This document shows positions 1 to 64,000 of a stretch of DNA of 64,000 bases, piece after piece. The stretch's first letter is position 1, and each line of letters opens with the position of its first letter. The stretch comes from a virus, in IMG/VR virus record IMGVR_UViG_3300025141_011788, positions 1-64,000 of that record, one strand, 5' to 3'. The notes under the pieces were generated by a model. It searched no databases, had not been told where the DNA came from, and worked only from the letters and a program-made list of their open reading frames with translations. Made by a program: the position numbers and the translations under genes.

Positions 1-125
1 CTTCTCTGCTGAGCCTATGTCATAGGCATTGCTAGCGTCTGGAAGGATGGCGCCGCTAGCAGAGATCGACCAGGGCGATGACATAACGCCAGCAGTACCA
101 GCAGGACCAGCAGCACCATCAGCAC
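1..125. repeat. direct repeat copy B inside the fibre gene
   Basis: Bases 1-125 match 562-686 essentially exactly, an offset of 561 bases (187 codons, in frame). After this the two copies differ only in the number and type of Gly-X-Y triplets. It is the 3'-ward (minus strand) copy of a duplicated fibre module. Confidence 0.85.
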
Positions 126-1272
126 CAGCAGCACCAGCAGCACCATCAGCACCATCAGCACCAGCAGCACCAGCAGGACCAGCAGGACCAGCAGGACCAG
201 CAGGACCAGCAGGACCAGGAACTACAGAGTCTGCTCCGGCAGGACCTTGGGCGCCTGTTGCGCCTGTCGGGCCTGGGATTCCTTGCGGACCTATTGCGCC
301 GGAGCCAGAAATCTCTTCGTCAAAGTCACTATCTAATAAGAGACCCTCAAAATCGACTCCTTGTCGGGCAGCTAATATCCTTAGGCGAGCGAGCGAAAGA
401 GAGGATCCGTCGCCATCTTCAGGATCTAGTGCTACTCCTGCTAGTCTCGCTGGGAGTGCTGCTTTTCTCTTTTTGAACTTAAAAGTACCGTCAGAAGTTG
501 ATATCTTGTGAGTGTCGCCAACCCATAACGAGTTGTCTGATACAAACAAATCTCTAACTTTCTTCTCTGCTGAGCCTATGTCATAGGCATTGCTAGCGTC
601 TGGAAGGATGGCGCCGCTAGCAGAGATCGACCAGGGCGATGACATAACGCCAGCAGTACCAGCAGGACCAGCAGCACCATCAGCACCATCAGCACCATCA
701 GCACCAGCAGCACCATCAGCACCATCAGCACCAGCAGCACCAGCAGCACCAGCAGCACCAGCAGGACCAGCAGGACCAGCAGGACCAGTGACCCCGAGTT
801 CAGCAGCAGCGACTAGTTCAATACCATCTTCGGTTTCTTTAATGCGGACGACGTAGCCGCTTTTCCCAGTGAAGGAAGCGGGCGTATCAGATAAAGCGGT
901 CCAGGCGGTTACACTACTTGGGCTTCCAATAGAAATACCTGAAGTCGTCCCGCCGGATGATATAGGGACATAGCGAATAGTATGGTCTTCTGACCCATCA
1001 TTGGCAGAGACGAGAATGCGGTCGATGTCTTCCCATCCAACCATCGCTCCTCGATCTCCGACAGCACCTGTAAGTGTACCCCCTGCGGTCCAGACGCCGG
1101 TTATAGAAGAACGAGTGGAAATTGTAACAGCTGCACGGGAATAGACGAACAGGCTAGACTGGCCAGCAGTTTTCTGCAAACCATCAGCAGACCCCGGTGC
1201 AGGCGTCGCAGAATAAGATGCTTCTCGGGTTACACCGTTGGATGTTATGTTTGTAATACGAGCGATGGGCAT
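1..1272 (-). CDS. collagen-like phage fibre or tail-spike protein (3' end outside window)
   Basis: Open for 424 codons from an ATG at 1272 (TGGAGG nine bases upstream) to the window edge with no stop, so the C-terminus is missing. The first ~160 residues are Ser/Thr/Val/Gly-rich without a recognised domain. Residues ~161-209 and ~324-396 are Gly-X-Y collagen repeats (GPAG, GADG, GAAG; the second block opens with GPQGIPGPTGATG). Each block is followed by the same non-collagen module containing SASGAILPDASNAYDIGS, a form reminiscent of phage fibre head domains. Known phage proteins with such repeats are trimeric fibres or appendages, so a host-contact or structural role is inferred. The second module starts again 187 codons after the first, showing internal duplication. 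It is the last gene of the left edge and probably late expressed. Confidence 0.8.
   Translation of the reverse strand, partial: MPIARITNITSNGVTREASYSATPAPGSADGLQKTAGQSSLFVYSRAAVTISTRSSITGVWTAGGTLTGAVGDRGAMVGWEDIDRILVSANDGSEDHTIRYVPISSGGTTSGISIGSPSSVTAWTALSDTPASFTGKSGYVVRIKETEDGIELVAAAELGVTGPAGPAGPAGAAGAAGAAGADGADGAAGADGADGADGAAGPAGTAGVMSSPWSISASGAILPDASNAYDIGSAEKKVRDLFVSDNSLWVGDTHKISTSDGTFKFKKRKAALPARLAGVALDPEDGDGSSLSLARLRILAARQGVDFEGLLLDSDFDEEISGSGAIGPQGIPGPTGATGAQGPAGADSVVPGPAGPAGPAGPAGPAGAAGADGADGAAGAAGADGAAGPAGTAGVMSSPWSISASGAILPDASNAYDIGSAEK
562..686. repeat. direct repeat copy A inside the fibre gene
   Basis: Partner of 1-125. The in-frame 561-base period implies duplication of a structural module within the fibre rather than a random repeat. 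Confidence 0.85.
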
Positions 1273-1433
1273 TGTAGTAGGCCTCCATAAAAAAAATAAT
1301 ATAACCCCCCGACTAAAAAAATCAGAGTATTTTATATTATAAGTACGAAAGCCCTAGGAAAAAAAACCTACAAAAGGCATTTTTCCAACCCACCCTTCAG
1401 CCGTTGAAAATTTCGGTAGACAAAACCAACATC

Positions 1434-2243
1434 TTAAAGAACGAACCGCACAATATCAGCCCACAGACAGAAGGCAACAAGAGACAATACAAGCACCACT
1501 CCAATCCCCGAGAAAATATTTAAGGCACGATTAGAAAGACGCTTACCTCTTAGCAGTTCAATCTTAGCCAGCAAAATATGGCCACCATCTAAGACAGGGA
1601 TAGGTAACAGGTTCATAATACCCAGATTAATAGAGAGCAAGGCAATCCAATCGAAGATGAGGAATGGATCCTCCCCTGACTCGCCGGCTTCCAAAACATA
1701 CTCAGTGCTCTTGTAGACCATGATGGGTCCACCTACATCTTTTGTAGATACTCCCTTAGAAACCATGCCACCAAGAGCTTCCCAGACATCACCGTACATC
1801 TTAGTGGAGATCTTCCAAGAATAGTGGGCTGCCCAGCCTACAGGCATGTTACGAACAACAGCCCCGCTCGGTGCATCCGCACCTCGCTCCACTTGCATAA
1901 ATGCGGGACCAACCCACATCACAAAGAAATATAAAATAAAAGGAAGAACAAGGTTAAACGCAGGACCAGCAAAAGCAATAATGATTCGCTTAAGGGGTGG
2001 TATTCCAAAGAACGCCTCTACCGCATCTTCTTGTGGATTATCAACATCTCCAAAGGAAACATATCCACCCAAAGGCAATAAACTAATACACCAATCAATG
2101 TTCCACAGGCGGATACCGATTAGACGCCGACCAAAGCCAATGGAGAATCGCTTGACCGGCACCCCTAAGGATCGGGCTGCCAATAAGTGGCCAAGCTCGT
2201 GAAAGCCGATTAGGGCCATAAGGATGATGAAAAAAGCTAACAT
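1434..2243 (-). CDS. M50 (RseP/site-2-type) membrane zinc metalloprotease, PDZ-poor
   Basis: A 269-residue multi-pass membrane protein. HELGH (residues 15-19) in the first membrane segment is the HExxH zinc site. A LPLGGY motif near residue 57, a GGPI stretch near 168, and LSINLGIMNLLPIPVLDGGH (third zinc ligand D219) are diagnostic of the RseP/SpoIVFB class. Bacterial RseP is ~450 residues with two PDZ domains. Here the region between the two catalytic halves is only ~60 residues, so the PDZ domains are reduced or absent. By family it should cleave transmembrane segments within the bilayer; the substrate is unknown. It could remodel host envelope stress signalling or process a phage membrane protein. 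No promoter is clear immediately upstream. Confidence 0.85.
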   Translation of the reverse strand: MLAFFIILMALIGFHELGHLLAARSLGVPVKRFSIGFGRRLIGIRLWNIDWCISLLPLGGYVSFGDVDNPQEDAVEAFFGIPPLKRIIIAFAGPAFNLVLPFILYFFVMWVGPAFMQVERGADAPSGAVVRNMPVGWAAHYSWKISTKMYGDVWEALGGMVSKGVSTKDVGGPIMVYKSTEYVLEAGESGEDPFLIFDWIALLSINLGIMNLLPIPVLDGGHILLAKIELLRGKRLSNRALNIFSGIGVVLVLSLVAFCLWADIVRFVL

Positions 2244-2291
2244 AATGATACCTGTGAATCTAAAGGGTTAAGGGTGTACGCTCTATAGTAT

Positions 2292-2537
2292 TTATTTCGT
2301 ACTAACTAAATCGTGCTCGTGGAACCAGAAATCTTTCACTTCCCCAGGGAATCTAACCCGGAATTGTGGAATACAGAGAGCCCAGACATTACCATTGTCA
2401 TCCGACTCTTCATACATCTCCATCACAAGACCAGGGATCCCTACCTTTTTCGGGGGTTCAGCTTTACTTGCCGTTCGCCCGAGCGAGCCTTGGTGTCTAA
2501 CCTTATAAACAAGATCGCCAACTCTAATATGCCGCAT
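2292..2537 (-). CDS. small SH3-barrel-like hypothetical protein
   Basis: 81 residues, starting MRHIRVGDLVYKV. The GDLVYKV opening, a central GIPGLVMEM turn and a closing EHDLV strand are the layout of small phage SH3/KOW-like barrels, several of which occur in this window. No function can be assigned. A strong promoter (2569-2596) lies directly upstream, making this the first gene of its transcript, which may continue into the M50 protease. Confidence 0.7.
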   Translation of the reverse strand: MRHIRVGDLVYKVRHQGSLGRTASKAEPPKKVGIPGLVMEMYEESDDNGNVWALCIPQFRVRFPGEVKDFWFHEHDLVSTK

Positions 2538-2568
2538 GCCGTTCTCCGTGTGGTCCAGGTGTGGTACA

Positions 2569-2596
2569 AGTATAACACAAAATATACAAAAGTCAA
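2569..2596 (-). promoter_or_regulatory. sigma70-like promoter
   Basis: TTGACT (2591-2596) and TATACT (2569-2574) separated by 16 bases, reading leftward into the gene starting at 2537. Confidence 0.75.
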
Positions 2597-2881
2597 AGAA
2601 AGGCTGGGTGTTGCTAAAGGTGGTACAGGGAGCTTAGGGTGGGGCTCCCGAGCTTTACCGTTTCACGCAGTGTAAACGTTGGCTGCCGAGACTGCTAAGC
2701 CATAGGCTCCCTAGTCCACACCCTGATAGGGATATACCCTTAGTCCACAACTTCTACCCTTTATCTCCCTACTCAATAATCTACCACTCTCTATACTATA
2801 ATGTCTATAATTTATAATGTGTTTTATTATTATATCTTTATGTGTATGCCCCGAGAGAGCGAGGGAGTAGACTGCCAAAAG

Positions 2882-2915
2882 CCCGTAGGGCGAGCGAACG
2901 CAGTGAGCGAGGGAA
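2882..2915 (-). terminator. terminator-like hairpin with CTCGCTCACTGCG element
   Basis: On the minus strand, CTCGCTCACTGCG leads into GCCC-TAC-GGGC followed by TTTT, just downstream of the stop at 2942. A close copy in the opposite orientation lies at about 10575-10622. Confidence 0.5.
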
Positions 2916-2941
2916 TAGGCTGCTTTGTGCTTTGCCCGAGA

Positions 2942-3286
2942 TTAGAGTAGTTCGATAATCTCTTCAGTGATTACTCTTACAGTGACAAGATCATCCGGGT
3001 GATTGGCGTAGCCGTCAAAGAAGTAGGGATTGGCTATAGTGTCTGTGCGAATTCTCTCTACTCTGAGATTTTCTGGGCGGATAAGTCCTGTGGCACCGTC
3101 ATGGTATAGTACCTCAGCAATTGGGTGCTCGCCGTCGTCATCGACTATAGCATTGAGGGAGGTGATTATCGCTAGAGAAATATCCTCTATGACCTCAGAC
3201 TCTCCGATCGGATCCTCCTTGGAATCGACCTTAACCGTCGTTTCCCTGATCGTTACTTTTATTAGTTGGCCGAGTTTGGGCTTCAT
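2942..3286 (-). CDS. hypothetical protein
   Basis: 114 residues with many beta-prone Val/Ile/Thr stretches (LGQLIKVTIRETTVKV; ITSLNAIVDDDGEHPIAEVLYHDG), ending in an Asp/Glu-rich segment. The opening LGQLIKV and the D-G-E-H-P turn suggest a beta barrel related to the other small SH3-like proteins nearby. GAGG-like SD precedes the ATG. The stop is followed immediately by the CTCGGG motif. Confidence 0.65.
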   Translation of the reverse strand: MKPKLGQLIKVTIRETTVKVDSKEDPIGESEVIEDISLAIITSLNAIVDDDGEHPIAEVLYHDGATGLIRPENLRVERIRTDTIANPYFFDGYANHPDDLVTVRVITEEIIELL

Positions 3287-3322
3287 AATGTATTTAGCCT
3301 CAGTGTCCGATTAAGATACAGG

Positions 3323-3403
3323 CTACAGGTAGCAGGCAGTGATAATGATCAAGGTAATGGCTGCTGCTAGTAGATGATCCCCTAAATTTGCTTTAAACTT
3401 CAC
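3323..3403 (-). CDS. 26-residue membrane microprotein
   Basis: A GTG start preceded by a near-perfect AGGAGGAGGG opens a 26-residue peptide (VKFKANLGDHLLAAAITLIII, then TACYL) with one hydrophobic segment. Packing between genes and the strong SD support translation. Function unknown; similar tiny membrane peptides are at 4238, 5231 and 40416. Confidence 0.55.
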   Translation of the reverse strand: MKFKANLGDHLLAAAITLIIITACYL

Positions 3404-3458
3404 AGTGACCCTCCTCCTGTGTTTTTATATCTTTTCTATTATTTGTTTTGTTTGGTTT

Positions 3459-3464
3459 CCCGAG
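3459..3464 (-). promoter_or_regulatory. CTCGGGA-type stop-proximal motif (example)
   Basis: On the minus strand the TAG stop of the gene at 3466 is followed by CCTCGGGAAACC and an A-rich run with ATAATAG and TATAAAA. One of dozens of copies of this motif; role unknown (see findings). Confidence 0.5.
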
Positions 3465-3465
3465 G

Positions 3466-3783
3466 CTACAGGAGACTGTAGTTGGGCTGCCATCCTAGGA
3501 AAGTTGAGAGTTCCGTAGTAAGTTTAGTGTGGATGTCAATGTCCTCGTGAACGGCCATGGGATCCTCTGGTGGCCCTAAGGGCTTGAGGAAAAGATCGGA
3601 TAGCATTGCTAGGGCAGGAGCTTGGCCGGCTTTATCTCCGATTACCACGTCGTAATAGTGGTTGCCGTCTCGACCTCTACAAACCCAAGAGATAACTACA
3701 CCCTCTCTACCATTGAGTGGATGACTGGTGAGCGTGGGGTGCTGGATGGATACTGCTGATCCGTTTGGAATTCGTTTGTTCAT
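3466..3783 (-). CDS. SH3-barrel-like hypothetical protein
   Basis: 105 residues. GSAVSIQHPT, NGREGVVISWVCRGRDGNHYYDVVIGD and LSDLFLKPL resemble the strands of a KOW/SH3-like barrel; the C-terminal third is acidic and helical. AAGGAG lies five bases before the ATG, and ATGA overlaps the stop of the gene at 3780, indicating translational coupling. Function unknown. Confidence 0.7.
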   Translation of the reverse strand: MNKRIPNGSAVSIQHPTLTSHPLNGREGVVISWVCRGRDGNHYYDVVIGDKAGQAPALAMLSDLFLKPLGPPEDPMAVHEDIDIHTKLTTELSTFLGWQPNYSLL

Positions 3784-4031
3784 GATGGCTCCTTGGGTTC
3801 GCTGTCCGGTTTTCTTCCTCTTGTATACTCTTCTAATGAGATTATTTTTAAGTCTTGTTCCCGAAATCTATGAGTCGTATCGTTATGTGGCAAGAACACG
3901 ACACACAAGGGAACTCCACAGTCTAGGTAGGTGTACTTCTGAAATATTCCATATTGTTCGTTGATGGATTGTTGTTCTACCGTAGTTGGTTGAAGATCAA
4001 ACTTAACTTGGACGGTAGTGTTTGGATCCAT
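3780..4031 (-). CDS. hypothetical protein, first of a coupled pair
   Basis: 83 residues (starts MDPNTTVQVKFDLQ). Contains YTYLDCGVPLCVVFLPHNDTTHRF, a likely beta region, and a REQDLKIISLEEY closing strand, again barrel-like. The end overlaps the next gene by four bases. A promoter with a GC-rich hairpin leader (4192-4220 and about 4151-4164) lies upstream. No function recognised. Confidence 0.65.
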   Translation of the reverse strand: MDPNTTVQVKFDLQPTTVEQQSINEQYGIFQKYTYLDCGVPLCVVFLPHNDTTHRFREQDLKIISLEEYTRGRKPDSEPKEPS

Positions 4032-4191
4032 ATAGGAAGTAGGATCTCTGGAATTTTTTTGGCGGCGATTTTTTAAGGCTTGGAAATTTCCATTATCTGA
4101 TATTTTTTGGGGCGTCGGTGAAGACGTACTAAGTCGGCATATACTACCTACCCCCCTCCGGGGGACTTAGATCCCGGTATATCGCTCCCCT

Positions 4192-4220
4192 ATGGTACCA
4201 CCTCCTCCTACCCCTGTCAA
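4192..4220 (-). promoter_or_regulatory. sigma70-like promoter with structured leader
   Basis: TTGACA (4215-4220), 17-base spacer, TACCAT (4192-4197). The leader contains a CCCCC-GGAG-GGGGG-type hairpin near 4151-4164 before the gene starting at 4031. Confidence 0.6.
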
Positions 4221-4237
4221 GTCTTTTCTTTCAACCT

Positions 4238-4330
4238 TTAGAAAACGCTTAAGGCTAGTAGTGATCCTAAGAAACTTCCTGCTGCTACGATTGCGATGAT
4301 TCTGATTAGATCTTTAGTATCGTTAGTCAT
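4238..4330 (-). CDS. 30-residue membrane microprotein
   Basis: ATG with GGAAAGGAACTAAC upstream encodes a short charged N-terminus (MTNDTKDLIR), then an 18-residue hydrophobic segment (IIAIVAAGSFLGSLLALSVF). Single-pass membrane peptide of unknown role. It sits just before the promoter at 4192-4220. Confidence 0.6.
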   Translation of the reverse strand: MTNDTKDLIRIIAIVAAGSFLGSLLALSVF

Positions 4331-4396
4331 TGTTAGTTCCTTTCCTTTTATATGTTATTGTTTATTTATTTGTTTGTGTCCCGAGATTATCAGGAG

Positions 4397-4531
4397 TTAT
4401 TCTTTGATTTGAATTGACCAGGCGATGTCTCTATGTTCGAGTTCGTCTACGATTTCCCAGGCATCTTCCTCTGTGTAGCACAGGGTTGTAACGTGTTGCT
4501 GGTTGCCACTGTGCTGGTGTACGGTGATCAT
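4397..4531 (-). CDS. 44-residue hypothetical protein
   Basis: GGAGAG lies 8 bases before ATG. The product (MITVHQHSGNQQHVTTLCY..., ending IAWSIQIKE) looks like a small alpha/beta fold. The SD overlaps the end of the gene at 4535, so translation is probably coupled. The CTCGGGA motif follows the stop at 4380-4386. Confidence 0.6.
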   Translation of the reverse strand: MITVHQHSGNQQHVTTLCYTEEDAWEIVDELEHRDIAWSIQIKE

Positions 4532-4534
4532 TGG

Positions 4535-4720
4535 TTAGCTCTCCATCAGGATATTACTATTGAAGATATCCTCTGTTGCTACGGTTAGGTCTACATTGAA
4601 TCGTGTAGTGATGTTGTGGACGTCCATCATATATTGTGGGTAGCTACTTTCAGGCTTAACCATATTCTGGGCGGCTCTATCAATAGCGTCAAAGTATTCG
4701 AGTTGTAGTTCTAATTCCAT
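4535..4720 (-). CDS. hypothetical protein
   Basis: 61 residues (starts MELELQLEYFDAIDRAAQNM), mostly helical and acidic. Placed between two small genes on the same transcript with GAGATAG as a weak SD. No family recognised. Confidence 0.55.
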   Translation of the reverse strand: MELELQLEYFDAIDRAAQNMVKPESSYPQYMMDVHNITTRFNVDLTVATEDIFNSNILMES

Positions 4721-4761
4721 TGTGCTATCTCTTATCTTTCTTTTTTGTTTATGTGCCGAGG

Positions 4762-4944
4762 TTAGTCGGTGTCCGTTGCTCGCTGACGTTCGGCTTCAGT
4801 CAGGGGGATACCAGCGTTACGCAGGGCAAACTGTTCACGAGTAGCCTCGTAATGCTTAATAAAGCTTTGCATGCGGTTGTGACCATCAACAGTAGGTCGG
4901 TTGTTGGCGTCCACCTCAATTAAAAATGGGGTTCGAATAAACAT
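4762..4944 (-). CDS. hypothetical protein
   Basis: 60 residues, starts MFIRTPFLIEVDANNRPTVD and ends in a charged helix. AGGAGAGAAGTT precedes the ATG. The stop TAA is followed by CCTCGGCACATAAAC, a variant of the recurrent stop-proximal motif. Confidence 0.6.
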   Translation of the reverse strand: MFIRTPFLIEVDANNRPTVDGHNRMQSFIKHYEATREQFALRNAGIPLTEAERQRATDTD

Positions 4945-4987
4945 AACTTCTCTCCTTGTTTTCTATAGAGTTAATCTCTATTTCCTT

Positions 4988-5200
4988 TTAGATATGGATG
5001 GTTACTTCTTGTTGTGGCATTACTACTTCTACATTATTTTTATTATCTTTGTTTCCCGAGATTAGGGATGATACCTTATTGTAGATTGTAGAGACTACGT
5101 TAGAAGCTGATTGGCGTAAGTGTGAGGCCTGGTTAGGGTTCTCTAAGGCATAGCCGACAGAGTAGTAGGCAATGGCGATAACAATAGCGAGGCGGATCAT
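4988..5200 (-). CDS. small N-terminally anchored membrane protein
   Basis: 70 residues. MIRLAIVIAIAYYSVGYAL is a hydrophobic N-terminal anchor or signal; the rest is polar (Asn/Ser/Lys) and ends in VEVVMPQQEVTIHI. A CTCGGGAAACA motif lies inside the coding region (5055-5061). Function unknown. Confidence 0.6.
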   Translation of the reverse strand: MIRLAIVIAIAYYSVGYALENPNQASHLRQSASNVVSTIYNKVSSLISGNKDNKNNVEVVMPQQEVTIHI

Positions 5201-5230
5201 TATATTCTCTTTTCTTTTTAGGTACCTGGG

Positions 5231-5344
5231 CTACAGGAAGCCGAGGAAGTGTAGGACGACTACCGTGTTGGCAGCGGTGATCAGGCTGATGCTTATGGCG
5301 TATTGTACAGGATGGGCGATTAGATAGTTGGATAAGGTGTTCAT
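5231..5344 (-). CDS. 37-residue membrane microprotein
   Basis: GAGAGATAAAGA precedes ATG. The peptide (MNTLSNYLIAHPVQYAISIS...FLGFL) has one ~20-residue hydrophobic helix. It fills the gap between 5200 and 5375. Unknown function. Confidence 0.55.
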   Translation of the reverse strand: MNTLSNYLIAHPVQYAISISLITAANTVVVLHFLGFL

Positions 5345-5374
5345 TCTTTATCTCTCTTTCTTTGTGTTTCGAGA

Positions 5375-5866
5375 TTAGCTTAGGAGTTCGAGGTCACGTT
5401 CTGAATAGGTCGAAAGGTAGTTGACAGGACCGTGGCCTGTTTCGGCGTCAGCGAACTGGACTTGGTAGCTACCACCGTTGTTGGCAGCGGTCACCATGGC
5501 AACCTGACCAGTAAGCTTCCAACGGCCGTTACGCTTGTTGTCCTTGAAGCGGACAATCGAGCCGACACGATACTTGGGCGGCAGAGGAGCAACCCAATTG
5601 AGGGCCTGGGTGAGGTTGTCTACGAAAGACCCGGCGAAGTAATCGGTGTGAGGGTCGCTCACATCACCATCACGAGTTACCTTGATAAGGTGGATATCGT
5701 CCTTACCATTACGGCTGGTATAAAAACTGATGGTCTGGTTAGAGCCTTCAAAGTGAACATAGGCCTCATGCCGATGAGAGTTCTCGTCTTGAAGGGAGAT
5801 CTTTACTTCAACGCCGACCTTCTTGGCTCGGGCATTGATCTTCTTAAGTGCAGCTTGGAGTTTCAT
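5375..5866 (-). CDS. two-domain protein with C-terminal SH3-like barrel
   Basis: 163 residues. Residues 1-90 form a helical then beta region. From ~98, YRVGSIVRFKDNKRNGRWKL and VAMVTAANNGGSYQVQFADA fit a KOW/SH3-like barrel closing with ERDLELL. Good SD (GGGAGAAACAAAT). A canonical promoter is upstream (5893-5920), so this is the first gene of its unit. Nucleic-acid or protein binding is possible but not shown. Confidence 0.65.
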   Translation of the reverse strand: MKLQAALKKINARAKKVGVEVKISLQDENSHRHEAYVHFEGSNQTISFYTSRNGKDDIHLIKVTRDGDVSDPHTDYFAGSFVDNLTQALNWVAPLPPKYRVGSIVRFKDNKRNGRWKLTGQVAMVTAANNGGSYQVQFADAETGHGPVNYLSTYSERDLELLS

Positions 5867-5892
5867 ATTTGTTTCTCCCTTTCCTCATCTCT

Positions 5893-5920
5893 TTTATACC
5901 ATGCTTATCAGGTATGTCAA
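5893..5920 (-). promoter_or_regulatory. extended -10 sigma70-like promoter
   Basis: TTGACA (5915-5920), 16 bases, TATAAA (5893-5898) preceded by TGG. An A-rich UP-like tract follows a CTCGGGA motif (5938-5944) upstream of the -35. Confidence 0.8.
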
Positions 5921-5937
5921 CTTTTATTTTTATGTTT

Positions 5938-5944
5938 CCCGAGA
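5938..5944 (-). promoter_or_regulatory. CTCGGGA stop-proximal motif (example next to a promoter)
   Basis: The TAA at 5946 is followed by ATCTCGGGAAACATAAAAAT and then the TTGACA of the next promoter, 16 bases away. Confidence 0.5.
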
Positions 5945-5945
5945 T

Positions 5946-6134
5946 TTATTGATTGAAGGCTGGGACACGGGGGCGGAAGGCACCCTCCTTGTTGTCCTGA
6001 AGGGCGTCAAGGGCATCGATCATACCTTGAAGGCATTCGTTGGCTTGGCCGCCGGCGGTGTTGTTGATGGCTGCCGACTGGAGGCTACGCAGGTGACTAC
6101 GGGCCATGGCGAAGGCTGATTCGAGATTGTTCAT
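5946..6134 (-). CDS. hypothetical helical protein
   Basis: 62 residues, mainly helical (MNNLESAFAMARSHLRSLQS; ECLQGMIDALDALQ). GGGGAGAAACAAG precedes the ATG and the promoter at 6174-6201 drives it. No family recognised. Confidence 0.6.
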   Translation of the reverse strand: MNNLESAFAMARSHLRSLQSAAINNTAGGQANECLQGMIDALDALQDNKEGAFRPRVPAFNQ

Positions 6135-6173
6135 CTTGTTTCTCCCCAGGAGGTCTATCCCTCCCGCATATTA

Positions 6174-6201
6174 TTTATACCACGGATAGAGCAGGTGTCA
6201 A
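6174..6201 (-). promoter_or_regulatory. extended -10 sigma70-like promoter
   Basis: TTGACA (6196-6201), 16 bases ending TGG, TATAAA (6174-6179). It lies directly after the terminator at 6211-6245, so it starts a new transcript. Confidence 0.85.
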
Positions 6202-6210
6202 GTTTTTACC

Positions 6211-6245
6211 CTAATAAAAGCAAAGCCCAGCACGATGGCTGGGCT
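6211..6245 (-). terminator. rho-independent terminator
   Basis: Perfect 8-bp stem AGCCCAGC/GCTGGGCT with a 6-base loop, followed on the minus strand by TTGCTTTTATT. A second long inverted repeat (GGCTAAGGGG with CCCCTTGGCC) lies just before it, around 6265-6300. Confidence 0.8.
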
Positions 6246-6314
6246 CTACCTTGTAACCAACACAGGCCAAGGGGGAAGATCAATAAAAAACCCCTTAGCC
6301 TGACTCCGGAAGGT

Positions 6315-6527
6315 TTACTGTTGCTTGTTATCAGCGAAGGCGTATAGCTCGTTGAATTCCTCGTTGAGTGCCTGCTCAAGACCACGACGTCGGTCGGCTT
6401 CGTCGGCGAGACGCTTAAGCTGCTGTTGGCTTTCGCCAATGTTGGCGGCAATGAGGTATAAGAAGGTGATCGAGAGAATGTTCATTACAAGGCTGTGAAA
6501 TGAAGGGTCGGTAATAAAATTCATCAT
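6315..6527 (-). CDS. small membrane-anchored coiled-coil protein
   Basis: 70 residues. A hydrophobic segment at ~14-30 (VMNILSITFLYLIAANI) is followed by a Gln/Leu/Glu-rich helix. Two adjacent ATGs follow AAGGAGCCAAACA, so the start is 6527 or 6524. A strong terminator follows. Possibly lysis- or envelope-related by architecture only. Confidence 0.6.
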   Translation of the reverse strand: MMNFITDPSFHSLVMNILSITFLYLIAANIGESQQQLKRLADEADRRRGLEQALNEEFNELYAFADNKQQ

Positions 6528-6578
6528 TGTTTGGCTCCTTAGCCGGTTGTTGTTTGTTTGTTGTTAGTTAGGGTTGGT

Positions 6579-6740
6579 TCAGCGGCCTTGGCCACGGTAC
6601 TTCTTGCGGTAGTTCTTACTGGTGCGATTTGGGTCAGATCCCTTACTGGGGGTCTTGGTGTAAGTTCCACTTCCTTGGCGGGTCTTCTTAGTTCCCTTAG
6701 CCTTGAGAGCTTCCTTATCACCTTTGCGTGTTCTAGCCAT
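6579..6740 (-). CDS. 53-residue highly basic protein
   Basis: Starts MARTRKGDKEALKAKGTKK and ends KNYRKKYRGQGR; over a third Lys/Arg with Gly, Thr and Ser. Preceded by GGAAGAGGACA. Short basic proteins of this kind recur in phage genomes as hypothetical nucleic-acid binders. A longer frame on the same strand (6539-6721) was rejected because this one has the SD and the family-like composition. Confidence 0.65.
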   Translation of the reverse strand: MARTRKGDKEALKAKGTKKTRQGSGTYTKTPSKGSDPNRTSKNYRKKYRGQGR

Positions 6741-6818
6741 TGTCCTCTTCCTTTTCCTTTGTGGCTTCTATATTAGCCGTTGTTGCTTCTATTAGATTGT
6801 TTATTATATGTCCCGAGA

Positions 6819-8036
6819 TTATGGCCGAATGGCGATTACTCGTTCGTTGGTTTTAAAGTAGGGACGTTCGGCACAAGCCTGGGTGGTGATCCACATCCGC
6901 TGAGCTTTGGTTGCTTTGGGCTTGGGAGCCTCCATGTCAGTGAGCATGATCAGACCGTCAAAGGATTGACCGTTAGTGTAGTCAGCGACACAATTGAAGT
7001 CCGTACCACCGCACGACACACGCTCAGTAGCCTGACGCTTGCCCTTCTTCCAAGTATAGACCTTATCCTCTACAACACGAGTGTCAAAAGGAATGACCGT
7101 AAACTCTGCTAACTTAGCAAGGCTATTTAGCTCACTAAAGAACATCGCAAGCATCTCATCGTTTACACTTCCAGACTGATCAATAGCGATAGCAATCTTA
7201 GCCGTACGCTTGATCTTTTTACCGGGATGGATGTAAGCATAACGCTTGTTGATCCGCTTAACACTCGAACGCTTGTGGGCTCGTTGAGAGGTCTTAACGA
7301 AGTACCGTAGCACCTTCCGCCAATCGACGACAGTCTTAAGACGCTCCAAGATATCCCGCTGGACTTGCTTGGGGACGGAACCCCAGCCTTGGCCGCTAGC
7401 TGCTGATTCAGTTGCCGCCTCTTTTAGATCTTGCTTGAGACGTTCAGCCGCCATAGCTTTGGCATCATCGCTTACGTCGCCGGCCTCAGACCAGCCGTCG
7501 TGATCATCAAAGGAATTCTCAGGCAACTCGCTGCCAGGACCATCTGACCCGCAGGAACCGCCGTCGCCCTCTTGGGGCTCGCCTTCGCCGTCCTTGGACT
7601 TCTCACGCTCTTCTTGATCCTCCTGGATCATCGCAAGGTAGGCTTCGAAGCTCAACCCGGCCGGATAGTCCTTAAAGGGACCGACACCAGGCATACAAGC
7701 CATCTCCGGCAATTGACCCCGAAGGTGACTGTTGATCGCCAGGTCCATAGCGATGTTTTGGATCTTAAAATCCACGCCGATGATACGTCGAGTCGTGACG
7801 TGCTCAAATACTAAGTGGTAGAACTCGTGCTTAAGAACTCCAAGTCGCTGCTCATCCGGCAGGCTCTCAAAGAATTCTGGGTTGTACGCCATCTCAAATC
7901 GACCGTCCTCGGTAATGCGAACGCCGGCCGTTGGGACAGAGCGGTTTTCCACCTTGTTGATCTTGCGAGACAGGGAGGCAAAGAAAGGCTCGTTCAGTAG
8001 AAGGCGAGCCATATGTTGATTGAGATCAAAAGACAT
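6819..8036 (-). CDS. DUF2201-type putative metallopeptidase with VWA domain
   Basis: 405 residues. The start is set at 8036 by GGAGAG before ATG TCT, not the upstream ATG. HEFYH (70-74) is an HExxH zinc site in the DUF2201 N-terminal domain. An acidic linker (~145-195) leads to a VWA-like domain with MIDAS motif DQSGS (~286-290) and a downstream TD. By family it pairs with a MoxR ATPase, which is the next upstream gene but one (8244-9326). Such pairs act as chaperone-like complexes inserting metals or remodelling proteins; the target here is unknown. The stop is followed directly by TCTCGGGACA. Confidence 0.8.
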   Translation of the reverse strand: MSFDLNQHMARLLLNEPFFASLSRKINKVENRSVPTAGVRITEDGRFEMAYNPEFFESLPDEQRLGVLKHEFYHLVFEHVTTRRIIGVDFKIQNIAMDLAINSHLRGQLPEMACMPGVGPFKDYPAGLSFEAYLAMIQEDQEEREKSKDGEGEPQEGDGGSCGSDGPGSELPENSFDDHDGWSEAGDVSDDAKAMAAERLKQDLKEAATESAASGQGWGSVPKQVQRDILERLKTVVDWRKVLRYFVKTSQRAHKRSSVKRINKRYAYIHPGKKIKRTAKIAIAIDQSGSVNDEMLAMFFSELNSLAKLAEFTVIPFDTRVVEDKVYTWKKGKRQATERVSCGGTDFNCVADYTNGQSFDGLIMLTDMEAPKPKATKAQRMWITTQACAERPYFKTNERVIAIRP

Positions 8037-8059
8037 TGTTTGTATCTCTCCTACAATCA

Positions 8060-8087
8060 TTTATACCACGGATACGACGTACGTCAA
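8060..8087 (-). promoter_or_regulatory. extended -10 sigma70-like promoter
   Basis: TTGACG (8082-8087), 16 bases ending TGG, TATAAA (8060-8065). The -35 region abuts the stop of the small gene at 8090. Confidence 0.8.
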
Positions 8088-8089
8088 GT

Positions 8090-8242
8090 TTATTCGTCTT
8101 TATCCCGAGAATTGCCCGCTTCATTCTTTTCAAGCCAAGCTTCAACAACAGCCGGAATCTTGATCACGTCTGAGACCCAGCATGCGAGCCAACCGACAAC
8201 AAAGCCAATACCATAGGTGATTAGGATACCTGTAGAATCCAT
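8090..8242 (-). CDS. 50-residue membrane protein
   Basis: ATG at 8242, two bases after the AAA ATPase stop. The N-terminal hydrophobic helix (GILITYGIGFVVGWLACWV) is followed by a charged tail ending NSRDKDE. The CTCGGGA motif encodes part of the tail (8104-8110). The stop TAA overlaps the following promoter. Function unknown. Confidence 0.65.
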   Translation of the reverse strand: MDSTGILITYGIGFVVGWLACWVSDVIKIPAVVEAWLEKNEAGNSRDKDE

Positions 8243-8243
8243 T

Positions 8244-9326
8244 TTAGACCTCCTCTTTCTTCCTCTTGTCCGCTGCGAGGATCTTGTTCAGGTAGTCCCC
8301 GATGGAAACCCCGTTAACCTTGCAGGAGTGAAACTTAACCAGAAGCTCGGCTTTACCCTTCGAAGCTAGGGACATGATGACTTGCATCAGCTTAAGACCC
8401 GCTTCGCTAGGAAGGATGGTCATATAGGTAGCAAGGTTTTCCCACTGGCTGTCAGTGGTTTCCGAGGCGAGTACTTCGGCAGCATCAAGCTTTTCGATAA
8501 GAGCACAATGCTCGTTGAGACCGAAACCCTTCAACTGCTTAAGCTTAGAGCCGTCGAGCAACTGATCGACAGTGACCTGACGTTCGTAGTTCTTGGCGAA
8601 GTCGTTGAAGGTAACAGCAGCTTCGAAGCCGACAAAGGATTGGGCCAGAGTAAACACTGCTGGGCTGGCTTCCTCAAGAAGGTTCGAAGCGACCAATACA
8701 TCGTTCAGGCGATGCCAGGACCGACGGCTCGGATACACTTTGTTGGGCTCAAACTCACCCTTGTGCTCAAGATGGCTACGATTCTGGTTGATGAAGTCCC
8801 AAACAAGACCATCGATGTTTTCCTTGCCCCAGGACAACCAGTCCTCAACAGTAGGCTCGACATCGAACACGGTCCAACGATCGAGTTCGGCAGGATCCAT
8901 TTCCCCAACTTGGTACTGCTCACCGTGCTCGCCACCATTGATGGCTGCAACGATAACCGTATCAGGGTGAAGGTCGTGACCATTCAGCTTCCGACTGTCG
9001 GTCAATTCAAACAGACCCTGGCGTACTTCGAGCACCGCACGGTCAACCTCGTCCAGGAAAAGCAACTTGGGCTCATCGCAACAGGCCTTGAAGAACTCCG
9101 GGGGATTGAAGATCGTAGCACCGTTCTCGATGGTAGGCAGACCAATAAGGTCACCCTCGGTCATCTGGCTGGCACGACGCTCGACTACATCTAAACCCAA
9201 AGTGATGGCCATCTGGTATACCACCTGGGACTTGCCAACCCCGTGGCGACCACGAAGTAGGATGGGCAGGCGAGCACCGCTTACATGGGGAGCGACGTTA
9301 ACAAAGGTCTTGAAATCTACAGCCAT
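8244..9326 (-). CDS. MoxR-type AAA+ ATPase
   Basis: 360 residues. Walker A GRHGVGKS (26-33), Walker B LLFLDEVDR (~88-95), and sensor region VIVAAINGGEHGEQYQVGEMDPAELDRW (arginine finger/sensor). This matches AAA_5/MoxR ATPases. Cognate partners are VWA proteins, and one lies immediately downstream (6819-8036), separated only by a 50-codon membrane gene and a promoter. Likely an ATP-driven remodelling machine. SD AAGGAGAAAAGAG; promoter 9369-9396. Confidence 0.9.
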   Translation of the reverse strand: MAVDFKTFVNVAPHVSGARLPILLRGRHGVGKSQVVYQMAITLGLDVVERRASQMTEGDLIGLPTIENGATIFNPPEFFKACCDEPKLLFLDEVDRAVLEVRQGLFELTDSRKLNGHDLHPDTVIVAAINGGEHGEQYQVGEMDPAELDRWTVFDVEPTVEDWLSWGKENIDGLVWDFINQNRSHLEHKGEFEPNKVYPSRRSWHRLNDVLVASNLLEEASPAVFTLAQSFVGFEAAVTFNDFAKNYERQVTVDQLLDGSKLKQLKGFGLNEHCALIEKLDAAEVLASETTDSQWENLATYMTILPSEAGLKLMQVIMSLASKGKAELLVKFHSCKVNGVSIGDYLNKILAADKRKKEEV

Positions 9327-9368
9327 CTCTTTTCTCCTTGGGGGCTCGTTGTATCCCCCCTACATCTT

Positions 9369-9396
9369 TTTATACCACGGATCCGTTAAAGGTCAA
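9369..9396 (-). promoter_or_regulatory. extended -10 sigma70-like promoter
   Basis: TTGACC (9391-9396), 16 bases ending CCGTGG, TATAAA (9369-9374), upstream of the MoxR gene. Confidence 0.8.
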
Positions 9397-9473
9397 GTTT
9401 TTAAGGGTCTTTTCTCTATTATGTTTCCCGAGCTTAAAGCTAGGGTTGAGCCTAAGAGCCCTAAGTTAACCAT
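9393..9473 (-). CDS. possible 26-residue microprotein
   Basis: ATG at 9473 overlaps the stop of the zinc-knuckle gene. The peptide begins MVNLGLLGSTLALSSGN and ends at a TGA inside the TTGACC of the next promoter. No good SD; coupling by overlap is the only support. The CTCGGGAAACA motif lies within it. Confidence 0.25.
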   Translation of the reverse strand: MVNLGLLGSTLALSSGNIIEKRPLKT

Positions 9474-10347
9474 GATAGATGTCGGACTGAGTGTAGATCT
9501 CTCCCAGGAGAACCGGCTCATTGGCAGTGAGCCAATAGTTCTTGGAGCAGTACACCTGCTCGGGGACAGGTGCATCGTCGTAGTTCTCCTCGCCACGGTA
9601 GCCCTCGCCAGATACACTCCAACTGGACCCTGGGATCAACGAGACCACGCCATAGTTGTTCCACCCGTTCTTAACCTCTCGGGGTGAGAAGTCAGAAACA
9701 CAGGCGGAAAAGCCTTCGTACATCGAGATCTCTGCTCCCGGAACTGGGGACCAATTGATCATCAGGCGAGCGACTCTGTTCCGCAGGGTGCCCCAATGGA
9801 GTGCATCGGAGGTGCTCGGCAACCCGTCTGCATCGTCTGCTTCGGCGATATCTTGCCAATTGATGCTAGTGATGAAACCGTATTGCTCGACCAGCTTCAT
9901 CGAATTGTAGTCATATGCCTTGCGTGAAACCATCGCTCCGGGAACGAGGCCGTAATCCTTGAGGATGACCCCTAGGGCATAGTGAGCCTTGGCTGTCTGG
10001 TTACGCAGGTCTACCCGGTGCTGTTTAAGAGTCTCACACGTTCGCTTGTTGTGACCGGCTTGGGCACAAAAGGAGCAGGTGCGAGGGGTCTGCTTACGTT
10101 GCTCGTTTATTCGGCTCTGTTCCTCAACGTAGCGGTAGTCCCTACGATCGGGATAGTCGATCTTGATACCTTCATCGCTCTGAACATAACACGGGCTGTG
10201 CTCATCCCGGCACATTGCCGCTAAGGAATCATAGCCGCCATTGATCATAGCTTGCTCAACCTTCTTGTGGTGAGCGTGAACCTCAGGGCAGGTCCGCTTA
10301 TTATGTCCGTACTCGTAACACGCTGTGCATCGAACCGATCTAGCCAT
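9466..10347 (-). CDS. double CCHC zinc-knuckle protein
   Basis: 293 residues. Two knuckles with the same spacing, C7-C10-H15-C20 and C91-C94-H99-C104, both ending in GHNKRTC. The rest (~110-293) is an unfamiliar domain rich in Tyr/Trp/Asn. Zinc knuckles bind single-stranded nucleic acid, so an RNA or ssDNA role is inferred. Own promoter at 10368-10395 and SD AAGGAGAGATAAG. Confidence 0.75.
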   Translation of the reverse strand: MARSVRCTACYEYGHNKRTCPEVHAHHKKVEQAMINGGYDSLAAMCRDEHSPCYVQSDEGIKIDYPDRRDYRYVEEQSRINEQRKQTPRTCSFCAQAGHNKRTCETLKQHRVDLRNQTAKAHYALGVILKDYGLVPGAMVSRKAYDYNSMKLVEQYGFITSINWQDIAEADDADGLPSTSDALHWGTLRNRVARLMINWSPVPGAEISMYEGFSACVSDFSPREVKNGWNNYGVVSLIPGSSWSVSGEGYRGEENYDDAPVPEQVYCSKNYWLTANEPVLLGEIYTQSDIYHG

Positions 10348-10367
10348 CTTATCTCTCCTTGTATCCT

Positions 10368-10395
10368 TTTATACCACGGATCTGGGTTCTGTCAA
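10368..10395 (-). promoter_or_regulatory. extended -10 sigma70-like promoter
   Basis: TTGACA (10390-10395), 16 bases ending CCGTGG, TATAAA (10368-10373). Confidence 0.85.
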
Positions 10396-10544
10396 GTTTT
10401 GGCGTAGTTTCTCCTAAGGGATGTTGTTCTTAAGTCCCTGTTGTTACTCCTTTGTTTATGTGTCCCGGAATTATCTGAAATAAAACGACGATTATTGAAG
10501 AAAGTGCTTAAAATCCCTGTTATTATCAGGTTGGAAAGAAAAGG

Positions 10545-10571
10545 TTGACGTTTACTCACAGAGGGTATACT
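10545..10571 (+). promoter_or_regulatory. possible plus-strand promoter for a small RNA
   Basis: TTGACG (10545-10550) and TATACT (10566-10571) with a short 15-base spacer, facing into CTCGCTCACTGCG and a GCCC-TTC-GGGC hairpin with TTTT. Short spacer lowers confidence. Confidence 0.35.
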
Positions 10572-10574
10572 TGA

Positions 10575-10622
10575 TCACTCGCTCACTGCGTTCGCTCGCC
10601 CTTCGGGCTCCTTCGGGCTTTT
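10575..10622 (+). terminator. terminator-like element, inverted copy of that at 2882-2915
   Basis: CTCGCTCACTGCG, then GCCCTTCGGGC, a repeated TTCGGGC and TTTT. Same core as 2882-2915 in opposite orientation. Confidence 0.45.
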
Positions 10623-11043
10623 GGCTTACTTCCTTCGGGCTCCTTAGGGCTTTTAGCTGCCTAGCTGCTTTCCTTTTGTCACCTTTCTTGTTCTGCTTCT
10701 TCCTTCTATACTCTTTCTATCTAACTTTCCTTTACTTTCCCTTGGTTGTATACGTTCTCATATGTTCTCATACGGGTCTTTCTTCTTATACGATCAGGAA
10801 ATTTTTACCGATGGGTTCTACATCTTTCTTCTCTTACTCTTGCTGGATCCTTACTTGTTCTTTCTTCTTCTGTGTTTCTTATCTATTATTATTTGTTGTC
10901 CCGGATTAGTTGACGGGGTTGTTGATTTTGAGATTGACGTCTCTGATTTGATGCTTTGGGCTGTTCTCCCCTACGGGGAGGAGCTAGATGCTATCTCTTC
11001 CAATCCTTGACATTTAAAGCCACGAGGTTTTGGATTGTTGGTT

Positions 11044-11337
11044 TTACACTTTTGAGACCACAGTCAACCGATAAAGAGGTACATGTTTTTCCGGCAACAA
11101 GACATTCCCGGTGAATTCATCTGCTTCGTTTAGAGTCCACTTAACTTGGACATATTCCTCCTCGTAGTATTCTCCAACACTGTACTCATAAAGCTCTTCG
11201 TCGTACTCACCGATGAACGCAGGAGCAGAATACGGTTCGCACAAAACAATCCCGTAGGTGTCCGTCAATTCATCGTAGACGATCGCCCCGGTTTTATAAT
11301 CTTCCTCAAACTCAACACAGTCATTAATCGAAGTCAT
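11044..11337 (-). CDS. acidic SH3-like hypothetical protein
   Basis: 97 residues. The start at 11337 is chosen because its ATGA overlaps the stop of the upstream gene. TGAIVYDELTDTYGIVL and EEEYVQVKWTLNEADEF are barrel-like strands separated by a Glu/Tyr-rich loop. Likely related in fold to its upstream neighbour. Function unknown. Confidence 0.65.
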   Translation of the reverse strand: MTSINDCVEFEEDYKTGAIVYDELTDTYGIVLCEPYSAPAFIGEYDEELYEYSVGEYYEEEYVQVKWTLNEADEFTGNVLLPEKHVPLYRLTVVSKV

Positions 11338-11642
11338 GAAGATAGAATCTTTAACCGCCAAGTGGGTACGTCGTTTCGAGAATCCAAATTGATCTTTAAA
11401 TCTTCGGCAAGAGGACATGGACTCCATGCCACCTTGACGCAAGTTTCTACCATAATCTGATGGTCCGTGTGAAGGAACTGATCATAAGGTTCCTGGGTTA
11501 TAATACCGACTGGCATTAGAGTTCTATATTCATTGATGTCCGCAAGAAGTGGATGTTTCGGGTTCACAGGTGGAACACTAAGCTGGACTAAAGTGCCGAG
11601 CTTGAAAGGGTTGGTGGGCTTCTCTTCGTCATTGCTGGTCAT
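11334..11642 (-). CDS. SH3-like hypothetical protein
   Basis: 102 residues. ATG at 11642 has GGAAGGATTACTTA upstream; a longer frame lacks an SD. LGTLVQLSVP, MPVGIITQEP and ETCVKVAWSPC are typical strands of this barrel group. Four-base overlap with the downstream gene. Confidence 0.65.
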   Translation of the reverse strand: MTSNDEEKPTNPFKLGTLVQLSVPPVNPKHPLLADINEYRTLMPVGIITQEPYDQFLHTDHQIMVETCVKVAWSPCPLAEDLKINLDSRNDVPTWRLKILSS

Positions 11643-11701
11643 TAAGTAATCCTTCCTTCTTGATTTAATCAAGTGTAGGGTGGAGATAGCGATGGAAACT
11701 T

Positions 11702-11764
11702 AAGTTTAAGGAGCGGCAGCAGGGCAGCGGTCGTACCGAGGGCAAGCCTGTTGAAAGCCATCGT
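11702..11764 (-). CDS. possible 20-residue Cys-containing microprotein
   Basis: ATG to TAA encodes a 20-residue peptide containing ACPRYDRCPAAA, with only a weak AATAGAG upstream. The ORF sits within a long-range inverted repeat (GAGAT..CGATGG with CCATCG..ATCTC). The CP-x-Y-D-x-CPA pattern recalls a Cys peptide motif found in other proteins, so it is noted, but it may be chance. Confidence 0.25.
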
Positions 11765-11786
11765 CCATCTCTATTATGAAATTTCT

Positions 11787-12197
11787 TCACACTTCGTAGT
11801 CAACAAGCCAGGCGTAACGACGACGGCCAATTGATAAGTACTCGGGATCATCTTCTGCCATATAGGCTTCTTGTTCTGCTCGGATTCTATGATACGCCTT
11901 GTTGGCGGCAGAGGTAAACTTATGACCTCGAATACTCAATTGACCTTGCCAATTATGGAAGTATCTAATCAAGCCATGTAGGTAATCCCAAACATAAACA
12001 ATGATCATCCCAAATAAGAACATTTCTAATGTCTGCTGGAAGTGTATCGTTTCATGTCGTCGAGTGGTGTCGTCTACCTCTCCCCTCGCAAACACAACAA
12101 AAAACATCGTAATGGCGGCGATGTTTAGAGGTGCCACTTTGGAGAGCCACACGGGCACTCTTGAATTCTCTATGAAGATAGGTTTCCAGTTTCTCAT
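11787..12197 (-). CDS. membrane zincin-like (HExxH) protein
   Basis: 136 residues. RRHETIHFQQ carries HETIH at ~48-52. It is followed by a hydrophobic segment (FLFGMIIVYVWDYLHGLI) and a RAEQEAY motif whose Glu could be a third zinc ligand, as in peptidases of the M48/M56 type. A second hydrophobic segment is near residues 15-37. A proteolytic role is inferred; the substrate is unknown. The start follows the stop of 12199 by one base. Confidence 0.6.
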   Translation of the reverse strand: MRNWKPIFIENSRVPVWLSKVAPLNIAAITMFFVVFARGEVDDTTRRHETIHFQQTLEMFLFGMIIVYVWDYLHGLIRYFHNWQGQLSIRGHKFTSAANKAYHRIRAEQEAYMAEDDPEYLSIGRRRYAWLVDYEV

Positions 12198-12198
12198 C

Positions 12199-12447
12199 TT
12201 AACTATCCCGAGTCTTTTCCTGTTCTTTTTTAATATGTTCGGTCATTGTGCGAGCGGTAGCATAGTCAGCCCACTTGTTTACGAGGTACCGAGTAACTTC
12301 TAGATGTAACCGCTTTGGGACAGGCAACCCTGGGAAGGCTGCATGAACAAGGCTTGCCAGGCCTCGTACAGTCAAGGACACTCCCATGCCGCCAGCAAAC
12401 CTAAAGTGACTCCAATAGGTCTCGTTGTTGTCTTCTAGATGGCCCAT
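12199..12447 (-). CDS. DUF6356-like small protein
   Basis: 82 residues. YWSHFRFAGGMGVSL and LASLVHAAFPGL match my memory of the DUF6356 pattern (Y-x-H-x-x-FA ... L-x-H-x-x-P). The C-terminus ends TRDS, encoded by the CTCGGGA motif (12207-12212). Start overlaps the stop of the upstream gene. Function of the family is unknown. Confidence 0.6.
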   Translation of the reverse strand: MGHLEDNNETYWSHFRFAGGMGVSLTVRGLASLVHAAFPGLPVPKRLHLEVTRYLVNKWADYATARTMTEHIKKEQEKTRDS

Positions 12448-12875
12448 TACTTATATCGCCTATTCCTGTTTCGGTTCCTGTTTCGATCCCGGTCTTCTCT
12501 GTCCCGGTCTCTACTCCGTCTTTCTCTTCTTTCTCTCTGGATCTTCCTCGGTGGTCGTTGCCGTGGTACTCCCGCCATATCTAACAACATATCTATTTCT
12601 ATTTGGTCGAGGGCGTCCAGTGTCTTCCTGTGTCGGTTTCTTTTTTTGTTGTCCCGGAAATCTTGTTCGTTTCGATTTCGGGTATGGCGCCAGTTACACT
12701 GTCTGACTGAAAGCCAACCCATCTGTTGCATGACCTGTTTAAGAACCCGAGGGTCTGTGCCCTTAAGGTAGTTGGTCACTTGGAGGGCGTGGCGGCGGGC
12801 CATGGCATGCTGTCGCTGCTTCTCCGTTGCCGGTGAGCCAAACAGCAATGCTGTTGAGATCGCTAAAGTTAACAT
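12447..12875 (-). CDS. exported or membrane protein with Arg/Asp-rich tail
   Basis: 142 residues. A short hydrophobic start (MLTLAISTALLFGSPATEK) could be a signal peptide. The centre is basic, and the last ~35 residues are almost entirely Arg, Asp, Asn and Glu in alternating RDRD/RNRN form. AGAGGAGG gives a strong SD. Function unknown; low-complexity tail suggests RNA or membrane-phosphate interaction but that is speculation. Confidence 0.6.
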   Translation of the reverse strand: MLTLAISTALLFGSPATEKQRQHAMARRHALQVTNYLKGTDPRVLKQVMQQMGWLSVRQCNWRHTRNRNEQDFRDNKKRNRHRKTLDALDQIEIDMLLDMAGVPRQRPPRKIQRERRERRSRDRDREDRDRNRNRNRNRRYK

Positions 12876-13019
12876 TGAGACTACCTCCTCTTAGAAGATG
12901 CTAAAGTTGTAAGTAGTATTCCCTTGTTCTGAAGTAGCTGCCCTACAGCAAAACCCCTCCGAAGAAGAAGCCTTGCTGCAAGGAAGCATACTTTCGCACA
13001 GAGAATCCCGAGATGGTAT

Positions 13020-13238
13020 CTAAACAAGTTCACTTTTCTTATTCTCCAAATGACGATTTAAATACCAAGCGGCCTTTTCCAGATCTTCAATCTCTGAACC
13101 TTTGTGCGGAGCACGGAGCATATACTTAATAACATTGCCCACGTTAAAGTTCAGATCCCACTCTTCAATGACATCGATCGCTTCTATATTGCCCTTGTTA
13201 TAGTGGGCAGGGTGATCGACGTTATTAGAGTCGCTCAA
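13020..13238 (-). CDS. DUF3310 family protein
   Basis: 72 residues. VDHPAHYNKGNIEAIDVIEEW, GNVIKYMLRA and DLEKAAWYLNRHLE are the hallmark motifs of DUF3310 phage proteins, some annotated as nucleotide kinase-like. The start is TTG at 13238, overlapping the upstream TGA by four bases, with GGTGGTGAT as SD. CTCGGGA motif just after the stop (13007-13013). Confidence 0.85.
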   Translation of the reverse strand: MSDSNNVDHPAHYNKGNIEAIDVIEEWDLNFNVGNVIKYMLRAPHKGSEIEDLEKAAWYLNRHLENKKSELV

Positions 13239-13510
13239 AGATCACCACCGTAGAAGAGAGGCATATCGATTTCATATGGCTCAAGCTCTCCCACCTGGGT
13301 TGTCTTATTGAAAACTCGCCAGTCGTGCTCCATCAAGTCAAAGACTAATTCTGAGCCGTCTGGTAGCTTTCTCGAAGTGATCTCTGATACATCGGTACCA
13401 AAAATGTCTCCGAGCATGTCCTCTGAAAGATCCTGGGGTCGAGCGAAGAACATATCTCGAAGCTCGCCGCTCTTTTTAACAAAAGATCCGTTATATCCTG
13501 TAATAACCAT
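13235..13510 (-). CDS. DUF2693-like SH3-barrel protein
   Basis: 91 residues. SGELRDMFFAR..., LVFDLMEHDWRVFN and a closing segment resemble the phage SH3-barrel group (G-x-x-R-x-M ... V-x-D-x-x-x-x-WR-x-F). Translationally coupled to the DUF3310 gene. Function unknown. Confidence 0.6.
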   Translation of the reverse strand: MVITGYNGSFVKKSGELRDMFFARPQDLSEDMLGDIFGTDVSEITSRKLPDGSELVFDLMEHDWRVFNKTTQVGELEPYEIDMPLFYGGDL

Positions 13511-13530
13511 TTTAGTTTTTCCTTTTCTGG

Positions 13531-14115
13531 TTAGTTTTTGTTCTTGGTGTTGTTGACACGCTCTAGAAACTTAGCCACGGTTGATGAAGCTTCATCCGAG
13601 GCGGATGACCCACCACCAGCAGCGGCAGCGGCAGCCTTGGCAGCGGCGATGGCCGTTGAGGCGTCAGCAGGGGCGGTCGTGGTCGAGGTGGCCCTGGTTG
13701 TCGTCGCTGAGGTGGCTGAGGTGCGGCTTACCGGGGGCACAAGGTTGGCTGCCTGTAACGCCTCTTGATCCTCGGCGGCGAGCTGGGCACAGGCGAGGGC
13801 CTCAGCGTCAGCAGCGGCAACAGATGCCTCAGCGTCAGCCGCTGAATTAGCTAGCTGTTGAACGAACTGGAATAGTTCATTTTCAATTGTCAGCGTCTCT
13901 GTAGAATTAAGTACGATAGATACCGCTTCATCTACAAGATTCACGATCTGTCGATTCGTGACCACTTGCTCTACTGCTGGGTCTAGTACTACTAGCGGCC
14001 CTCCGTTGGCACCGTTGAGAGTCTCTACTAGTTGATCTCTAATCGCAGTGATCATAGCGTTCTCTCGTGGGGTCAGGGTTAGCCCTAGGTTGCTATTGTT
14101 GTTTGCAGTTGTCAT
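13531..14115 (-). CDS. Ala-rich hypothetical protein
   Basis: 194 residues. The N-terminal half (TPRENAMITAIRDQLVETL...) is helical. The C-terminal half is Ala/Ser/Thr low complexity (SATTTRATSTTTAPAD; AAAKAAAAAAGGGSS), ending in a basic helix. AAAAGGAGAGAGAG is a strong SD. Structural or decoration role possible; no family recognised. Confidence 0.65.
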   Translation of the reverse strand: MTTANNNSNLGLTLTPRENAMITAIRDQLVETLNGANGGPLVVLDPAVEQVVTNRQIVNLVDEAVSIVLNSTETLTIENELFQFVQQLANSAADAEASVAAADAEALACAQLAAEDQEALQAANLVPPVSRTSATSATTTRATSTTTAPADASTAIAAAKAAAAAAGGGSSASDEASSTVAKFLERVNNTKNKN

Positions 14116-14166
14116 TTTCTCTCTCTCCTTTTGCCGTAGTTAAAAAGTTATTCGGCTTTGTTTAAT

Positions 14167-14436
14167 TTACTTGTTTGTTTCTTCGTTGTCCCGAACTATC
14201 AGGTCAACATCCGCACTGTCTGTTTCCAACTCAATCCATACTCTTGCTCCGCAACTTAATGGTTTATGAGGGCTGTAAACTACACGGGCTAGCTCGACAC
14301 CTTCTTTAGTCTTTATTACCGCTTCATGAGCATAACAGTTTTCTTTGTAGGTTTTAACTGTTAATACTGGCTCGTCAGTTCCGTGCTTTGTGTTTCGCTT
14401 GATAACGTGTTGATTGACGTGGATTATCTTTTTCAT
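14167..14436 (-). CDS. small beta protein at the end of the nuclease operon
   Basis: 89 residues. IIHVNQHVIKRNTKHG, EPVLTVKTYKENCYAHEAVI, SPHKPLSCGARVWIE match a small conserved bacterial protein I associate with nuclease/defence islands, from memory only. It begins 11 bases after the DUF262-HNH stop, so it is probably the last gene of that operon. Its C-terminus VRDNEETNK is encoded by the CTCGGGA-type motif. Confidence 0.6.
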   Translation of the reverse strand: MKKIIHVNQHVIKRNTKHGTDEPVLTVKTYKENCYAHEAVIKTKEGVELARVVYSPHKPLSCGARVWIELETDSADVDLIVRDNEETNK

Positions 14437-14446
14437 TTTGATCAGC

Positions 14447-16057
14447 CTAATCGACGAACCCTGGGAGCACAGACTGCTGTGGACACGATTCTATTGGAAG
14501 AGCGGCACGGTCATCTTCTGTCACGAGGGACTCTTGCTGTTCCTGCTCACGGGAACGCTCAAATTCTTCAGGTTCCATTGTTCTCTTAGGTTTGTGAGTT
14601 TCCGTGGATAGCACTTGCAGGTTCTCGACCTCATTGCTGCCCCCGAGGCTCAGAGGATAATTGTGATCGACATCAGTCTCACGCTTCTTTATCATCACTG
14701 GTGTGACCTCTTCATCAACCTTGAGTTGACCTAAGTGAATGAGATCCTCTTGTTGCTTATGGGTTAACTGCTTGCGCTTGTGTTTTACAACCACCTCTCC
14801 GGCATCATTCTTCCATTCAATTGGGTTGTTTTTAGTCTTCTCCAAGATGTATGTATTTATTGTTTCCCATCTAAACTTGACCGCATTTGGTCGCCAGACA
14901 TCATCTGTAGCAGCTTTGTAGTCTGTCTCTACTGGGACTGGTAGAGTTTTAAGTTTTGCCTTGTCTCCCTTACGGTCAGCAATTGCCCAGGCTTCGAAGT
15001 CTTTGGGGTCCATCATGATGGTCCTTAGTCGATTATCCATTTGAGTAAACACGTCTCTGAGGATATAATCTTCATCCTTAATTTGGAGTTTGTTTTTATA
15101 AATGGATACAGCAGTTAGGAACATCTCCATGATATCTGTGTTAGAGATATTAATATATTCCCCATCCTTCTCGTGAGTCTCCCACAATTTCATGAAGTAG
15201 TTGTCATAAAAATCATCCCACTTCTTGATGTAATCTGGGTCATTGCCCTTTTTGCCTTTATAGAATGGTGTGAGCATCTTATCGTTAGTAGCTCGGGTTT
15301 TAATAAGTGCGCTATCCACAAGTAACGACAGAAAAAGACGAGAATAGCCTGCAAAGTACTCGTGCATCTTGTGGCGTTTGTACCAATCACTAGATACATT
15401 GATTTTTGCATCTGCTGCAACCCACGCTTTAGTACGGATGTTATTACAGATATCTGTTCCATACCCATTGCGAATTTCGGCTTTTCGGGGTGGCTTTCCT
15501 GAATTAATTGCGTTAAAAAGACCTCGATAACTGGCGAGGCTGATTTTATCATACACAAATACTGGAATCTCTGTGTTTGCAATGTAAGTTTGCATTGCGT
15601 GACTCAATTGAGAAAAAGTAACGCTATTCTGTCCAGTAGCACCAAAAATATCTGGATGTTGCATCCCGAACTGCTCAGATGGGGTAAAAGCATACCGATC
15701 TGCAAGAAAGTCCAACAAGCAATCCAGCGCACGGTTTTGACCGTCTACTGTAGAGTAAGGTTGTAATTGATATTCGTCAACTAGTTCTTGAAAGTATTCC
15801 TTGTCTTTTGGGGTCAGCCCTTTAACGCCAAGTACACGTCCGATATCGACCAGAACAATACTTGCCTGATGGAATCCTAAGAGGATACTCTCAATAAAGC
15901 TGTTTCGGTCTTCATCATCCCAGCACTTCTCTCGCTGGATCTTTCTATCAATAAAGAACTCATCCACAAAAGGGACTTCTCCGTTCGGATCCCTGTCTCG
16001 GACCAGTTGAGCGATCGTAACACCGAGGGTGTAATAACTAATTCTTGGTTTAAACAT
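14447..16057 (-). CDS. DUF262 (ParB-like) / HNH endonuclease
   Basis: 536 residues. The DUF262 domain shows IQREKCWDDEDRNSFIESIL and the nucleotide-binding DGQNR at ~102. The C-terminus carries an HNH motif, DVDHNYPLSLGGSNEVENLQ (~462), with a following Lys. This architecture is shared by GmrSD-, SspE- and BrxU-type DNA-modification-dependent nucleases. It overlaps the upstream methyltransferase by 8 bases, so it is cotranslated with nuclease and methyltransferase. It may attack competing phage DNA, degrade host DNA, or act on modified DNA. Confidence 0.8.
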   Translation of the reverse strand: MFKPRISYYTLGVTIAQLVRDRDPNGEVPFVDEFFIDRKIQREKCWDDEDRNSFIESILLGFHQASIVLVDIGRVLGVKGLTPKDKEYFQELVDEYQLQPYSTVDGQNRALDCLLDFLADRYAFTPSEQFGMQHPDIFGATGQNSVTFSQLSHAMQTYIANTEIPVFVYDKISLASYRGLFNAINSGKPPRKAEIRNGYGTDICNNIRTKAWVAADAKINVSSDWYKRHKMHEYFAGYSRLFLSLLVDSALIKTRATNDKMLTPFYKGKKGNDPDYIKKWDDFYDNYFMKLWETHEKDGEYINISNTDIMEMFLTAVSIYKNKLQIKDEDYILRDVFTQMDNRLRTIMMDPKDFEAWAIADRKGDKAKLKTLPVPVETDYKAATDDVWRPNAVKFRWETINTYILEKTKNNPIEWKNDAGEVVVKHKRKQLTHKQQEDLIHLGQLKVDEEVTPVMIKKRETDVDHNYPLSLGGSNEVENLQVLSTETHKPKRTMEPEEFERSREQEQQESLVTEDDRAALPIESCPQQSVLPGFVD

Positions 16058-17042
16058 ATTTTAATTCTCCTGTTGATGTCTTATTATTAAATTTATTCGC
16101 CATGATCGAAATGGCATCTGGGTTTTTTTCAAACAATAGAGCCTTGCGGCCAAGATTCCGAGCGGCAACACCTGTGGTTCCCGCACCCGCCATCGGGTCC
16201 AGAACAATATCACCTAGGTCTGTCGTCATCTCAATGATCCTCTCGACGAGCTTTACTGGCTTCTGAGTGGGGTACTTCCGCTCTTGATCACCCATGGCAA
16301 TCGAGTGAATATCATCCCACAAGTTTGTTGCAGGCTTCCCCTTTGACTCGTGCTTGTATATCTTCCTGTACAGTTTAGAGCCATTTTTAGATGGGATATG
16401 TACCCGGTCTTCTGCAATGAGGTCTTCTAAACCCTCTCTTGAGACCCGCCAGCCAAACGGTGCTGTGTAGTCTACACCCTCTATCGACATTTTATAATAT
16501 CGATCATCTCTTCCCGTCTTCTGGGTTGCGGTGTAGGTCAGATGGCCCAGGGCATAGTTTCCCCGGCTATCCTTGTTCTTGTATGAGTTCTCTGCATAAT
16601 AGGCATCTAACGGTTGATAAACTAAGTTATACTTTGGCTTTTTCTTGCCTGAGCACCAGAAGATAACATCAGTTACTGCCCCTAGTTTATTCTTCACATT
16701 GTTCTTTGACCGACATCTGTTCCAGAAGATGGGTTGAACCTTTTTGAAGTGTTTCTGACAAAGAATGTGAGGGATCAACATCTCCTCAGCAGAGATATGA
16801 AAGAAAAGTGACCCATCAGGTTTAAGAATACGCCGTGCCTCTTCAAGAATAGGCTCAACGAGGTCGATGTACTCATTATCAGAACTGAAAACATCACTGA
16901 AGCCGATTGCGTCCTCCTCGGTGTTCAGACGGAAATCGTTTCCCGTGTTGAACGGAGGGTCAAAATAAACAGTGGCGATCGAGTGACCAGGGACCTCTTT
17001 TATAAGTTCCCTGGCGTCACCCAGAAGATATCGGATATCCAT
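16050..17042 (-). CDS. DNA methyltransferase, beta class (N6A/N4C)
   Basis: 330 residues. DPPFN at 28-32 is the catalytic motif IV; DPMAGAGTTG (~282-291) is the SAM-binding motif I. The IV-before-I order defines the beta class (PF01555). A long central target-recognition region (~115-235) separates them. It sits between a PD-(D/E)XK nuclease and the DUF262-HNH gene, in the operon driven from 17950-17978, and presumably protects phage DNA from one or both. Confidence 0.9.
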   Translation of the reverse strand: MDIRYLLGDARELIKEVPGHSIATVYFDPPFNTGNDFRLNTEEDAIGFSDVFSSDNEYIDLVEPILEEARRILKPDGSLFFHISAEEMLIPHILCQKHFKKVQPIFWNRCRSKNNVKNKLGAVTDVIFWCSGKKKPKYNLVYQPLDAYYAENSYKNKDSRGNYALGHLTYTATQKTGRDDRYYKMSIEGVDYTAPFGWRVSREGLEDLIAEDRVHIPSKNGSKLYRKIYKHESKGKPATNLWDDIHSIAMGDQERKYPTQKPVKLVERIIEMTTDLGDIVLDPMAGAGTTGVAARNLGRKALLFEKNPDAISIMANKFNNKTSTGELKYV

Positions 17043-17068
17043 ATTCTACTCCTTAAACCTTGAAGCTA

Positions 17069-17908
17069 TTATAACACAAATGTTTGCGCATCTTTAATCT
17101 GTTCTAACATCTTCTCTGGTTCGTCCTGTTGAATTTTGATCGACACTACTGAGCTATTGTTTCTGGACCATTTTTTTCCGGCAAGATGTGCGCCCATGCC
17201 GTTATTAAGGGTAACACGCAGGCGTAAATAGGTATCGTGAATACTGCCGTTGGGCAGCTTACACCAAATGCGCTGAGATGCCGAACGATTCTTCTTCAAG
17301 AAAAAGGAAACGTTTGGATTGTTCAGCAATCCAACCAGGGGAAGTTCCCTATTGACTTCAAACCACACCGATTTCTTTTCCGGATAATGAACAGCTACAT
17401 AGAAATCACTTTCCTGGGTGTATTTCTCAAACGCCTGAGATAAAATGACCCTGAGCATTGCCGGAGTGATATCATTCAAACACCCGTTGGCGATCCTGTT
17501 ATATTCAGCCCGATAGGGCGCAACGAGAGATTTAACCTCTTTCTCGTTTTCGGATCTGGTAATTACAGAGCCCCGATGGATTCCCTTTGTTGACCTGTAG
17601 TACTCACGCACTGGGCTCAGGGCGGTGTCTAAAGAGGGTAAACTCGCAGCAACCCTAGCAAGAGTGGTGTTTACCCAGTCAAAAGTCCCCCCGTTGCCCG
17701 AGCGAGTCTTCACTGATACCCCTAGCTTTTGACCCGTTTGACGAGCAATGCGGATGTCTGCCTTGTTCGCTGTGCCCCCGAGGTGGCAAGCAGATTTCAC
17801 CCCGCCCAGGTACGTCTGTAGTTTCGGGTTGGCTCCGATTTGGCTAAGAATAATTTTCTCGCCAGCAATGCCGTTGTAGTGGCCGATCCCATTAGTCTGA
17901 AAAGGCAT
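17069..17908 (-). CDS. probable type II restriction endonuclease (PD-(D/E)XK)
   Basis: 279 residues. The start is ATG at 17908 (AGGAGGAGAGGG four bases upstream); an earlier in-frame ATG lies inside the leader hairpin. D51 (KADIRI) and S65-V-K67 (GVSVKTR) fit a PD-(D/E)XK core with the acidic residue replaced. No named specificity recognised. Position ahead of a methyltransferase in one operon is the main support. Nuclease first, methyltransferase second is a risky order unless translation is controlled, which the leader hairpin (17925-17941) could do. Confidence 0.65.
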   Translation of the reverse strand: MPFQTNGIGHYNGIAGEKIILSQIGANPKLQTYLGGVKSACHLGGTANKADIRIARQTGQKLGVSVKTRSGNGGTFDWVNTTLARVAASLPSLDTALSPVREYYRSTKGIHRGSVITRSENEKEVKSLVAPYRAEYNRIANGCLNDITPAMLRVILSQAFEKYTQESDFYVAVHYPEKKSVWFEVNRELPLVGLLNNPNVSFFLKKNRSASQRIWCKLPNGSIHDTYLRLRVTLNNGMGAHLAGKKWSRNNSSVVSIKIQQDEPEKMLEQIKDAQTFVL

Positions 17909-17924
17909 TATTCCCTCTCCTCCT

Positions 17925-17941
17925 GTCGGGTTCATCCCGAC
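17925..17941 (-). promoter_or_regulatory. perfect hairpin overlapping the leader before the SD
   Basis: GTCGGGATGAACCCGAC on the minus strand: 6-bp stem, 5-base loop, directly followed by AGGAGGAG. Candidate translational operator or operator DNA for the nuclease operon. Confidence 0.6.
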
Positions 17942-17949
17942 CATAACTT

Positions 17950-17978
17950 AATATATCAAAGGTTCTCACACCCGTCAA
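17950..17978 (-). promoter_or_regulatory. sigma70-like promoter of nuclease operon 1
   Basis: TTGACG (17973-17978), 17 bases, TATATT (17950-17955). Confidence 0.75.
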
Positions 17979-18037
17979 GTTTTTATTTTAGTGTTTCCCG
18001 AACTTTAATCGATCGAGTTGAAATCACGACGGACTCA

Positions 18038-18805
18038 TCAGCAATGCGATGCCCCGAGGGTTTTAACAATTGCGGAGGGCTTAAACTTAAACTGTAGGTT
18101 AGTAGGGGAGCCTGTACCGCCCTTCCTCTGAACAGTGATGAAGGCGCCGAGAGATAAAGAACCCCTAGGGGAGATGGAAACGTTTCCAGCTCCAAGATAA
18201 AACCCCACAACTTTGTCCATAGGGATGAGATAATACCCTGGCTTCTCACCGTTGGTGATCTTGGTGATGATCATATAATCTGGCCTTTGTTTATGTGAGC
18301 CGCAAAAGATATGATCTACGATCTTTCCTGAGTTGTCTCGAAAGAAGCCTAAGGTGTCCTCTACATACCTCTCTTTAATTTCCCGTAAGGTCGCTCGCTT
18401 ACGACTCCTGGTGTGGTTGACATCTTTTGCAAGAACATCAGGATTATCACAAGGTAACACCGAGCCAGTGAACACTTCTAGACACTCTCGAACAGTATCG
18501 GTGAAGCCAAATGATTTATGATAGCTGTCAACTGAAGACCTTGCAACATGGTTATAGTCAGCACCAGGCATATATTTCTTTGCAGACACCAACCTACTCT
18601 CGCCCTTGATAATAAGCTCAATGTCTGCCTTTACTGTACCTGGAATTTTAGTGGCTGTAACGTCACCAGCTAGCAGTTCGGACGGCTCGAAACCCATCTG
18701 GCGTAGCATTTCTTGAGCCTCAGGGTGGTCTTCAAAACTCTTGAACATCTCGACAAGACGATATTCGTTATCGTAGCCAGATTTTGCGATCTCAGATCCG
18801 TTCAT
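18038..18805 (-). CDS. HinP1I-like type II restriction endonuclease
   Basis: 255 residues. The N-terminal AKSGYDNEYRLVEMFKSF...EAQEMLRQMG and the C-terminal GNVSISPRGSLSLGAFITVQ-RKGG region align by eye with R.HinP1I (remembered sequence). The core is D61 (KADIEL) and S74-A-K76 (VSAKKY), where HinP1I has D62 and Q81-V-K83. HinP1I cuts GCGC; specificity here is not known, and its cognate methyltransferase type differs. It starts 5 bases after the methyltransferase stop, a compact M-R pair. Confidence 0.75.
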   Translation of the reverse strand: MNGSEIAKSGYDNEYRLVEMFKSFEDHPEAQEMLRQMGFEPSELLAGDVTATKIPGTVKADIELIIKGESRLVSAKKYMPGADYNHVARSSVDSYHKSFGFTDTVRECLEVFTGSVLPCDNPDVLAKDVNHTRSRKRATLREIKERYVEDTLGFFRDNSGKIVDHIFCGSHKQRPDYMIITKITNGEKPGYYLIPMDKVVGFYLGAGNVSISPRGSLSLGAFITVQRKGGTGSPTNLQFKFKPSAIVKTLGASHC

Positions 18806-18809
18806 GACC

Positions 18810-19583
18810 TCATTCCCCTGTTCTTTTCAATCGATCAACCGATTCTTCAAAATAAACCTCATCAAGCTCAAAGCCGATATAGCGTCTATTAAGCTTTTTT
18901 GCAACGGCTGGTGTCGTGCCGCTTCCACAAAAAGGGTCAAGGACTAGATCGCCAGGGTTTGAACTTGCCTTGATAATTCGCTCAAGCACCTCCTCCGGCA
19001 TCTGACAGGGGTGACTCTTAACCCTCTCCTTGAATGTGCCACAGAGTCTCGACATCTGCCAGGTATCATCTGGGACTTTTCCCTTGCTGTTCGCTCGCTT
19101 GTCGTTATATTTCAGCTGTCTCGCAGAGGGCACCCTGATTTCATCAACATTGAAAGTAAAGTCCTTGGGGTTTTTTGTGAAATAGTGGATGTGAGTGTGA
19201 GTTCGGCTAAACTTCTTTCTACAATTTTGACCGAAGGTATAGTACCAGATAATCCAGTTTCTAAAACTTAAGCCACCGTCCTTCAAGATAATATTTAGTT
19301 CAGCAGCATATTCATCGCCAATAGCAACATACATCGACCCGTTAGGTTTCAATACCCGCACACACTCACTCACCCACTTACTTGACCATTCTTTGTAATC
19401 CTCGTAAGGCTTATCATCCTTGTAGGAGTTGTACGAATAGCCGATGTTGAATGGCGGGTCGGCAAATACCAGATCAACACTTCCAGAATCCAAGTGCTTT
19501 AAAAGCTCAAGGCTGTCTCCAAGGTAGATGTTGTCTTTCTTAACTAGACCTGGGAAGGTTGATCGCAGTCTGCCCCTGTTCAT
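18810..19583 (-). CDS. DNA methyltransferase, beta class (N6A/N4C)
   Basis: 257 residues. ADPPFN (41-46) and DPFCGSGTTP (~216-225) give motif IV before motif I. Overall similar in layout to small N6-adenine methyltransferases such as those of MboII/DpnA type. First gene after the promoter at 19622-19650, with SD AGAAGGAGAAG. It would be made before its partner nuclease, the safe order. Confidence 0.9.
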   Translation of the reverse strand: MNRGRLRSTFPGLVKKDNIYLGDSLELLKHLDSGSVDLVFADPPFNIGYSYNSYKDDKPYEDYKEWSSKWVSECVRVLKPNGSMYVAIGDEYAAELNIILKDGGLSFRNWIIWYYTFGQNCRKKFSRTHTHIHYFTKNPKDFTFNVDEIRVPSARQLKYNDKRANSKGKVPDDTWQMSRLCGTFKERVKSHPCQMPEEVLERIIKASSNPGDLVLDPFCGSGTTPAVAKKLNRRYIGFELDEVYFEESVDRLKRTGE

Positions 19584-19597
19584 CTTCTTCTCCTTCT

Positions 19598-19613
19598 GTC
19601 GGGTTCATCCGAC
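19598..19613 (-). promoter_or_regulatory. leader hairpin, one-base-shorter copy
   Basis: GTCGGATGAACCCGAC on the minus strand, between the -10 and the SD of the methyltransferase gene. One G is missing relative to 17925-17941, weakening the stem. Confidence 0.55.
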
Positions 19614-19621
19614 CATAACTT

Positions 19622-19650
19622 AATATATCAAAGGTTTCTTGATCAGTCAA
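19622..19650 (-). promoter_or_regulatory. sigma70-like promoter of M-R pair 2
   Basis: TTGACT (19645-19650), 17 bases, TATATT (19622-19627). Confidence 0.75.
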
Positions 19651-19676
19651 GTTTTTACTTTAGTGTTCCCCGAACT

Positions 19677-20024
19677 TTAATCGATCGAGTTGAAATCACG
19701 GAAGATTTGTTGAGGTTTAACCTTTTTCCACTGGATTGTTCGGTAAGGCTTCCTAGTGACCTTCGTCGAAATCAAACTCTGTTCATCCGAGACGCTAAAG
19801 ACAAACTTGCACACTTCTAGCCGTTGCTTGATGTCTTCCAGCACTTCCGGGTGGCTCTCCTCCCTCCCCGCAAACACTAGCATCATGCAGTAGCGATTAA
19901 ACTCGCTCATTTCCTTCGTCCGTACCTCTATCTGTTGACAACATTGTTGGCCTTTTATTGGGGTTGAGGTCGAGGCACAGCCGGATAGCAGGACAAGAAA
20001 GATACCAATACTGATGGCTTTCAT
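19677..20024 (-). CDS. small lipoprotein, paralogue of the next gene
   Basis: 115 residues from ATG at 20024 (GGAGTTAAGTAATAAG upstream). MKAISIGIFLVLLSGC is a lipoprotein signal with lipobox LLSGC. The mature part has CCQQIEVRTKEMSEFNRYC and LEVCKFVFSV, matching its upstream neighbour (20029-20271) in spacing of Cys and VRxxEM, so the two are tandem paralogues. An extra basic tail (~85-115) is unique here. Envelope location in a Gram-negative host; possible superinfection exclusion or lysis role is inference. Confidence 0.75.
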   Translation of the reverse strand: MKAISIGIFLVLLSGCASTSTPIKGQQCCQQIEVRTKEMSEFNRYCMMLVFAGREESHPEVLEDIKQRLEVCKFVFSVSDEQSLISTKVTRKPYRTIQWKKVKPQQIFRDFNSID

Positions 20025-20028
20025 CTTA

Positions 20029-20271
20029 TTACTTAACTCCAAAAACTTGCTTGCAAGCTGCGAGGCCTTGATTAATATTTAACATCGCCTTCGAATCGTC
20101 GTTGTATAGAGACTTGGCGTAGGATAAGAAAAGGCAAAGTTTTTTATATTTCTTCATCTCTCGATCCCGGACGCTCAGTCGTTGCTCGCAACTAGTTGGC
20201 GAGGGTGGAGGCCCAACTGTCGCAAAACAAGCCGGGGTTGCCAAAAGGGTAATAGCTAGCAGATACTTCAT
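20029..20271 (-). CDS. small secreted Cys-rich protein, paralogue of 19677
   Basis: 80 residues. ATG at 20271 with AAGGAG nine bases upstream. Signal peptide MKYLLAITLLATPACFATV is followed by PPPSPTSCEQRLSVRDREM and LAACKQVFGV. Shares the C, VRxxEM, C, and CKxVF pattern with the lipoprotein but has no clear lipobox at the matching place. Likely periplasmic. Confidence 0.75.
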   Translation of the reverse strand: MKYLLAITLLATPACFATVGPPPSPTSCEQRLSVRDREMKKYKKLCLFLSYAKSLYNDDSKAMLNINQGLAACKQVFGVK

Positions 20272-20597
20272 TTGTTCACGCTCCTTAAGCGGTCCACAGG
20301 TAGGCATACCTTGCCGCTGCCTGGGGCTCCTTTAATGTATGAGTTCTTGTTAAAGATGATAGTCGCCCAACCATGGCTATAGATCGTGCCCTCGCCAACA
20401 GGTGCCGGGGCAGGGGGCAGGTTGCCGTCAATGGACATCACCACCCCCACCGCTCCAAGTTTGACCAGATAAGGTCGGCCATGTCTCACCCCTGACTCCT
20501 GAAAAGCACGGAAGTACTTGGGATCGGGTAAGTCTGGGTCTTCTAGTTCTAGTTTAACTAGATCTCCTGGCTTAAGCAGACGAGGAACTGGACTCAA
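20268..20597 (-). CDS. SH3-like hypothetical protein
   Basis: 109 residues. LLKPGDLVKLELED, LGAVGVVMSIDG and GWATIIFNKNS, closing with VDRLRSV, are classical strands of this barrel group. Overlaps the start of the next gene by four bases. Confidence 0.65.
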   Translation of the reverse strand: MSPVPRLLKPGDLVKLELEDPDLPDPKYFRAFQESGVRHGRPYLVKLGAVGVVMSIDGNLPPAPAPVGEGTIYSHGWATIIFNKNSYIKGAPGSGKVCLPVDRLRSVNK

Positions 20598-20601
20598 TGG
20601 A

Positions 20602-20913
20602 CTACTGGCTCCAACGATCGCTGATGATTAGAAAACTGCCATCAACCAAGTCTTCATCCGTGAGGCGGGAGGCTTGTTCGTCGCCTAGCAACTGAACTAC
20701 AACTTTCTTGATTGCAATTCCGTTCTTACGAAAGTTATATTCCCCTCGATATTCCCCTTCGGTTAGGGCCGACTTGAGCCGTTCAAGTTGAGCTAGGCGA
20801 GCTGTCACTACTCGTGCTCGAAATTCATGAGCCCCTTCTTCGTTACTGAAGTTCGCAATGAGTTTTCGGCCTGGTCCTAGGACTGTCCAATAGATTAGTT
20901 CGTTTTCGTTCAT
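20602..20913 (-). CDS. hypothetical protein
   Basis: 103 residues (MNENELIYWTVLGPGRKLIA...). Mixed alpha/beta with a central Arg/Leu-rich helix and a beta C-terminus. Promoter 20934-20962 lies upstream. No family recognised. Confidence 0.6.
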   Translation of the reverse strand: MNENELIYWTVLGPGRKLIANFSNEEGAHEFRARVVTARLAQLERLKSALTEGEYRGEYNFRKNGIAIKKVVVQLLGDEQASRLTDEDLVDGSFLIISDRWSQ

Positions 20914-20933
20914 CTTATCCCTTTCGCACTCTC

Positions 20934-20962
20934 ATTGTATCAAAGGTCTTTTCGTTTATCAA
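20934..20962 (-). promoter_or_regulatory. sigma70-like promoter
   Basis: TTGATA (20957-20962), 17 bases, TACAAT (20934-20939). Confidence 0.65.
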
Positions 20963-21222
20963 GTTTTATTTTCGAAGTATTTTCTCTTGGTCTCTGGGTT
21001 CTGTTTCTTCAGCCAATATTCTAATCTCAATGCCTCTCCGTGTTCCATTGGTTCGGAGTGGTTTATTAATATTGTTTGTTTTCCCCGAGTTTGTTTTACT
21101 TTGTTGTTTTGGTGGTCTTTCAGTCGTTTGGATACATCCTTAGCGATGCCGACGTGAAGTGTAATGCGGTTTGTTTTCTCGGTCGTACACTGTAAGATGT
21201 AGACAGAATAGAGGTTAGTCAC
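20959..21222 (-). CDS. GIY-YIG endonuclease domain protein
   Basis: 87 residues, starting at a GTG (21222) that overlaps the upstream gene. YSVYILQC is the GIY strand, LHVGIAKDVSKRLKDHQN the second motif with catalytic Arg, and HGEALRLEYWLKKQNPETKRK the helix with the metal-binding Glu. This is the stand-alone YhbQ/SLX1-type fold. Could be a homing, repair or host-DNA nuclease. It sits upstream of the R-M island, adding another nuclease. Confidence 0.8.
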   Translation of the reverse strand: MTNLYSVYILQCTTEKTNRITLHVGIAKDVSKRLKDHQNNKVKQTRGKQTILINHSEPMEHGEALRLEYWLKKQNPETKRKYFENKT

Positions 21223-21412
21223 TAACGAGTTCCAAGCACCCGACAATGACCCTCTCGTCATAGGTGCCGTCAGACCAAGTAACGTCAGCAAGGAGAGTCT
21301 CTTGATCGTCGTCACTATACCATTCAAGATTAGTGACAAGACCACAGGTTCGAAGGTGCTGCTCGTCTGACCAGCGATACCCAACATACTCTACAATTGA
21401 TCCAACTCGCAT
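21215..21412 (-). CDS. SH3-like hypothetical protein
   Basis: 65 residues from ATG at 21412 (TAATG overlap with the upstream stop; a GTG six bases earlier is an alternative). VGSIVEYVGYRW, CGLVTNLEWYSDDDQETLLADVTWSDG and CLELV are compact barrel strands. Function unknown. Confidence 0.65.
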   Translation of the reverse strand: MRVGSIVEYVGYRWSDEQHLRTCGLVTNLEWYSDDDQETLLADVTWSDGTYDERVIVGCLELVSD

Positions 21413-21633
21413 TACCACAACCTTTTCGTTAAATCTTGGACGTAGGCATGGCCCTCTTCGCCGTCAGGAAACAAGAGCCGTACATGAGTCGTGGCATAAT
21501 GCTCCGGGTTTACAACTTCCATTACCAACATGGGCGTCTTGTTCTGAGCGGCATCAACCCACCAAACAGGGGAGTCCGGATAGATTGAGGACATTCGTGC
21601 TCGTACTAGATCGCCGGCTTTGAGCTTGTTCAT
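21412..21633 (-). CDS. SH3-like hypothetical protein
   Basis: 73 residues: LKAGDLVRARM, KTPMLVMEVV, HVRLLFPDGEEGHAYVQDL. Same fold signature as its neighbours, with which it forms a run of overlapping genes. Confidence 0.65.
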   Translation of the reverse strand: MNKLKAGDLVRARMSSIYPDSPVWWVDAAQNKTPMLVMEVVNPEHYATTHVRLLFPDGEEGHAYVQDLTKRLW

Positions 21634-21650
21634 GTTGCTGTTCTTGTCTT

Positions 21651-21875
21651 CTAAAATAAGATGAGGTTGTAAAGCTTCTCAAGCACCCTCTGGACCTTGG
21701 TGATCTCCTCCGATCGGCTCCACAAGTCCAGTTCTCGGTACGCCTCTAGCCGTTCCTCAGATAACAAAACCCAGTTGCGAAGCTCGTTCCACTCCAAGAG
21801 GTCTCTCGGCGTCCGAAGGGGATTGCTCTCTAGATCAGCTAGGCGCTCAAGCTTTTCGATCATCGTCTTTTCCAT
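21651..21875 (-). CDS. hypothetical helical protein
   Basis: 74 residues from MEKTMIEKLERLADLE; almost wholly helical and rich in Leu, Glu and Arg. No clear SD, and start could be the Met five residues later. Unknown function. Confidence 0.5.
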   Translation of the reverse strand: MEKTMIEKLERLADLESNPLRTPRDLLEWNELRNWVLLSEERLEAYRELDLWSRSEEITKVQRVLEKLYNLILF

Positions 21876-21899
21876 GTAGTAGATATGACGCAACTTTAG

Positions 21900-22070
21900 T
21901 TACTTGGAAATCAAACCTTCTTGGAGCATCTGATAGGTAGTACGACCATAGTGACCTTGGAGGTTCCACGCTAAGCCAGTGTCATAAAGTTCCTGAAAGA
22001 GAGCGACCATTTCGGCTTGGTCCATTTCTCCCTGTTCATAACTAACAATTCTACTCGTCAAGTCAGACAT
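21900..22070 (-). CDS. DUF7417-like small phage protein
   Basis: 56 residues. IVSYEQGEMDQAEMVALFQ and LYDTGLAWNLQGHYGRTTYQ are the conserved core of a widespread phage family (DUF7417 as I remember it) of unknown function. Confidence 0.75.
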   Translation of the reverse strand: MSDLTSRIVSYEQGEMDQAEMVALFQELYDTGLAWNLQGHYGRTTYQMLQEGLISK

Positions 22071-22074
22071 AATG

Positions 22075-22728
22075 TCATCCCTTCTTCTTGGGTTGGCGAC
22101 TCATCGGCTTCAAATACCGATCCTCGATACGAATAGTCTTACCCTCGACCATCACGTCTGAAGACGGCAGGAGGCCGGTGGGGTAGTTTGCCATAACCAA
22201 TACTGCTTCGCCACGGAAGTCCTTTGCATGGTAGGGCACGCTCTGAGAGTCTCGGATTCGGGCAATGGCTCCGGTAGGAAACTTCGGAGGATTGGTAGCA
22301 GTAGCAATTGCCTTGAGGGCGTAACGGTTCTTGGTGACCGCTGCAAACTGTCGCTCGGTGGGAACAAAGCCCTCATCAGACAGGACCTTCCCAACCAAGT
22401 CTTGAAAATACTGGGTCTGGGCGTAATACTTCACGCAGATAAGCATCGTCTCCCGATGGTTCGCCTGATAGTCCTCAGTCCATACATTGCGGGCGATAAC
22501 TGCCTCAGGGGAGTGCCGCTCCTCACAAGAGACAAGACACTTAAGCTGCTTTTCAGACAGGTCACCCCGTTTTTCAAACTGCTCCTTGAGCGAATTCATA
22601 AACTGGCGATCTTTTTCGCTAAGTTTCTTCTCCAAGAGCGAGCTGAACCGCTGGTCGCCATTTTCCACCGTAGCACGGGGGGCAGGGACGTAAGAGGGGC
22701 GCCGTAGATGAGTTCGATAGTAAGTCAT
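22075..22728 (-). CDS. hypothetical protein with phage FxxSLxxQxxKxGxLSxKQ motif
   Basis: 217 residues from ATG at 22728 (GGGAGAGATA upstream). FMNSLKEQFEKRGDLSEKQ is a short helical motif common in phage proteins. The C-terminal half contains FPTGAIARIRDS and a YLKPM close, again barrel-like. Promoter 22748-22775 upstream. Confidence 0.6.
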   Translation of the reverse strand: MTYYRTHLRRPSYVPAPRATVENGDQRFSSLLEKKLSEKDRQFMNSLKEQFEKRGDLSEKQLKCLVSCEERHSPEAVIARNVWTEDYQANHRETMLICVKYYAQTQYFQDLVGKVLSDEGFVPTERQFAAVTKNRYALKAIATATNPPKFPTGAIARIRDSQSVPYHAKDFRGEAVLVMANYPTGLLPSSDVMVEGKTIRIEDRYLKPMSRQPKKKG

Positions 22729-22747
22729 TATCTCTCCCTTGTAACTC

Positions 22748-22775
22748 ATACTACCATGAATACCCCTCAGGTCAA
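22748..22775 (-). promoter_or_regulatory. extended -10 sigma70-like promoter
   Basis: TTGACC (22770-22775), 16 bases ending TGG, TAGTAT (22748-22753). Confidence 0.7.
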
Positions 22776-22789
22776 GTTTTATTTTGACT

Positions 22790-24034
22790 TTATTTCCCGG
22801 ATTTTACAACTTTTCGTAGGCGGCGGATGCCTTCCTTAATCACCGAGATGTCAGGACCGTAGGAGAACCTGACGTGATTGGAGAACCGAGATGTCCCTGG
22901 GCGGCGCTTGCCTGGGTTTACGTCGAAGAATTCGCCAGGTACAACGATGACCTGCTCTTTCATGGCTGCCCTGAAGAAACTCATCCCGTTGTTGACCTCT
23001 TCAGGTAAAGCTGACACATTACCCCAGGCGTAGAACGCACCATCAGGTTCCCTCTCAAAAGTAACTCCCATCTCCTGTAGCCCGTCGAGCATTACTCGGC
23101 GCTTCTCTCTGAAGTTTGCCTTAAGAGCAGTAGCTTCCTGTCTCATCGCTGCTGGGTCTAGTAGTGGAATAATCGCTCTCTGAGCAGGGCGGCAGGCACC
23201 GCCGTCGAGGAAACTCCCGGCACTGGTTACCGACTCGATAACTTGCTCAGGGCCGACGATCCAAGAGATTCTCCACCCTGGGTATCTCCAGTTTTTAGTG
23301 GCACCGTCGAGGATCACTACGGGGTCGGTGTTGACGTCCCCTACATACTTTGCGGCGCTTAGTGTCTCATGTGCCTCGATCCCAGAGTATACATAAGAAC
23401 TGTAGAACTCGTCCATCAACATGTAACAGTCAAAGTCTCTGCCAGCCTGTACCCATTCCTCTAGGGCTCTCCCCTTGATCGTCTTCCCCGTTGGATTACA
23501 AGGATTGGACACGAGCAAGGCGCCTAGGCCACGGCCATTAACTTCCTTTCGGAGATCGTCGATAGTAAAAGCATAGCCCTTTTCCGGCTCTAGCAGAATT
23601 GGGATTGGGTTAAAGCGGTTGAAGGTGGCAAGCAGTTCCTCATACGCTGTATAATCAGGGACAAAGTGACCTAGGTTTATATTACCGAGTGAGGCGGCAA
23701 GACGAGCAAGAGCAAGGCGGCCGCCAGAAACGACCGAGACGTTCTTCGCTGTATACTTGGACGCTTTACCTTGGCGAAAGGTTTCGTTATAATAGTTAGC
23801 AATTGCGGATCGCAACTCGGGTAGACCTGAAACAGGAGCGTATTCATTGTCCGCATCCGTCACTGGGATGTTCTCGATCCTCTCTACGCCGCCGGCAATT
23901 AAGTCTGTTTGGGGTTGCCCTTGTCCCAGGTTGCACCATTCAGGGTTTCCTCTATAAAAACCTAGTTTGCTCGCTTCTTGAACAACATATACGACGCCTG
24001 TTCTCGGCACCTTCCTAAATGTATCTTCTGACAT
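22790..24034 (-). CDS. PLP-dependent class I/II aminotransferase
   Basis: 414 residues. NPCNPTGKT (~180), MDEFYSSYVY (Asp/Tyr contacting PLP), DGATKNWRYPGWRISW with the Schiff-base Lys at ~247, and HVRFSYG with the substrate-carboxylate Arg near the C-terminus. Full length, no truncation. Fold type I aspartate aminotransferase family, perhaps near valine-pyruvate or LL-DAP aminotransferases; substrate not assignable. Rare in phages; may feed host amino acids or a base-modification pathway. The last codons SGK are formed by the CCGGGAAA motif. Confidence 0.9.
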   Translation of the reverse strand: MSEDTFRKVPRTGVVYVVQEASKLGFYRGNPEWCNLGQGQPQTDLIAGGVERIENIPVTDADNEYAPVSGLPELRSAIANYYNETFRQGKASKYTAKNVSVVSGGRLALARLAASLGNINLGHFVPDYTAYEELLATFNRFNPIPILLEPEKGYAFTIDDLRKEVNGRGLGALLVSNPCNPTGKTIKGRALEEWVQAGRDFDCYMLMDEFYSSYVYSGIEAHETLSAAKYVGDVNTDPVVILDGATKNWRYPGWRISWIVGPEQVIESVTSAGSFLDGGACRPAQRAIIPLLDPAAMRQEATALKANFREKRRVMLDGLQEMGVTFEREPDGAFYAWGNVSALPEEVNNGMSFFRAAMKEQVIVVPGEFFDVNPGKRRPGTSRFSNHVRFSYGPDISVIKEGIRRLRKVVKSGK

Positions 24035-24090
24035 TCTTTTTTGTTCTCCCCCGGAAATGGCTAAAGGTCACGAAGTATATAGAGTATCCT

Positions 24091-24107
24091 TTTATCTAAT
24101 AGATAAA
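24091..24107. promoter_or_regulatory. 17-bp perfect palindrome in a divergent intergenic region
   Basis: TTTATCTAATAGATAAA, between the minus-strand aminotransferase (start 24034) and the plus-strand gene at 24147. Candidate operator for a dimeric regulator of the plus-strand islet. Confidence 0.5.
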
Positions 24108-24146
24108 CTATTTACTCTGCTTAAATCCTCAAAAAAGGTGGTTAAA

Positions 24147-24350
24147 ATGAAAGTAAAATTCACAACACAGATGATTAGAGAAGTTGTTCAACTGGCTATC
24201 AAGCGATTGAACGAGGAAGAAGAAGAACTAGAAGGCGGCATGACTGTTGATGTCGATGCTGCTGCTGAAGAGCTTGGCGAGCTTCTCCCCGATGATGAAG
24301 AAGCACAAGAGAAGATCTTGGATAGGGCAAAATCCAATGTCGGTAGATAA
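24147..24350 (+). CDS. small protein with N-terminal amphipathic helix
   Basis: 67 residues; ATG at 24147 with AAGGTGGTTAAA upstream. Basic N-terminus MKVKFTTQMIREVVQLAIKR is followed by a long acidic stretch (EEEEE; PDDEEAQEK). The N-terminal helix resembles those of 24337, 36988, 41434 and 38052. One of only three plus-strand genes. Function unknown; capsid targeting or scaffold-related is a guess. Confidence 0.6.
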   Translation: MKVKFTTQMIREVVQLAIKRLNEEEEELEGGMTVDVDAAAEELGELLPDDEEAQEKILDRAKSNVGR

Positions 24351-24783
24351 CAAACGAACAATCACAGAAACAGAACTAAAACAGATTATCCAAGAAGAGT
24401 TGGAAGGCGCACTTGCCGAAGGTCCTTTCTCCGGCATTGATCGACGAAAGTCACGTCCCGCTGGCGAGGAGGAAAGTGCCACTGCCGCTACGCCGTTGGA
24501 TCCAGAAAACGAGCGGCGATTAGGTCAAGCAGGTAAGCGCATCGATATCGCCATTAGTCGTATACGCAACGAATTTAACGACGTTGCTGGTGACCTAGAG
24601 AAGCTTGGCTTTGGCGAAGACTCCCTCAAGGGGCTTAATGATGTTAGCGATACGATTGCTGCTCTCGCAAAAGAAGAGCTAACTAAGATGGGCAATGAGG
24701 TTGCTCGCAGTCAGACTTCTGCGGATAAGCAACCACAAGAAGACCCTCGGCCGGCAAGCGGTGAGCCTGCGGGGGCTCAATAA
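24337..24783 (+). CDS. hypothetical protein with ITExxLKQIIQEEL N-terminus
   Basis: 148 residues from ATG at 24337, overlapping the preceding gene by 14 bases. Residues 8-24 (ITETELKQIIQEELEGA) form the amphipathic helix motif shared with several proteins in this window. The middle is helical and the tail Pro/Gln-rich. Its end overlaps the convergent gene at 24777 by 7 bases. Confidence 0.6.
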   Translation: MSVDNKRTITETELKQIIQEELEGALAEGPFSGIDRRKSRPAGEEESATAATPLDPENERRLGQAGKRIDIAISRIRNEFNDVAGDLEKLGFGEDSLKGLNDVSDTIAALAKEELTKMGNEVARSQTSADKQPQEDPRPASGEPAGAQ

Positions 24784-25019
24784 CGAGCTAGGTCCTCAAG
24801 CCTCATATTAACTCTTTGAGCACCAAGGCCGGGTGGTACGAACACCCCCTTGACCCAATCAACTTCAGCTATGGGATTTTCAATAGTTCCGCAGAACCCC
24901 ACGATCACACCCAAATTACCAGGGCGGGTGGCAAGCTCAACAGGTGAGTTCTCGTGGAAACCCTTCTTGGAAGCCGCCACGAGAAGAGGATCAATTACTT
25001 TTTTTCTTTTGAAGAACAT
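24777..25019 (-). CDS. SH3-like hypothetical protein
   Basis: 80 residues. FHENSPVELATRPGNLGVIV, IAEVDWVKGVFVPPG and RVNMRLEDLARY match the short barrel group. Faces the plus-strand genes tail to tail. Confidence 0.6.
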   Translation of the reverse strand: MFFKRKKVIDPLLVAASKKGFHENSPVELATRPGNLGVIVGFCGTIENPIAEVDWVKGVFVPPGLGAQRVNMRLEDLARY

Positions 25020-25132
25020 GTCTGATACTTTCTATATCTAATTTACAGGGAATAGATAGACTAATCTAAAAGTTTTAGCAGAATAATCATAGATTTATTT
25101 ACTGTCTATTTATTATATCGAAAGGTAATAAA

Positions 25133-25576
25133 ATGACTTCGCACGGTGGCAACAGATCTAAAAAGAAAAAGCCGGTTGGAAGGCCGAAGAAGCAGGATCC
25201 TCAAAAACCGAAGAGTCGCTCCATGGATCGGGCTGATCGGCAGCGAGCGAAGAAGTCCCGCAACAAGATGAGTCGGAAACAGGTTGAGTGGGTCCTATCC
25301 CAAAAAGGTACGGGCAAGGGGTGTCGGGCGATATCTAAAGAATATAAGAAGAAGTATCACGGCATTCATCGGATAAGCCATCAAATGGTCTGGAAGATCT
25401 GGAAGGGGCTAGCTCACAACCCCGATGCTGTCGTAGCGAGACAGGAAGTTAAAGAGGACGCTGACACCGAACACGAGATATCCATCTATGACCTGATAGA
25501 TAACGCTAAAAGCTTAAGCGAAGACGACCTCGACGATCTCCTAGAGGATATCACAGACAAAAAGGTACGTTACTGA
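25133..25576 (+). CDS. basic DNA-binding-like protein with HTH
   Basis: 147 residues. AAAGGTAATAAA precedes ATG. Residues 10-50 are strongly basic (KKKKPVGRPKKQDPQKPKSR) with an AT-hook-like GRPKK. Residues ~50-95 (SRKQVEWVLSQKGTGKGCRA-, HRISHQMVWKIWK) look like a helix-turn-helix. The tail is acidic. Likely sequence-specific or nucleoid-type DNA binding. It could regulate the divergent region, including the palindrome at 24091. Confidence 0.65.
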   Translation: MTSHGGNRSKKKKPVGRPKKQDPQKPKSRSMDRADRQRAKKSRNKMSRKQVEWVLSQKGTGKGCRAISKEYKKKYHGIHRISHQMVWKIWKGLAHNPDAVVARQEVKEDADTEHEISIYDLIDNAKSLSEDDLDDLLEDITDKKVRY

Positions 25577-25923
25577 GGTTGATTGTCACTTACACATGAA
25601 CTGCATGCGTCGTCGGCAAGTTTTTTAACCTCCTCCGAGCAGTTCTTTTTCCCTGACACCTTACAATAGACTGCCCAGATAATCGGAACAGCAACAGGAT
25701 GTAGGCAGAAAAGCCAAGCTACCGGCATCACAGCGTAGAAAGATGGATCAACATACTTTCCAAGCAAATATGCCATAACAGGGAAAAGGATGTCCTCGAT
25801 GATCTCCCACACTATAAATATGATCAAGAGCGCCTTCCCGTGTTTCAGGATGACGCTCTTGAGATTAGAGAAGGTCCAAAACTGAACCCGATGGTTAATC
25901 GCTCTCTTAAACCTGTTGATCAT
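25570..25923 (-). CDS. multi-pass membrane protein
   Basis: 117 residues with about three hydrophobic segments (ALLIIFIVWEIIEDILFPVM; FYAVMPVAWLFCLHPVAVPI) and a Cys-containing C-terminus (DDACSSC). Ends overlap the plus-strand gene by 7 bases. No family recognised. Confidence 0.6.
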   Translation of the reverse strand: MINRFKRAINHRVQFWTFSNLKSVILKHGKALLIIFIVWEIIEDILFPVMAYLLGKYVDPSFYAVMPVAWLFCLHPVAVPIIWAVYCKVSGKKNCSEEVKKLADDACSSCVSDNQPQ

Positions 25924-25938
25924 ACTATAAATATGAGC

Positions 25939-26148
25939 CTAGTTGTTAGTTTCATCCTTACCTCTAAAAAAACCTTCTGGTGGGGCTTTAAGTTTGCTTA
26001 TTGGAGGCAGTTCGCTTTCTTTCCGTAGATAAGTTGCCTCGTCGAAAGACATCGCTGGGAGTACAAGGCGGGGAACCTCCTCGACGCTTTTATAGCGGAC
26101 CATTGTCTCACGCTTACGCTTTACCATTTTCCGATATCGTTCATTCAT
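25939..26148 (-). CDS. hypothetical protein
   Basis: 69 residues; basic N-terminus (MNERYRKMVKRKRETM), then polar. Preceded by GGAGAAAAAAC. No family recognised. Confidence 0.5.
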   Translation of the reverse strand: MNERYRKMVKRKRETMVRYKSVEEVPRLVLPAMSFDEATYLRKESELPPISKLKAPPEGFFRGKDETNN

Positions 26149-26174
26149 TGTTTTTTCTCCTTTTCTGTCTCAAC

Positions 26175-26726
26175 CTAAGAGAGGTCGAGATCCATTAATT
26201 CTAAAAGATTAGTAATTCGAAACTCGCCCTTGGCGTCCTGGTTATAATGAGCGTCAAAGATAATCAGACCCTCTTCACCACGGTAGTCAACCCAGGTCTT
26301 GGCAAACTCTGGTGAGTCGTCTACGAGAAAATCTAAATTCTCTCTACACTTCTCTGTCGCAAAGATAAGCTTACGGAAATTAAAGCCGTACTTGGCTAGC
26401 CATTCCATAGTCAGGCAACGATTCCATTCCTTCTGGCTCGTTACGCAGACAAGTTCATGGCCCTTTTCTTCCGCCCATGCTTTAATTTTTTGATACGCTT
26501 CGACTGAGTTTCTCAGCGGCAACGCATCAACATATACTTCTCGGGCGTGCTTGCGGTTGTATAAATCCGAGATCTCTTGCGGATCCATCCCGGTGACACA
26601 GGACAACTCCCAATCTAGGGGTTGAGTCTCATCAAAGTTTTGCGGGTATTGCCCCCTCATTACTTTTAAAAACGCTTTCCCAAAGTTACGCAACACACCG
26701 TCGCAGTCAATTCCAATGATAGCCAT
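26175..26726 (-). CDS. HAD-family 5'(3')-deoxyribonucleotidase
   Basis: 183 residues. DCDGVLRNF (7-15) is HAD motif I; VCVTSQ is motif II; FLVDDSPE is motif IV. Matches the NT5C/5'-nucleotidase class that dephosphorylates deoxynucleoside monophosphates. Fits the phage's nucleotide metabolism (dCMP deaminase, dUTPase, RNR). A weak TTGACT/TGTTCT promoter-like pair is near 26769-26796. Confidence 0.85.
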   Translation of the reverse strand: MAIIGIDCDGVLRNFGKAFLKVMRGQYPQNFDETQPLDWELSCVTGMDPQEISDLYNRKHAREVYVDALPLRNSVEAYQKIKAWAEEKGHELVCVTSQKEWNRCLTMEWLAKYGFNFRKLIFATEKCRENLDFLVDDSPEFAKTWVDYRGEEGLIIFDAHYNQDAKGEFRITNLLELMDLDLS

Positions 26727-26799
26727 AATACTATCCTCCCTCTCCTTGTTATCTCTTTCCTTAATTAAAGAACACCAGGGAAAGAGTAAAAGTCAAGTT

Positions 26800-27078
26800 T
26801 TACTTCACTCTATTTTTCACCATGTAGATCGTAGATTGAATAGAATGCAGGGCGACCTCTAGGTCTCGCTCGGATTCAAGAAGCTCGTTAAGAATCTCTT
26901 CATCCGTATCTTTATGGGTTACGATCCCCCTTACGGCATCGTAAAAATCCAACAAGAACTGCTGCTGTTGGTTTTTTAGATCTTCAAATCGTTGTGGCAT
27001 GCCGAGTTCGTCTTTCATATAAGACGGCACGACATCATCGTAGGCGGCGGCTGTATTCGAGCGATGGATACACATCAT
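26800..27078 (-). CDS. hypothetical protein
   Basis: 92 residues (or 91 from the second Met). Helical, ending in an amphipathic helix (LEVALHSIQSTIYMVKNRVK). Overlaps the thermonuclease gene by four bases. Unknown function. Confidence 0.55.
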   Translation of the reverse strand: MMCIHRSNTAAAYDDVVPSYMKDELGMPQRFEDLKNQQQQFLLDFYDAVRGIVTHKDTDEEILNELLESERDLEVALHSIQSTIYMVKNRVK

Positions 27079-27455
27079 TTCTCCTCCTTTTTCTTCTCTT
27101 GGGTTTTATTCTTAGTCCCGTATTCTACGGCGTGGCCTTCGTTCAACAGGATGTTATTAATATTCTTATTCTCGGGAGTGAACACTTCGACTAGATATCG
27201 TCCGTACTTTCCCTTCTTGTCACGGATGGTATTGATCGTTAAATGAGTGCCCTCTGGGATAAGTTCCCTTACACGGGTGGTGGCTTCGAGGCCCTTTTCT
27301 CTTTCGTCGCCCCGGACTTCCCAGGCGTCGATTCGATGAAGACGGGTTCGAATGTTGGCGAACACGTTTAGCCCTAAGTCTACTCGGAAATCAATTGTAT
27401 CCGCATCAACAATGTGCAGCACCTCTGCATCGTAAAAGTAATCAAGTTTGCTCAT
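27075..27455 (-). CDS. thermonuclease (SNase)-like nuclease
   Basis: 126 residues. IVDADTIDFRVDLG, RTRLHRIDAWEVRG and GKYGRYLVEVF correspond to SNase strands carrying the metal Asp, catalytic Arg/Glu and second Arg; INNILLNEGHAVEY is the usual closing helix. No signal peptide, so cytoplasmic. May take part in host DNA breakdown. Confidence 0.85.
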   Translation of the reverse strand: MSKLDYFYDAEVLHIVDADTIDFRVDLGLNVFANIRTRLHRIDAWEVRGDEREKGLEATTRVRELIPEGTHLTINTIRDKKGKYGRYLVEVFTPENKNINNILLNEGHAVEYGTKNKTQEKKKEEK

Positions 27456-27930
27456 CTGTCTTTCTCCAAATCTTTAAGGATCTCGTAAAGAAACCCTGGT
27501 GACATATTTTTTTTGTCGTGCAGGCATTCAATAATTCCGGCATGTCGAAGTGCATTAGCTATCCAAGAGGAGCAGTACCACCGATTTGCACGGCGAACTT
27601 CAAAAGGAGTAGTGTGGGTAAGAATCATTCCTATCCAGTCGTAAGTGTCTCCCTCTGTCTTCAGGTAGAACTCTTCAATCTTCCCTGCCTCCTCATCTGT
27701 AATCTCCAGGGAGACTATTTCCCAATCGGTGTTTGGGTAGTGCCTGCCTTTAAGTTCCCTTACTGCGGCGACCTTGTTGGGGGTGATTCCAATTACTTTT
27801 CCCGAGGGAAGTAGGATCTCAGCGTGAGTCATTGGGCTGCCTGTCCACCAGCTTATAAGTCTGTGATGCCAGCCGTCGAGACCGGTGTAGAATACAATCT
27901 GGAGTATTTTAGACTTTACCCCAACGGCAT
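27452..27930 (-). CDS. permuted papain-like cysteine peptidase with apparent -1 frameshift
   Basis: The intact part (27452-27832, 126 residues) has THAEIL, YDWIGMIL and WYCSSWIANAL with the catalytic Cys, as in YiiX/NlpC-type permuted enzymes. The frame continues upstream without a start for 29 more residues that belong to the fold (VFYTGLDGWHHRLISWWTG). An ATG at 27930 with TGAGGAAG SD is in another frame. Slipping -1 at the GGGG run (27919-27922) joins them as MPLGVKSK. This is either a programmed slip, a mutation or a one-base sequencing loss. Otherwise translation starts at 27832 with a truncated fold. Confidence 0.65.
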
Positions 27931-27965
27931 CTTGGCTTCCTCAGGTGTAACAGGTGCGTAAATAA

Positions 27966-28196
27966 CTATACAGCAGTATCCAAAATATTCAACACTTCTT
28001 CCAAAGTGTGTTGATCATTCGTCTTGTTGCGGATCTTATAGATCTGAAGTGCTGCTTTGAACGCCCCAGTGTCCAGTCGTTCCTTGAATTCTTTGAATAG
28101 TTCCTTGCGGTCCTCTCTCAAGGTCTCAAGCTCGTTGTCCAAGTTCGACAATCGCTCGATCAACTCACTAACTGTTTCTTTAAAATTGTTACTCAT
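27966..28196 (-). CDS. GapR/DUF2312-like protein
   Basis: 76 residues. ELIERLSNLDNELETLREDR-KELFKEFK... and KAALQIYKIRNK follow the coiled-coil plus KAL-x-x-x-x-x-LRK layout of DUF2312 proteins, which bind overtwisted DNA. Similarity judged by eye. Confidence 0.55.
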   Translation of the reverse strand: MSNNFKETVSELIERLSNLDNELETLREDRKELFKEFKERLDTGAFKAALQIYKIRNKTNDQHTLEEVLNILDTAV

Positions 28197-28232
28197 TTTC
28201 TTAGTTTCCTTTCTTTAGGATGAATTTAACTT

Positions 28233-28475
28233 TTAACCAAGCCACATGCCCAGGCCGAAGCCGAGAACGAGGAAGATTGGGTTTAAAATGCGATGTAAGA
28301 CGACCTTAGAATGCCAGAACCCTACGGCAGCGATAAGTGACTGCATCACCCACCGAAGAGTATTCTCATCTAGTGTTTTCGGAGCAAGGAGTGCCTGAAA
28401 TACTAGATCGGGGTCCGGGTACGGTGCGCCTGAAAGTGCGTCGTCGTCGTTGTCATTATTATTAAAAAAGTTCAT
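28233..28475 (-). CDS. small C-terminally hydrophobic membrane protein
   Basis: 80 residues from ATG at 28475, overlapping the upstream gene. Acidic Asn/Asp-rich start (MNFFNNNDNDDDALSG) and two hydrophobic stretches near the C-terminus (SLIAAVGFWHSKVV; IFLVLGFGLGMWLG). Possibly holin-like by topology only. Confidence 0.5.
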   Translation of the reverse strand: MNFFNNNDNDDDALSGAPYPDPDLVFQALLAPKTLDENTLRWVMQSLIAAVGFWHSKVVLHRILNPIFLVLGFGLGMWLG

Positions 28476-28671
28476 AGATCTCGACCTTATGTTGTTTGCC
28501 TGTTCCGTCTTCAACAATCAATAAAGTATAGTCGTCGAGGGCGTGCAACGCCTTTCCGGTTAGTTGAACTCTCTCAAAATTCTTGACCCCACGAGGGCTG
28601 AGCCGCTCCTCAAGGTGGTTCCACTTAACGGTCTTATTGACCCAATGCGATGCAGAATTACTATAAATCAT
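28462..28671 (-). CDS. SH3-like hypothetical protein
   Basis: 69 residues. VKNFERVQLTGKALHALDDY and TLLIVEDGTGKQHKVEIYELF are beta strands of a small barrel. Overlaps the next gene by 14 bases. Confidence 0.55.
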   Translation of the reverse strand: MIYSNSASHWVNKTVKWNHLEERLSPRGVKNFERVQLTGKALHALDDYTLLIVEDGTGKQHKVEIYELF

Positions 28672-28703
28672 GTTCTGTCCTTTGTTTGTTTATCAGTGAG
28701 AAA

Positions 28704-28991
28704 TTAATGAACTGTGGTTTCCGTCTCAGCAGAAGTTAACCGTTCTAGACTACTTTCCACAGTGATAGCAGTCATGAGCAGTTGCTGTCGTCGAGTCGGG
28801 TCCTCAATCTTATTATCGTCTAAGTAGGCTAGAAATTGAACCGGCGTGACCGCTGACCCCATCCCCTCTAGGATTTCGCATGTGTCCCGCCACAACTCCC
28901 GCTGGTCAGCAAGACCCAACTTAGGTGGCGCAAAAGATTCCGAAGATTTTGAGATTTGCTCGGCGATTAACTGAAGCAAGAAGTCGTCCAT
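28704..28991 (-). CDS. hypothetical helical protein
   Basis: 95 residues, helical and acidic (starts MDDFLLQLIAEQISKSSE). Driven by the promoter at 29029-29057. No family recognised. Confidence 0.55.
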   Translation of the reverse strand: MDDFLLQLIAEQISKSSESFAPPKLGLADQRELWRDTCEILEGMGSAVTPVQFLAYLDDNKIEDPTRRQQLLMTAITVESSLERLTSAETETTVH

Positions 28992-29028
28992 GGTTCCTCC
29001 GTTTTAGATGGCTCTCTTCTACATTGTT

Positions 29029-29057
29029 ATATTAAGCCATGATCCTATATCTGTCAA
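29029..29057 (-). promoter_or_regulatory. sigma70-like promoter
   Basis: TTGACA (29052-29057), 17 bases, TAATAT (29029-29034). Confidence 0.8.
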
Positions 29058-29060
29058 GTT

Positions 29061-29435
29061 TTATTTTTGATGGAGCCAGGTGGGATTCTTATAAGTCCTG
29101 GTCATTTTAACCATCTTCAACAGTCGGGCAATGGGAAGAGCATTCCATTGCTTCACCCTGAACAGGCCATCTTGGTCGCCGACGGCGATCGGCTCACAGC
29201 CTAGCTTAACCAACTTTTTTACCAAGAATGTGAACTTCTTCTGGGTTTCTCTCTCGACATACACACCAACCCATTCGTCGCCCCAGCCCTCACATAGAGT
29301 GTCCTGGCCTTTATAGGTCCCCCGGGCGGTAACAATAGGCAGGCAATCAGTGCCCCTCTTCAGGCGAAGGTTGTTCTCCCTTGCCCATTTTCTAAATTCT
29401 CTACGGGATTTCTTATCTTCTTTCTCGGTCATCAT
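29061..29435 (-). CDS. hypothetical protein
   Basis: 124 residues; basic helix at the N-terminus (KKSRREFRKWARENNLRLKR), then alternating beta/alpha (WVGVYVERETQKKFTFLVKK). Overlaps the upstream gene by four bases (ATGA). No family recognised. Confidence 0.6.
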   Translation of the reverse strand: MMTEKEDKKSRREFRKWARENNLRLKRGTDCLPIVTARGTYKGQDTLCEGWGDEWVGVYVERETQKKFTFLVKKLVKLGCEPIAVGDQDGLFRVKQWNALPIARLLKMVKMTRTYKNPTWLHQK

Positions 29436-29689
29436 GAGATACCTCCTCGGTTGTCAAATTCTTTTTTAAGATATCTTCCGACATCAGAAAGGGTAGCGCC
29501 GTGATCAATCACGGCAGTTTCGATATGTAGATTCCCTAGTGACACAGGGACGAGATAATCTTTCCATACAAGAAAATCTAAATCGTTAATCTGTTCAAAG
29601 TCATGGTTGGATAAGTGGCGGTTCGTCTCCTCCCTGGAGAGCCCCCTCTTCACACACTCAAAGATAATGTACCGTTCGTTCAATCTCAC
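29432..29689 (-). CDS. hypothetical protein
   Basis: 85 residues starting MRLNERYIIFECVKRGLSRE; mixed fold. First gene after the promoter near 29706-29734. Unknown function. Confidence 0.6.
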   Translation of the reverse strand: MRLNERYIIFECVKRGLSREETNRHLSNHDFEQINDLDFLVWKDYLVPVSLGNLHIETAVIDHGATLSDVGRYLKKEFDNRGGIS

Positions 29690-29705
29690 CTCTCTTCCTT
29701 CGTCT

Positions 29706-29734
29706 AGTATACCACGGTTCTGCCAGAATAGGAA
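29706..29734 (-). promoter_or_regulatory. weak extended -10 promoter
   Basis: TATACT (29706-29711) preceded by CCGTGG as in the other promoters, but the -35 is only TTCCTA (29729-29734, 17-base spacer). Confidence 0.5.
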
Positions 29735-29746
29735 GTTTTATTTTAC

Positions 29747-30217
29747 TTACCGAGTGAACATATCGGCAATGTCTGCTGCCCAAGCATTAGGCTTGGTAAC
29801 CACGTTACACCCACAGCCTTTAAGCATCCCTGTGAGTTCTTCATAGGAGCGGTTACTTACGGTACCCTCCTTTGGATTGATGTCTACATGTACAGTGGGA
29901 AAGATACCTGTTTCACTCTCCACAGCCTGGGCTAGTTCTAGTGACAGGTAACACTCGGCGTACAGTCTTTCTCTAATTGTCTTATATGCCTGTTGCCGTT
30001 TTCTATTATACACGACGATAACTCCGGAGCCCTCCTGTCGAAGGCAGATGGTAGATACCATCAAACTGTAGTCTGAATAATTCTTACTGTCTACGCCAAC
30101 ATGTAAGGAACAGTCTTCTCGGAGAGGGGTTAGCTGATCGAGGAGTTCCCGTATGTCTTTTATCTCTTCACCACCGAGGCCTACCCAGGCACTATTGTCG
30201 GTGACTTGATGCCTCAC
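29747..30217 (-). CDS. RNase H-like DUF458 (YkuK-type) protein
   Basis: 156 residues from GTG at 30217. LHVGVDSKNYSDYSLMVSTI, AECYLSLELA, VHVDINPKEGTVSNRSYEEL and VVTKPNAWAADIAD are the DUF458 signature with Asp/Glu residues of an RNase H-like core. Nucleic-acid processing is likely, exact role unknown. GTGA overlaps the preceding small gene. Confidence 0.8.
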   Translation of the reverse strand: MRHQVTDNSAWVGLGGEEIKDIRELLDQLTPLREDCSLHVGVDSKNYSDYSLMVSTICLRQEGSGVIVVYNRKRQQAYKTIRERLYAECYLSLELAQAVESETGIFPTVHVDINPKEGTVSNRSYEELTGMLKGCGCNVVTKPNAWAADIADMFTR

Positions 30218-30342
30218 CGTCCCGCCCTTGCGTCGGCGACGGCCTCGACAATGAGTATTCCAGCTATCGCTGCCAGGAACGCTCCGCCAAGGATGGCGCC
30301 AAAAGCTGCACTGGAAACTGTTTCAAAAAGATCTTTTCTCAT
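30214..30342 (-). CDS. 42-residue membrane protein
   Basis: Starts MRKDLFETVSSAAFGAILGG; one long hydrophobic helix to ~residue 36, then DARAGR. GGAGGCTAAATA acts as SD; four-base overlap with the DUF458 gene. Confidence 0.6.
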   Translation of the reverse strand: MRKDLFETVSSAAFGAILGGAFLAAIAGILIVEAVADARAGR

Positions 30343-30363
30343 TATTTAGCCTCCCAGGGGGGT

Positions 30364-30391
30364 ACACAAAGAACAAGAGCGATAAACGCTC
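30364..30391 (-). terminator. rho-independent terminator
   Basis: Stem GAGCG/CGCTC with 5-base loop (30377-30391), then TTGTTCTTTGTG on the minus strand. Flanked by a GGGGGG/CCCCCC outer pairing. Confidence 0.65.
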
Positions 30392-30477
30392 CTGTCCTCC
30401 CTGCCTTAACTGAACGGGATCCACCCCCCTTCTTTTTGGTTAAAATGTTTGTTGTGGGTGTTCACAGCAGGGTATTT

Positions 30478-30654
30478 TTACCAGTCATCTCTATCTTTGT
30501 CTGCTATAAACTGTGCCGCTTCACGGCGCTGAGTTGCATAATAAACAAAGCAGATCGGATACGCCATACTTACTAGGTTAAAAGTGCCCAGGAAGATGTC
30601 ATAGAAAAACAAAGCGACGAAAACCGTCATAAAAAAGTCATAAAATCTTAACAT
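30478..30654 (-). CDS. 58-residue membrane protein
   Basis: ATG at 30654 just past the upstream stop with GGAGTATC upstream; a longer frame would overlap the previous gene by 44 bases. Two hydrophobic helices (FFMTVFVALFFYDIFLG; LVSMAYPICFVYYA), then a charged tail. Unknown; a holin-like role is possible. Confidence 0.6.
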   Translation of the reverse strand: MLRFYDFFMTVFVALFFYDIFLGTFNLVSMAYPICFVYYATQRREAAQFIADKDRDDW

Positions 30655-30655
30655 A

Positions 30656-30997
30656 TCAGTGATACTCCATGGAAATGCCCACCCTAGAAAGGGTGTCACG
30701 AAAGAAATTTACATCATCATTTAAAACGGCGAAGGTCTCGGCCTGTTGGCGAGTGAGCACAAGGCAACCGTCCTCTTCTACTACAGGGCATCGGCTGATC
30801 TCCTCTAGTAAGTATTCCCGTTGCGCTGCTAGAGTAGCTATCCCAAGGCACACCGTCAGTACCCGGCGGTCGGTCATGTACTCCTCTCGGGTGTCTTGGA
30901 GGCTGTCCCTCAGATAGGCAATGTCTTCTTCAAGCTCCCGAATACCTTCATCATATAGGTCTAATGGCATGATGTAGGTGGTCTCGCCTTGGTTCAT
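30656..30997 (-). CDS. hypothetical coiled-coil protein
   Basis: 113 residues from the ATG at 30997 (GGGCGG five bases upstream; an ATG four codons earlier is possible). Strongly helical (GIRELEEDIAYLRDSLQDTR). Lies directly after the transglycosylase. Unknown function. Confidence 0.55.
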   Translation of the reverse strand: MNQGETTYIMPLDLYDEGIRELEEDIAYLRDSLQDTREEYMTDRRVLTVCLGIATLAAQREYLLEEISRCPVVEEDGCLVLTRQQAETFAVLNDDVNFFRDTLSRVGISMEYH

Positions 30998-31012
30998 ATT
31001 GCCGCCCATCGT

Positions 31013-31546
31013 CTAATTTTTTTGTACCCAGGAAGGGAACGCTTTAACTAAATAGGCTCGTTTGCGGACGACTTCTTTCCTGTAAGCAACAATCTTTTCA
31101 CGATTTTTAGACTGCCGCCACCCATAGCCGCCGTTGTAACAAGCGAAGATGTTGTTTTTGCGGCAAAAGCGAGACCAAGACAGTTTTGCCATCACCGCAA
31201 AAGAGTAGTGAGCATTTACCAACGGCTGACTTAGGGCTCGCTTGAAATCTTTATAGTTCGAGAATCCAAGCTGTTTGTGATGCCAAAAGTAGTTGATCTG
31301 GAATAGTCCTACGTCTCTCGTACCGGATGAAGCCTTTGGGTTGAGCGAACTTTCGTGCCACGCTAACGCCACAAATGTATGCGGACACAGGCGTTTCTTT
31401 TTTGCCTCACTGATAATCAAACTGGCCATCTGCCTCTGCTGAGCGGACCAGCCAGCAGGAAACGAGAGCGGTGAAGCTACCGTGGGCTGCTGTACTACCC
31501 CGCTCAACAGAAGGTTAAGCCAGGTGAGTTTAATCCAGAGAAACAT
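31013..31546 (-). CDS. soluble lytic transglycosylase (SLT domain)
   Basis: 177 residues from ATG at 31546 (GAGATCAGTGTTG upstream; overlaps ClpP stop). Hydrophobic N-terminus to ~residue 25 may be an export signal. Catalytic Glu65 in ALAWHESSLNP, then VGLFQIN and FACYNGGYGW, all SLT landmarks. Cleaves peptidoglycan glycan strands; a lysis or entry role. Confidence 0.85.
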   Translation of the reverse strand: MFLWIKLTWLNLLLSGVVQQPTVASPLSFPAGWSAQQRQMASLIISEAKKKRLCPHTFVALAWHESSLNPKASSGTRDVGLFQINYFWHHKQLGFSNYKDFKRALSQPLVNAHYSFAVMAKLSWSRFCRKNNIFACYNGGYGWRQSKNREKIVAYRKEVVRKRAYLVKAFPSWVQKN

Positions 31547-32132
31547 CAACACTGATCTCAAGATTTAAAGTTGGGATTCGAATGTGGTTTGCGAGCTTAA
31601 ACTTGAGACACTCATCAGCGCTCAAGAACCAGTCAGCGTGGCCTCTCTTGTGGACTTCCTTCTTGAAGAAGTCTGGGCGTTTGCCGCAGTTTTGAGACAT
31701 CATTGTAAAGATCATCTGATCTAGCCGGTCGGCCTCGGCGGCGTCAGCCTTAACCTCTTCTACCTTGCCCTTGCCACCAGAGGATACGTCATGGATCATG
31801 ACCGTGGCATCGGGAGCAATAAAGCGATACCCGTTGGTGCCGAAAGTAAAGAGGACAGCGCCGCATGACATCGCTTTGCTTTCCACAATTGTCGCAATTG
31901 GCTGGTCTGTGTTTTTAATTTCAGCGATCATCGACATTAGTGAATATACTTGGCCACCATAACTGTCAATAACAATAGGGATGATTGGTTGGCCAGAGTT
32001 CCGGGCCAGGTCCATATCCTCAGCAAACTTTGCTGCTGAATCTTCCGTAAACTTGTTCACTCGGACGATCCGGGGAACAGCATGTAACTTGATTTCCTTG
32101 ATGCGTGGGTCGATTACTCGATCGAAATTCAT
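31530..32132 (-). CDS. ClpP-like serine protease
   Basis: 200 residues. Nucleophile Ser89 in SKAMSCGAVLF, His114 in VMIHDVSSGGKG, and VIDSYGGQVYSL as the oxyanion strand. Close to bacterial ClpP in length. No Clp ATPase is in the window. In phages ClpP-like enzymes may mature capsids or hijack host Clp ATPases. Confidence 0.85.
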   Translation of the reverse strand: MNFDRVIDPRIKEIKLHAVPRIVRVNKFTEDSAAKFAEDMDLARNSGQPIIPIVIDSYGGQVYSLMSMIAEIKNTDQPIATIVESKAMSCGAVLFTFGTNGYRFIAPDATVMIHDVSSGGKGKVEEVKADAAEADRLDQMIFTMMSQNCGKRPDFFKKEVHKRGHADWFLSADECLKFKLANHIRIPTLNLEISVDVSLD

Positions 32133-32139
32133 TTATTCT

Positions 32140-32403
32140 TTATCCTTTTAAAAGCTGTTTACCTGAACTCAAATACTCTTGTAAGTCGTCATACCCTCCG
32201 ATGAAACGAGTTGAACCCCCATCTAGAACTTCCAAGATCAAGGGCACAGTCTTCCAGTTGTAACGAGAAGACATTTCGGTTAAAAGTTGAGGGTGGTCAT
32301 CCGTAGGACGAAGTGAATACTGGTTGCCCGTTTGCTCTAGTAGCCGAGCCGCAGCATGGCAGTAGGGACACGCCTGTCGGGTGTAAAGAACAAAGGTTTT
32401 CAT
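32140..32403 (-). CDS. glutaredoxin
   Basis: 87 residues. CPYC (12-15), WKTVPLI (cis-Pro) and FIGGYDDL complete the glutaredoxin fold. GGAGGAAGAGAG SD. Likely electron donor for ribonucleotide reductase. Confidence 0.9.
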   Translation of the reverse strand: MKTFVLYTRQACPYCHAAARLLEQTGNQYSLRPTDDHPQLLTEMSSRYNWKTVPLILEVLDGGSTRFIGGYDDLQEYLSSGKQLLKG

Positions 32404-32624
32404 CTCTCTTCCTCCCTAACAGTATTTAGTGGGTAGCAATCACTATTCTCCACAAACCAAACCTCTCCTTCAAAAACTACACGATGGCAGGAAGTAGAAA
32501 GACAGGACCCAACACACACGGTTGTGAGCGGTTCTTGAAGTCGTCGATACGCAGTGATACCAGCACCTTCCTTCTTTACGAGAGTTACCTCTGATGGGAT
32601 GTAGACTAAGCCGCCCTCGATCAA
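32400..32624 (-). CDS. hypothetical Cys-containing protein
   Basis: 74 residues starting at a TTG that overlaps the previous TGA by four bases. VYIPSEVTLVKKEGAG, TTVCVGSCLSTSCHRVVFEG has three Cys. Unknown function. Confidence 0.5.
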   Translation of the reverse strand: MIEGGLVYIPSEVTLVKKEGAGITAYRRLQEPLTTVCVGSCLSTSCHRVVFEGEVWFVENSDCYPLNTVREEER

Positions 32625-33106
32625 GAGCCCTCGCCTTCACCACCCAGTTCTTCAGAGTCTGTCAAAGGCCCTATTGACCCGTTGTTAATCTTGCGGATAA
32701 AGTCATTAAAACCTGAAAGCTTTTCTGTCTGCTCTCTCATCTTCTTCACCGTGTCAACTAGCTGTTCAGTATCCGGGGTGCTATCCTCGCTAGAAACAGA
32801 AGTTCTATAAGTGTCCTCAGGGGATACAACGCCAGAAAGGATATTAGACAGCTGATGTAGCTGATGGTCCACATCGGCTAAGTCTAGCCTAATGTCGGAG
32901 ATTTCCGCAATCGCATCTCTGATCTCTTCTGGGTACGGGTCTCGGCTTCGAGAGTGGTCCGTGTCAAAATGACCTTCAGGGTCGTAGAGGGCATGAGATA
33001 CCTCCCTAGCCAGCCGTCTCAGATTCGAAGCTTGTAGCGCCAATAAAGCATCTACATGCCGAGGGACATCATCCACCCTCACTTGCAATGTTACTTGAGC
33101 ATCCAT
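32621..33106 (-). CDS. hypothetical acidic coiled-coil protein
   Basis: 161 residues from ATG at 33106 (AGGTGGAAAAT upstream). Begins MDAQVTLQVRVDDVPRHVDA; long helices, Asp/Glu/Ser-rich C-terminus. No family recognised. Confidence 0.6.
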   Translation of the reverse strand: MDAQVTLQVRVDDVPRHVDALLALQASNLRRLAREVSHALYDPEGHFDTDHSRSRDPYPEEIRDAIAEISDIRLDLADVDHQLHQLSNILSGVVSPEDTYRTSVSSEDSTPDTEQLVDTVKKMREQTEKLSGFNDFIRKINNGSIGPLTDSEELGGEGEGS

Positions 33107-33117
33107 ATTTTCCACCT

Positions 33118-33303
33118 TTACTCTTCCCAACCCTTTTTCCATTTAATTTTATGTTTGGGTTTCCGAGAAGATCCTTTCTTTACGTTTTTATCCCGATTCT
33201 TATGTACACCAGATCCTGTCTTAAAGGAGTTCTCGATGAATAGCGGGCTCTTTACAGTATACTTTGTTTTCTTTCGGGTTTTAGCCTTTTTTTTATTAGC
33301 CAT
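33118..33303 (-). CDS. 61-residue very basic protein
   Basis: MANKKKAKTRKKTKYTVKSP to KHKIKWKKGWEE; about 40% Lys/Arg. Nucleic-acid binding is likely by charge. The CTCGGGA-like motif is not in it, but a CCCGA copy precedes it at 33311. Confidence 0.6.
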   Translation of the reverse strand: MANKKKAKTRKKTKYTVKSPLFIENSFKTGSGVHKNRDKNVKKGSSRKPKHKIKWKKGWEE

Positions 33304-33320
33304 TTTATTTCCCGATTTCT

Positions 33321-33767
33321 TTAATGATGATTCGTTAGCAAGTCCATAAACATCTTAACCCAGGCAGCAGCAGAAGTCAACACTAGAGCCCAAATAAATT
33401 TCGAGGCGCCGTTTTTCCAAGTGCGTAGCTCTCGGACCTCGGCTTGAAGATCATCATACCCTTCCAAGTCCTTGTCAAGGTTCTGTTTCCACATCTGGAG
33501 TTCTTTATGTTCTTCAAGTAACGGCCGGGTCTCAACAATATATTCGTGGCGGCGATGAGATTCTGCTTCCATCTCTCGTACTCGACTAAACAATCCCGAG
33601 TCTGGCTCATACAGTGCCTTCTTGATTGAGCGTACATCGTTGGCTGCCGTGTCAACCTGCTCTGCTAGTTTGTCAAACCCTCCGTTGAGTGCTTTGGAGC
33701 TAAGTACTCTCGTCTCAATGATAGATAACTTATCATACAAAGATTTAAATATCTGATCGTCGTCCAT
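33321..33767 (-). CDS. coiled-coil protein with C-terminal membrane anchor
   Basis: 148 residues, helical throughout, with a hydrophobic segment at ~123-140 (FIWALVLTSAAAWVKMFM) preceded by RTWKNGASK. The layout resembles XhlA-type phage membrane proteins linked to lysis. Inferred only. Confidence 0.6.
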   Translation of the reverse strand: MDDDQIFKSLYDKLSIIETRVLSSKALNGGFDKLAEQVDTAANDVRSIKKALYEPDSGLFSRVREMEAESHRRHEYIVETRPLLEEHKELQMWKQNLDKDLEGYDDLQAEVRELRTWKNGASKFIWALVLTSAAAWVKMFMDLLTNHH

Positions 33768-33818
33768 GGGATAGGTCCCCTCCTTGGTATCTCTCTAGTA
33801 AGTAGCCCTGAAGGAGGG

Positions 33819-35408
33819 TTATTCTTTGGTTTCCCGCAAAACGGCGCAGTTGGTCGTAAGGAGGGTTCCGGCTGCTGAAACAGCGTTGCGTAGGGCAGAC
33901 TTAGTGACCTTCACGGGGTCTAAGACGCCCGATTCAATAAGGTCTTCGAACCGCCCAGTTTTTACATTAAAACCGAAGTTTTCTTCTAGCTCCGAGCTTG
34001 GATCGTCGAGAGTTGCCAGTACAAGGTCTGAAGAGATTCCTGCATTGGCTAGGATCTGCTTTACAGGTGCCCGACAAGCACTGACTACAACCTGGGCTCC
34101 CATGACCTGATCTCGGTTTTCTAGCTCCAATTTGAGCCCACGGGTGGTCGTAACCAAGGCAGTGCCACCGCCGGGGACAACCCCCTCCTCTTGAGCAGAG
34201 CGGACTGCCTCTAGAGCATCCTCAATTCTGTGTGTCTTTTCAGTCACTTCGATCTCAGTCGCACCTCCGACACGAATGACTGATACTCCAGAGGCTAAAC
34301 GAGTGATTCGCTCCTGGGTTCTCTCAGCTTCATGAAGGTTTTCGGTACTTGCAACCTCAGCACGGAGCGATTCTACTCGGTCGTCAATTGATTCAGGAGT
34401 TCCCGAACCGCCAGCAAGAGTCGTATGATTCTTTAGAACCTCAATGCTGCTGACTTCTCCAAGATGTTCTAGCTTGATGTCCTTGATCCGGATAGGCTGG
34501 TCCTTACTAATAAAGGTTGCCCCTACGGTGACAGCTAGGTCCGATAGGAGGTTCCGACGTTCTTCACCGTAACGAGGTGCCTTAACTGCGGCGACCTTCA
34601 TGCCGCCCCGCATTCGGTTCATAATCAAGGCTGCTAGCAGCTCCCCTTCAATGCTTTCGGCAAAGATGACGAGTGGTCGGCCGTCCCTAGCTGCTACTTC
34701 TAACAGAGGAAGCATCTCGTTAAGATCGCCGAGAGACTCATCAGTTACCAAGACTAGGGCATTTTTATATACTACAGCACCTCGGCGCTCATCCGTAATA
34801 AACTGAGGAGAGGCATAACCCGCAGGTAATTGAAAACCCTCGATTACATCTAGGCTTGTCTCTAGTGACCGACTTTCCTCGATAGTGACTGCGCCGTCTT
34901 TTCCGGCTGCGGCGACTGCCGAAGCAATGAGCGTGCCGATGGCAGCGTCGCCGTTAGCAGAGACAGTGGCGATATGAGCAATATCCTCTTCACTTGAAAT
35001 TGGCTGGGATAGTGTGTCGAGAGCTTCGAGGACGCCTACCACTGCCGAGTCCATACCTCGCTTAAGTTCTACTGAATTACACCCAGCGGCAATATGCTTA
35101 TGTGACTCGTTCAGAACCGCACGAGCTAATACGGTAGAGGTAGTGGTCCCGTCGCCGGCTGAATCATTTGTAGCAAGGGACGCTTGGCGGATTACATCTG
35201 CTCCCGCATTTTCAAAGTCATCAGCCAACTCGACAACACGAGCAACAGATACGCCGTCCTTAGTGATTACCGGTGGCTTTCCTCGCTGATAGAGAATGAC
35301 GTTTTGACCGCCAGGTCCAAGTGTTGAGGCGACAGCATCGGCAAGCTTGTTGGCGCCAGATAGTAGTTTTTGGCGAATTTCATCGCCGAACAAGATGTTG
35401 TTACTCAT
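33819..35408 (-). CDS. groEL: GroEL-type chaperonin
   Basis: 529 residues. VASTLGPGGQNVILYQRG, TNDSAGDGTTTSTVLARA and GGVEVVPGGGTAL-like (EEGVVPGGGTALV) are the canonical ATPase motifs; the apical domain is present. It ends LRETKE, lacking the GGM tail. Folds phage structural proteins or replaces host GroEL. A separate GroES-like gene is at 47448. Confidence 0.95.
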   Translation of the reverse strand: MSNNILFGDEIRQKLLSGANKLADAVASTLGPGGQNVILYQRGKPPVITKDGVSVARVVELADDFENAGADVIRQASLATNDSAGDGTTTSTVLARAVLNESHKHIAAGCNSVELKRGMDSAVVGVLEALDTLSQPISSEEDIAHIATVSANGDAAIGTLIASAVAAAGKDGAVTIEESRSLETSLDVIEGFQLPAGYASPQFITDERRGAVVYKNALVLVTDESLGDLNEMLPLLEVAARDGRPLVIFAESIEGELLAALIMNRMRGGMKVAAVKAPRYGEERRNLLSDLAVTVGATFISKDQPIRIKDIKLEHLGEVSSIEVLKNHTTLAGGSGTPESIDDRVESLRAEVASTENLHEAERTQERITRLASGVSVIRVGGATEIEVTEKTHRIEDALEAVRSAQEEGVVPGGGTALVTTTRGLKLELENRDQVMGAQVVVSACRAPVKQILANAGISSDLVLATLDDPSSELEENFGFNVKTGRFEDLIESGVLDPVKVTKSALRNAVSAAGTLLTTNCAVLRETKE

Positions 35409-35418
35409 GTGGTTTCCT

Positions 35419-35565
35419 TTACCAGAAGTACATTAATGAAACATTAGGGATAGGGTTGACTCCGATGAATCCGCCCCCGTTATTTACAAAATCAGCGCCA
35501 AATTGAACGGCTTGAGATGTTGTCGCAAAGAGGGCTAAGCTGATTGTTAATAAAGATTTCATCAT
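35419..35565 (-). CDS. 48-residue exported protein
   Basis: MMKSLLTISLALFATTSQA is a signal peptide with an A-x-A-like cleavage site (TSQA); the mature part VQFGADFVNNGGGFIGVNP is short and glycine-rich. Own promoter (35594-35623). Lies between the promoter and groEL, so co-transcribed with it. Confidence 0.65.
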   Translation of the reverse strand: MMKSLLTISLALFATTSQAVQFGADFVNNGGGFIGVNPIPNVSLMYFW

Positions 35566-35593
35566 AGATTTCCTTTGTTTTGTCTCTACAAAC

Positions 35594-35623
35594 AGTATAC
35601 AGCATAATATTGTACCTTGTAAA
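35594..35623 (-). promoter_or_regulatory. sigma70-like promoter of the groEL unit
   Basis: TTTACA (35618-35623), 18 bases, TATACT (35594-35599). Confidence 0.75.
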
Positions 35624-35651
35624 GTTTTATTTATCGGGCAGGTAGAGTACC

Positions 35652-37007
35652 CTACAGAGGCCTCGAAAAATCCTTATCTTCTTCGGGCTCGGCTTGTGGA
35701 CGCTCAGGTTCTTGCGGCTGTTGATTCATAGCTGCGAGCATCGCCTTGATACCCCTAGGTCCTTCGACCTCCTCGAAAGTGTACGGACTTGGTTCAACAT
35801 CTCGTGATTTAAACCGAGCGGTGGCGGAGTATGCGCCGCTATAGTATACAACTTTATCTTCAGGATCCACGGGCGATTCCCAATGTTTATAAGACACTTC
35901 GCCTGTTTCCTTGTCTTTTACTTTTGCCCTTCCCGATGGTCGAGGGCGAAGCTCAACACCGATCACGCCGGCAAAATGAGGGACAGGTAAGTTTGCAGGA
36001 TTGCCATCCAAATAGTAAAGCCCCTTGCCGCCGACCTGTATATAATAAATAGGTTGTTTTTTCGAAGCATATATCTTATCAATATAAGAAGCCGGCGCCT
36101 CTACTGGGGGGAGACGCCCAAAGCCGGCGCTAGCCTTGTTCTGGAGTCCTGCCTGTTGGGCAGCGGCATAAGCCCTATAAGTAGTCTGAAACGTTCCCAT
36201 CGCTTTGGCCCCTGGTATCAAGGCTCCATCATCGCTGCGCCACTTGGAACTAGCAGGTCGAGCGGGGTCGATCAATGCAGTTACCCAAGCTAGGATATCT
36301 TCCTCTTTCTCCCTCAGGGCGGCATGAGTGACGGTCCAGCCATCATCCCCAAACTTCTCTGGCTTGGCGGGGGCAAACCTTTCACCATCAGGGTTGCCGG
36401 GGTAATAAGTAATACTGCCGTCGCCCATCTGAGCATTGGTGTTTTCTTTAATCTCTAGCCAAAATGGCTGCCCATCGATGATAAATTGTGCATCAGGGCC
36501 GTTACTGTTTGCATCGGCGACCAACATAGAGCCGACAATCCCCGTGGCAGCGAGATTATCTATTATCTCCTGCTCGCTTCTTTGTACCTTCTCGCTAGCA
36601 GGGCCTTCTGTAAATACCTGTTCAACTTGTCTATCAAGAAGCTCATTCAGTACTCTCAAACCCTCACTAATATAACGAGCTTCAGCCGGCTGATTGACCT
36701 TCTCGATTTCCCCCATAAGAGCAGGACTGTGCCAATGAAGATCTTCAACTACGTCAGGACATCCGCATGACTGAGCGGCTGACTCTACATAATCACCCAC
36801 GCTCGTAGCTGCCAGCCCATCAAGAAAAAGACCCTCAATGAATGCCTGCTGTGCTGTGAACGCCATGGTGTCCCAATCACGCTCATAGTTGAATCCATTT
36901 GCTCCGAGGCGGCGAGTTAGTTCTGCGATTTTCTCTTTGTATTCACCTGAGATATCAGGCTTATGAGCCATCGCTTGAGCTTGTTCTTTAGTTACCTTGT
37001 AAGGCAT
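35652..37007 (-). CDS. PD-(D/E)XK-like protein, possibly virion associated
   Basis: 451 residues. GPDAQFIIDGQPFWLEIKEN (~170-190) has D...ExK spacing of the nuclease superfamily. The rest is unfamiliar; Pro/Glu-rich tail (~425-451). It sits among capsid- and lysis-type genes, so it may be packaged. Nuclease activity is not certain. Confidence 0.55.
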   Translation of the reverse strand: MPYKVTKEQAQAMAHKPDISGEYKEKIAELTRRLGANGFNYERDWDTMAFTAQQAFIEGLFLDGLAATSVGDYVESAAQSCGCPDVVEDLHWHSPALMGEIEKVNQPAEARYISEGLRVLNELLDRQVEQVFTEGPASEKVQRSEQEIIDNLAATGIVGSMLVADANSNGPDAQFIIDGQPFWLEIKENTNAQMGDGSITYYPGNPDGERFAPAKPEKFGDDGWTVTHAALREKEEDILAWVTALIDPARPASSKWRSDDGALIPGAKAMGTFQTTYRAYAAAQQAGLQNKASAGFGRLPPVEAPASYIDKIYASKKQPIYYIQVGGKGLYYLDGNPANLPVPHFAGVIGVELRPRPSGRAKVKDKETGEVSYKHWESPVDPEDKVVYYSGAYSATARFKSRDVEPSPYTFEEVEGPRGIKAMLAAMNQQPQEPERPQAEPEEDKDFSRPL

Positions 37008-37227
37008 CTTTGATCTCCTTAGTGACCAATTGTATCAGACTTTCGTGTTCGATGTCAACTTCTTGATCACCTATCTTTATTTTTATACTTGCCGCAGTTT
37101 CTGGTTCGTCGGCAACCGCAATCATCTCACCGCACTCGACGGCGAGGCCTTCTTCTTCCAACCGTGCCTGTTCTTCCTTAATGAGTTGAGCGAGGCGACC
37201 TTTTGTAATTTTTAAAATGTTTGACAT
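36988..37227 (-). CDS. small protein with ITKxxLxxLIKEEQ N-terminus
   Basis: 79 residues from ATG at 37227 (TTGGAGGACAAGC upstream). Residues 4-20 (ILKITKGRLAQLIKEEQARL) match the helix seen in other proteins here (24337, 41434). C-terminal part is a small beta unit ending in ALQGN. Overlaps the downstream gene by 20 bases. Capsid-targeting-like signal is a hypothesis. Confidence 0.6.
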   Translation of the reverse strand: MSNILKITKGRLAQLIKEEQARLEEEGLAVECGEMIAVADEPETAASIKIKIGDQEVDIEHESLIQLVTKEIKDALQGN

Positions 37228-37271
37228 GTGCTTGTCCTCCAATGTCCTATGCTATATAGGTTACTGTATTT

Positions 37272-37970
37272 CTAAATGAGTTTTAACTGTTCCACTTCTT
37301 TAATTGCCTTTAAGTGGCCCCTGGCAATGTTTGTTGTTCCTGCTTCGGATCGCATATACTCACATTCTTTCTTGTTAGTGAAGAATCCGTTCTCAGTTAG
37401 GATAGCAGGCATCGAGGTGTATTTTAAGATATAAAAGTTTGCTGTTTTTATTCCCCGAGATTTTAGTGAAGTTTCCCCTTTAATATGTTGCTGGAATATT
37501 ACCGCTATCTTGTGTCCCGAAGTGGAGCCGGCATGGTGAAAAGTCTCCAGGCCGTGAGCGGGAGACCAACTAACCCCGTCGCCAGCAGCATTGCCGTGGA
37601 TGGATACTAATATCTTCTTCTTGGTGGAGGGGAGGTTGTTTGCCCTGCGACACCGCTCGCCTAGGGAGATATCTTGGTGATCTTCAGGGACCAAGAGGTG
37701 ATAGTCTATACCCTCGGCATGAAGGTCGGCACAAAGCTTCTGAGCTACTTCCCGATTGAAGTGATATTCAAGCAATTGCGTTCCGTCTGAAAAGAATGGA
37801 GACCTCTTCCCCGGAGTCGAACTCGCATGTCCGTTGTCAATGATCCATAGATAGTTACTAGCTCGTGTAGGTGTCGGAGGAGTAATTTCGAGCGGGTCCT
37901 GCGGAGCTGATTTATTGTTAGTGTCTGTCATTCCGAATAACCAATCCAATAATATCCTTAGCAGTTTCAT
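37272..37970 (-). CDS. N-acetylmuramoyl-L-alanine amidase (Amidase_3)
   Basis: 232 residues taken from ATG at 37970, since a longer frame would span the terminator. WIIDNGHASSTPGKRSP (zinc His), EYHFNREV (zinc Glu), SIHGNAAG (zinc His) and ILTENGFF (catalytic Glu). Cleaves peptidoglycan stem peptides. Short hydrophobic N-terminus (MKLLRILLDWLFG). Lysis role. SD is weak. Confidence 0.85.
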   Translation of the reverse strand: MKLLRILLDWLFGMTDTNNKSAPQDPLEITPPTPTRASNYLWIIDNGHASSTPGKRSPFFSDGTQLLEYHFNREVAQKLCADLHAEGIDYHLLVPEDHQDISLGERCRRANNLPSTKKKILVSIHGNAAGDGVSWSPAHGLETFHHAGSTSGHKIAVIFQQHIKGETSLKSRGIKTANFYILKYTSMPAILTENGFFTNKKECEYMRSEAGTTNIARGHLKAIKEVEQLKLI

Positions 37971-37991
37971 GTAGTAATTAGAAAGTTGTAT

Positions 37992-38026
37992 CCTAAAAGC
38001 AACAAAGGAGAGCCCGGTGGCCCTCC
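37992..38026 (-). terminator. probable rho-independent terminator
   Basis: Minus-strand GGAGGGCC-ACCG-GGCTCTCC stem with one mismatch, then TTTGTTGCTTTT. Separates the scaffold-like gene from the amidase. Confidence 0.55.
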
Positions 38027-38051
38027 CTTGAGACAAGTTTTACTTTACTTC

Positions 38052-38645
38052 CTACTTGGCTTCTTTACGAAGCAAACGCTCCACAACACGAGCGAGGACC
38101 GCTTCGACTAGTTCGGTGTCGTTGACGACCTCGACCTCTTCCAACTCTTCAGTGTCGGTGTCGGCAGCAGTTTCATCAGCGTCAGCAGCTTCGGTGGTGA
38201 CCGGGGTTGCTGTTTTAGCAGCGGCGTCTTCGTCTTCTTCCGTGCGGTTGGCTGGTGGAAGCTCAAGCTCTTCCTCGGCTGGCAATTCAGCGTCGAGGGC
38301 GGGCTCTTCAGCATCTAGGCCGGCGAGGTCGTCGAGGGCTGGTGACTCTTCGGCACCACCTTCTACGTCAATCGCTACGCCTGTTTCAGCAGACAAAGCG
38401 TCTACGACAGCAGCAACAATATCTTCAACACGAGCTTCTAGCTCGGGGGAAGGTTCTTCAGCGGGCACTTCCAAGGCAGCGTCAGCATCTAGGGCTGGTT
38501 CCTCGGCGGGTAATTCATCGGCCATTTCCATGTCCAATTCGTCCTCGGGCATTTCGCTCAAGAAGTTTTCAGTTAGAGGTGCGATAGCAGCAAGCTTGCC
38601 CCAACGGCGGATCTGCTTTTCCCCTAGAAGTCGTTTGCTAGACAT
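38052..38645 (-). CDS. acidic scaffold/prohead-core-like protein
   Basis: 197 residues. RLLGEKQIRRWGKLAAIAPL (~5-24) plus TENFLSE, then ~150 residues of Ala/Glu/Asp/Leu repeats (ALDAELPAEEELELP). The N-terminal pattern recalls prohead-core proteins of marine T4-like phages. Likely internal head or scaffold. AAGGAGAAATACAAC SD. Confidence 0.6.
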   Translation of the reverse strand: MSSKRLLGEKQIRRWGKLAAIAPLTENFLSEMPEDELDMEMADELPAEEPALDADAALEVPAEEPSPELEARVEDIVAAVVDALSAETGVAIDVEGGAEESPALDDLAGLDAEEPALDAELPAEEELELPPANRTEEDEDAAAKTATPVTTEAADADETAADTDTEELEEVEVVNDTELVEAVLARVVERLLRKEAK

Positions 38646-38690
38646 TGTTGTATTTCTCCTTATATGTTCTAAACCAAGTAAAGTAAAGCG

Positions 38691-38703
38691 TTGATTATCA
38701 ACA
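38691..38703. promoter_or_regulatory. 13-bp palindrome upstream of the scaffold-like gene
   Basis: GTTGATTATCAAC, with an AT-rich TTTATAAAT block next to it (38704-38715). Possible operator or promoter element. Confidence 0.35.
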
Positions 38704-38743
38704 TTTATAAATAGGTAGTCTTTTTGTTAAAAGCCCACTAAAC

Positions 38744-39013
38744 TCAAAAATCATCAAAGGCCTCGTTCGTGAAGTGTTTCATTAGCTTTTTTCTCAACTG
38801 CTGTTCGACCTGATACACCCTTACATGACTGACCCCTAGGCGTTTCGATACTTCCTCAAGAGTTAAACCATCATCGTGTTTATTGGCACAGACGATAGAA
38901 CAGTTGGAATCCTCTGGGAAGTCTACCCAATGCCTACATTCTTTAGTGTCGCAAGCAAGACAGTTTAACTCCGCTAGTTTATAACAGCGGCGACCGTTGT
39001 TGTCGTTCTTCAT
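38744..39013 (-). CDS. sigma70 region 4-like regulator with Cys cluster
   Basis: 89 residues from ATG at 39013. C10, C18-x2-C21, C26, C38 and C42 form a metal-binding-like cluster (NCLACDTKECRHWVDFPEDS). LTLEEVSKRLGVSHVRVYQVE (~50-70) is a sigma region 4 helix-turn-helix. Similar short proteins occur in marine phages. Candidate phage transcription factor that could recognise phage promoters. Confidence 0.8.
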   Translation of the reverse strand: MKNDNNGRRCYKLAELNCLACDTKECRHWVDFPEDSNCSIVCANKHDDGLTLEEVSKRLGVSHVRVYQVEQQLRKKLMKHFTNEAFDDF

Positions 39014-39014
39014 C

Positions 39015-40109
39015 TTAAAACCCCATGTTATTCTTTTTTGTCGTCCCCGGAGTATTGACAATGTGAGGGCGGCTTTCAGTGTGACCGGCAGAAGTCTGTT
39101 GAATCCATCGAGCGTTGCATCGTAACTCAGCTAAAGTGCGGGCGTTACTATAACTACACCCGCTCTTTAAACCGCCAACCAAAGTGTTGACAACATCAGT
39201 AACCGAGCCCTTACAGGGGATAAAAGTCGCTACGCCTTCCGGAGAGGAGTTGCTGCCTCGCCAATCTACTTGAGCGTCTTTTGACGCCATTCCTCGGTAC
39301 TCCTTAACTCTTGTGCCGTCAGGAAGGCGGCGGACTGCACCGGGAGCTTCGGTCGTCCCGGCAAGAAGAGAGCCGCACATAACAAAATCTGCTCCGGCGG
39401 CGAGGGCTTTAACTATATCGCCGCTGTTTTTAATCCCGCCGTCAGCAATGATCTTTACGTCCCTGTCGGTGCGGGCACAATCAATAATTGTTTGGAGGCC
39501 TGGCACGCCGTGGCCCGTCTGGACTCTAGTTGAACAAATTGAACCTGACCCAATATTACAGCGAACACTGTCCGCTCCCCAATCGGATAAGTCGTTGACG
39601 CCTTCGAGGGTAGCCACGTTGCCCGCCATGAGGTGAACCTCACCGATCGGATATTTTCGTCGAAGCTTGAGAAGGGCATCCCGCATCATAATATGGTGGC
39701 CGTGAGCAACATCAACACAGATGATCGTTGCACCTGCTCGTACTGCTGCCTCTGCTCGCTCCATAAAACCTCCAGATACCCCGACTGCTGCGCCGATGTT
39801 TGGCAAGAATATACAGTTTGAAAGTAGCTTCTCGTATGCCTGCTTGATAATCGCAGCCTGCATCTCAATGGAGTTATATCGGTGGACGATCGCACATCCG
39901 CCAAGAGTTGCCATCTCCACGGCCATGTCTACGCCGCTTACCGTATCCATGGGAGACGCAATGATCGGAGTGTTGAGACGAAGGTTAGAATCCAAATCAG
40001 AAGATACATCAACCTGTCTTCGACTGGTAATCTCGCTATACTGTGGTTGAAGCAGTACGTCATCGTAAGCTATCGCTAGTGGAGCATCAAGGTCGTTTCT
40101 ATTACTCAC
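39015..40109 (-). CDS. IMP dehydrogenase / GMP reductase
   Basis: 364 residues without CBS domains. AYDDVLLQPQYSE, IIASPMDTVSG, CNIGSGSICSTRVQTGHG (active-site Cys loop), ADGGIKNSGDIVKALAAGAD. Alters purine balance: IMPDH favours GTP supply, GMPR the reverse; the sequence does not decide. Overlaps the next gene start by a few bases. Confidence 0.9.
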   Translation of the reverse strand: MSNRNDLDAPLAIAYDDVLLQPQYSEITSRRQVDVSSDLDSNLRLNTPIIASPMDTVSGVDMAVEMATLGGCAIVHRYNSIEMQAAIIKQAYEKLLSNCIFLPNIGAAVGVSGGFMERAEAAVRAGATIICVDVAHGHHIMMRDALLKLRRKYPIGEVHLMAGNVATLEGVNDLSDWGADSVRCNIGSGSICSTRVQTGHGVPGLQTIIDCARTDRDVKIIADGGIKNSGDIVKALAAGADFVMCGSLLAGTTEAPGAVRRLPDGTRVKEYRGMASKDAQVDWRGSNSSPEGVATFIPCKGSVTDVVNTLVGGLKSGCSYSNARTLAELRCNARWIQQTSAGHTESRPHIVNTPGTTKKNNMGF

Positions 40110-40410
40110 TTTGTTCCCTTTCCGGGTTGATGGTGTTGATTAATTCTTGTGTTTTAGTAGTGCAAGTGGGGCAAAACAAAGTTACCTTCTGCTCCTCTGC
40201 CTTCACTACAACTCGCCAAGACATGTGAGCCTCCCTGGTCTTTGGGAAATCTGTGGAGCAAGCTGAACAGGTTGTTGGAAGTTTATTGAACAATCCAACC
40301 TGCTCCCCTAAGTCCTTCTGTATTTTTTTTTCGATGGGATTTTTTTGGCTGGGTTTGTCTTTCTTTTTCTTGTTTCTTTTGAGTTGCTTCTTATGTTTCT
40401 TGTTGTTCAT
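40102..40410 (-). CDS. basic zinc-ribbon protein
   Basis: 102 residues. Lys-rich N-terminus (MNNKKHKKQLKRNKKKK), then CSAC and CPTC pairs ~31 residues apart, a zinc ribbon. Nucleic-acid or RNAP binding inferred. Overlaps IMPDH/GMPR by 8 bases. Confidence 0.65.
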   Translation of the reverse strand: MNNKKHKKQLKRNKKKKDKPSQKNPIEKKIQKDLGEQVGLFNKLPTTCSACSTDFPKTREAHMSWRVVVKAEEQKVTLFCPTCTTKTQELINTINPEREQSE

Positions 40411-40415
40411 TCTTT

Positions 40416-40517
40416 TTAGTCCTTCCCGAAAAAGGAGTGGGCGATGAAAAGAGCTAGTGCGCCCGAAATCAAGAGCCCTGAGATAGAATAGAAGAGGATG
40501 TCAAAGCTGGTGTCCAT
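40416..40517 (-). CDS. 33-residue membrane microprotein
   Basis: GTAGGGGGT right before ATG; MDTSFDILFYSISGLLISG continues hydrophobic to FIAHSFFGKD. The last codons FGKD are the TTCGGGAAGGAC motif. Fills the gap between dUTPase and the zinc ribbon. Confidence 0.6.
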   Translation of the reverse strand: MDTSFDILFYSISGLLISGALALFIAHSFFGKD

Positions 40518-40522
40518 ACCCC

Positions 40523-41131
40523 CTACACTCCTGTCGAGCCGAAGCCGCCTGATTGGCGGGCAGAAGATGATTCGCTATCGTAGATCTCTTCTTGCTCTTC
40601 AAACTCTAAATCAGTCGTAATCTGAACGAAAACCGCTTGAGCAATTTTTTGGCCGGGGCGGATGCGGACACAGTTGTGGCCCACGTTGTGGAGGATTACC
40701 TTCACTTCCCCGGTATAGCCCTGGTCAACCACGCCGCCCCCAACATGAAGGCCACTCTTCAGACTCAGCCCTGACTTGTTTTTGATCTCAAGCATGTGAC
40801 CGGTGGGAACCTCGATGCGTAAGCCCGTTGGAATAAGGGCTCGCTCCGAAGGGGCAATGTTCAAGGATGCTAACGAGCTTGAATCCTCTGGGGCAAAGCG
40901 TAGATCTGCGCCGGCGTCCGTTGGATGGGCTCGCTCCGGCATGATGGCATTTTCTCTTAGTCGATGAACACGGACTTTATTCAATTCGTCTCCACCTTCA
41001 GGAGTACAAGTCCCTACTTTCACTTTGACACCCGAAGGCTGATCTTTACAACCGGGGCATGCCTTCCTCAAATTGCAACCGCAATTGTAGCAGTTACCCT
41101 CGTTCTCCACCAAGGTTTGTCCGTCAATCAT
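40523..41131 (-). CDS. dut: dUTPase with N-terminal Cys-rich extension
   Basis: 202 residues. Residues 13-28 carry CYNCGCNLRKACPGC, a likely zinc site not usual in dUTPases. The dUTPase domain (~55-202) has all five motifs: DAGADLR, KSGLSLK, GVVDQGYTGE, GQKIAQ, and SARQSGGFGSTG. Homotrimeric type; removes dUTP and supplies dUMP. Confidence 0.9.
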   Translation of the reverse strand: MIDGQTLVENEGNCYNCGCNLRKACPGCKDQPSGVKVKVGTCTPEGGDELNKVRVHRLRENAIMPERAHPTDAGADLRFAPEDSSSLASLNIAPSERALIPTGLRIEVPTGHMLEIKNKSGLSLKSGLHVGGGVVDQGYTGEVKVILHNVGHNCVRIRPGQKIAQAVFVQITTDLEFEEQEEIYDSESSSARQSGGFGSTGV

Positions 41132-41396
41132 TCTTCTCCATTTTCTTGATAAATTGATCGAGAAATATTCTTTCTTTATTTCCCGAGTTGTTGATTACTG
41201 TTGCTGATAAGGGTTGACCCTTGCGAAGGCGAGGATGCTTGTCAAGTACCATGCCCATACATTCGTATACTGCTGTTTTTTCGCCGTCTCGTAGGTATGG
41301 ATTTACCTGGGATAGGTCTCTCATGACCTTGTACTTGATTAGGTCTCCGGGCTGTAGCTCCGCCCATCGTTGTCTTTTAGACACAACATCTCCCAT
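41124..41396 (-). CDS. SH3-like hypothetical protein
   Basis: 90 residues. LQPGDLIKYKVMRDLSQ, YECMGMVLDKHPR and ERIFLDQFIKKME match the barrel group. A CTCGGGAAATAAA motif (41182-41187) is in the C-terminal coding region. Promoter 41409-41437. Confidence 0.65.
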   Translation of the reverse strand: MGDVVSKRQRWAELQPGDLIKYKVMRDLSQVNPYLRDGEKTAVYECMGMVLDKHPRLRKGQPLSATVINNSGNKERIFLDQFIKKMEKND

Positions 41397-41408
41397 CCAT
41401 CTATTAGT

Positions 41409-41437
41409 ATATTACAGGGGGTTTAGGATTCTGTCAA
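41409..41437 (-). promoter_or_regulatory. sigma70-like promoter overlapping a stop codon
   Basis: TTGACA (41432-41437), 17 bases, TAATAT (41409-41414). The TGA stop of the kinase gene lies within TTGACA. Confidence 0.8.
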
Positions 41438-42237
41438 GTATTTGTTTGGGAATCAATCCATTCTTGTGCCACAGGATTCCGGACAGGGGCGTTAACAAAC
41501 TTAGCAGACGCCTTCATAATATCATCGGCTACTGGCTTGTACTCATTATTGTCGATATAGACAAAGTTTTCCCCAAAGAGAGAGGCGTACCTCTGCTTAT
41601 TCTCTTGGACCTTGTGCCAAAGGTCGTCCACCAAGTCCGCACCAAGTTTTCGCTCTCGTTTAGCGTTACGCTCTTGGGCGACGTCGAGGTCAACATCGAT
41701 GAACACCATCATCGTGTCGTAGCCAAGGCCTTCGAGCATCTCTTTGTTCCCAGCAAGCTTTTTATATTTACCGCCGGTTCCGTCAATGATAACCCCGAGC
41801 CTGCCGTCGAGGAACATATTAAACCTTTTGTTTGATAAATTTTTAGCGACGTTTCTGATTGACTCTGGGTCGGCGGGGCTCTGGATCTTGTCCCACAACT
41901 CAGGATCTTCCTTTGCTATACGGGCAAGGTCGCCCTTTTCTATGCCGGCCTTCTCCAAGCCGATCTCAAACAAAGTATCTGAGTTTACCACCTTTAGGCC
42001 CGTTGGGGAAAAGGAAGCTTTGTCGAAAACCTTGTTTCCGTCTTCCGATCTTAAGCCAAATAGAATGTCTGTGACAAAACTCTTCCCCGAGCCAGGACCG
42101 CCGGCCAAGAACACTGCTTTAAAAATCCCTGGGTCGTTGACGCCTTCGTCGAGATTGAGAGGCGATTCCAAGAGAACATCCCCGTGGGTGAGTTGTTCCC
42201 TAACCAAGCGGGTTATATCTTCTTTTGTAATCTTCAT
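41434..42237 (-). CDS. P-loop kinase (zeta toxin/AAA_33-like)
   Basis: 267 residues from ATG at 42237 (GAGGACAAAATATA upstream). N-terminal MKITKEDITRLVREQL helix is the shared motif seen at 24337 and 36988. Walker A GGPGSGKS at 46-53; GVIIDGTGGKYKK and an RNAKRERK lid. Likely nucleotide or protein kinase; may be carried into the virion if the N-terminus is a targeting signal. Confidence 0.75.
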   Translation of the reverse strand: MKITKEDITRLVREQLTHGDVLLESPLNLDEGVNDPGIFKAVFLAGGPGSGKSFVTDILFGLRSEDGNKVFDKASFSPTGLKVVNSDTLFEIGLEKAGIEKGDLARIAKEDPELWDKIQSPADPESIRNVAKNLSNKRFNMFLDGRLGVIIDGTGGKYKKLAGNKEMLEGLGYDTMMVFIDVDLDVAQERNAKRERKLGADLVDDLWHKVQENKQRYASLFGENFVYIDNNEYKPVADDIMKASAKFVNAPVRNPVAQEWIDSQTNT

Positions 42238-42285
42238 TATATTTTGTCCTCGGAGTGGTGCGGCCAACTCTATAAGTAGTTGCTT

Positions 42286-45200
42286 TTAAGTCAATCTCTT
42301 CAAATTTTTGGACACTCCGAATGTACTGAAGCCCCATTTCTCTTCATGCTTTAACTTGCCCATGTAAACCTTGTTCAAGTGAAGTCGATCTGATTCTCTA
42401 ACTCCCCAACACTTAATATCCTCATCGGCGCCGTTAATATCAATAACCTTTAAGATCCAATACTCTTTTCCATTCTTTGTCTTTCTTTTGATTACTTCCC
42501 GAGGAATAAACCAACAGACCTTGAGTTCAGGGTCGAACTCTGAGATTGGAGGACAGGCGTGAGTGTATAGCTTTTCTTGCAACTCTTCGGACATAACCGC
42601 ATCTACAGGGAAGATGCCCGTTAAAGAAGCGAAGTGTTCAATCTTCTCTTCGTTGGAGAAGTCTCCCTCGGCGGCATAAGTCTCGATGTTCTCCAAGAGC
42701 TTCTTTTTGGACTTTGGTCGATCAACTGCTACGGCTGACCAGTAGTGGTTAAGGCCTGTGAATCGAAGGTCCATTAAATCATTCAGAGCTTGGGATCTTA
42801 CGAGGACATCCACAGCTTTCTTGTTCAATTTAGAGTAGACGATCTCCTTATGAAAGAGAAAGTCCTCGACCGTCTCGAAGGGACGATGAGCAATAATCTG
42901 GTCAATGGCAGCGTCGCCGAGACCCTTGATGCCCCCGAGCGGCTGGATCAGCGTCTTGCCGTCCTTGCTGATCTCCCATACTCGGCCGGAGTTATTAATA
43001 CTCGGAGGAGCAATAGAAAAGCCAAGCTTCTTCGCAATGTTAATGGCAGCAGCCTTACGCTTTTCAGGTTCTTTATCGAGGAACGCCGCAGCCCACTCAG
43101 CCTCATAGTAAGTTGAAAGCCAGGCACACTGATAGGAGATAATCGCATAACTACAACTGTGCGAGGCATTAAAAGCATAAGCATTGAAGTAAATGAACTT
43201 CCGCCACATATCGTCAGCTTGGCGTTCCGTGATGCCTTTTTCTAGGCAGCCGGCGACAAACTTCTTCTTGATCTCTTCCGCTTTACCACCTTTTCCGGTG
43301 CCTCGCTTGGTCAGCACTTTTCGTAGAAGGTTGCCTTCGTCAAGTGAAATGTCTTTCCCGAGCTTGTGGGCGAGCATTGCCAACTGCTCTTGGAAGATCA
43401 AGAAGCCGGTGTCCTTAAGAATTTCTTGCTCTAGTGGATGGATGTACTCAACCGTGTCTGGGTCTTCTTTCCACATTAAATACTGATCATGAACTTTTGC
43501 CGCCAAAGGACCTGGGCGATAGATCGCAGTAATATTTGATAGTTCTTCGATCGAACTTGGACGAGCCGCTGTGCAAAACTGTTGAACACCCTTTTGCGTG
43601 AACTGGAATGTCCCTACGAAGTTGCCCTTGTGGAATACATTTTCCCAAACATGCTGGTCCCCAAAATCAATTGTCTCTGGGTTGAGGTATGTGTTGTAGT
43701 AGTCCTTCACCTGATCAAATGTCGGGTTTTCAATGTTCTTGTGGCGGCGAAGGATATGCTCAATCGCCCCTTGGATCATACGCAAGGTGCTGAGCCCGAG
43801 AAGGTCGAACTTGATGAAACCCATAGGCTCAAGATGTCGAACATTCTGCCCCTCTGCCCAGGGCGTCTGTCGCTTCCCTTGGAAGTTGATCAGCGGCATG
43901 TGGCTACTGATGTTCTCCGAGATAATCGCACCGCCGGCGTGAGTGGATAGCCCTCTTGGGTTGCCGAGAATGTTTTCCACATGGGTGGCAATAGAAGGGT
44001 GCTTTTTAAAGTAACCTTGTAGGCTTTCTGAATACTTCTTGACCTCATCGTAAGTAGGGGCATAGACACCGGCGGTGATCCCGTGTGCCTTTTTTGCTTT
44101 AGGAGTTGCTTCGATAAGCATCTTACCGGTAACGTTATTTACCTCGGTGAAAGGCACGTCGTAAAACTTACTAATATCCTTAATCAGGGATCGGAGCTGT
44201 AACGTGTTCACATTTGTAATCGAAACTACCGAGTCCTCTCCCCACATTTCCGTAAGGCTATCTACTAAGACCTTTCGCTCGGAACAGTCAAAATCAATAT
44301 CCGGCATGCCCGAAGAATACTTACTCAAGAATCTCTCGAACTGTAAATGGTATTTAATTGGGTCCACCTGAGTGATCCCAAGGACATAGGACATCAATGC
44401 ACCGGCTGCCGAGCCACGGGCAGTCCCACACAACTGGGTTTCCCACGCTTTGTCACTGATCGCCTTCATCGTCAAGAAGTACTTGGCGAAATCCCGCTCT
44501 TTAATTACATCGAGTTCATACTTTAGACGATCGACATATTCCTTGTTCCGGTGAAGATTCTTTTCTTTTAGTCCCCGAATACAATCTTCAGTCAAAGCTT
44601 GAATCGCCGTCTTCCCCTCAGGTACTACGAAATCAGGCAGGCGAACCGTAGTATCAGGCTGAAAATCCTCGATAAGCTCGGTTGCGATGTAGTGGGTGCG
44701 TTCGATGGAGGCTCGCACTAAATAGTCGTCATACTCTACCCCACACTTGGCGGAATACTTTTTATATGCCGCCCACATCTCATCCCCATTCTTAGGGTAT
44801 AGCTCGTAGCCGATCTCGTCCGTATTCTCCGGTAGCATGTTAGGGTTCTCAGCCCACTCGGGAGCTTTACCTTTACCTGCCCAGCCGATGCGTTTATACA
44901 TCTCTCGGTCTTTCCACATATCCGGCTCCGGATAGTGGCTGTCGGCCGTTGAGATAAGCTCAATGCCCATCTCGGTACATGCCTGGATCACATAGTTGTT
45001 GATGATGTGTTGGTCAGGAATGGCGTTCCACTGGAGTTCTCCGTAAAACCTATCCCCGAAGATGTCTACAAACTGAGCCAGGACATGTCGAACTGCCTCA
45101 ATAATATGATCTGAAGTCTTGTCCCGGTTGTCATAGTATGCACGAGCAACGATGCCTGACATGCAAGCGGTACTGACGATTAACCCTTCACTGTGCTTAG

Positions 45201-45711
45201 CCAACATGTCAAAATCAACACGAGGGAAACGATAGAAGTTTTCTTGTTTGTAACTGTCCGAAACCAGCTTGAACAGATTGTTTAAACCTGTTTGGTTTTG
45301 TGCCAATACCACGAGGTGGGCACGGCTCTTGAGAGGGTTCCGCTTCTTTTGGCGGTCTTCGTCCTCTACAACAATACCGTAGTCTTCCTTTTTAACCTTC
45401 TTCTGGGTCTCTTTCCAATCTGCGTACTCCTTGCGCCATTTCTTGTGGGAAGGGATGAAGTACATCTCGCAGCCGAAGATGGTTTTGATATCCCGTCCTT
45501 CGCTCTTCATCTGTTTAGCGTGTTCAAGATAATAGACAAGAGAGTTCATGTTGCCGTGATTGGTCGTCGCAAAACTATCCATACCGTTCTGATAGGCAAA
45601 CTCTAAATGTTGAGACGGCTGGCCGAAGCCATCGAATGGACTCCCAATCCCGTCGTGGGTATGTAAATTCACAAAAGGGATTGAGGAGGTTTTGCGAGAA
45701 GTGTCGCTCAT
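42286..45711 (-). CDS. dnaE: DNA polymerase III alpha-type (C family, PHP domain)
   Basis: 1141 residues. PHP domain starts with LHTHD (16-20) and TTNHGNM. Catalytic MPDIDFDCSE at ~468 gives two Asp, and KFDLLGL (~633) the third. Helix-hairpin-helix near GLGDAAIDQII. Replicative polymerase of the phage. An A-family polymerase is also present at 56226, so labour is divided or one is auxiliary. Confidence 0.95.
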   Translation of the reverse strand: MSDTSRKTSSIPFVNLHTHDGIGSPFDGFGQPSQHLEFAYQNGMDSFATTNHGNMNSLVYYLEHAKQMKSEGRDIKTIFGCEMYFIPSHKKWRKEYADWKETQKKVKKEDYGIVVEDEDRQKKRNPLKSRAHLVVLAQNQTGLNNLFKLVSDSYKQENFYRFPRVDFDMLAKHSEGLIVSTACMSGIVARAYYDNRDKTSDHIIEAVRHVLAQFVDIFGDRFYGELQWNAIPDQHIINNYVIQACTEMGIELISTADSHYPEPDMWKDREMYKRIGWAGKGKAPEWAENPNMLPENTDEIGYELYPKNGDEMWAAYKKYSAKCGVEYDDYLVRASIERTHYIATELIEDFQPDTTVRLPDFVVPEGKTAIQALTEDCIRGLKEKNLHRNKEYVDRLKYELDVIKERDFAKYFLTMKAISDKAWETQLCGTARGSAAGALMSYVLGITQVDPIKYHLQFERFLSKYSSGMPDIDFDCSERKVLVDSLTEMWGEDSVVSITNVNTLQLRSLIKDISKFYDVPFTEVNNVTGKMLIEATPKAKKAHGITAGVYAPTYDEVKKYSESLQGYFKKHPSIATHVENILGNPRGLSTHAGGAIISENISSHMPLINFQGKRQTPWAEGQNVRHLEPMGFIKFDLLGLSTLRMIQGAIEHILRRHKNIENPTFDQVKDYYNTYLNPETIDFGDQHVWENVFHKGNFVGTFQFTQKGVQQFCTAARPSSIEELSNITAIYRPGPLAAKVHDQYLMWKEDPDTVEYIHPLEQEILKDTGFLIFQEQLAMLAHKLGKDISLDEGNLLRKVLTKRGTGKGGKAEEIKKKFVAGCLEKGITERQADDMWRKFIYFNAYAFNASHSCSYAIISYQCAWLSTYYEAEWAAAFLDKEPEKRKAAAINIAKKLGFSIAPPSINNSGRVWEISKDGKTLIQPLGGIKGLGDAAIDQIIAHRPFETVEDFLFHKEIVYSKLNKKAVDVLVRSQALNDLMDLRFTGLNHYWSAVAVDRPKSKKKLLENIETYAAEGDFSNEEKIEHFASLTGIFPVDAVMSEELQEKLYTHACPPISEFDPELKVCWFIPREVIKRKTKNGKEYWILKVIDINGADEDIKCWGVRESDRLHLNKVYMGKLKHEEKWGFSTFGVSKNLKRLT

Positions 45712-45742
45712 AGGTTTGACCTTTCAGATGGTCGGTCGTGTT

Positions 45743-46225
45743 TTAAGGAGTGGGCATTGAAAGAGGGGGCGTTAAGGGGTCTGCCTGGAGCATGTGTCTT
45801 TCTAGCTCTGGGAGGCCGTAGCCCTTGATCCTCCAGTTTTCCTTTGGACGGCAGCCGATAGGAGTCCATAGATTTAATTGCTGCCTCATCTCTTTGGTCT
45901 GCTCTTTCATCGCTTCAAACTCTTTGGCATTCTTTTTAACCTCGACGGTTAAGGTTCTCACCGCCCGTGTATTCTGTGCTGCTATTTTATCATATACCCC
46001 GAAATAGTCAAGGCCAATAAGCACTGCGGCGACAAATAATACGCAGACAATGAAAGTGGTGATTGCCGTCCAGACGACCGCTGAGATATAGTTGGGGCGG
46101 ACTTTCTTCTGAGATGTCCCCGCTGCTTCAAATTCATAAACCTCTTGGACATTCATCGATGCCTCGGCATCTTCTCTTAACCGCTGCCATGTTTCTCTGT
46201 GCCGGTCGTCGTTGTTGTTATTCAT
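45743..46225 (-). CDS. single-pass membrane protein
   Basis: 160 residues from ATG at 46225 (GAGGCTG). Polar N-terminus, one transmembrane segment (~45-70, AVVWTAITTFIVCVLFVAAV), then a coiled region (VEVKKNAKEFEAMKEQTKEM) and a Pro-rich tail. Overlaps the previous gene by 8 bases. Unknown. Confidence 0.6.
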   Translation of the reverse strand: MNNNNDDRHRETWQRLREDAEASMNVQEVYEFEAAGTSQKKVRPNYISAVVWTAITTFIVCVLFVAAVLIGLDYFGVYDKIAAQNTRAVRTLTVEVKKNAKEFEAMKEQTKEMRQQLNLWTPIGCRPKENWRIKGYGLPELERHMLQADPLTPPLSMPTP

Positions 46226-46607
46226 CAGCCTCTTTCTTTTCATCCGCCGGGTGAGCCATCCCAAAGAATTGCTGCTCGCCGTCTTCGAAAGTAATGATCG
46301 TACCGTTTTTCGGATGGGGTGCGATATGAGTAGTTACAAAGTCATTCATGGAATCGAAAATCGCAATAGAGCCTTTCGGTGAAGGCAGGAGCCAATGAAC
46401 AACCGCTTGGCCAGTTGCCAACTCAATGCCCTCGATTACGATCCCTTCGCCACTTACTCCTGACTCGTCAGCTTGGCGGCAAACCGTAAAAGTGCGGATG
46501 CCTTGAGGTGCTTTTCGGGAAGGTGGCTTAGGCTTCAGCGCCTCCGAGGTCGTATCTTGTTCCTCTGCTGCCTCAAGAACAAGGTCCTCTTTCTCTTCAC
46601 TGCTCAC
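46218..46607 (-). CDS. phage hypothetical with conserved beta domain
   Basis: 129 residues from GTG at 46607, overlapping the upstream gene. After an acidic leader, GVSGEGIVIEGIELATGQAV and PKGSIAIFDSM form a domain seen in various phages. Function unknown. Confidence 0.6.
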   Translation of the reverse strand: MSSEEKEDLVLEAAEEQDTTSEALKPKPPSRKAPQGIRTFTVCRQADESGVSGEGIVIEGIELATGQAVVHWLLPSPKGSIAIFDSMNDFVTTHIAPHPKNGTIITFEDGEQQFFGMAHPADEKKEADE

Positions 46608-46884
46608 TTAAAACACACTCAGTCGTATCATCAAGATCACGAACGACTGCCTTAAGGTGGTCAAGTTCAACTGGGCGGATTTCATCAGCTCGGAAAGTAT
46701 ACTTCCTCGTGTCCTCATTGCGAAGGTGGTTTGTCCACTCTACGCCTTCGTTATATACCTGATCCTGTACCCAGTCAACCCGAAAATGAGTCCACTTGTT
46801 TTCTACGAACTTCTCACGGACAGTCCCAAAGCGGAGGAGGCCGTGGTGGTAGTTGTAAACAACGCTTCCAATATCAATTCCCAT
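46597..46884 (-). CDS. SH3-like hypothetical protein
   Basis: 95 residues from ATG at 46884 (GAGAGGTGAAT; a GTG six bases earlier is possible). IDIGSVVYNYHHGLLRFGTV and HFRVDWVQDQVYN are barrel strands; RADEIRPVEL closes it. Confidence 0.65.
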   Translation of the reverse strand: MGIDIGSVVYNYHHGLLRFGTVREKFVENKWTHFRVDWVQDQVYNEGVEWTNHLRNEDTRKYTFRADEIRPVELDHLKAVVRDLDDTTECVLSEQ

Positions 46885-46886
46885 AT

Positions 46887-47396
46887 TCACCTCTCTAGAG
46901 CCTCACGCTCTTCATCTGATAATCTCTTTGCCTTTTTCGGCACGAACAACGAAACAACATCAAAGCCGCCGCCATAAAAGACTCCATCATACTTCTCACG
47001 GAGTGTGAGCAACAGCTCGTCCCACTCCACTCCCTTTCTCAGCCCGTATACCGGGTGCCTAATCTTTTCCTTATAACCTTCCGTATCTGTTCTTAGATCA
47101 TATACCCGATTGGCGGGAATGTCAAGAGAATAAAGATTAGGGGTCACAGTGAGGCCCTTCTCTCGCTGACCTACATCTACATAAAAGAAGGTGCGAGGGA
47201 CAGTGCTTACATTATATTCATTACTGGAATATGAGCTTCTCGTCTTCTTGTCCGCAAATCGTGCTGGGTCAATCTCTAGTTCTTCTTGGTTTGCCTTAGA
47301 GTAGTGATAGAGGCGAATCATACCACCTTCAATATAAGAATTCAATTCCGCTTCCGGGATTAAATACTTGTTAAAGTTTTCTATTAGTTTTTTCAT
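46887..47396 (-). CDS. conserved phage protein of unknown function
   Basis: 169 residues. MKKLIENFNKYLIPEAELN, IRLYHYSKANQEELEIDP, PRTFFYVDVGQREKGL and GVFYGGGFDVVSLFVPKKA match a family common in marine phages in my memory. The LYHYS...R layout loosely suggests an ADP-ribosyltransferase-like fold, unproven. Confidence 0.6.
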   Translation of the reverse strand: MKKLIENFNKYLIPEAELNSYIEGGMIRLYHYSKANQEELEIDPARFADKKTRSSYSSNEYNVSTVPRTFFYVDVGQREKGLTVTPNLYSLDIPANRVYDLRTDTEGYKEKIRHPVYGLRKGVEWDELLLTLREKYDGVFYGGGFDVVSLFVPKKAKRLSDEEREALER

Positions 47397-47447
47397 TTTG
47401 ACCTCCCGAGATTGTCATTCAGAGTATCTCTTTCACCTAAATAGGCG

Positions 47448-47726
47448 TTATTCGAACGAACAAACAATTGAAGATTCAGGAATAAAGGTAAAAGTCTCGT
47501 CACCGATCTCTACTTTTTCCGCCAAGTGGGACATCGCTACAACATGAGTGCCCTCAGGGTATTCATCCGCATTACCTAGAGCACTTCGCAATACCAAATA
47601 AGTGGTATAGATTTTAGGCTCCTTGTTAAACCCGTCAGGTACTAAAAACGCTGAGTCGTTAGCCAAGCTAGGTAATTGAGGTTCTGCCACAAGTAGTCGT
47701 TTATTAATTGGTCGTAAGTTTTTCAT
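47448..47726 (-). CDS. groES: GroES-like co-chaperonin
   Basis: 92 residues. LRPINKRLLVAEP matches the first strand of Cpn10; SAFLVPDGF is at the mobile-loop position, EGTHVVAMSHLAEKVEIGDE and TFIPESSIVCSFE give the last strands with the I-x-x-x-I like end. Probable partner of the phage GroEL 12 kb away. Own promoter 47753-47781. Confidence 0.75.
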   Translation of the reverse strand: MKNLRPINKRLLVAEPQLPSLANDSAFLVPDGFNKEPKIYTTYLVLRSALGNADEYPEGTHVVAMSHLAEKVEIGDETFTFIPESSIVCSFE

Positions 47727-47752
47727 TTTAATATTCTTCCTTTGGTTTCCTT

Positions 47753-47781
47753 ATCTTAACTCACTTCGGGTGATTTGTAAA
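47753..47781 (-). promoter_or_regulatory. sigma70-like promoter
   Basis: TTTACA (47776-47781), 17 bases, TAAGAT (47753-47758), between RNR and the GroES-like gene. Confidence 0.65.
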
Positions 47782-47802
47782 GTTTCTTTTTATGCCCCGA
47801 AA

Positions 47803-49674
47803 TCAGACTATAGTACAGGTGCCGCCGGCGCAGGCCAGATTCTCCGCCTGGGTTGTGTTGTCTTCCAGTTCCACAATCGCCGTGACATCTACATCAACCA
47901 GTGCTGCCATCATTGCCTCGTAGGTCTCCTTTGAACAATCTTCGAATGGAGCCTGTTTGTAAGTGTGGGCAGCGTCATCATGAGGAAGGAGAGACAGGCC
48001 TGTATAGTGGTCACGGTTTTTCCACATCCATTCGGAAAGATCACCCCATTCGTTGTCCCGAACGCTTACCGTTGCCGAGACGTTGTTCTTGTTGGACCCT
48101 CGACGGTGACCTTCAGATACCCATTCCTGACTAACCTTCTTCACCCGTTCTAGGAATCGGTAGGCAGACTCGTCACGAATAATTGCACCCTCCGGTGCTC
48201 TTTGCGGGATTGAGATCACAGCAGTGTCGTGAGGGCGGAAGAATTCATCTTCCACCAACTCCGGGTGGTGGACGGCGAGGTGGTGATAGATTGCCTCATT
48301 CTTACCTACCCGAATACGCCGGATGTAATAAGGAGCATGCCAGGCGTGGATTCCCGAGGAAGTGCCAAGTACTAATGAAGTTGTACCTGCGGGCTTGACC
48401 GCCGTAGTTCGAGCGGCGGGGCGAATACCAAGTAACTCTGCAACTCGGGAATTCTCGTCCTTGACCACTTGTGCCGCCTGCTTCATTGAGATTTCCTCTC
48501 CCAATACAGCGCCGGAAGCAATGCCCGTCATGGACACTCCGATGAGAGCATCTCGTTCTGTGTTTCGCTGCCAGCAACCACGAAGGTAGTGAAAGTCAGT
48601 GTATGACGCCTGTAGGGTAGCGATGAAAGCACCCGCTCTGGCCCTGGTGTTCAGTTCCTCTTGGCTCTCAACATCACTCGCATTGATTTCAACTAGGTTG
48701 CAAAAAGTATTATTTTTAAGGCTGATCTCGTGACATGGGTTAAAACCCATTTCTTTATCGTTTGACAAGCTAATGCCTGGCTCGCCTGCTTTACTAGCCT
48801 CCGTTCGAGCTAGAAGATCCATGAAGAACTCTTTGTCAACACGATGACGCATCACTAATACCGAGTTGTTAGCCCTGCCTCGCTGAGGGTTACCTTCCCA
48901 CCAGTTGCCAGCCTTCGCACCGAGCATCTCTTCGTCGTCGGCGCTGAACAAGGCAATCATAGCTGCTCGCCGGATACCGCCAGCAAGAACAGCATCGGCG
49001 ATATGACACATGATATCGTGAACCTCGACTGTAGTGAGTCGAGCGCCCACCTCCTTTGCTTCCAGAATGCCCTCTAGCTTCACCAGGCACTCTCGCAAGG
49101 GCTGTGGCCCAGGAGCCTTACCCCCTGAGGTAACCAAAAGAGTACCCTTTGAGCGAATATCGCTGTAATCGAAGCGGATTTTAGAGCCGCCGAAGTAATA
49201 AGAGCGTACCAGCGCCTTAATAGAGTCTGCCCAGCCTTCGATGCTGTCCCCAATTAAAAAGCGACGGGTGCGAGCACTATTCGGATGGACGATCTCAGGT
49301 AGTTGCTCTACATGGTGTCGTTGGATCGAGTATCCAACCCCGCAGCCTGCTAGTAAAAGAAACATCGCTTCGCTAAAAGCTCGATAGTCGTTTACCGGCA
49401 TATAGGAACAGTTGTTAATACGGGCTGGGTTTACCTCAATTGGCTTGCCGGCGAATTGCATTGAGCGCATCGAGGGTAGCACCTTCTTGGCAGAAACAAA
49501 AGTATACGCCTCGTTGATCTCGTTTTTCAACTCGGGGAACTTCTTAATGTGCATCTGTTTGTTGCGGGTGACCATTTCTTCGTAAGTCTCCCGACGGTTC
49601 TCCTCCGGAAGATATTTAGCATACTTCATGTAGGTCGTAATGTCTGATAAAATGTCTACGGATCGATCCCTCAT
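47803..49674 (-). CDS. class II (cobalamin-dependent) ribonucleotide reductase
   Basis: 623 residues. No ATP cone; NNCSYMPVNDYRAF, LLAGCGVGYSIQ, NPCHEISLKNNTFCNLVEIN (~318, active-site Cys/Glu) and C-terminal CAGGTC thiol pair. Closest in form to monomeric adenosylcobalamin RTPR. Glutaredoxin at 32140 could reduce it. No B12 synthesis genes here, so host cobalamin is needed. Confidence 0.9.
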   Translation of the reverse strand: MRDRSVDILSDITTYMKYAKYLPEENRRETYEEMVTRNKQMHIKKFPELKNEINEAYTFVSAKKVLPSMRSMQFAGKPIEVNPARINNCSYMPVNDYRAFSEAMFLLLAGCGVGYSIQRHHVEQLPEIVHPNSARTRRFLIGDSIEGWADSIKALVRSYYFGGSKIRFDYSDIRSKGTLLVTSGGKAPGPQPLRECLVKLEGILEAKEVGARLTTVEVHDIMCHIADAVLAGGIRRAAMIALFSADDEEMLGAKAGNWWEGNPQRGRANNSVLVMRHRVDKEFFMDLLARTEASKAGEPGISLSNDKEMGFNPCHEISLKNNTFCNLVEINASDVESQEELNTRARAGAFIATLQASYTDFHYLRGCWQRNTERDALIGVSMTGIASGAVLGEEISMKQAAQVVKDENSRVAELLGIRPAARTTAVKPAGTTSLVLGTSSGIHAWHAPYYIRRIRVGKNEAIYHHLAVHHPELVEDEFFRPHDTAVISIPQRAPEGAIIRDESAYRFLERVKKVSQEWVSEGHRRGSNKNNVSATVSVRDNEWGDLSEWMWKNRDHYTGLSLLPHDDAAHTYKQAPFEDCSKETYEAMMAALVDVDVTAIVELEDNTTQAENLACAGGTCTIV

Positions 49675-49711
49675 TTTTGCCCCTCTTTATATTATCATGT
49701 GTATTGTATTT

Positions 49712-51289
49712 CTATTCGACTGATGAAGGCACTTTACCTTCTTCCTCTAGTCTCTTCTTCAGACTCCTCAATGAATCTCTGAAGCTAGCCTTTCCGATAT
49801 CTTCTATTTTCAAGGACTGGTCTTCTGGCTCCGCTGCGGTTTCTTCCGTAGGAGGTGCCTTGCCCTCTGTACTGCCACCTTTCTGACCTCTCTTCTCCGA
49901 GAGGAACTTTTTATATTTACTCTTCAGGTGGGTTTCTTGTTCTTTTTTTGTGGTTAATTTTGTTTTCCCGAAATTCATTGAATCGTCGTCCTGGGGGAGG
50001 ACGTGCATGTATACCTTTGACAAGTCAATACTCATTGGAAAGACCACGCCGTCGATGCCGTTACGATTCTTGGCGATAAACATCTTGCCAGTGTTTTCGA
50101 CCTTATCTTCCTTAGTCCGAGCGATCGAGCAAATGAAGTCAGCTACAAAACACTTGTTGAACGCCTCGCTGATGCTCTCCATCGTGATGACCTCTGCGTT
50201 GATGCCGCTGCGGTTTGTTTGCGAACACGTCCAAAGCGGACAATCTTGCTTCTGGGCTAGTCCTCGAAGACTCTCATAGATTCCCTCCAACCCATGACGT
50301 AATTCCTGATTGCTAAAGCCATTCCTCTCAGGTCGCAGAAGGTCCGCATAGTCAACGATGATCATATCCGGATTGATGCCCCTTTGGCGGAGACGTTCTA
50401 AGTGAGTCTCGATCGTCTTGACCGAAGCTGACTTTGTTGGGTACTCCTTGACGATCAATTGACCTTCAACCTGTAGAATCTTTTCCTTGATCTGGTCCTT
50501 GCCTTCGTGTAAGCGACCCAAGTTGACTCCGGTAATACAAGAGTCGTAGCGTTGAGCAACCACCTTATCGGCAAGCTCCAGTGTGTAATGGACTACGGTT
50601 TTACCTGTCACAAGGGCTCGTGAACCAAGATGGACCATCGCCATACTCTTTCCCGAACCAGTACTTGCAATGACCACTCCGAGTTCTCTCTTGCCCAAGC
50701 CGCCACGGGTTACTTCGTCGATTTCTTGCCAGCCGGTTGTGATTGGCCCTCGGATTACCTTTTCATATCTTTCCTCAAAGTCTTCGACATATTCATGACC
50801 AAAGTTGTTATCCTCCCCTAGGAGCATTGCCTCGTTGATCACTTTAGAGATCTGCTCAAAAGAGGAACTCTGGAGGAGGTTCACACTCTTAAGGATTGCC
50901 TCTTTTAGCTTCTGTTTGCGGCAGAAGTCAAGGGCTTTTTCTTTTACATAACCGATATCTTCGTTGTCTACGTCCTCGGTCTTAATCCGTACAAGCAAGT
51001 CTCTCACCTGTTTTTGGATGATCTCTGAATAGTCTTCCATCTCTGTTCGGATGACAGATGCCATAATACTGATCGTTGGATGGACCTCGTATTTTGACTT
51101 ATAGTCGAAAATAAGCTGAGTAAACGCCTGTAAATACTTTAATTCCAGATACTGAGTATCTAGGACCTCAGTCATCTGGTTTGCAAATGGGCGATCGAAC
51201 AAGATTGCCTTTACTAGTTTTTCTTGAAAAGACTTTCCGAATTTACTGAAAGTCTCCTGTTCCCGATTAATCAAGGGAGTCTTAGTCAT
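49712..51289 (-). CDS. dnaB: DnaB-type replicative helicase
   Basis: 525 residues. N-terminal helical domain (~15-150), Walker A STGSGKS (~211), Walker B MIIVDYADLL, and KNRNGIDG (DnaB motif). Low-complexity tail. Start overlaps exonuclease end by 8 bases. Confidence 0.9.
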   Translation of the reverse strand: MTKTPLINREQETFSKFGKSFQEKLVKAILFDRPFANQMTEVLDTQYLELKYLQAFTQLIFDYKSKYEVHPTISIMASVIRTEMEDYSEIIQKQVRDLLVRIKTEDVDNEDIGYVKEKALDFCRKQKLKEAILKSVNLLQSSSFEQISKVINEAMLLGEDNNFGHEYVEDFEERYEKVIRGPITTGWQEIDEVTRGGLGKRELGVVIASTGSGKSMAMVHLGSRALVTGKTVVHYTLELADKVVAQRYDSCITGVNLGRLHEGKDQIKEKILQVEGQLIVKEYPTKSASVKTIETHLERLRQRGINPDMIIVDYADLLRPERNGFSNQELRHGLEGIYESLRGLAQKQDCPLWTCSQTNRSGINAEVITMESISEAFNKCFVADFICSIARTKEDKVENTGKMFIAKNRNGIDGVVFPMSIDLSKVYMHVLPQDDDSMNFGKTKLTTKKEQETHLKSKYKKFLSEKRGQKGGSTEGKAPPTEETAAEPEDQSLKIEDIGKASFRDSLRSLKKRLEEEGKVPSSVE

Positions 51290-52256
51290 TCACCCATCCG
51301 TTCATTGTACTAAACATTTTCTCTAAGTTCACATTCAAGATACCGTCTTTTATCATCATAGTTCGAATCGTCGTCTTGTTTAAGGAGTCGCCTGTATTTT
51401 GGATTGCCCAAGATAGCTCGCTCATTCCCTCCAAGGAAATGTTCGTATCGTATAGCTGCATTATAGCATAGTTGTCCTGAACTGTCTCTTTATTTTCTAA
51501 TATTTTTTGATATGCTTTTCCCGAGCTTTGCTCTGCGAAGGAAATTAAGTCATCTGGGGAGTAGCTCTGTTCTTCGATAAGAAAGGGGAACTTCGATACC
51601 ACCGTCTTCGGGCCGATGCCTTTGACACCTGGGAGGTTATCGGATGAATCGCCGATCATGGCACGAGCTAGAGCAAAGTTGTTAGGGTGGATACTGTGTT
51701 TTTCCAACACCCTAGGTACCGTTAACACCTCTTTAGCGATTGGACGAAGAAGAATAGTATCCTCGTTGCATAGCTGGATAAAATCCTTGTCCGAGGATAC
51801 AATGACTTTTTGGTAGTCTTGGAATTCTGGACTTTGACGGCAGACCCATGCAATGATGTCGTCGGCCTCTTGGTTCGCTAGTGATAGCTGAACGACTGGC
51901 ATTTGTTCGAGATACTCAATAAGGCGGAACTGCTGATGGAGGCGGTTCTTCCGCTCATCCTCTGGGTTGGACATTTGGAACTCTCGGTTTAGCCGAGGTG
52001 CTTTCCTGCCGCCTTTGTAGTCCTCGTTGACCTCTTTCCGCTTAGAAGAATTGGATTGTCCCTCCCAACAGACAACCACCTCATCCGGGCTGGTCTCTCG
52101 AATGTTTTTCTGTAGGGATTTCATAAACCCCGTTAAGCCGCCGATGGGGTTGCCTTCACGGTCAAGCTGAGGAGACATTACCCAATTCCTCGTAAACATG
52201 TGTGCGCCGTCTACAACAAGTACTCGTCTTTTCCCGCTATTATTGACCATCTTCAT
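51282..52256 (-). CDS. 5'-3' exonuclease / RNase H (FEN family)
   Basis: 324 residues. VLVVDGAHMFTRN, EADDIIAWV, SSDKDFIQL and GDSSDNLPGVKGIGPKT (helix-hairpin-helix) are the FEN motifs. Removes RNA primers or flaps. Start 52256 or 52250. Confidence 0.9.
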   Translation of the reverse strand: MKMVNNSGKRRVLVVDGAHMFTRNWVMSPQLDREGNPIGGLTGFMKSLQKNIRETSPDEVVVCWEGQSNSSKRKEVNEDYKGGRKAPRLNREFQMSNPEDERKNRLHQQFRLIEYLEQMPVVQLSLANQEADDIIAWVCRQSPEFQDYQKVIVSSDKDFIQLCNEDTILLRPIAKEVLTVPRVLEKHSIHPNNFALARAMIGDSSDNLPGVKGIGPKTVVSKFPFLIEEQSYSPDDLISFAEQSSGKAYQKILENKETVQDNYAIMQLYDTNISLEGMSELSWAIQNTGDSLNKTTIRTMMIKDGILNVNLEKMFSTMNGWVND

Positions 52257-52698
52257 ATTCTCTAAAATCTAAGGTTCCTATGCCAAAATCGGCAGTAAAC
52301 ACTGCTTTTCTAATCCCGGCTTCGCTAATTGCTCTTTGACACATCTTACAAGGACAAGACATTCCTGGTTTTTCATTTCTCCCCTTGCGAGCGACATAGA
52401 TCGTTGCCCCTTGGAGCTTCTCTTTGTCCTTTACCCGATTAATCGCATCCATTTCGGCGTGAATCGAGCGACAATATTGACCACCGTCAGGGTTAGTGCC
52501 AACTGCGCCAGGGTGAGTTTTATACCTGTTTCTCCCGATTGAAAGGACATTCCCGCCTTTGACCACCACCGCCACATGACGATGAAGGATGGAATCGCTA
52601 TAGTCGTTGCCGTCGATCTGTCTCAACGCAAGTCGCAAGTAGCGATTTTTGATCTGCTGCCGCCCCTTGGACGGCTGAATCGGGTCTGAGATGTCCAT
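52240..52698 (-). CDS. cytidine/deoxycytidylate deaminase
   Basis: 152 residues. HAEMDAI and PCKMC zinc motifs; HRHVAVVVKGGNVL. Probable dCMP deaminase providing dUMP. Overlaps exonuclease by 17 bases. A weak TTGACT/TAGGGT pair is at 52726-52754. Confidence 0.85.
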   Translation of the reverse strand: MDISDPIQPSKGRQQIKNRYLRLALRQIDGNDYSDSILHRHVAVVVKGGNVLSIGRNRYKTHPGAVGTNPDGGQYCRSIHAEMDAINRVKDKEKLQGATIYVARKGRNEKPGMSCPCKMCQRAISEAGIRKAVFTADFGIGTLDFREYEDGQ

Positions 52699-52750
52699 AC
52701 CTCTTCACTCCTATTCTCTAATAACACCCTACACCCAGTTGGGCTAGGAG

Positions 52751-53827
52751 TCAACTTTCTTTTTCAGCCGTCTTAAGAACTGTCTCTTGATCTAGGATCT
52801 GGAGTACTCGCTCCTTGAACCCTTCATCTTCGAGCATAGAAAGCCAATGACCTTGTTGGAACTTCTTAGACATGGATCCATCTGAGTACTCCAGAGTCTT
52901 CCAAGTAGTGCCGTGAACGTAGTCAGAGTCTTTAATTGCTTCAAGCCAACTTTCTTCATCTTGGATCCCGACTTTATCGCCGCCCCATAAGATCTGGAAT
53001 TTACACTTGCGACCTTGGGTCCCTCCACGAGACTTTTCGATCTTTGCCATTACGGATGAGCCGATGCGCTCGCCAAGGGAGTTCTCAATGAAAGATGCTC
53101 GGGCTTTGCGGCCGGTGAGCCAGATTCGCAAAGTATAAGCATACAAGAGGGCTTTTCCACCAGGGGTGAAATAAGGGGTAGTCAATGCCTCGGCTGGTGT
53201 CTTTGGGATGTTGACCCGAAGTTGGTTAATCACCAAAAGGGAGTGCTGACCTGCGTTGAGCGGGTTCAGTAGTCGTTGAAGACCAGAGCCGCAAATCTTT
53301 GGCTTGCGGAGCATACCACCAGCATTTGGGTTCAATGTCTCTGACTCATTATCTGCGACGCACGGAGTAAACGCTAGGCTGTCCCACACAAAGAGCACTT
53401 GGTTTTCAGTCTGGGCAATAACAGCATCAATAGTGTTGAAAACAAACTCTACCGAAGTTGCTGGGATATAAAGAAGTTGGTCTAAATTGATCCCCGACTT
53501 TTCTAGAAAGGCGGCATCAATGGCTGATTCTGAATCAAAGTAGACGACATCCATCCCCATTTTTTGGGCATTGACGGCTGCTTGGACCGCCATATAACTC
53601 TTGCCAGTTGCCTCAAGACCTGCGACCTCTGAGATCTTCCCTACCGGGAATCCTGCTCGGGTGCCCTGCTTAATGATATTATCCAGCCAGCGAGAGCCAG
53701 TTGGAATCCAATCAGTAACGGTTGAAGGATCGTTCTCGGTGAGATTATATGAAACCTCAGCCTTTTTATTCAACATAGCCTTCAGTGCCTGAAGGTTGCT
53801 ATGGGATTTCTTTGCTTTTGTAGCCAT
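52751..53827 (-). CDS. RecA/UvsX recombinase
   Basis: 358 residues. Walker A GLEATGKS at ~69; VLFVWDSLAFTP (Walker B); SLLVINQLRVN (L2/sensor region). Strand exchange and recombination-dependent replication. Confidence 0.9.
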   Translation of the reverse strand: MATKAKKSHSNLQALKAMLNKKAEVSYNLTENDPSTVTDWIPTGSRWLDNIIKQGTRAGFPVGKISEVAGLEATGKSYMAVQAAVNAQKMGMDVVYFDSESAIDAAFLEKSGINLDQLLYIPATSVEFVFNTIDAVIAQTENQVLFVWDSLAFTPCVADNESETLNPNAGGMLRKPKICGSGLQRLLNPLNAGQHSLLVINQLRVNIPKTPAEALTTPYFTPGGKALLYAYTLRIWLTGRKARASFIENSLGERIGSSVMAKIEKSRGGTQGRKCKFQILWGGDKVGIQDEESWLEAIKDSDYVHGTTWKTLEYSDGSMSKKFQQGHWLSMLEDEGFKERVLQILDQETVLKTAEKES

Positions 53828-53866
53828 TCCGCTTCCGCCATTTAAAAAGAAGATGAGACACCCAGT

Positions 53867-53875
53867 TTATCCACA
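53867..53875 (+). promoter_or_regulatory. consensus DnaA-box 9-mer
   Basis: TTATCCACA in the ~100-base gap between SSB and recA genes. Single copy, so chance is likely. Confidence 0.2.
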
Positions 53876-53925
53876 TTTATTACTTATGGATGGGCTGTGC
53901 CTCCCCGTGCCCTTGTTCTCAATTA

Positions 53926-54711
53926 TTAACTTAGCAGCTCGTTAAAAGCATCGTCAATATCAGTCACGGCGCCTGAATCGCCCTTAGCTGCTTTAGCTGT
54001 CTCGGCAGAACTGTTACCGAACTTAACAGTTTCGCTGCTGTTTTCTTCAGCAGTAGCTTCCGTGCCGAGTGTCTCCTCAAGGACAGCAGCAACCTGTGCC
54101 GTGGTTCGGCGCTCAAAGTGGTCGTCGAAGTTGGGCATGGTAGCCACTAGCTTGCTAATCTCTTCGTCCGTCTCAGCCAACGGAGTGGTTTTACGAGCAG
54201 GGCGAACATCCGTAGTTGGCCAACTCTGGCCGGCAGCCTTACCGTAGTCGATGCGAAGGTCAGTGCCCTCGTGGACATCGGTGATGTCACCGTACTCAGG
54301 ATCAAGAACGATACCCATCAGCTTCTCATAAGTGGTTTTTGAGAAGCCCCAGAGTCTAACACCCTTGTCTTCTTCTCCTCGAACCACTACAGGTGCGAAA
54401 ACTCGCATTTTAGCGAAATAGTTACGGGCAAGGGTCTTCTCCTCGTCAGAACCGTTCCAAAGCTGATTGGCGAATGAACAGACAGGGCAGTCATCGCCGT
54501 AGTTTCGCTGTGGACACAATAGGTTAGTGCGTTCGTTGGCGCCTAGGCTATAGTGAAAATGAAGGTCACAGAAGGGATCGCCATCCGCTGGCACCACTAG
54601 GCGAATTACCTGAGTGCCGTCTTGAGGTTTCCAGAAGGACTCGTTAGTGTTTCCGCCCTTGTTAGTAAGTTTCGCATACTTCTCTCGCATGCGAGCAATG
54701 TCCAAAGCCAT
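53926..54711 (-). CDS. gp32-like single-stranded DNA binding protein
   Basis: 261 residues. Zinc site H...C..PQRNYGDDCPVC as in T4 gp32, OB-like core, and acidic C-terminal tail ending DIDDAFNELL typical of SSBs. Leader contains two hairpins (see 54712-54797). Confidence 0.9.
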   Translation of the reverse strand: MALDIARMREKYAKLTNKGGNTNESFWKPQDGTQVIRLVVPADGDPFCDLHFHYSLGANERTNLLCPQRNYGDDCPVCSFANQLWNGSDEEKTLARNYFAKMRVFAPVVVRGEEDKGVRLWGFSKTTYEKLMGIVLDPEYGDITDVHEGTDLRIDYGKAAGQSWPTTDVRPARKTTPLAETDEEISKLVATMPNFDDHFERRTTAQVAAVLEETLGTEATAEENSSETVKFGNSSAETAKAAKGDSGAVTDIDDAFNELLS

Positions 54712-54797
54712 AGCTTCTTCCTTTCTTGCCGGGGTTCAGCCGGCTCTGTTGGTTTTTTGCCGAGACAATCTCGACGGTTGTGTAACTCTATAATACT
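54712..54797 (-). promoter_or_regulatory. structured leader of the SSB gene
   Basis: Two minus-strand hairpins: GTCGAGA-TTG-TCTCGGC (~54758-54774) and GCCGG-loop-CCGGC (~54727-54745), the second just before AAGAAAGGAAG SD. T4 gp32 is autoregulated through leader RNA structure; similar control is inferred. Confidence 0.5.
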
Positions 54798-54826
54798 AAT
54801 ATACAGGGCGATCTTAAGTCTGTCAA
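54798..54826 (-). promoter_or_regulatory. sigma70-like promoter
   Basis: TTGACA (54821-54826), 17 bases, TATATT (54798-54803). Confidence 0.85.
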
Positions 54827-54839
54827 GAAAAAAAGTGAT

Positions 54840-55331
54840 TTATTTTTCGTTCTTGCTCTCGGCGAGTAGATCCACGATGTCATCAGGCTGTCCGTCCTCT
54901 GCTGATACATATTCTACCTCAAGAATGGTATCCAAGTCAACCTTTACCGCACGCATAGTCCCCTTAAGGGTTAGCAGGATGCTGTTCCGGTAGGACTCCC
55001 AGTCCAGTTTCAAGTTATTGCCTCTTTTGCCATGCTCAGCTTCAATCGCAGCATTTAGCCCGTTGATGGTGTAGAGGGTGTTCGTTGCCTTCTTTCGATG
55101 AAGTCGCAAGGTGAAGTATGGGGTCTTGGTAAACCGCTGCCCGTCAGGGATAGTGTTAAAGGTGACAACTCTTCTTTCGGGATTTTCAATATCCTTTAAG
55201 ACAAATAAATGCTTGTTGGATAATTCATATGCCTCTAGAATCGTGTTAATTGCTGTCTGTAGCTCTTCGTCGCCTCCGTTAACAAATGCTGCTAACAAGA
55301 CCCCTTTCGATGATTTGATTTCTTCGCTCAT
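54840..55331 (-). CDS. conserved phage replication-module protein of unknown function
   Basis: 163 residues. LFVLKDIENPERRVVTFNTI, LHRKKATNTLYTINGLNAAI, DWESYRNSILLTL. The HRKK-x-x-NTLYTINxLN pattern recurs in marine phages. GGAGGAACTATGGTAA SD. Located next to SSB. Confidence 0.65.
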   Translation of the reverse strand: MSEEIKSSKGVLLAAFVNGGDEELQTAINTILEAYELSNKHLFVLKDIENPERRVVTFNTIPDGQRFTKTPYFTLRLHRKKATNTLYTINGLNAAIEAEHGKRGNNLKLDWESYRNSILLTLKGTMRAVKVDLDTILEVEYVSAEDGQPDDIVDLLAESKNEK

Positions 55332-55393
55332 TTACCATAGTTCCTCCGCTCATGTGCGTTAGAATAAGTAGTTGAGCGGGGAACAAACGGATC

Positions 55394-56215
55394 TTATGTT
55401 TTCTGGGGTTCACTAGAATAGCAAGCTCGCCAGATCCTAGGGATTTCGAGTTCAACCTCGTGAATGCTGAACCCTGTGTTCACCCCTTTATCATCCTGAG
55501 TCTTCATGAACTCTTTGATTTTCCTAAAGAGTGTTCCGTCTTCTTCTAATTGTTTTTTTGATACCCCGAAATAGTAATGACGGGTGGTGGTGTTCTGAAG
55601 GGTGAAAAAGTCCTGTGGATTCGTTTCAAAACTAAATGACGCCAAAGTGCAGATTCTCGCTCCAAGAGGAACTTCTGTTGGAATATGAACAGCCGGAGCC
55701 ACATGGTTGAAGTAGTTAATCATGGAGAAGTTCGAAGTAATGTAGGTATTTAAATATTCTTCATATTTTGCTACGGGAATGTTCTCCAACATCCCTTCTA
55801 CCCTGTCCACGTCAATAATATACATCTTTTCTAATAGTCCCGAGCGGGCTAACTCCTGAAGGACCCCAAATGTGAAATTGTGGTTGGTATCCTCTTTTGT
55901 CGAGAGCGATGCCAATGACGGGATCAGATACAATACGGAGATGGTAGCGTCCTTCGCTTTTAAGATCTCCATCGCCCGAAGAAGAATCCCATTGACGGCA
56001 GCACCCGCATGTACTACGAATACAGCGTCACAGCCTCGGGGTGCCTTACCTCTAAATGCCTTCTTTATCGTAGACTCTGGGAACTGTGCCTCATATTCCT
56101 CCATAGTATCCCCCTTCTTGGAGACCTCTAGATGGACTACAGTATAATTTTCATCTTTCCCGAATTGAGTCAAGACAGGTTTGACGGCTTCGCCGGCACC
56201 GATTATAACACGCAC
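55394..56215 (-). CDS. Rossmann/tubulin-like hypothetical protein
   Basis: 273 residues from GTG at 56215 (AGGAG upstream). VIIGAGEAV opening, DAVFVVHAGAAVNGILLRAM and VLYLIPSLASLS, LQELARSGLLEKMYIIDVD. A nucleotide-binding alpha/beta fold; a distant FtsZ/tubulin relation is possible, but no clear GGGTGSG is present. Function unknown. Confidence 0.55.
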   Translation of the reverse strand: MRVIIGAGEAVKPVLTQFGKDENYTVVHLEVSKKGDTMEEYEAQFPESTIKKAFRGKAPRGCDAVFVVHAGAAVNGILLRAMEILKAKDATISVLYLIPSLASLSTKEDTNHNFTFGVLQELARSGLLEKMYIIDVDRVEGMLENIPVAKYEEYLNTYITSNFSMINYFNHVAPAVHIPTEVPLGARICTLASFSFETNPQDFFTLQNTTTRHYYFGVSKKQLEEDGTLFRKIKEFMKTQDDKGVNTGFSIHEVELEIPRIWRACYSSEPQKT

Positions 56216-56225
56216 AGATAAACTC

Positions 56226-57452
56226 CTAAACTTTCATTTTCTTGAGAGTACCGAGGTCGGTACCGGCAGCGGCGTTAATCTTAAACTTACCCCATTTTGT
56301 CGCCTGAATAGTGTCGAGTATCTCTTTTAACAAGGGCTTGTCCTCTAGAGAGAAATCGAGCACCACACTGTCGTGGATGAGGAAGGAGATTTCAGTCTTG
56401 GCTGCGTAAGTGTCTAATAGATTGTCGAGGCGAACAGCAGCGTCGAGCGTCATGTCCGCAGAAGTGGATTGAACCAGGAAATTCAACGCATGATATTCAT
56501 CCGTTTCCAAGATCCGATGGAAATCAGTAGAGATGGTCTTGCGATCCCAATAACGATCGAGCAAGGCGTCTTTGTCATAAAACTTCTCTAACACTTTTCC
56601 ATACTTTATAATTTTAGGATGGCGGGAGCCGTAGAGCCAGGCAAAGAAGTTTGTCTTAGCTTCTTCTCTCGTGATGTCACCGTCAAATACATTATCGACA
56701 TTCCACTGATGTACGTCCACAGAAGGTTGCTCGTGTCCTAGCATACCTAATAGTACACGAAGTTCTGCCCCGTTGTAATCAAGTTCTAAAAATAAATCAT
56801 TCTTAGGCTTGATCGCTGTACGCAGTTCCTTTTTCAGAGTCAGGATCGGAAAAGACCCCTTTTCTGTGGTGAGGCGACCGGTACGGGTGCCGAACTGGTT
56901 ATATCGAGTATATGGAACAGTGTCCCGCAGGAGCCTTGCCATATTAACGGTGGCCTTGTCTGAGGAGGTCAGCCAGCGTTTGTCCATTTCCACTGTGACC
57001 CGTTGTCGGCGAATCTTCTCTAAAAGCTTGGCGGTTTGGAGTAGATGGTCATAGTTTGCCGGGCGTTCATAATTCTCAAGAACATGTTCTGTAATCCGAG
57101 TCTTCACTTCGCACAGTTCTTTGATGTCTCTGCCTGGGATCATGTCCCAGATGCAGTTTGCGTTCGTATCTACTTTTGCAATCTTAAGCGCTCGGTAATG
57201 GGCTCTCATCTTGGCAGTGGCGTTTTCCCACTCCTCTAAGAGGTGATCCGGGCATACTTCTGCGATGGTCTTTCCCTGGGTATATAAGAAAGCGTATTCC
57301 TTGTCTTGATACTTCGACAAGTGAGGGGAGTATTTCCAAGTTGCTTTACTTTTTTTGATTATGTCCCGAACTTCGGCGTCGTCGAAGATCAAATTACCTT
57401 CGTGATAGACGCCGACGCAGGCTAGGTTTTCATCAAGTGTTTGAAAAAACAC
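56226..57452 (-). CDS. A-family DNA polymerase (no exonuclease domain)
   Basis: 408 residues. GTG at 57452 (AAGGGATCC). Motif A LDYNGAELRVLLG, O-helix AKTNFFAWLYG with Lys/Phe/Tyr at Pol I spacing, motif C LIHDSVVLDF where HDE is HDS. The 3'-5' exonuclease domain is absent. Possibly a repair or lesion polymerase alongside DnaE. Confidence 0.85.
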   Translation of the reverse strand: MFFQTLDENLACVGVYHEGNLIFDDAEVRDIIKKSKATWKYSPHLSKYQDKEYAFLYTQGKTIAEVCPDHLLEEWENATAKMRAHYRALKIAKVDTNANCIWDMIPGRDIKELCEVKTRITEHVLENYERPANYDHLLQTAKLLEKIRRQRVTVEMDKRWLTSSDKATVNMARLLRDTVPYTRYNQFGTRTGRLTTEKGSFPILTLKKELRTAIKPKNDLFLELDYNGAELRVLLGMLGHEQPSVDVHQWNVDNVFDGDITREEAKTNFFAWLYGSRHPKIIKYGKVLEKFYDKDALLDRYWDRKTISTDFHRILETDEYHALNFLVQSTSADMTLDAAVRLDNLLDTYAAKTEISFLIHDSVVLDFSLEDKPLLKEILDTIQATKWGKFKINAAAGTDLGTLKKMKV

Positions 57453-57465
57453 GGATCCCTTTCGG

Positions 57466-58689
57466 TTAAAGGATGTTCTTCTGTAAGTGGTTGGCTGCCT
57501 TGACAAACGCAGCCTCTTCCCCACCTTCATCTTCTACACTATTATAGTACACATCGAAGAGTTCACGCAAGCCTTTTTTTGTCCTAAGTGCGTTTCCGCC
57601 TGATTTTGTTTCGTATAGACGGCAATAGTATAGCGTTTTCAACATCCAAAGCCATCCGTAGGTTCCGGTCTCGACATCAAATACGCTTCCCGAGACCATC
57701 TCCCGTAGAGTCGCTGAAGACTTGATCGTCGAAGCTTGGTCGTTGGAGATGACAGGGCCGAAAGCATTTGGCTGTCTCTCCGCAAAAGCATTATACATCG
57801 ATACAAGGTAAATCTGTAAGAGGCCGACGTCCAAGACAAGAGATGGATAAAAATCTTGCTCATGGAACGCCTCTAAGACGGCAGAAGAGGCGGGACTATT
57901 CAAATTTAAATTCTCTACCATATACTCCTGCCCCTTGGAAGAAGAAGTGTTGAATATCAACCGCCAAGGAGCGTCCTCGTCTATAAGGAAGCCGTGTTGG
58001 GCGGCCACATTGGCAAAGAAAGGAAAATTGAGGTCGTGAACATATAGCTCACCCTTTGGGAAGTCTAAGTCATGAGGGGCATCCGCTGTATCAATGATCA
58101 GTCCCGATATATAAGGGGAACAGAAACTGCTCTCAATAAAACCAGAGCGAGTGACGGGCAGGACCGAGGAGGTGTCCCTTACAAACCGAGAGAATTCCCT
58201 TAGGAAATCACCAAAAGTTAGAATCGACCGCTGGCGGCGGGGGTCCTTTAAGTATTCATTTACAAAAAGAGGATATACAAGCCGTTTCATGTGACTGTCA
58301 TAGAGGTCATCTACGGCGGTCCATGCCTGAGTTGCCTGAAGCATAGCAAATGGACTATCCTCGTGTATTCTCCCCTGGCCAGCATACTTTCTCATTCTAG
58401 TAACGAGGTCATCCCACGCTTGACCTACAAAATCAAGGGTGTACAACACGCTTTGGTCCTTAGTATACCTTATCTGGGTTAGGCTCTTCTCCCTCACTAC
58501 AAGCGGGATACCATCCGGAGATGACTTGCCGTATTTTTGATTTACACCCCGCAAGGATGTTTGATTTCGAATTAACCCTTGGGGAAAGACTTGCTCTTTA
58601 TATTCCTTCCGAGAAGAGAAGGATTTTATGGTAGATAAGTCATTTGACCCATATGCGTTGATTCTAAATGGGTTTTTCTGCTGTGCCAT
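57466..58689 (-). CDS. large hypothetical protein, probable tail structural
   Basis: 407 residues, no recognised domain. Lies just downstream of tail genes with stop/start packing (start adjoins the stop at 58690). Contains YVHDLNFPFFANVAAQHGFL. Baseplate or tail role by context. Confidence 0.55.
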   Translation of the reverse strand: MAQQKNPFRINAYGSNDLSTIKSFSSRKEYKEQVFPQGLIRNQTSLRGVNQKYGKSSPDGIPLVVREKSLTQIRYTKDQSVLYTLDFVGQAWDDLVTRMRKYAGQGRIHEDSPFAMLQATQAWTAVDDLYDSHMKRLVYPLFVNEYLKDPRRQRSILTFGDFLREFSRFVRDTSSVLPVTRSGFIESSFCSPYISGLIIDTADAPHDLDFPKGELYVHDLNFPFFANVAAQHGFLIDEDAPWRLIFNTSSSKGQEYMVENLNLNSPASSAVLEAFHEQDFYPSLVLDVGLLQIYLVSMYNAFAERQPNAFGPVISNDQASTIKSSATLREMVSGSVFDVETGTYGWLWMLKTLYYCRLYETKSGGNALRTKKGLRELFDVYYNSVEDEGGEEAAFVKAANHLQKNIL

Positions 58690-61230
58690 TTATTTTGTCC
58701 CCGCTTTTTCAGATTTAACTTGACTCTTCGACGGGGGCTTGGGGGGCGGAGGCTGATAATCGTTTTGCCAGATACACTTGATCTTCGTATCATATTTGTC
58801 CGCACTCAAGTCGTGAGTGACCTTCGAGATGAAGTAGTAGCCACCTATTTTGAGTTTACGAGCGACTTCCTTCCCCAAGGCAAATTCAGCGTCAATATAG
58901 ACTAGGGAACCTTGCCTGAACAAGGTGGTCCCGACTAGGTTAAGCTCTGCGTCCTGAGGGAGGGCGAGAACGCCAATCTTATTACTAGTGGAGGCGCCGG
59001 CCATGTTAATGGCGTGCATGTATTTGTTTTCCTGTTGGGAAAAAGAAAAGGACTTAACAGGTCCTCGATCGCCGCCGATGATTAAATGGTATATCCCCCT
59101 CCCGAGATCAGTGTCGTAGCTTCCCGTGCCCCTGTACCCTTCCCTTGAAAGAATAACAAGGTAGTCGTTATATTCCGACTGGTCGTAGCGCTCAGGCATT
59201 ACTTTAGTTCCTGGGATGCCTATTATCTCTTTAGATGCTTGGTCATACGCCTCTCCTTTCTTGAACTTCATCGGAGTGGTGAGGTTGGTGAAGTAAAAAC
59301 TGTACCCTGACTTTTTAGCAGGATCTCTTGGTTTTAGTAAACCCGGCTGATTCATAGCAGGTTCAACTAGAGCCTTTAATATATCCTTGATGAAGGTTCG
59401 ATAAGGATAAGTAGCCCGCTGTGGCTTTACAACCTTTTTCAAAAACCAAGCTTCGAATCCGGACATCGAAATTGGGATATCAGCGATATTGTATCGGCGG
59501 CTGTTTATCCCAGGCATAGTCTGAGGAAGTACGAACTCGGCGAGGATCAACCCTCTTGTGTCGTTTTTACTTTGTTCAGTTAAGTCATAGGCTGCATCCA
59601 GTAGGTCCCCGAGAAGCATGTAGTTCATTTTAACCTCTTTGTCACTGCTCCTCTCCTTCTGAGCGGAGCTTATGGCTTCCTCTCTTTCTGTTTTATCTGT
59701 CATCGCTGCGGCGGCAGTTACGGTCTCACTCAAGGAGGAGAAGCCTGATCTTGCTATCCCGAACATTTTCTTGCGGGCTTTTAAACCTTCAGTCTCTAGG
59801 AACTTTTTTCGCTCCGGGGTCACGGTATCAGTGACCCAACCACTGTTGTCTAATCCTAGATATTCATCGGGAATAGTAAGCTGATATATTTTCTGGCTGT
59901 CGTTCATTTTCTTTAAGAGAGCCCCGTATCTCTCAGCCCTAGTAAAGGCGGCGATCTTGGCGGCGAGCATTTTAGACATCTCCAGAGCCTCTTCCGCCTT
60001 AGTGATCTTATCCTCGTTTTCTTCGTCGTCCGCATATTCCAGCCTGGCTATCTCTACCGCAAGAGAGTGGATGCGAATATCTGTCCTCGCCTTTCTTTCT
60101 TGTAATCTTATTGCTTTAACGGAGGGGTTCTTTGAAAGCTCCCCTAAGAAAAGCATCCGCACATAACTATCCTCATCTAAAGACTCGAAATCTGATTTGG
60201 CGCCGCCCAGAGTCCAACTATTTGTTAGGTCTTTAATCGATATCATTACGCCGGGGGCATGGGGGCTGCCGACCAACAGGTCTGCCGTTGGACCAGACAT
60301 GGCGCTATCAGCACGAGCAACATAACTTATCTTCAAGGTAGCTTGACCCTCTGAGCCGAAGGTTAAATCATACTTAGTCATCTCTAAGATGATAGTTTCT
60401 TGAGATGCCTTTACAAACTCCGCTATTCTCTTGTTATATAAAGGAGAAGCCGGGGTTATCCTCGGGGCTGCCCAACCGATGACTGCTCGAATCCTTGAAG
60501 CGGGAGGGGTGCCGACCTTTGAAAAACTTGTGTTGATCGCCTTCTTCTCTTTTTTCATTGCAGCGAGTTTTTCCTCACTTGAAATCTCCTTACCCGATGG
60601 ATTATTCATAGGAGAACTTGGGTTATCTGGGTCTAGTACCGGGACTATGAGTTCAATATATGGTCCCGAGGCTAAATCAGAAATCGATTGAAAGAATAGC
60701 TCTACCTCCGCAGTCATACTCTTCTCACCGGGGTGGTTTGTATGCTGATCGTAGGAAAAAGATTTAATGCCAACCCCCCTACCGAGGGCGCTCTGAAAGA
60801 ACTGTTCTTCAGTTGGAGGGCCAGGTGTTGGCTCGTATGGCTTCGGAGCGTCCTGTCCAACTCTGATATGGTTGCCGAAATATACTAATGAGTCTTCTAG
60901 CTTGCCATTTTTATTGGTAGGCATATATAAGCGGATCGAAGGTACCAAGGAGGATATCTCCTCAGAAGATGCCGTTAAGAAATCCTCTGCGCCAGTTGTC
61001 TTGTTTAGAATGCTGATCAATTCTGACGAGGATATTGTAACTGGTGTGATGTGTTTAAATTCTTTGTTTTTAGGTATTTTCCTCTTGTCCCACTCGGGCG
61101 TGCCGGTATACGGGTAAGCCAGCAAGTCCATATTCTCGATAAGAAATTGCTGCTTGTTTAATCGGGTCCTGGCTATTCCGGCTTCGTCATGGGCGCTGAC
61201 CGGCTCGGGCTTCTTCTTACTCTTCGCCAT
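58690..61230 (-). CDS. large tail/baseplate structural protein
   Basis: 846 residues. Charged N-terminus (MAKSKKKPEPVS), long central helix near 370-440, beta-rich C-terminal ~150 residues. No enzyme motif. Position between the LysM-type protein and 57466 suggests a hub or spike. Function inferred from context. Confidence 0.6.
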   Translation of the reverse strand: MAKSKKKPEPVSAHDEAGIARTRLNKQQFLIENMDLLAYPYTGTPEWDKRKIPKNKEFKHITPVTISSSELISILNKTTGAEDFLTASSEEISSLVPSIRLYMPTNKNGKLEDSLVYFGNHIRVGQDAPKPYEPTPGPPTEEQFFQSALGRGVGIKSFSYDQHTNHPGEKSMTAEVELFFQSISDLASGPYIELIVPVLDPDNPSSPMNNPSGKEISSEEKLAAMKKEKKAINTSFSKVGTPPASRIRAVIGWAAPRITPASPLYNKRIAEFVKASQETIILEMTKYDLTFGSEGQATLKISYVARADSAMSGPTADLLVGSPHAPGVMISIKDLTNSWTLGGAKSDFESLDEDSYVRMLFLGELSKNPSVKAIRLQERKARTDIRIHSLAVEIARLEYADDEENEDKITKAEEALEMSKMLAAKIAAFTRAERYGALLKKMNDSQKIYQLTIPDEYLGLDNSGWVTDTVTPERKKFLETEGLKARKKMFGIARSGFSSLSETVTAAAAMTDKTEREEAISSAQKERSSDKEVKMNYMLLGDLLDAAYDLTEQSKNDTRGLILAEFVLPQTMPGINSRRYNIADIPISMSGFEAWFLKKVVKPQRATYPYRTFIKDILKALVEPAMNQPGLLKPRDPAKKSGYSFYFTNLTTPMKFKKGEAYDQASKEIIGIPGTKVMPERYDQSEYNDYLVILSREGYRGTGSYDTDLGRGIYHLIIGGDRGPVKSFSFSQQENKYMHAINMAGASTSNKIGVLALPQDAELNLVGTTLFRQGSLVYIDAEFALGKEVARKLKIGGYYFISKVTHDLSADKYDTKIKCIWQNDYQPPPPKPPSKSQVKSEKAGTK

Positions 61231-61231
61231 T

Positions 61232-61576
61232 TTATACTCCGTATGCTCTTAAAACTCGCTCGATTGGGTTTGGGATATTCACTCGGTCGCCGATTTGTAG
61301 ATCCGAGTCCATTGCTACTTTGTTAAAGAAGGCGATAACCCACCAATAGGATGCGTCGCCGTAATGTTCAGCGGCAAGTTTATAGAGTCTGTCACCATGA
61401 GACCAAGTTACACTTATGACCTCCATTTTCATTATTTCATCCACCGTAGGATAAAATAATTTCCCCGTGGTATAATGAGTGAGTTGTTTCAGGTCCCGAT
61501 CACGAAGATGGGCATCGACGTACCCCTCGTCCCTGTTAACAGTTTTACCTCGTCGGTTGAATCTTGAGACAGTCAT
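61232..61576 (-). CDS. LysM-containing tail/baseplate protein (gp53-like)
   Basis: 114 residues. VTWSHGDRLYKLAAEHYGD, YWWVIAFFNK and GDRVNIPNP are the LysM-type features of gpX/gp53 baseplate proteins. Adjacent to tape measure and tube-like genes; ATGA-type overlap with 61576. Confidence 0.75.
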   Translation of the reverse strand: MTVSRFNRRGKTVNRDEGYVDAHLRDRDLKQLTHYTTGKLFYPTVDEIMKMEVISVTWSHGDRLYKLAAEHYGDASYWWVIAFFNKVAMDSDLQIGDRVNIPNPIERVLRAYGV

Positions 61577-62388
61577 TAGTGATCCATCCCACCACCACTA
61601 CCGGGGTTGGTGGTGTTCCGAGGATTACGGTTTTGAAGAGTCGCTTTCAAATGAGCCTCTCTATTAGCCGCTTCCCTGTCTCGTTGCTCTTTTGTTTTGG
61701 GCTTTGCCGCAGGAGGAGGTTTTGGGGCGCCGTGGTGGATGCCGTGAGGAAACTTAGAACTTGGTTCGAGGAAGTTACCGGCCTTGCTCCAGCCGAGGTC
61801 GTGATCGTGAAGAACCTTGAAGTTAAAGTCCATACTGTACTGTTTTGGCAGAAGCGCCACCTGATTATCGATTTTGGTCGTGATAAATCCCGCATCAATA
61901 TCAGGCGCAAGGCTGAACTGCTTCATAAATCCTAATAACCCGAGTCCTGCTGGGTTTGTTATCAAGTTCGCTAGTTTCGTCCTTATAAGGGGAGGTGTGT
62001 CTATAGTTGTAACACTGACCGCCTTTCCCGTGCCGAGCTTGTTTTCCCCGTAGGTGGGGTATAGGAACTTTTGTAGTGTGCCGACTGCTGCGAGTAGTTC
62101 CTGAGCATCTGCGACATCGTAAGGCACTATTTTTATTCTTGCTGTTATTTCCCGACCAGTGCTCTTATATATGACGATATCGTCCATGCGACCATACACA
62201 GATTCAGCGCTGGTGTTCGTTGTGAAAGTGTCATCGAAAGATTCCAAGGCAGCGGGGAGTCTAACCAGATGCCCAGTTGGAACATGAGTAAAGGTGACAT
62301 ATAGCCCTGAATTTACAAGATCCCCAAAACCGCTTTCTTTACTGTGACTCTCTAAAGAGCCGCCCTTCGATTGTACATACTTACCCAT
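61576..62388 (-). CDS. tail or baseplate protein
   Basis: 270 residues. FDDTFTTNTSAESVYGRMDD and a Pro/Arg-rich C-terminal ~60 residues. This sequence type occurs next to LysM-type tail proteins in marine phages by memory. Tail tube-cap role inferred. Confidence 0.6.
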   Translation of the reverse strand: MGKYVQSKGGSLESHSKESGFGDLVNSGLYVTFTHVPTGHLVRLPAALESFDDTFTTNTSAESVYGRMDDIVIYKSTGREITARIKIVPYDVADAQELLAAVGTLQKFLYPTYGENKLGTGKAVSVTTIDTPPLIRTKLANLITNPAGLGLLGFMKQFSLAPDIDAGFITTKIDNQVALLPKQYSMDFNFKVLHDHDLGWSKAGNFLEPSSKFPHGIHHGAPKPPPAAKPKTKEQRDREAANREAHLKATLQNRNPRNTTNPGSGGGMDH

Positions 62389-62400
62389 CTATTTCGCTCC

Positions 62401-64000
62401 TTATCCTGTGGCTGTTGCCAGGTCGTACCGTTGGTCAATTAAATCAGCGACGATTGAGCCAAGTTCACGTTCCTTAAGCATTAACTTAATGGTTGTTGGT
62501 GAGCCGGATGCAGCGCCTTCTTTCTTCCCGGATTCATCAATACCTAGTATTCGCATGATTTTATCCAACACATCTTCCTTCGTGTTCGCTTCGTCTGTAA
62601 CCCTTATTACTTGATCTACCAGCTTTTCTACATTTTCGATAGAGGTTGGGTCTATCTCAACCGAAGCCTTGATGAGATTTTGAACCCCATCAAAAGCACC
62701 CTGAAGGGCAGTTGCACCCGCAACCTTATCCGCAGAGAACATGTTGTCGAGCATCGTAGATAAAGACCACAAGCCAAAGAGAGTGATCGGATTGGCGAAA
62801 GCTAGCCCAAGAGCGAAACCAGCCATAGAGAGAGCGTTCATGGCGGTAGCGAGAGAGTAAATCCCTGATGCGTCGATTGCATTTATAGTATTTAAGAAGG
62901 TGACGAAACCTTCCATGTTGGACCCGATCAGCCCTAAGCCTAACCCGAAATCAAGTAGAGAACTACCCAGTGTTGCTAACGCACCTGCACCAATAACAAT
63001 CCCACCTGAATAGAGTGCTAATTTAGCAACCGCCCAAGCAATTTCACCTATTCCCAGAGCAAGAGCAGGCAGCGTAGACACGTCCACTGATTTCATCTGA
63101 TCCAACGCTTTTGTGAAAGATGTTAAGGATACCCCTAATACTCCTAATGCCGCAGAACCAATTAGAACGCCTGCTGAATAAAGTGCAACCTTGGCTGCTG
63201 CCCAGGCAATCTCGCCTATTCCGGTCGCCACTGCGGACATATTAGATGGATCGACCGAAGATATAGTGCTCATGGCAGACGCAAATGGGATTAATGCCAG
63301 GCCTAGGGCACCGATAGCTAGGGCGCCGATGAAAACCAAGGGTGCGATTACTCCGAGCCCTGCGGCGGCGAGCCCAATAAGGCCGACGCCAAGAGCCGCT
63401 CCGATAAAGGTGCCGATGCCGACGCCTGCCATCATATTCATAGCTAGGGCGAACGGGAGTAGGGCGAGGCCAACGGCAGCAATAGCAAGAGCCCCCATAA
63501 ACACGGGACCCTTGCCCAGTGCGGTCAACCCGGCGGCGAGGCCTGATAAAATACCTTTGATGCCTTTACCGCCTTTGTCGATCTTGCCGACGAGAGCGAT
63601 TAGAGCTAGCCCTGGGGCCGCAAGTAAAAGAGGTGCCGAGGCGAGGAGAAGGACGCCAGCTCCAGCGGCGCCAGTGGCGAGTTGGGTCAGACCTTTTCCT
63701 AGTCCTGATAAAATGCCCTTGATACCTTTACCGCCTTTATCGATCTTGCCGACGAGGGCGATTAGAGCTAGCCCTGGGGCTGCAAGTAAAAGACCGGGCG
63801 CAGCCTTCAGTAGGTTGAACGAACCCTTTGCTACTTTGCCACCCGCTAGAGACTTTAAGCCTTCAGCCAAGTTTGATAGTTTTTCCTTTATACTTGACCC
63901 AATACTTGGTGATTTTACATCGGCAGTGTCTGTAATCCCTTCTACTGCCGTTTGAGCAGAACCTAGAGCGTCTGTTGTTTCTTTTGCGGCGGCAGGTGCT
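62401..64000 (-). CDS. tape-measure-like protein (5' end outside window)
   Basis: Open to the right edge (533 residues seen), so the start is missing; a TTG at 63870 is not the real start. Highly hydrophobic with repeated modules: APGLALIALVGKIDKGGKGI occurs twice 54 codons apart, and IGEIAWAxAK-x-ALYS twice. Gly/Ala/Leu-rich multi-helix segments fit a tape measure that also contacts the inner membrane. C-terminus is polar. Confidence 0.7.
   Translation of the reverse strand, partial: APAAAKETTDALGSAQTAVEGITDTADVKSPSIGSSIKEKLSNLAEGLKSLAGGKVAKGSFNLLKAAPGLLLAAPGLALIALVGKIDKGGKGIKGILSGLGKGLTQLATGAAGAGVLLLASAPLLLAAPGLALIALVGKIDKGGKGIKGILSGLAAGLTALGKGPVFMGALAIAAVGLALLPFALAMNMMAGVGIGTFIGAALGVGLIGLAAAGLGVIAPLVFIGALAIGALGLALIPFASAMSTISSVDPSNMSAVATGIGEIAWAAAKVALYSAGVLIGSAALGVLGVSLTSFTKALDQMKSVDVSTLPALALGIGEIAWAVAKLALYSGGIVIGAGALATLGSSLLDFGLGLGLIGSNMEGFVTFLNTINAIDASGIYSLATAMNALSMAGFALGLAFANPITLFGLWSLSTMLDNMFSADKVAGATALQGAFDGVQNLIKASVEIDPTSIENVEKLVDQVIRVTDEANTKEDVLDKIMRILGIDESGKKEGAASGSPTTIKLMLKERELGSIVADLIDQRYDLATATG
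63541..63640. repeat. tandem repeat copy 1 in tape measure gene
   Basis: About 95 bases nearly identical to 63702-63800, offset ~162 bases (54 codons, in frame). Confidence 0.8.
63702..63800. repeat. tandem repeat copy 2 in tape measure gene
   Basis: Partner of 63541-63640; silent and conservative changes show it is translated. Confidence 0.8.

Follow-up and report, generated by a model that had tools for sequence, protein, structure and literature searches.

Two restriction-modification operons behind repeated promoter-leader elements in a phage genome: possible cassette exchange at a common head

In the phage genome analysed here, two restriction-modification (R-M) operons follow one another, each preceded by a promoter and a hairpin leader, and this arrangement is probably best explained by a hotspot where recombination exchanges cassettes that have a promoter-leader head in common, two of them having been stacked with a copy of a gene tail trapped between them. 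More tentatively, the promoter and leader-hairpin element may be dedicated to R-M cassettes and act as a docking seam, at which unrelated modules are swapped or stacked under the same expression signals. The evidence consists of the repeats and the relic, the leader on four unrelated cassette genes, a joint at the -35 box in the relative L090, and the occurrence of one of the pairs elsewhere in the relative L003. The gain and stacking of R-M and defence-type genes by phages is seldom visible at base level, and here a scar, a head and one clean joint can be read. If the head is a seam, its sequence could serve as a query for nuclease cassettes that are still unannotated; of the four head-marked cassettes, three begin with, or have as presumed nuclease, proteins without a family-library match.

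Gene content of the locus

The window is the whole 64,000-nucleotide stretch analysed, bases 1-64000 of a 67,948-base virus record (L105 being bases 64001-67948). The genes of the locus are all on the minus strand and read leftward, in the order lipoprotein-like gene, M, R, R', M', GmrSD_N/HNH-type protein and 89-aa gene:

19677..20024, minus: lipoprotein-like gene, 115 aa, open reading frame with homologues in L004 (58%), L005 and L006; right flank of the putative hotspot and putative source of the tail
18810..19583, minus: M, DNA amino-methyltransferase, 257 aa, CcrM/YhdJ-like beta class (PF01555, E=1.1e-61; NF008572, 1.7e-56, below cut-off)
18038..18805, minus: R, HinP1I-like type II restriction endonuclease, 255 aa (PF11463 R-HINP1I, E=6.9e-18)
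17069..17908, minus: R', 279 aa, with which the second operon begins; without a family match
16050..17042, minus: M', second amino-methyltransferase, 330 aa (PF01555, 1.2e-42)
14447..16057, minus: GmrSD_N/DUF262-like protein with HNH-like C-terminus, 536 aa, overlapping M' (PF03235, 4e-4, below cut-off; weak match to the IscB HNH region)
14167..14436, minus: widely conserved 89-aa gene, found in at least 586 relatives; left flank of the putative hotspot

The M and R genes lie between the repeats at 18038-19583, as a preliminary description of this DNA had claimed, and the methyltransferase gene is intact. R aligns with the solved R.HinP1I structure 1ynm over 240 residues, nearly its full length (E=4.5e-15), and it belongs to the R.HinP1I family by its PF11463 domain and by D61 and K76, which align with R.HinP1I and which we take, from the HinP1I literature, to be the catalytic Asp and Lys; the usual glutamine of the QxK context is replaced by serine (SAK). 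As adjacent PF11463 and PF01555 genes of one operon, kept together in L003 and partly in L088 (there in the order R-M, at the contig end), the two form a putative type II R-M pair. A HinP1I-like nuclease is accompanied by an amino-methyltransferase in the window, in L003 (9258-10765) and in L088 (1-941), and by a C5-methyltransferase instead in Mycoplasmopsis and Spiroplasma. In the two plasmid-borne relatives that were examined, the partner is a Dcm-type C5-methyltransferase, as opposed to the CcrM/YhdJ-type enzyme of the window. No match to R was found in phages by tblastn, and none was confirmed among genome contigs.

GCGC is depleted here but still present (80 found, 141 expected). Other words are missing altogether from the 67,948 bases, namely CGCG (130 expected), CTCGAG (18), GTCGAC (15), GAGCTC (10) and GACNNNGTC (about 12), and absences of this kind are also seen in relatives, where G007 is without GATC (146 expected) and CGCG, G004 nearly without GCGC and GGCC, and L004 without GGCC.

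In the second operon, R' is a probable PD-(D/E)xK nuclease, judged from ADIRI...VSVK as read by eye; its AlphaFold model, made without an alignment, was unusable (pLDDT 35), and searches with R' gave no match in phages (tblastn) or in viral contigs.

The contig L004 (3300025066_000276) is collinear with the window, and the two conserved flanking genes enclose a different set of genes there. Between the end of its lipoprotein gene at 6026 and the start of its 89-aa gene at 8948, the M-R pair is absent. The interval is instead occupied by two small genes, a same-class promoter (6884-6932), the gene of a 164-aa protein of no recognised family, the hairpin leader at 7456, and a protein in two parts, the first of which weakly resembles the GmrSD-type protein of the window; a gene thus separates promoter and hairpin in L004. 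In the same interval, L004 has a promoter-bearing direct repeat of its own (6040-6093 and 6506-6559, 54 nt, 87%); its copies enclose an 88-aa gene, and the first copy includes the relic of a gene start. The occurrence of TAATCTCGG at three L004 module ends was considered as further lipoprotein-tail relics and rejected, the sequence being too short and occurring elsewhere.

In this comparison of two genomes, window and L004, variable defence genes thus lie between two conserved genes, the defining feature of a phage defence hotspot. That the locus from the lipoprotein gene to the 14167-14436 gene is a site of gene turnover is supported, because L004 carries other genes there, because M-R lies at an unrelated site in L003 (G004), and because of the repeat with its promoter, leader and gene-end relic. 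Rfam and tRNA scans gave no match, and there is therefore no tRNA-type integration site; the 14.4-21.5 kb region had no blastn match in 50,697 phage records. In three relatives, an amino-methyltransferase gene directly follows the conserved 89-aa gene (L005 8670-9377; L007 1034-1738; L009 10272-10973).

The direct repeats, the relic and the leader

The elements between and around these genes are the following:

20931..20967, minus: third, divergent promoter of the same class, overlapping the end of a GIY-YIG gene, without hairpin leader
19596..19700, minus: right repeat (true lipoprotein gene tail, promoter, hairpin leader)
19622..19650, minus: right promoter, TTGACT-N17-TATATT, with the CTTGActgaTCAAG inverted repeat over the -35 box
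19598..19613, minus: right leader hairpin, GTCGG-ATGAAC-CCGAC, upstream of the AGAAGGAG ribosome-binding site
18005..18028, minus: relic of the end of the lipoprotein gene (RDFNSID-stop), matching the true tail exactly
17923..18028, minus: left repeat (lipoprotein-tail relic, promoter, hairpin leader)
17950..17978, minus: left promoter, TTGACG-N17-TATATT
17925..17941, minus: left leader hairpin, GTCGGG-ATGAA-CCCGAC, upstream of the AGGAGG ribosome-binding site

The ungapped direct repeat (17937-18028 and 19609-19700) is 92 nt long with 90% identity and a spacing of 1672, and with the hairpin and ribosome-binding-site region it reaches about 106 nt at 91% (blast, E=6.9e-37), so that the repeats of ~107 bp, ~90% identity and 1672-base period described beforehand are real. 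Blast finds only these two copies in the 67,948-base record, and a chance origin of the repeats is excluded. Read with the genes, the order is CGTGATTTCAACTCGATCGATTAA (RDFNSID-stop), about 26 nt, promoter, hairpin and ribosome-binding site. Both copies contain a promoter of the sigma70 type and a leader hairpin that is followed at once by the ribosome-binding site; a promoter and a hairpin had been described there beforehand. The lipoprotein reading frame ends within the right copy (...PQQIFRDFNSID-stop, the L004 homologue ending ...PQQIFRDFDEID-stop), and this homology agrees with the earlier placement of the true 3' end of the gene there. In the left copy, CGTGATTTCAACTCGATCGATTAA starts 9 nt past the R stop codon and is non-coding, outside any plausible gene; it had correctly been called a relic, its length having been given one codon short, as DFNSID-stop. 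Elsewhere in the window, two 97% identical copies of a tandem repeat region with a 9-base period lie at 1-218 and 562-779.

The relic is unchanged though under no evident selection, and 32 nt of relic and flank are identical between the copies, as is nearly all of the part from the -10 box to the leader. The 92-nt core has nine mismatches, and seven of them are clustered in about 9-10 nt at the start of the -35/-10 spacer (permutation p=2.5e-5), where 7/10 bases differ between left and right. This cluster beside an intact relic indicates that the promoters are not simple copies of one another; the two promoter cores may have partly separate histories, or one multi-base change may have occurred in the spacer of one copy, ten bases being too few to decide. 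Over these same ten bases the left spacer is nearest to L004 and the right to L090 (7/10 each; left and L090, 6/10), and template switching could produce the inverted repeat CTTGActgaTCAAG in the right spacer.

The flanks of the two repeats are nearly identical, as would also be expected from a simple recent duplication. Here a single genome would have doubled the tail-promoter-leader block upstream of R'-M' and taken up M-R between the two blocks, one possible route being single-crossover integration of a one-copy fragment; the same final structure would result. The identical relic and flank and the nearly identical -10-to-leader part fit such a local duplication, which we nevertheless regard as rather unlikely, as the seven differing spacer bases next to an intact relic do not look like plain copying, unless one multi-base spacer change is allowed for.

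Hairpin leaders of this form were found at four places (left and right in the window, L090 1450 and L004 7456), in each case directly ahead of a nuclease or methyltransferase cassette gene. Over a leader of 46-47 nt, the two window hairpins fold at -10.6 and -7.8 kcal/mol (z of -1.5 and -1.8 against shuffles, a moderate difference only), and because folding is only moderately better than in shuffles, more weight is given to stem conservation: among the four leaders the stems are kept and the loops vary, with a G-U-compatible change in L090. The hairpin probably acts as a 5' mRNA stabiliser or in translation. The earlier proposal that both operons are under the same control is plausible, similar expression being likely because the -35 box, -10 box, start region and leader are common to both, although the spacers differ at 7 of 10 positions and the operator-like repeat occurs in the right copy only. 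There is no convincing terminator between R and R', and read-through into the second operon is therefore expected; terminator-like sites are at chance level. A further promoter class, AAACTTGAC-N9-ATCCGTGGTATAAA, occurs in at least four copies in the window (6205, 8091, 9400 and 10399, minus strand) and also in L004.

Common regulation, by a repressor or by leader-binding control, might in itself select for alike heads that are kept so by gene conversion, the head then not being a seam. The restriction of the hairpin leader to nuclease/methyltransferase cassettes would be in keeping with this, as would the inverted repeat over the right -35 box if it is an operator; this possible operator is absent from the left copy, however, and both the lipoprotein relic and the L090 joint would be left unexplained, which makes common regulation on its own very improbable. 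It is compatible with cassette exchange at the head, and the two are not mutually exclusive.

Heads and pairs in related genomes

The clearest evidence for exchange at the promoter comes from L090 (3300025133_005487), where a probable nuclease (185 aa, unrelated) and an amino-methyltransferase come after a whole head (1408-1480). The head follows a GIY-YIG gene whose last codons, AAA ACT TGA, are part of the -35 box, the stop codon lying inside it; in the window and L004, too, this gene has its stop codon within the -35 box of a promoter. The 100 nt upstream of AAAACTTGA are 92-93% identical to the GIY-YIG gene ends of the window and L004, as opposed to 57-64% to the R-M heads, while the 62 nt downstream are 80-82% identical to the window R-M heads, as opposed to 52-55% to the promoters located behind the GIY-YIG genes of window and L004. 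This switch in identity indicates a crossover in or beside AAAACTTGA, at the promoter, and the joint is the best evidence for the promoter as a seam, as one clear case.

When 2.9 million viral contigs were scanned for the leader, only L090, L004 and one chance coding match came up (L094, an unrelated contig, rejected because the match falls within a long coding frame), and a search with the promoter pattern returned L090 and L004 only. The head is present in only three contigs, of which two are short, and the first proteins encoded after it have no significant similarity to each other.

In the distant relative L003 (3300030419_007160, G004), M is 85% and R 62% identical to the window proteins. 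As the best shared core gene reaches 59%, the value for M indicates lateral transfer. The L003 pair is flanked by the dUTPase gene on one side and by a homologue of window 40102-40410 on the other; in the window, no R-M pair separates these two genes. The L003 pair is without repeats, promoter or leader, and its genes overlap both neighbours. The preliminary description had taken the repeats as marking the M-R pair as mobile, and this was not supported, given the L003 pair and the very different nuclease genes that stand behind the leader in L004 and L090.

Could M-R still be a mobile unit with the repeats as its ends, moved by its own or a homing-type nuclease? Its different site in L003 would agree with this, as would the nearby 87-aa GIY-YIG gene, which is 92-95% conserved between otherwise far more diverged phages (window 20959-21221, L004 4482-4745, L090 1153-1416). 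We consider it improbable, since the L003 pair shows none of the supposed ends, the GIY-YIG gene lies outside the unit, and the unit contains only M and R, with no transposase or integrase inside and no terminal inverted repeats at its ends; it is not a transposon.

Under cassette exchange at a common head, the locus between the lipoprotein gene and the 14167-14436 gene would be a hotspot for restriction and nuclease cassettes. Cassettes of this phage group would begin with a head of about 75 bp, made up of an AAAACTTGAC-N10-ACCTTTGATATA promoter followed by hairpin leader and ribosome-binding site, and recombination at the head would swap cassettes and place a new operon under an existing promoter, as seen once, in L090. 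In the window, M-R would have been stacked with R'-M'-GmrSD/HNH, presumably by a single crossover that joined the end of M-R to the last lipoprotein codons before the promoter of the other cassette, leaving the relic and letting each operon keep its own promoter and leader; the product would have the order tail-head-M-R-relic-head-R'-M'. The phage encodes RecA-like and gp32-like proteins, and its own RecA-like recombinase may have been used. The repeats may also allow M-R to be lost by recombination. A genome with exactly one repeat and no M-R pair, the outcome set beforehand as a test, was not found, nor was one with lipoprotein tail, one head and a single cassette, and the stacking step itself was not seen.

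Comparison with known systems

Phage defence hotspots, as outlined in PMC9122126, are stretches of a few kb, bounded by two conserved phage genes, in which defence genes turn over and more than one system is sometimes present. The window locus is likewise small, lies between two conserved genes and shows turnover, with two R-M sets. It differs in its common promoter-leader head and stacked-cassette scar, and it is known from sequence alone, with two fully comparable genomes.

The closest parallel to the head is found in the promoter early stem-loops (PeSL) of T4-like phages (Arbiol 2010; Comeau 2014), which, in the accounts given in PMC4503421 and PMC5931544, are units of promoter and stem-loop between gene modules that serve as a seam for module shuffling. 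The window element likewise joins a promoter and a stem-loop within a single repeated unit, its phages too having T4-like replication genes, and the head appears as a joint for module exchange in one clear case, L090. According to these accounts the PeSL stem-loop is a terminator, as opposed to the window hairpin, which is a 5' leader past the -10 box, with an AGGAGG-type sequence next and no T run; the window leader hairpins were not among the terminator-like matches. A second difference from the PeSL so described is that the window-type element occurs in few copies and is tied to R-M and nuclease cassettes. By this analogy, the head would work like a PeSL and is not itself one.
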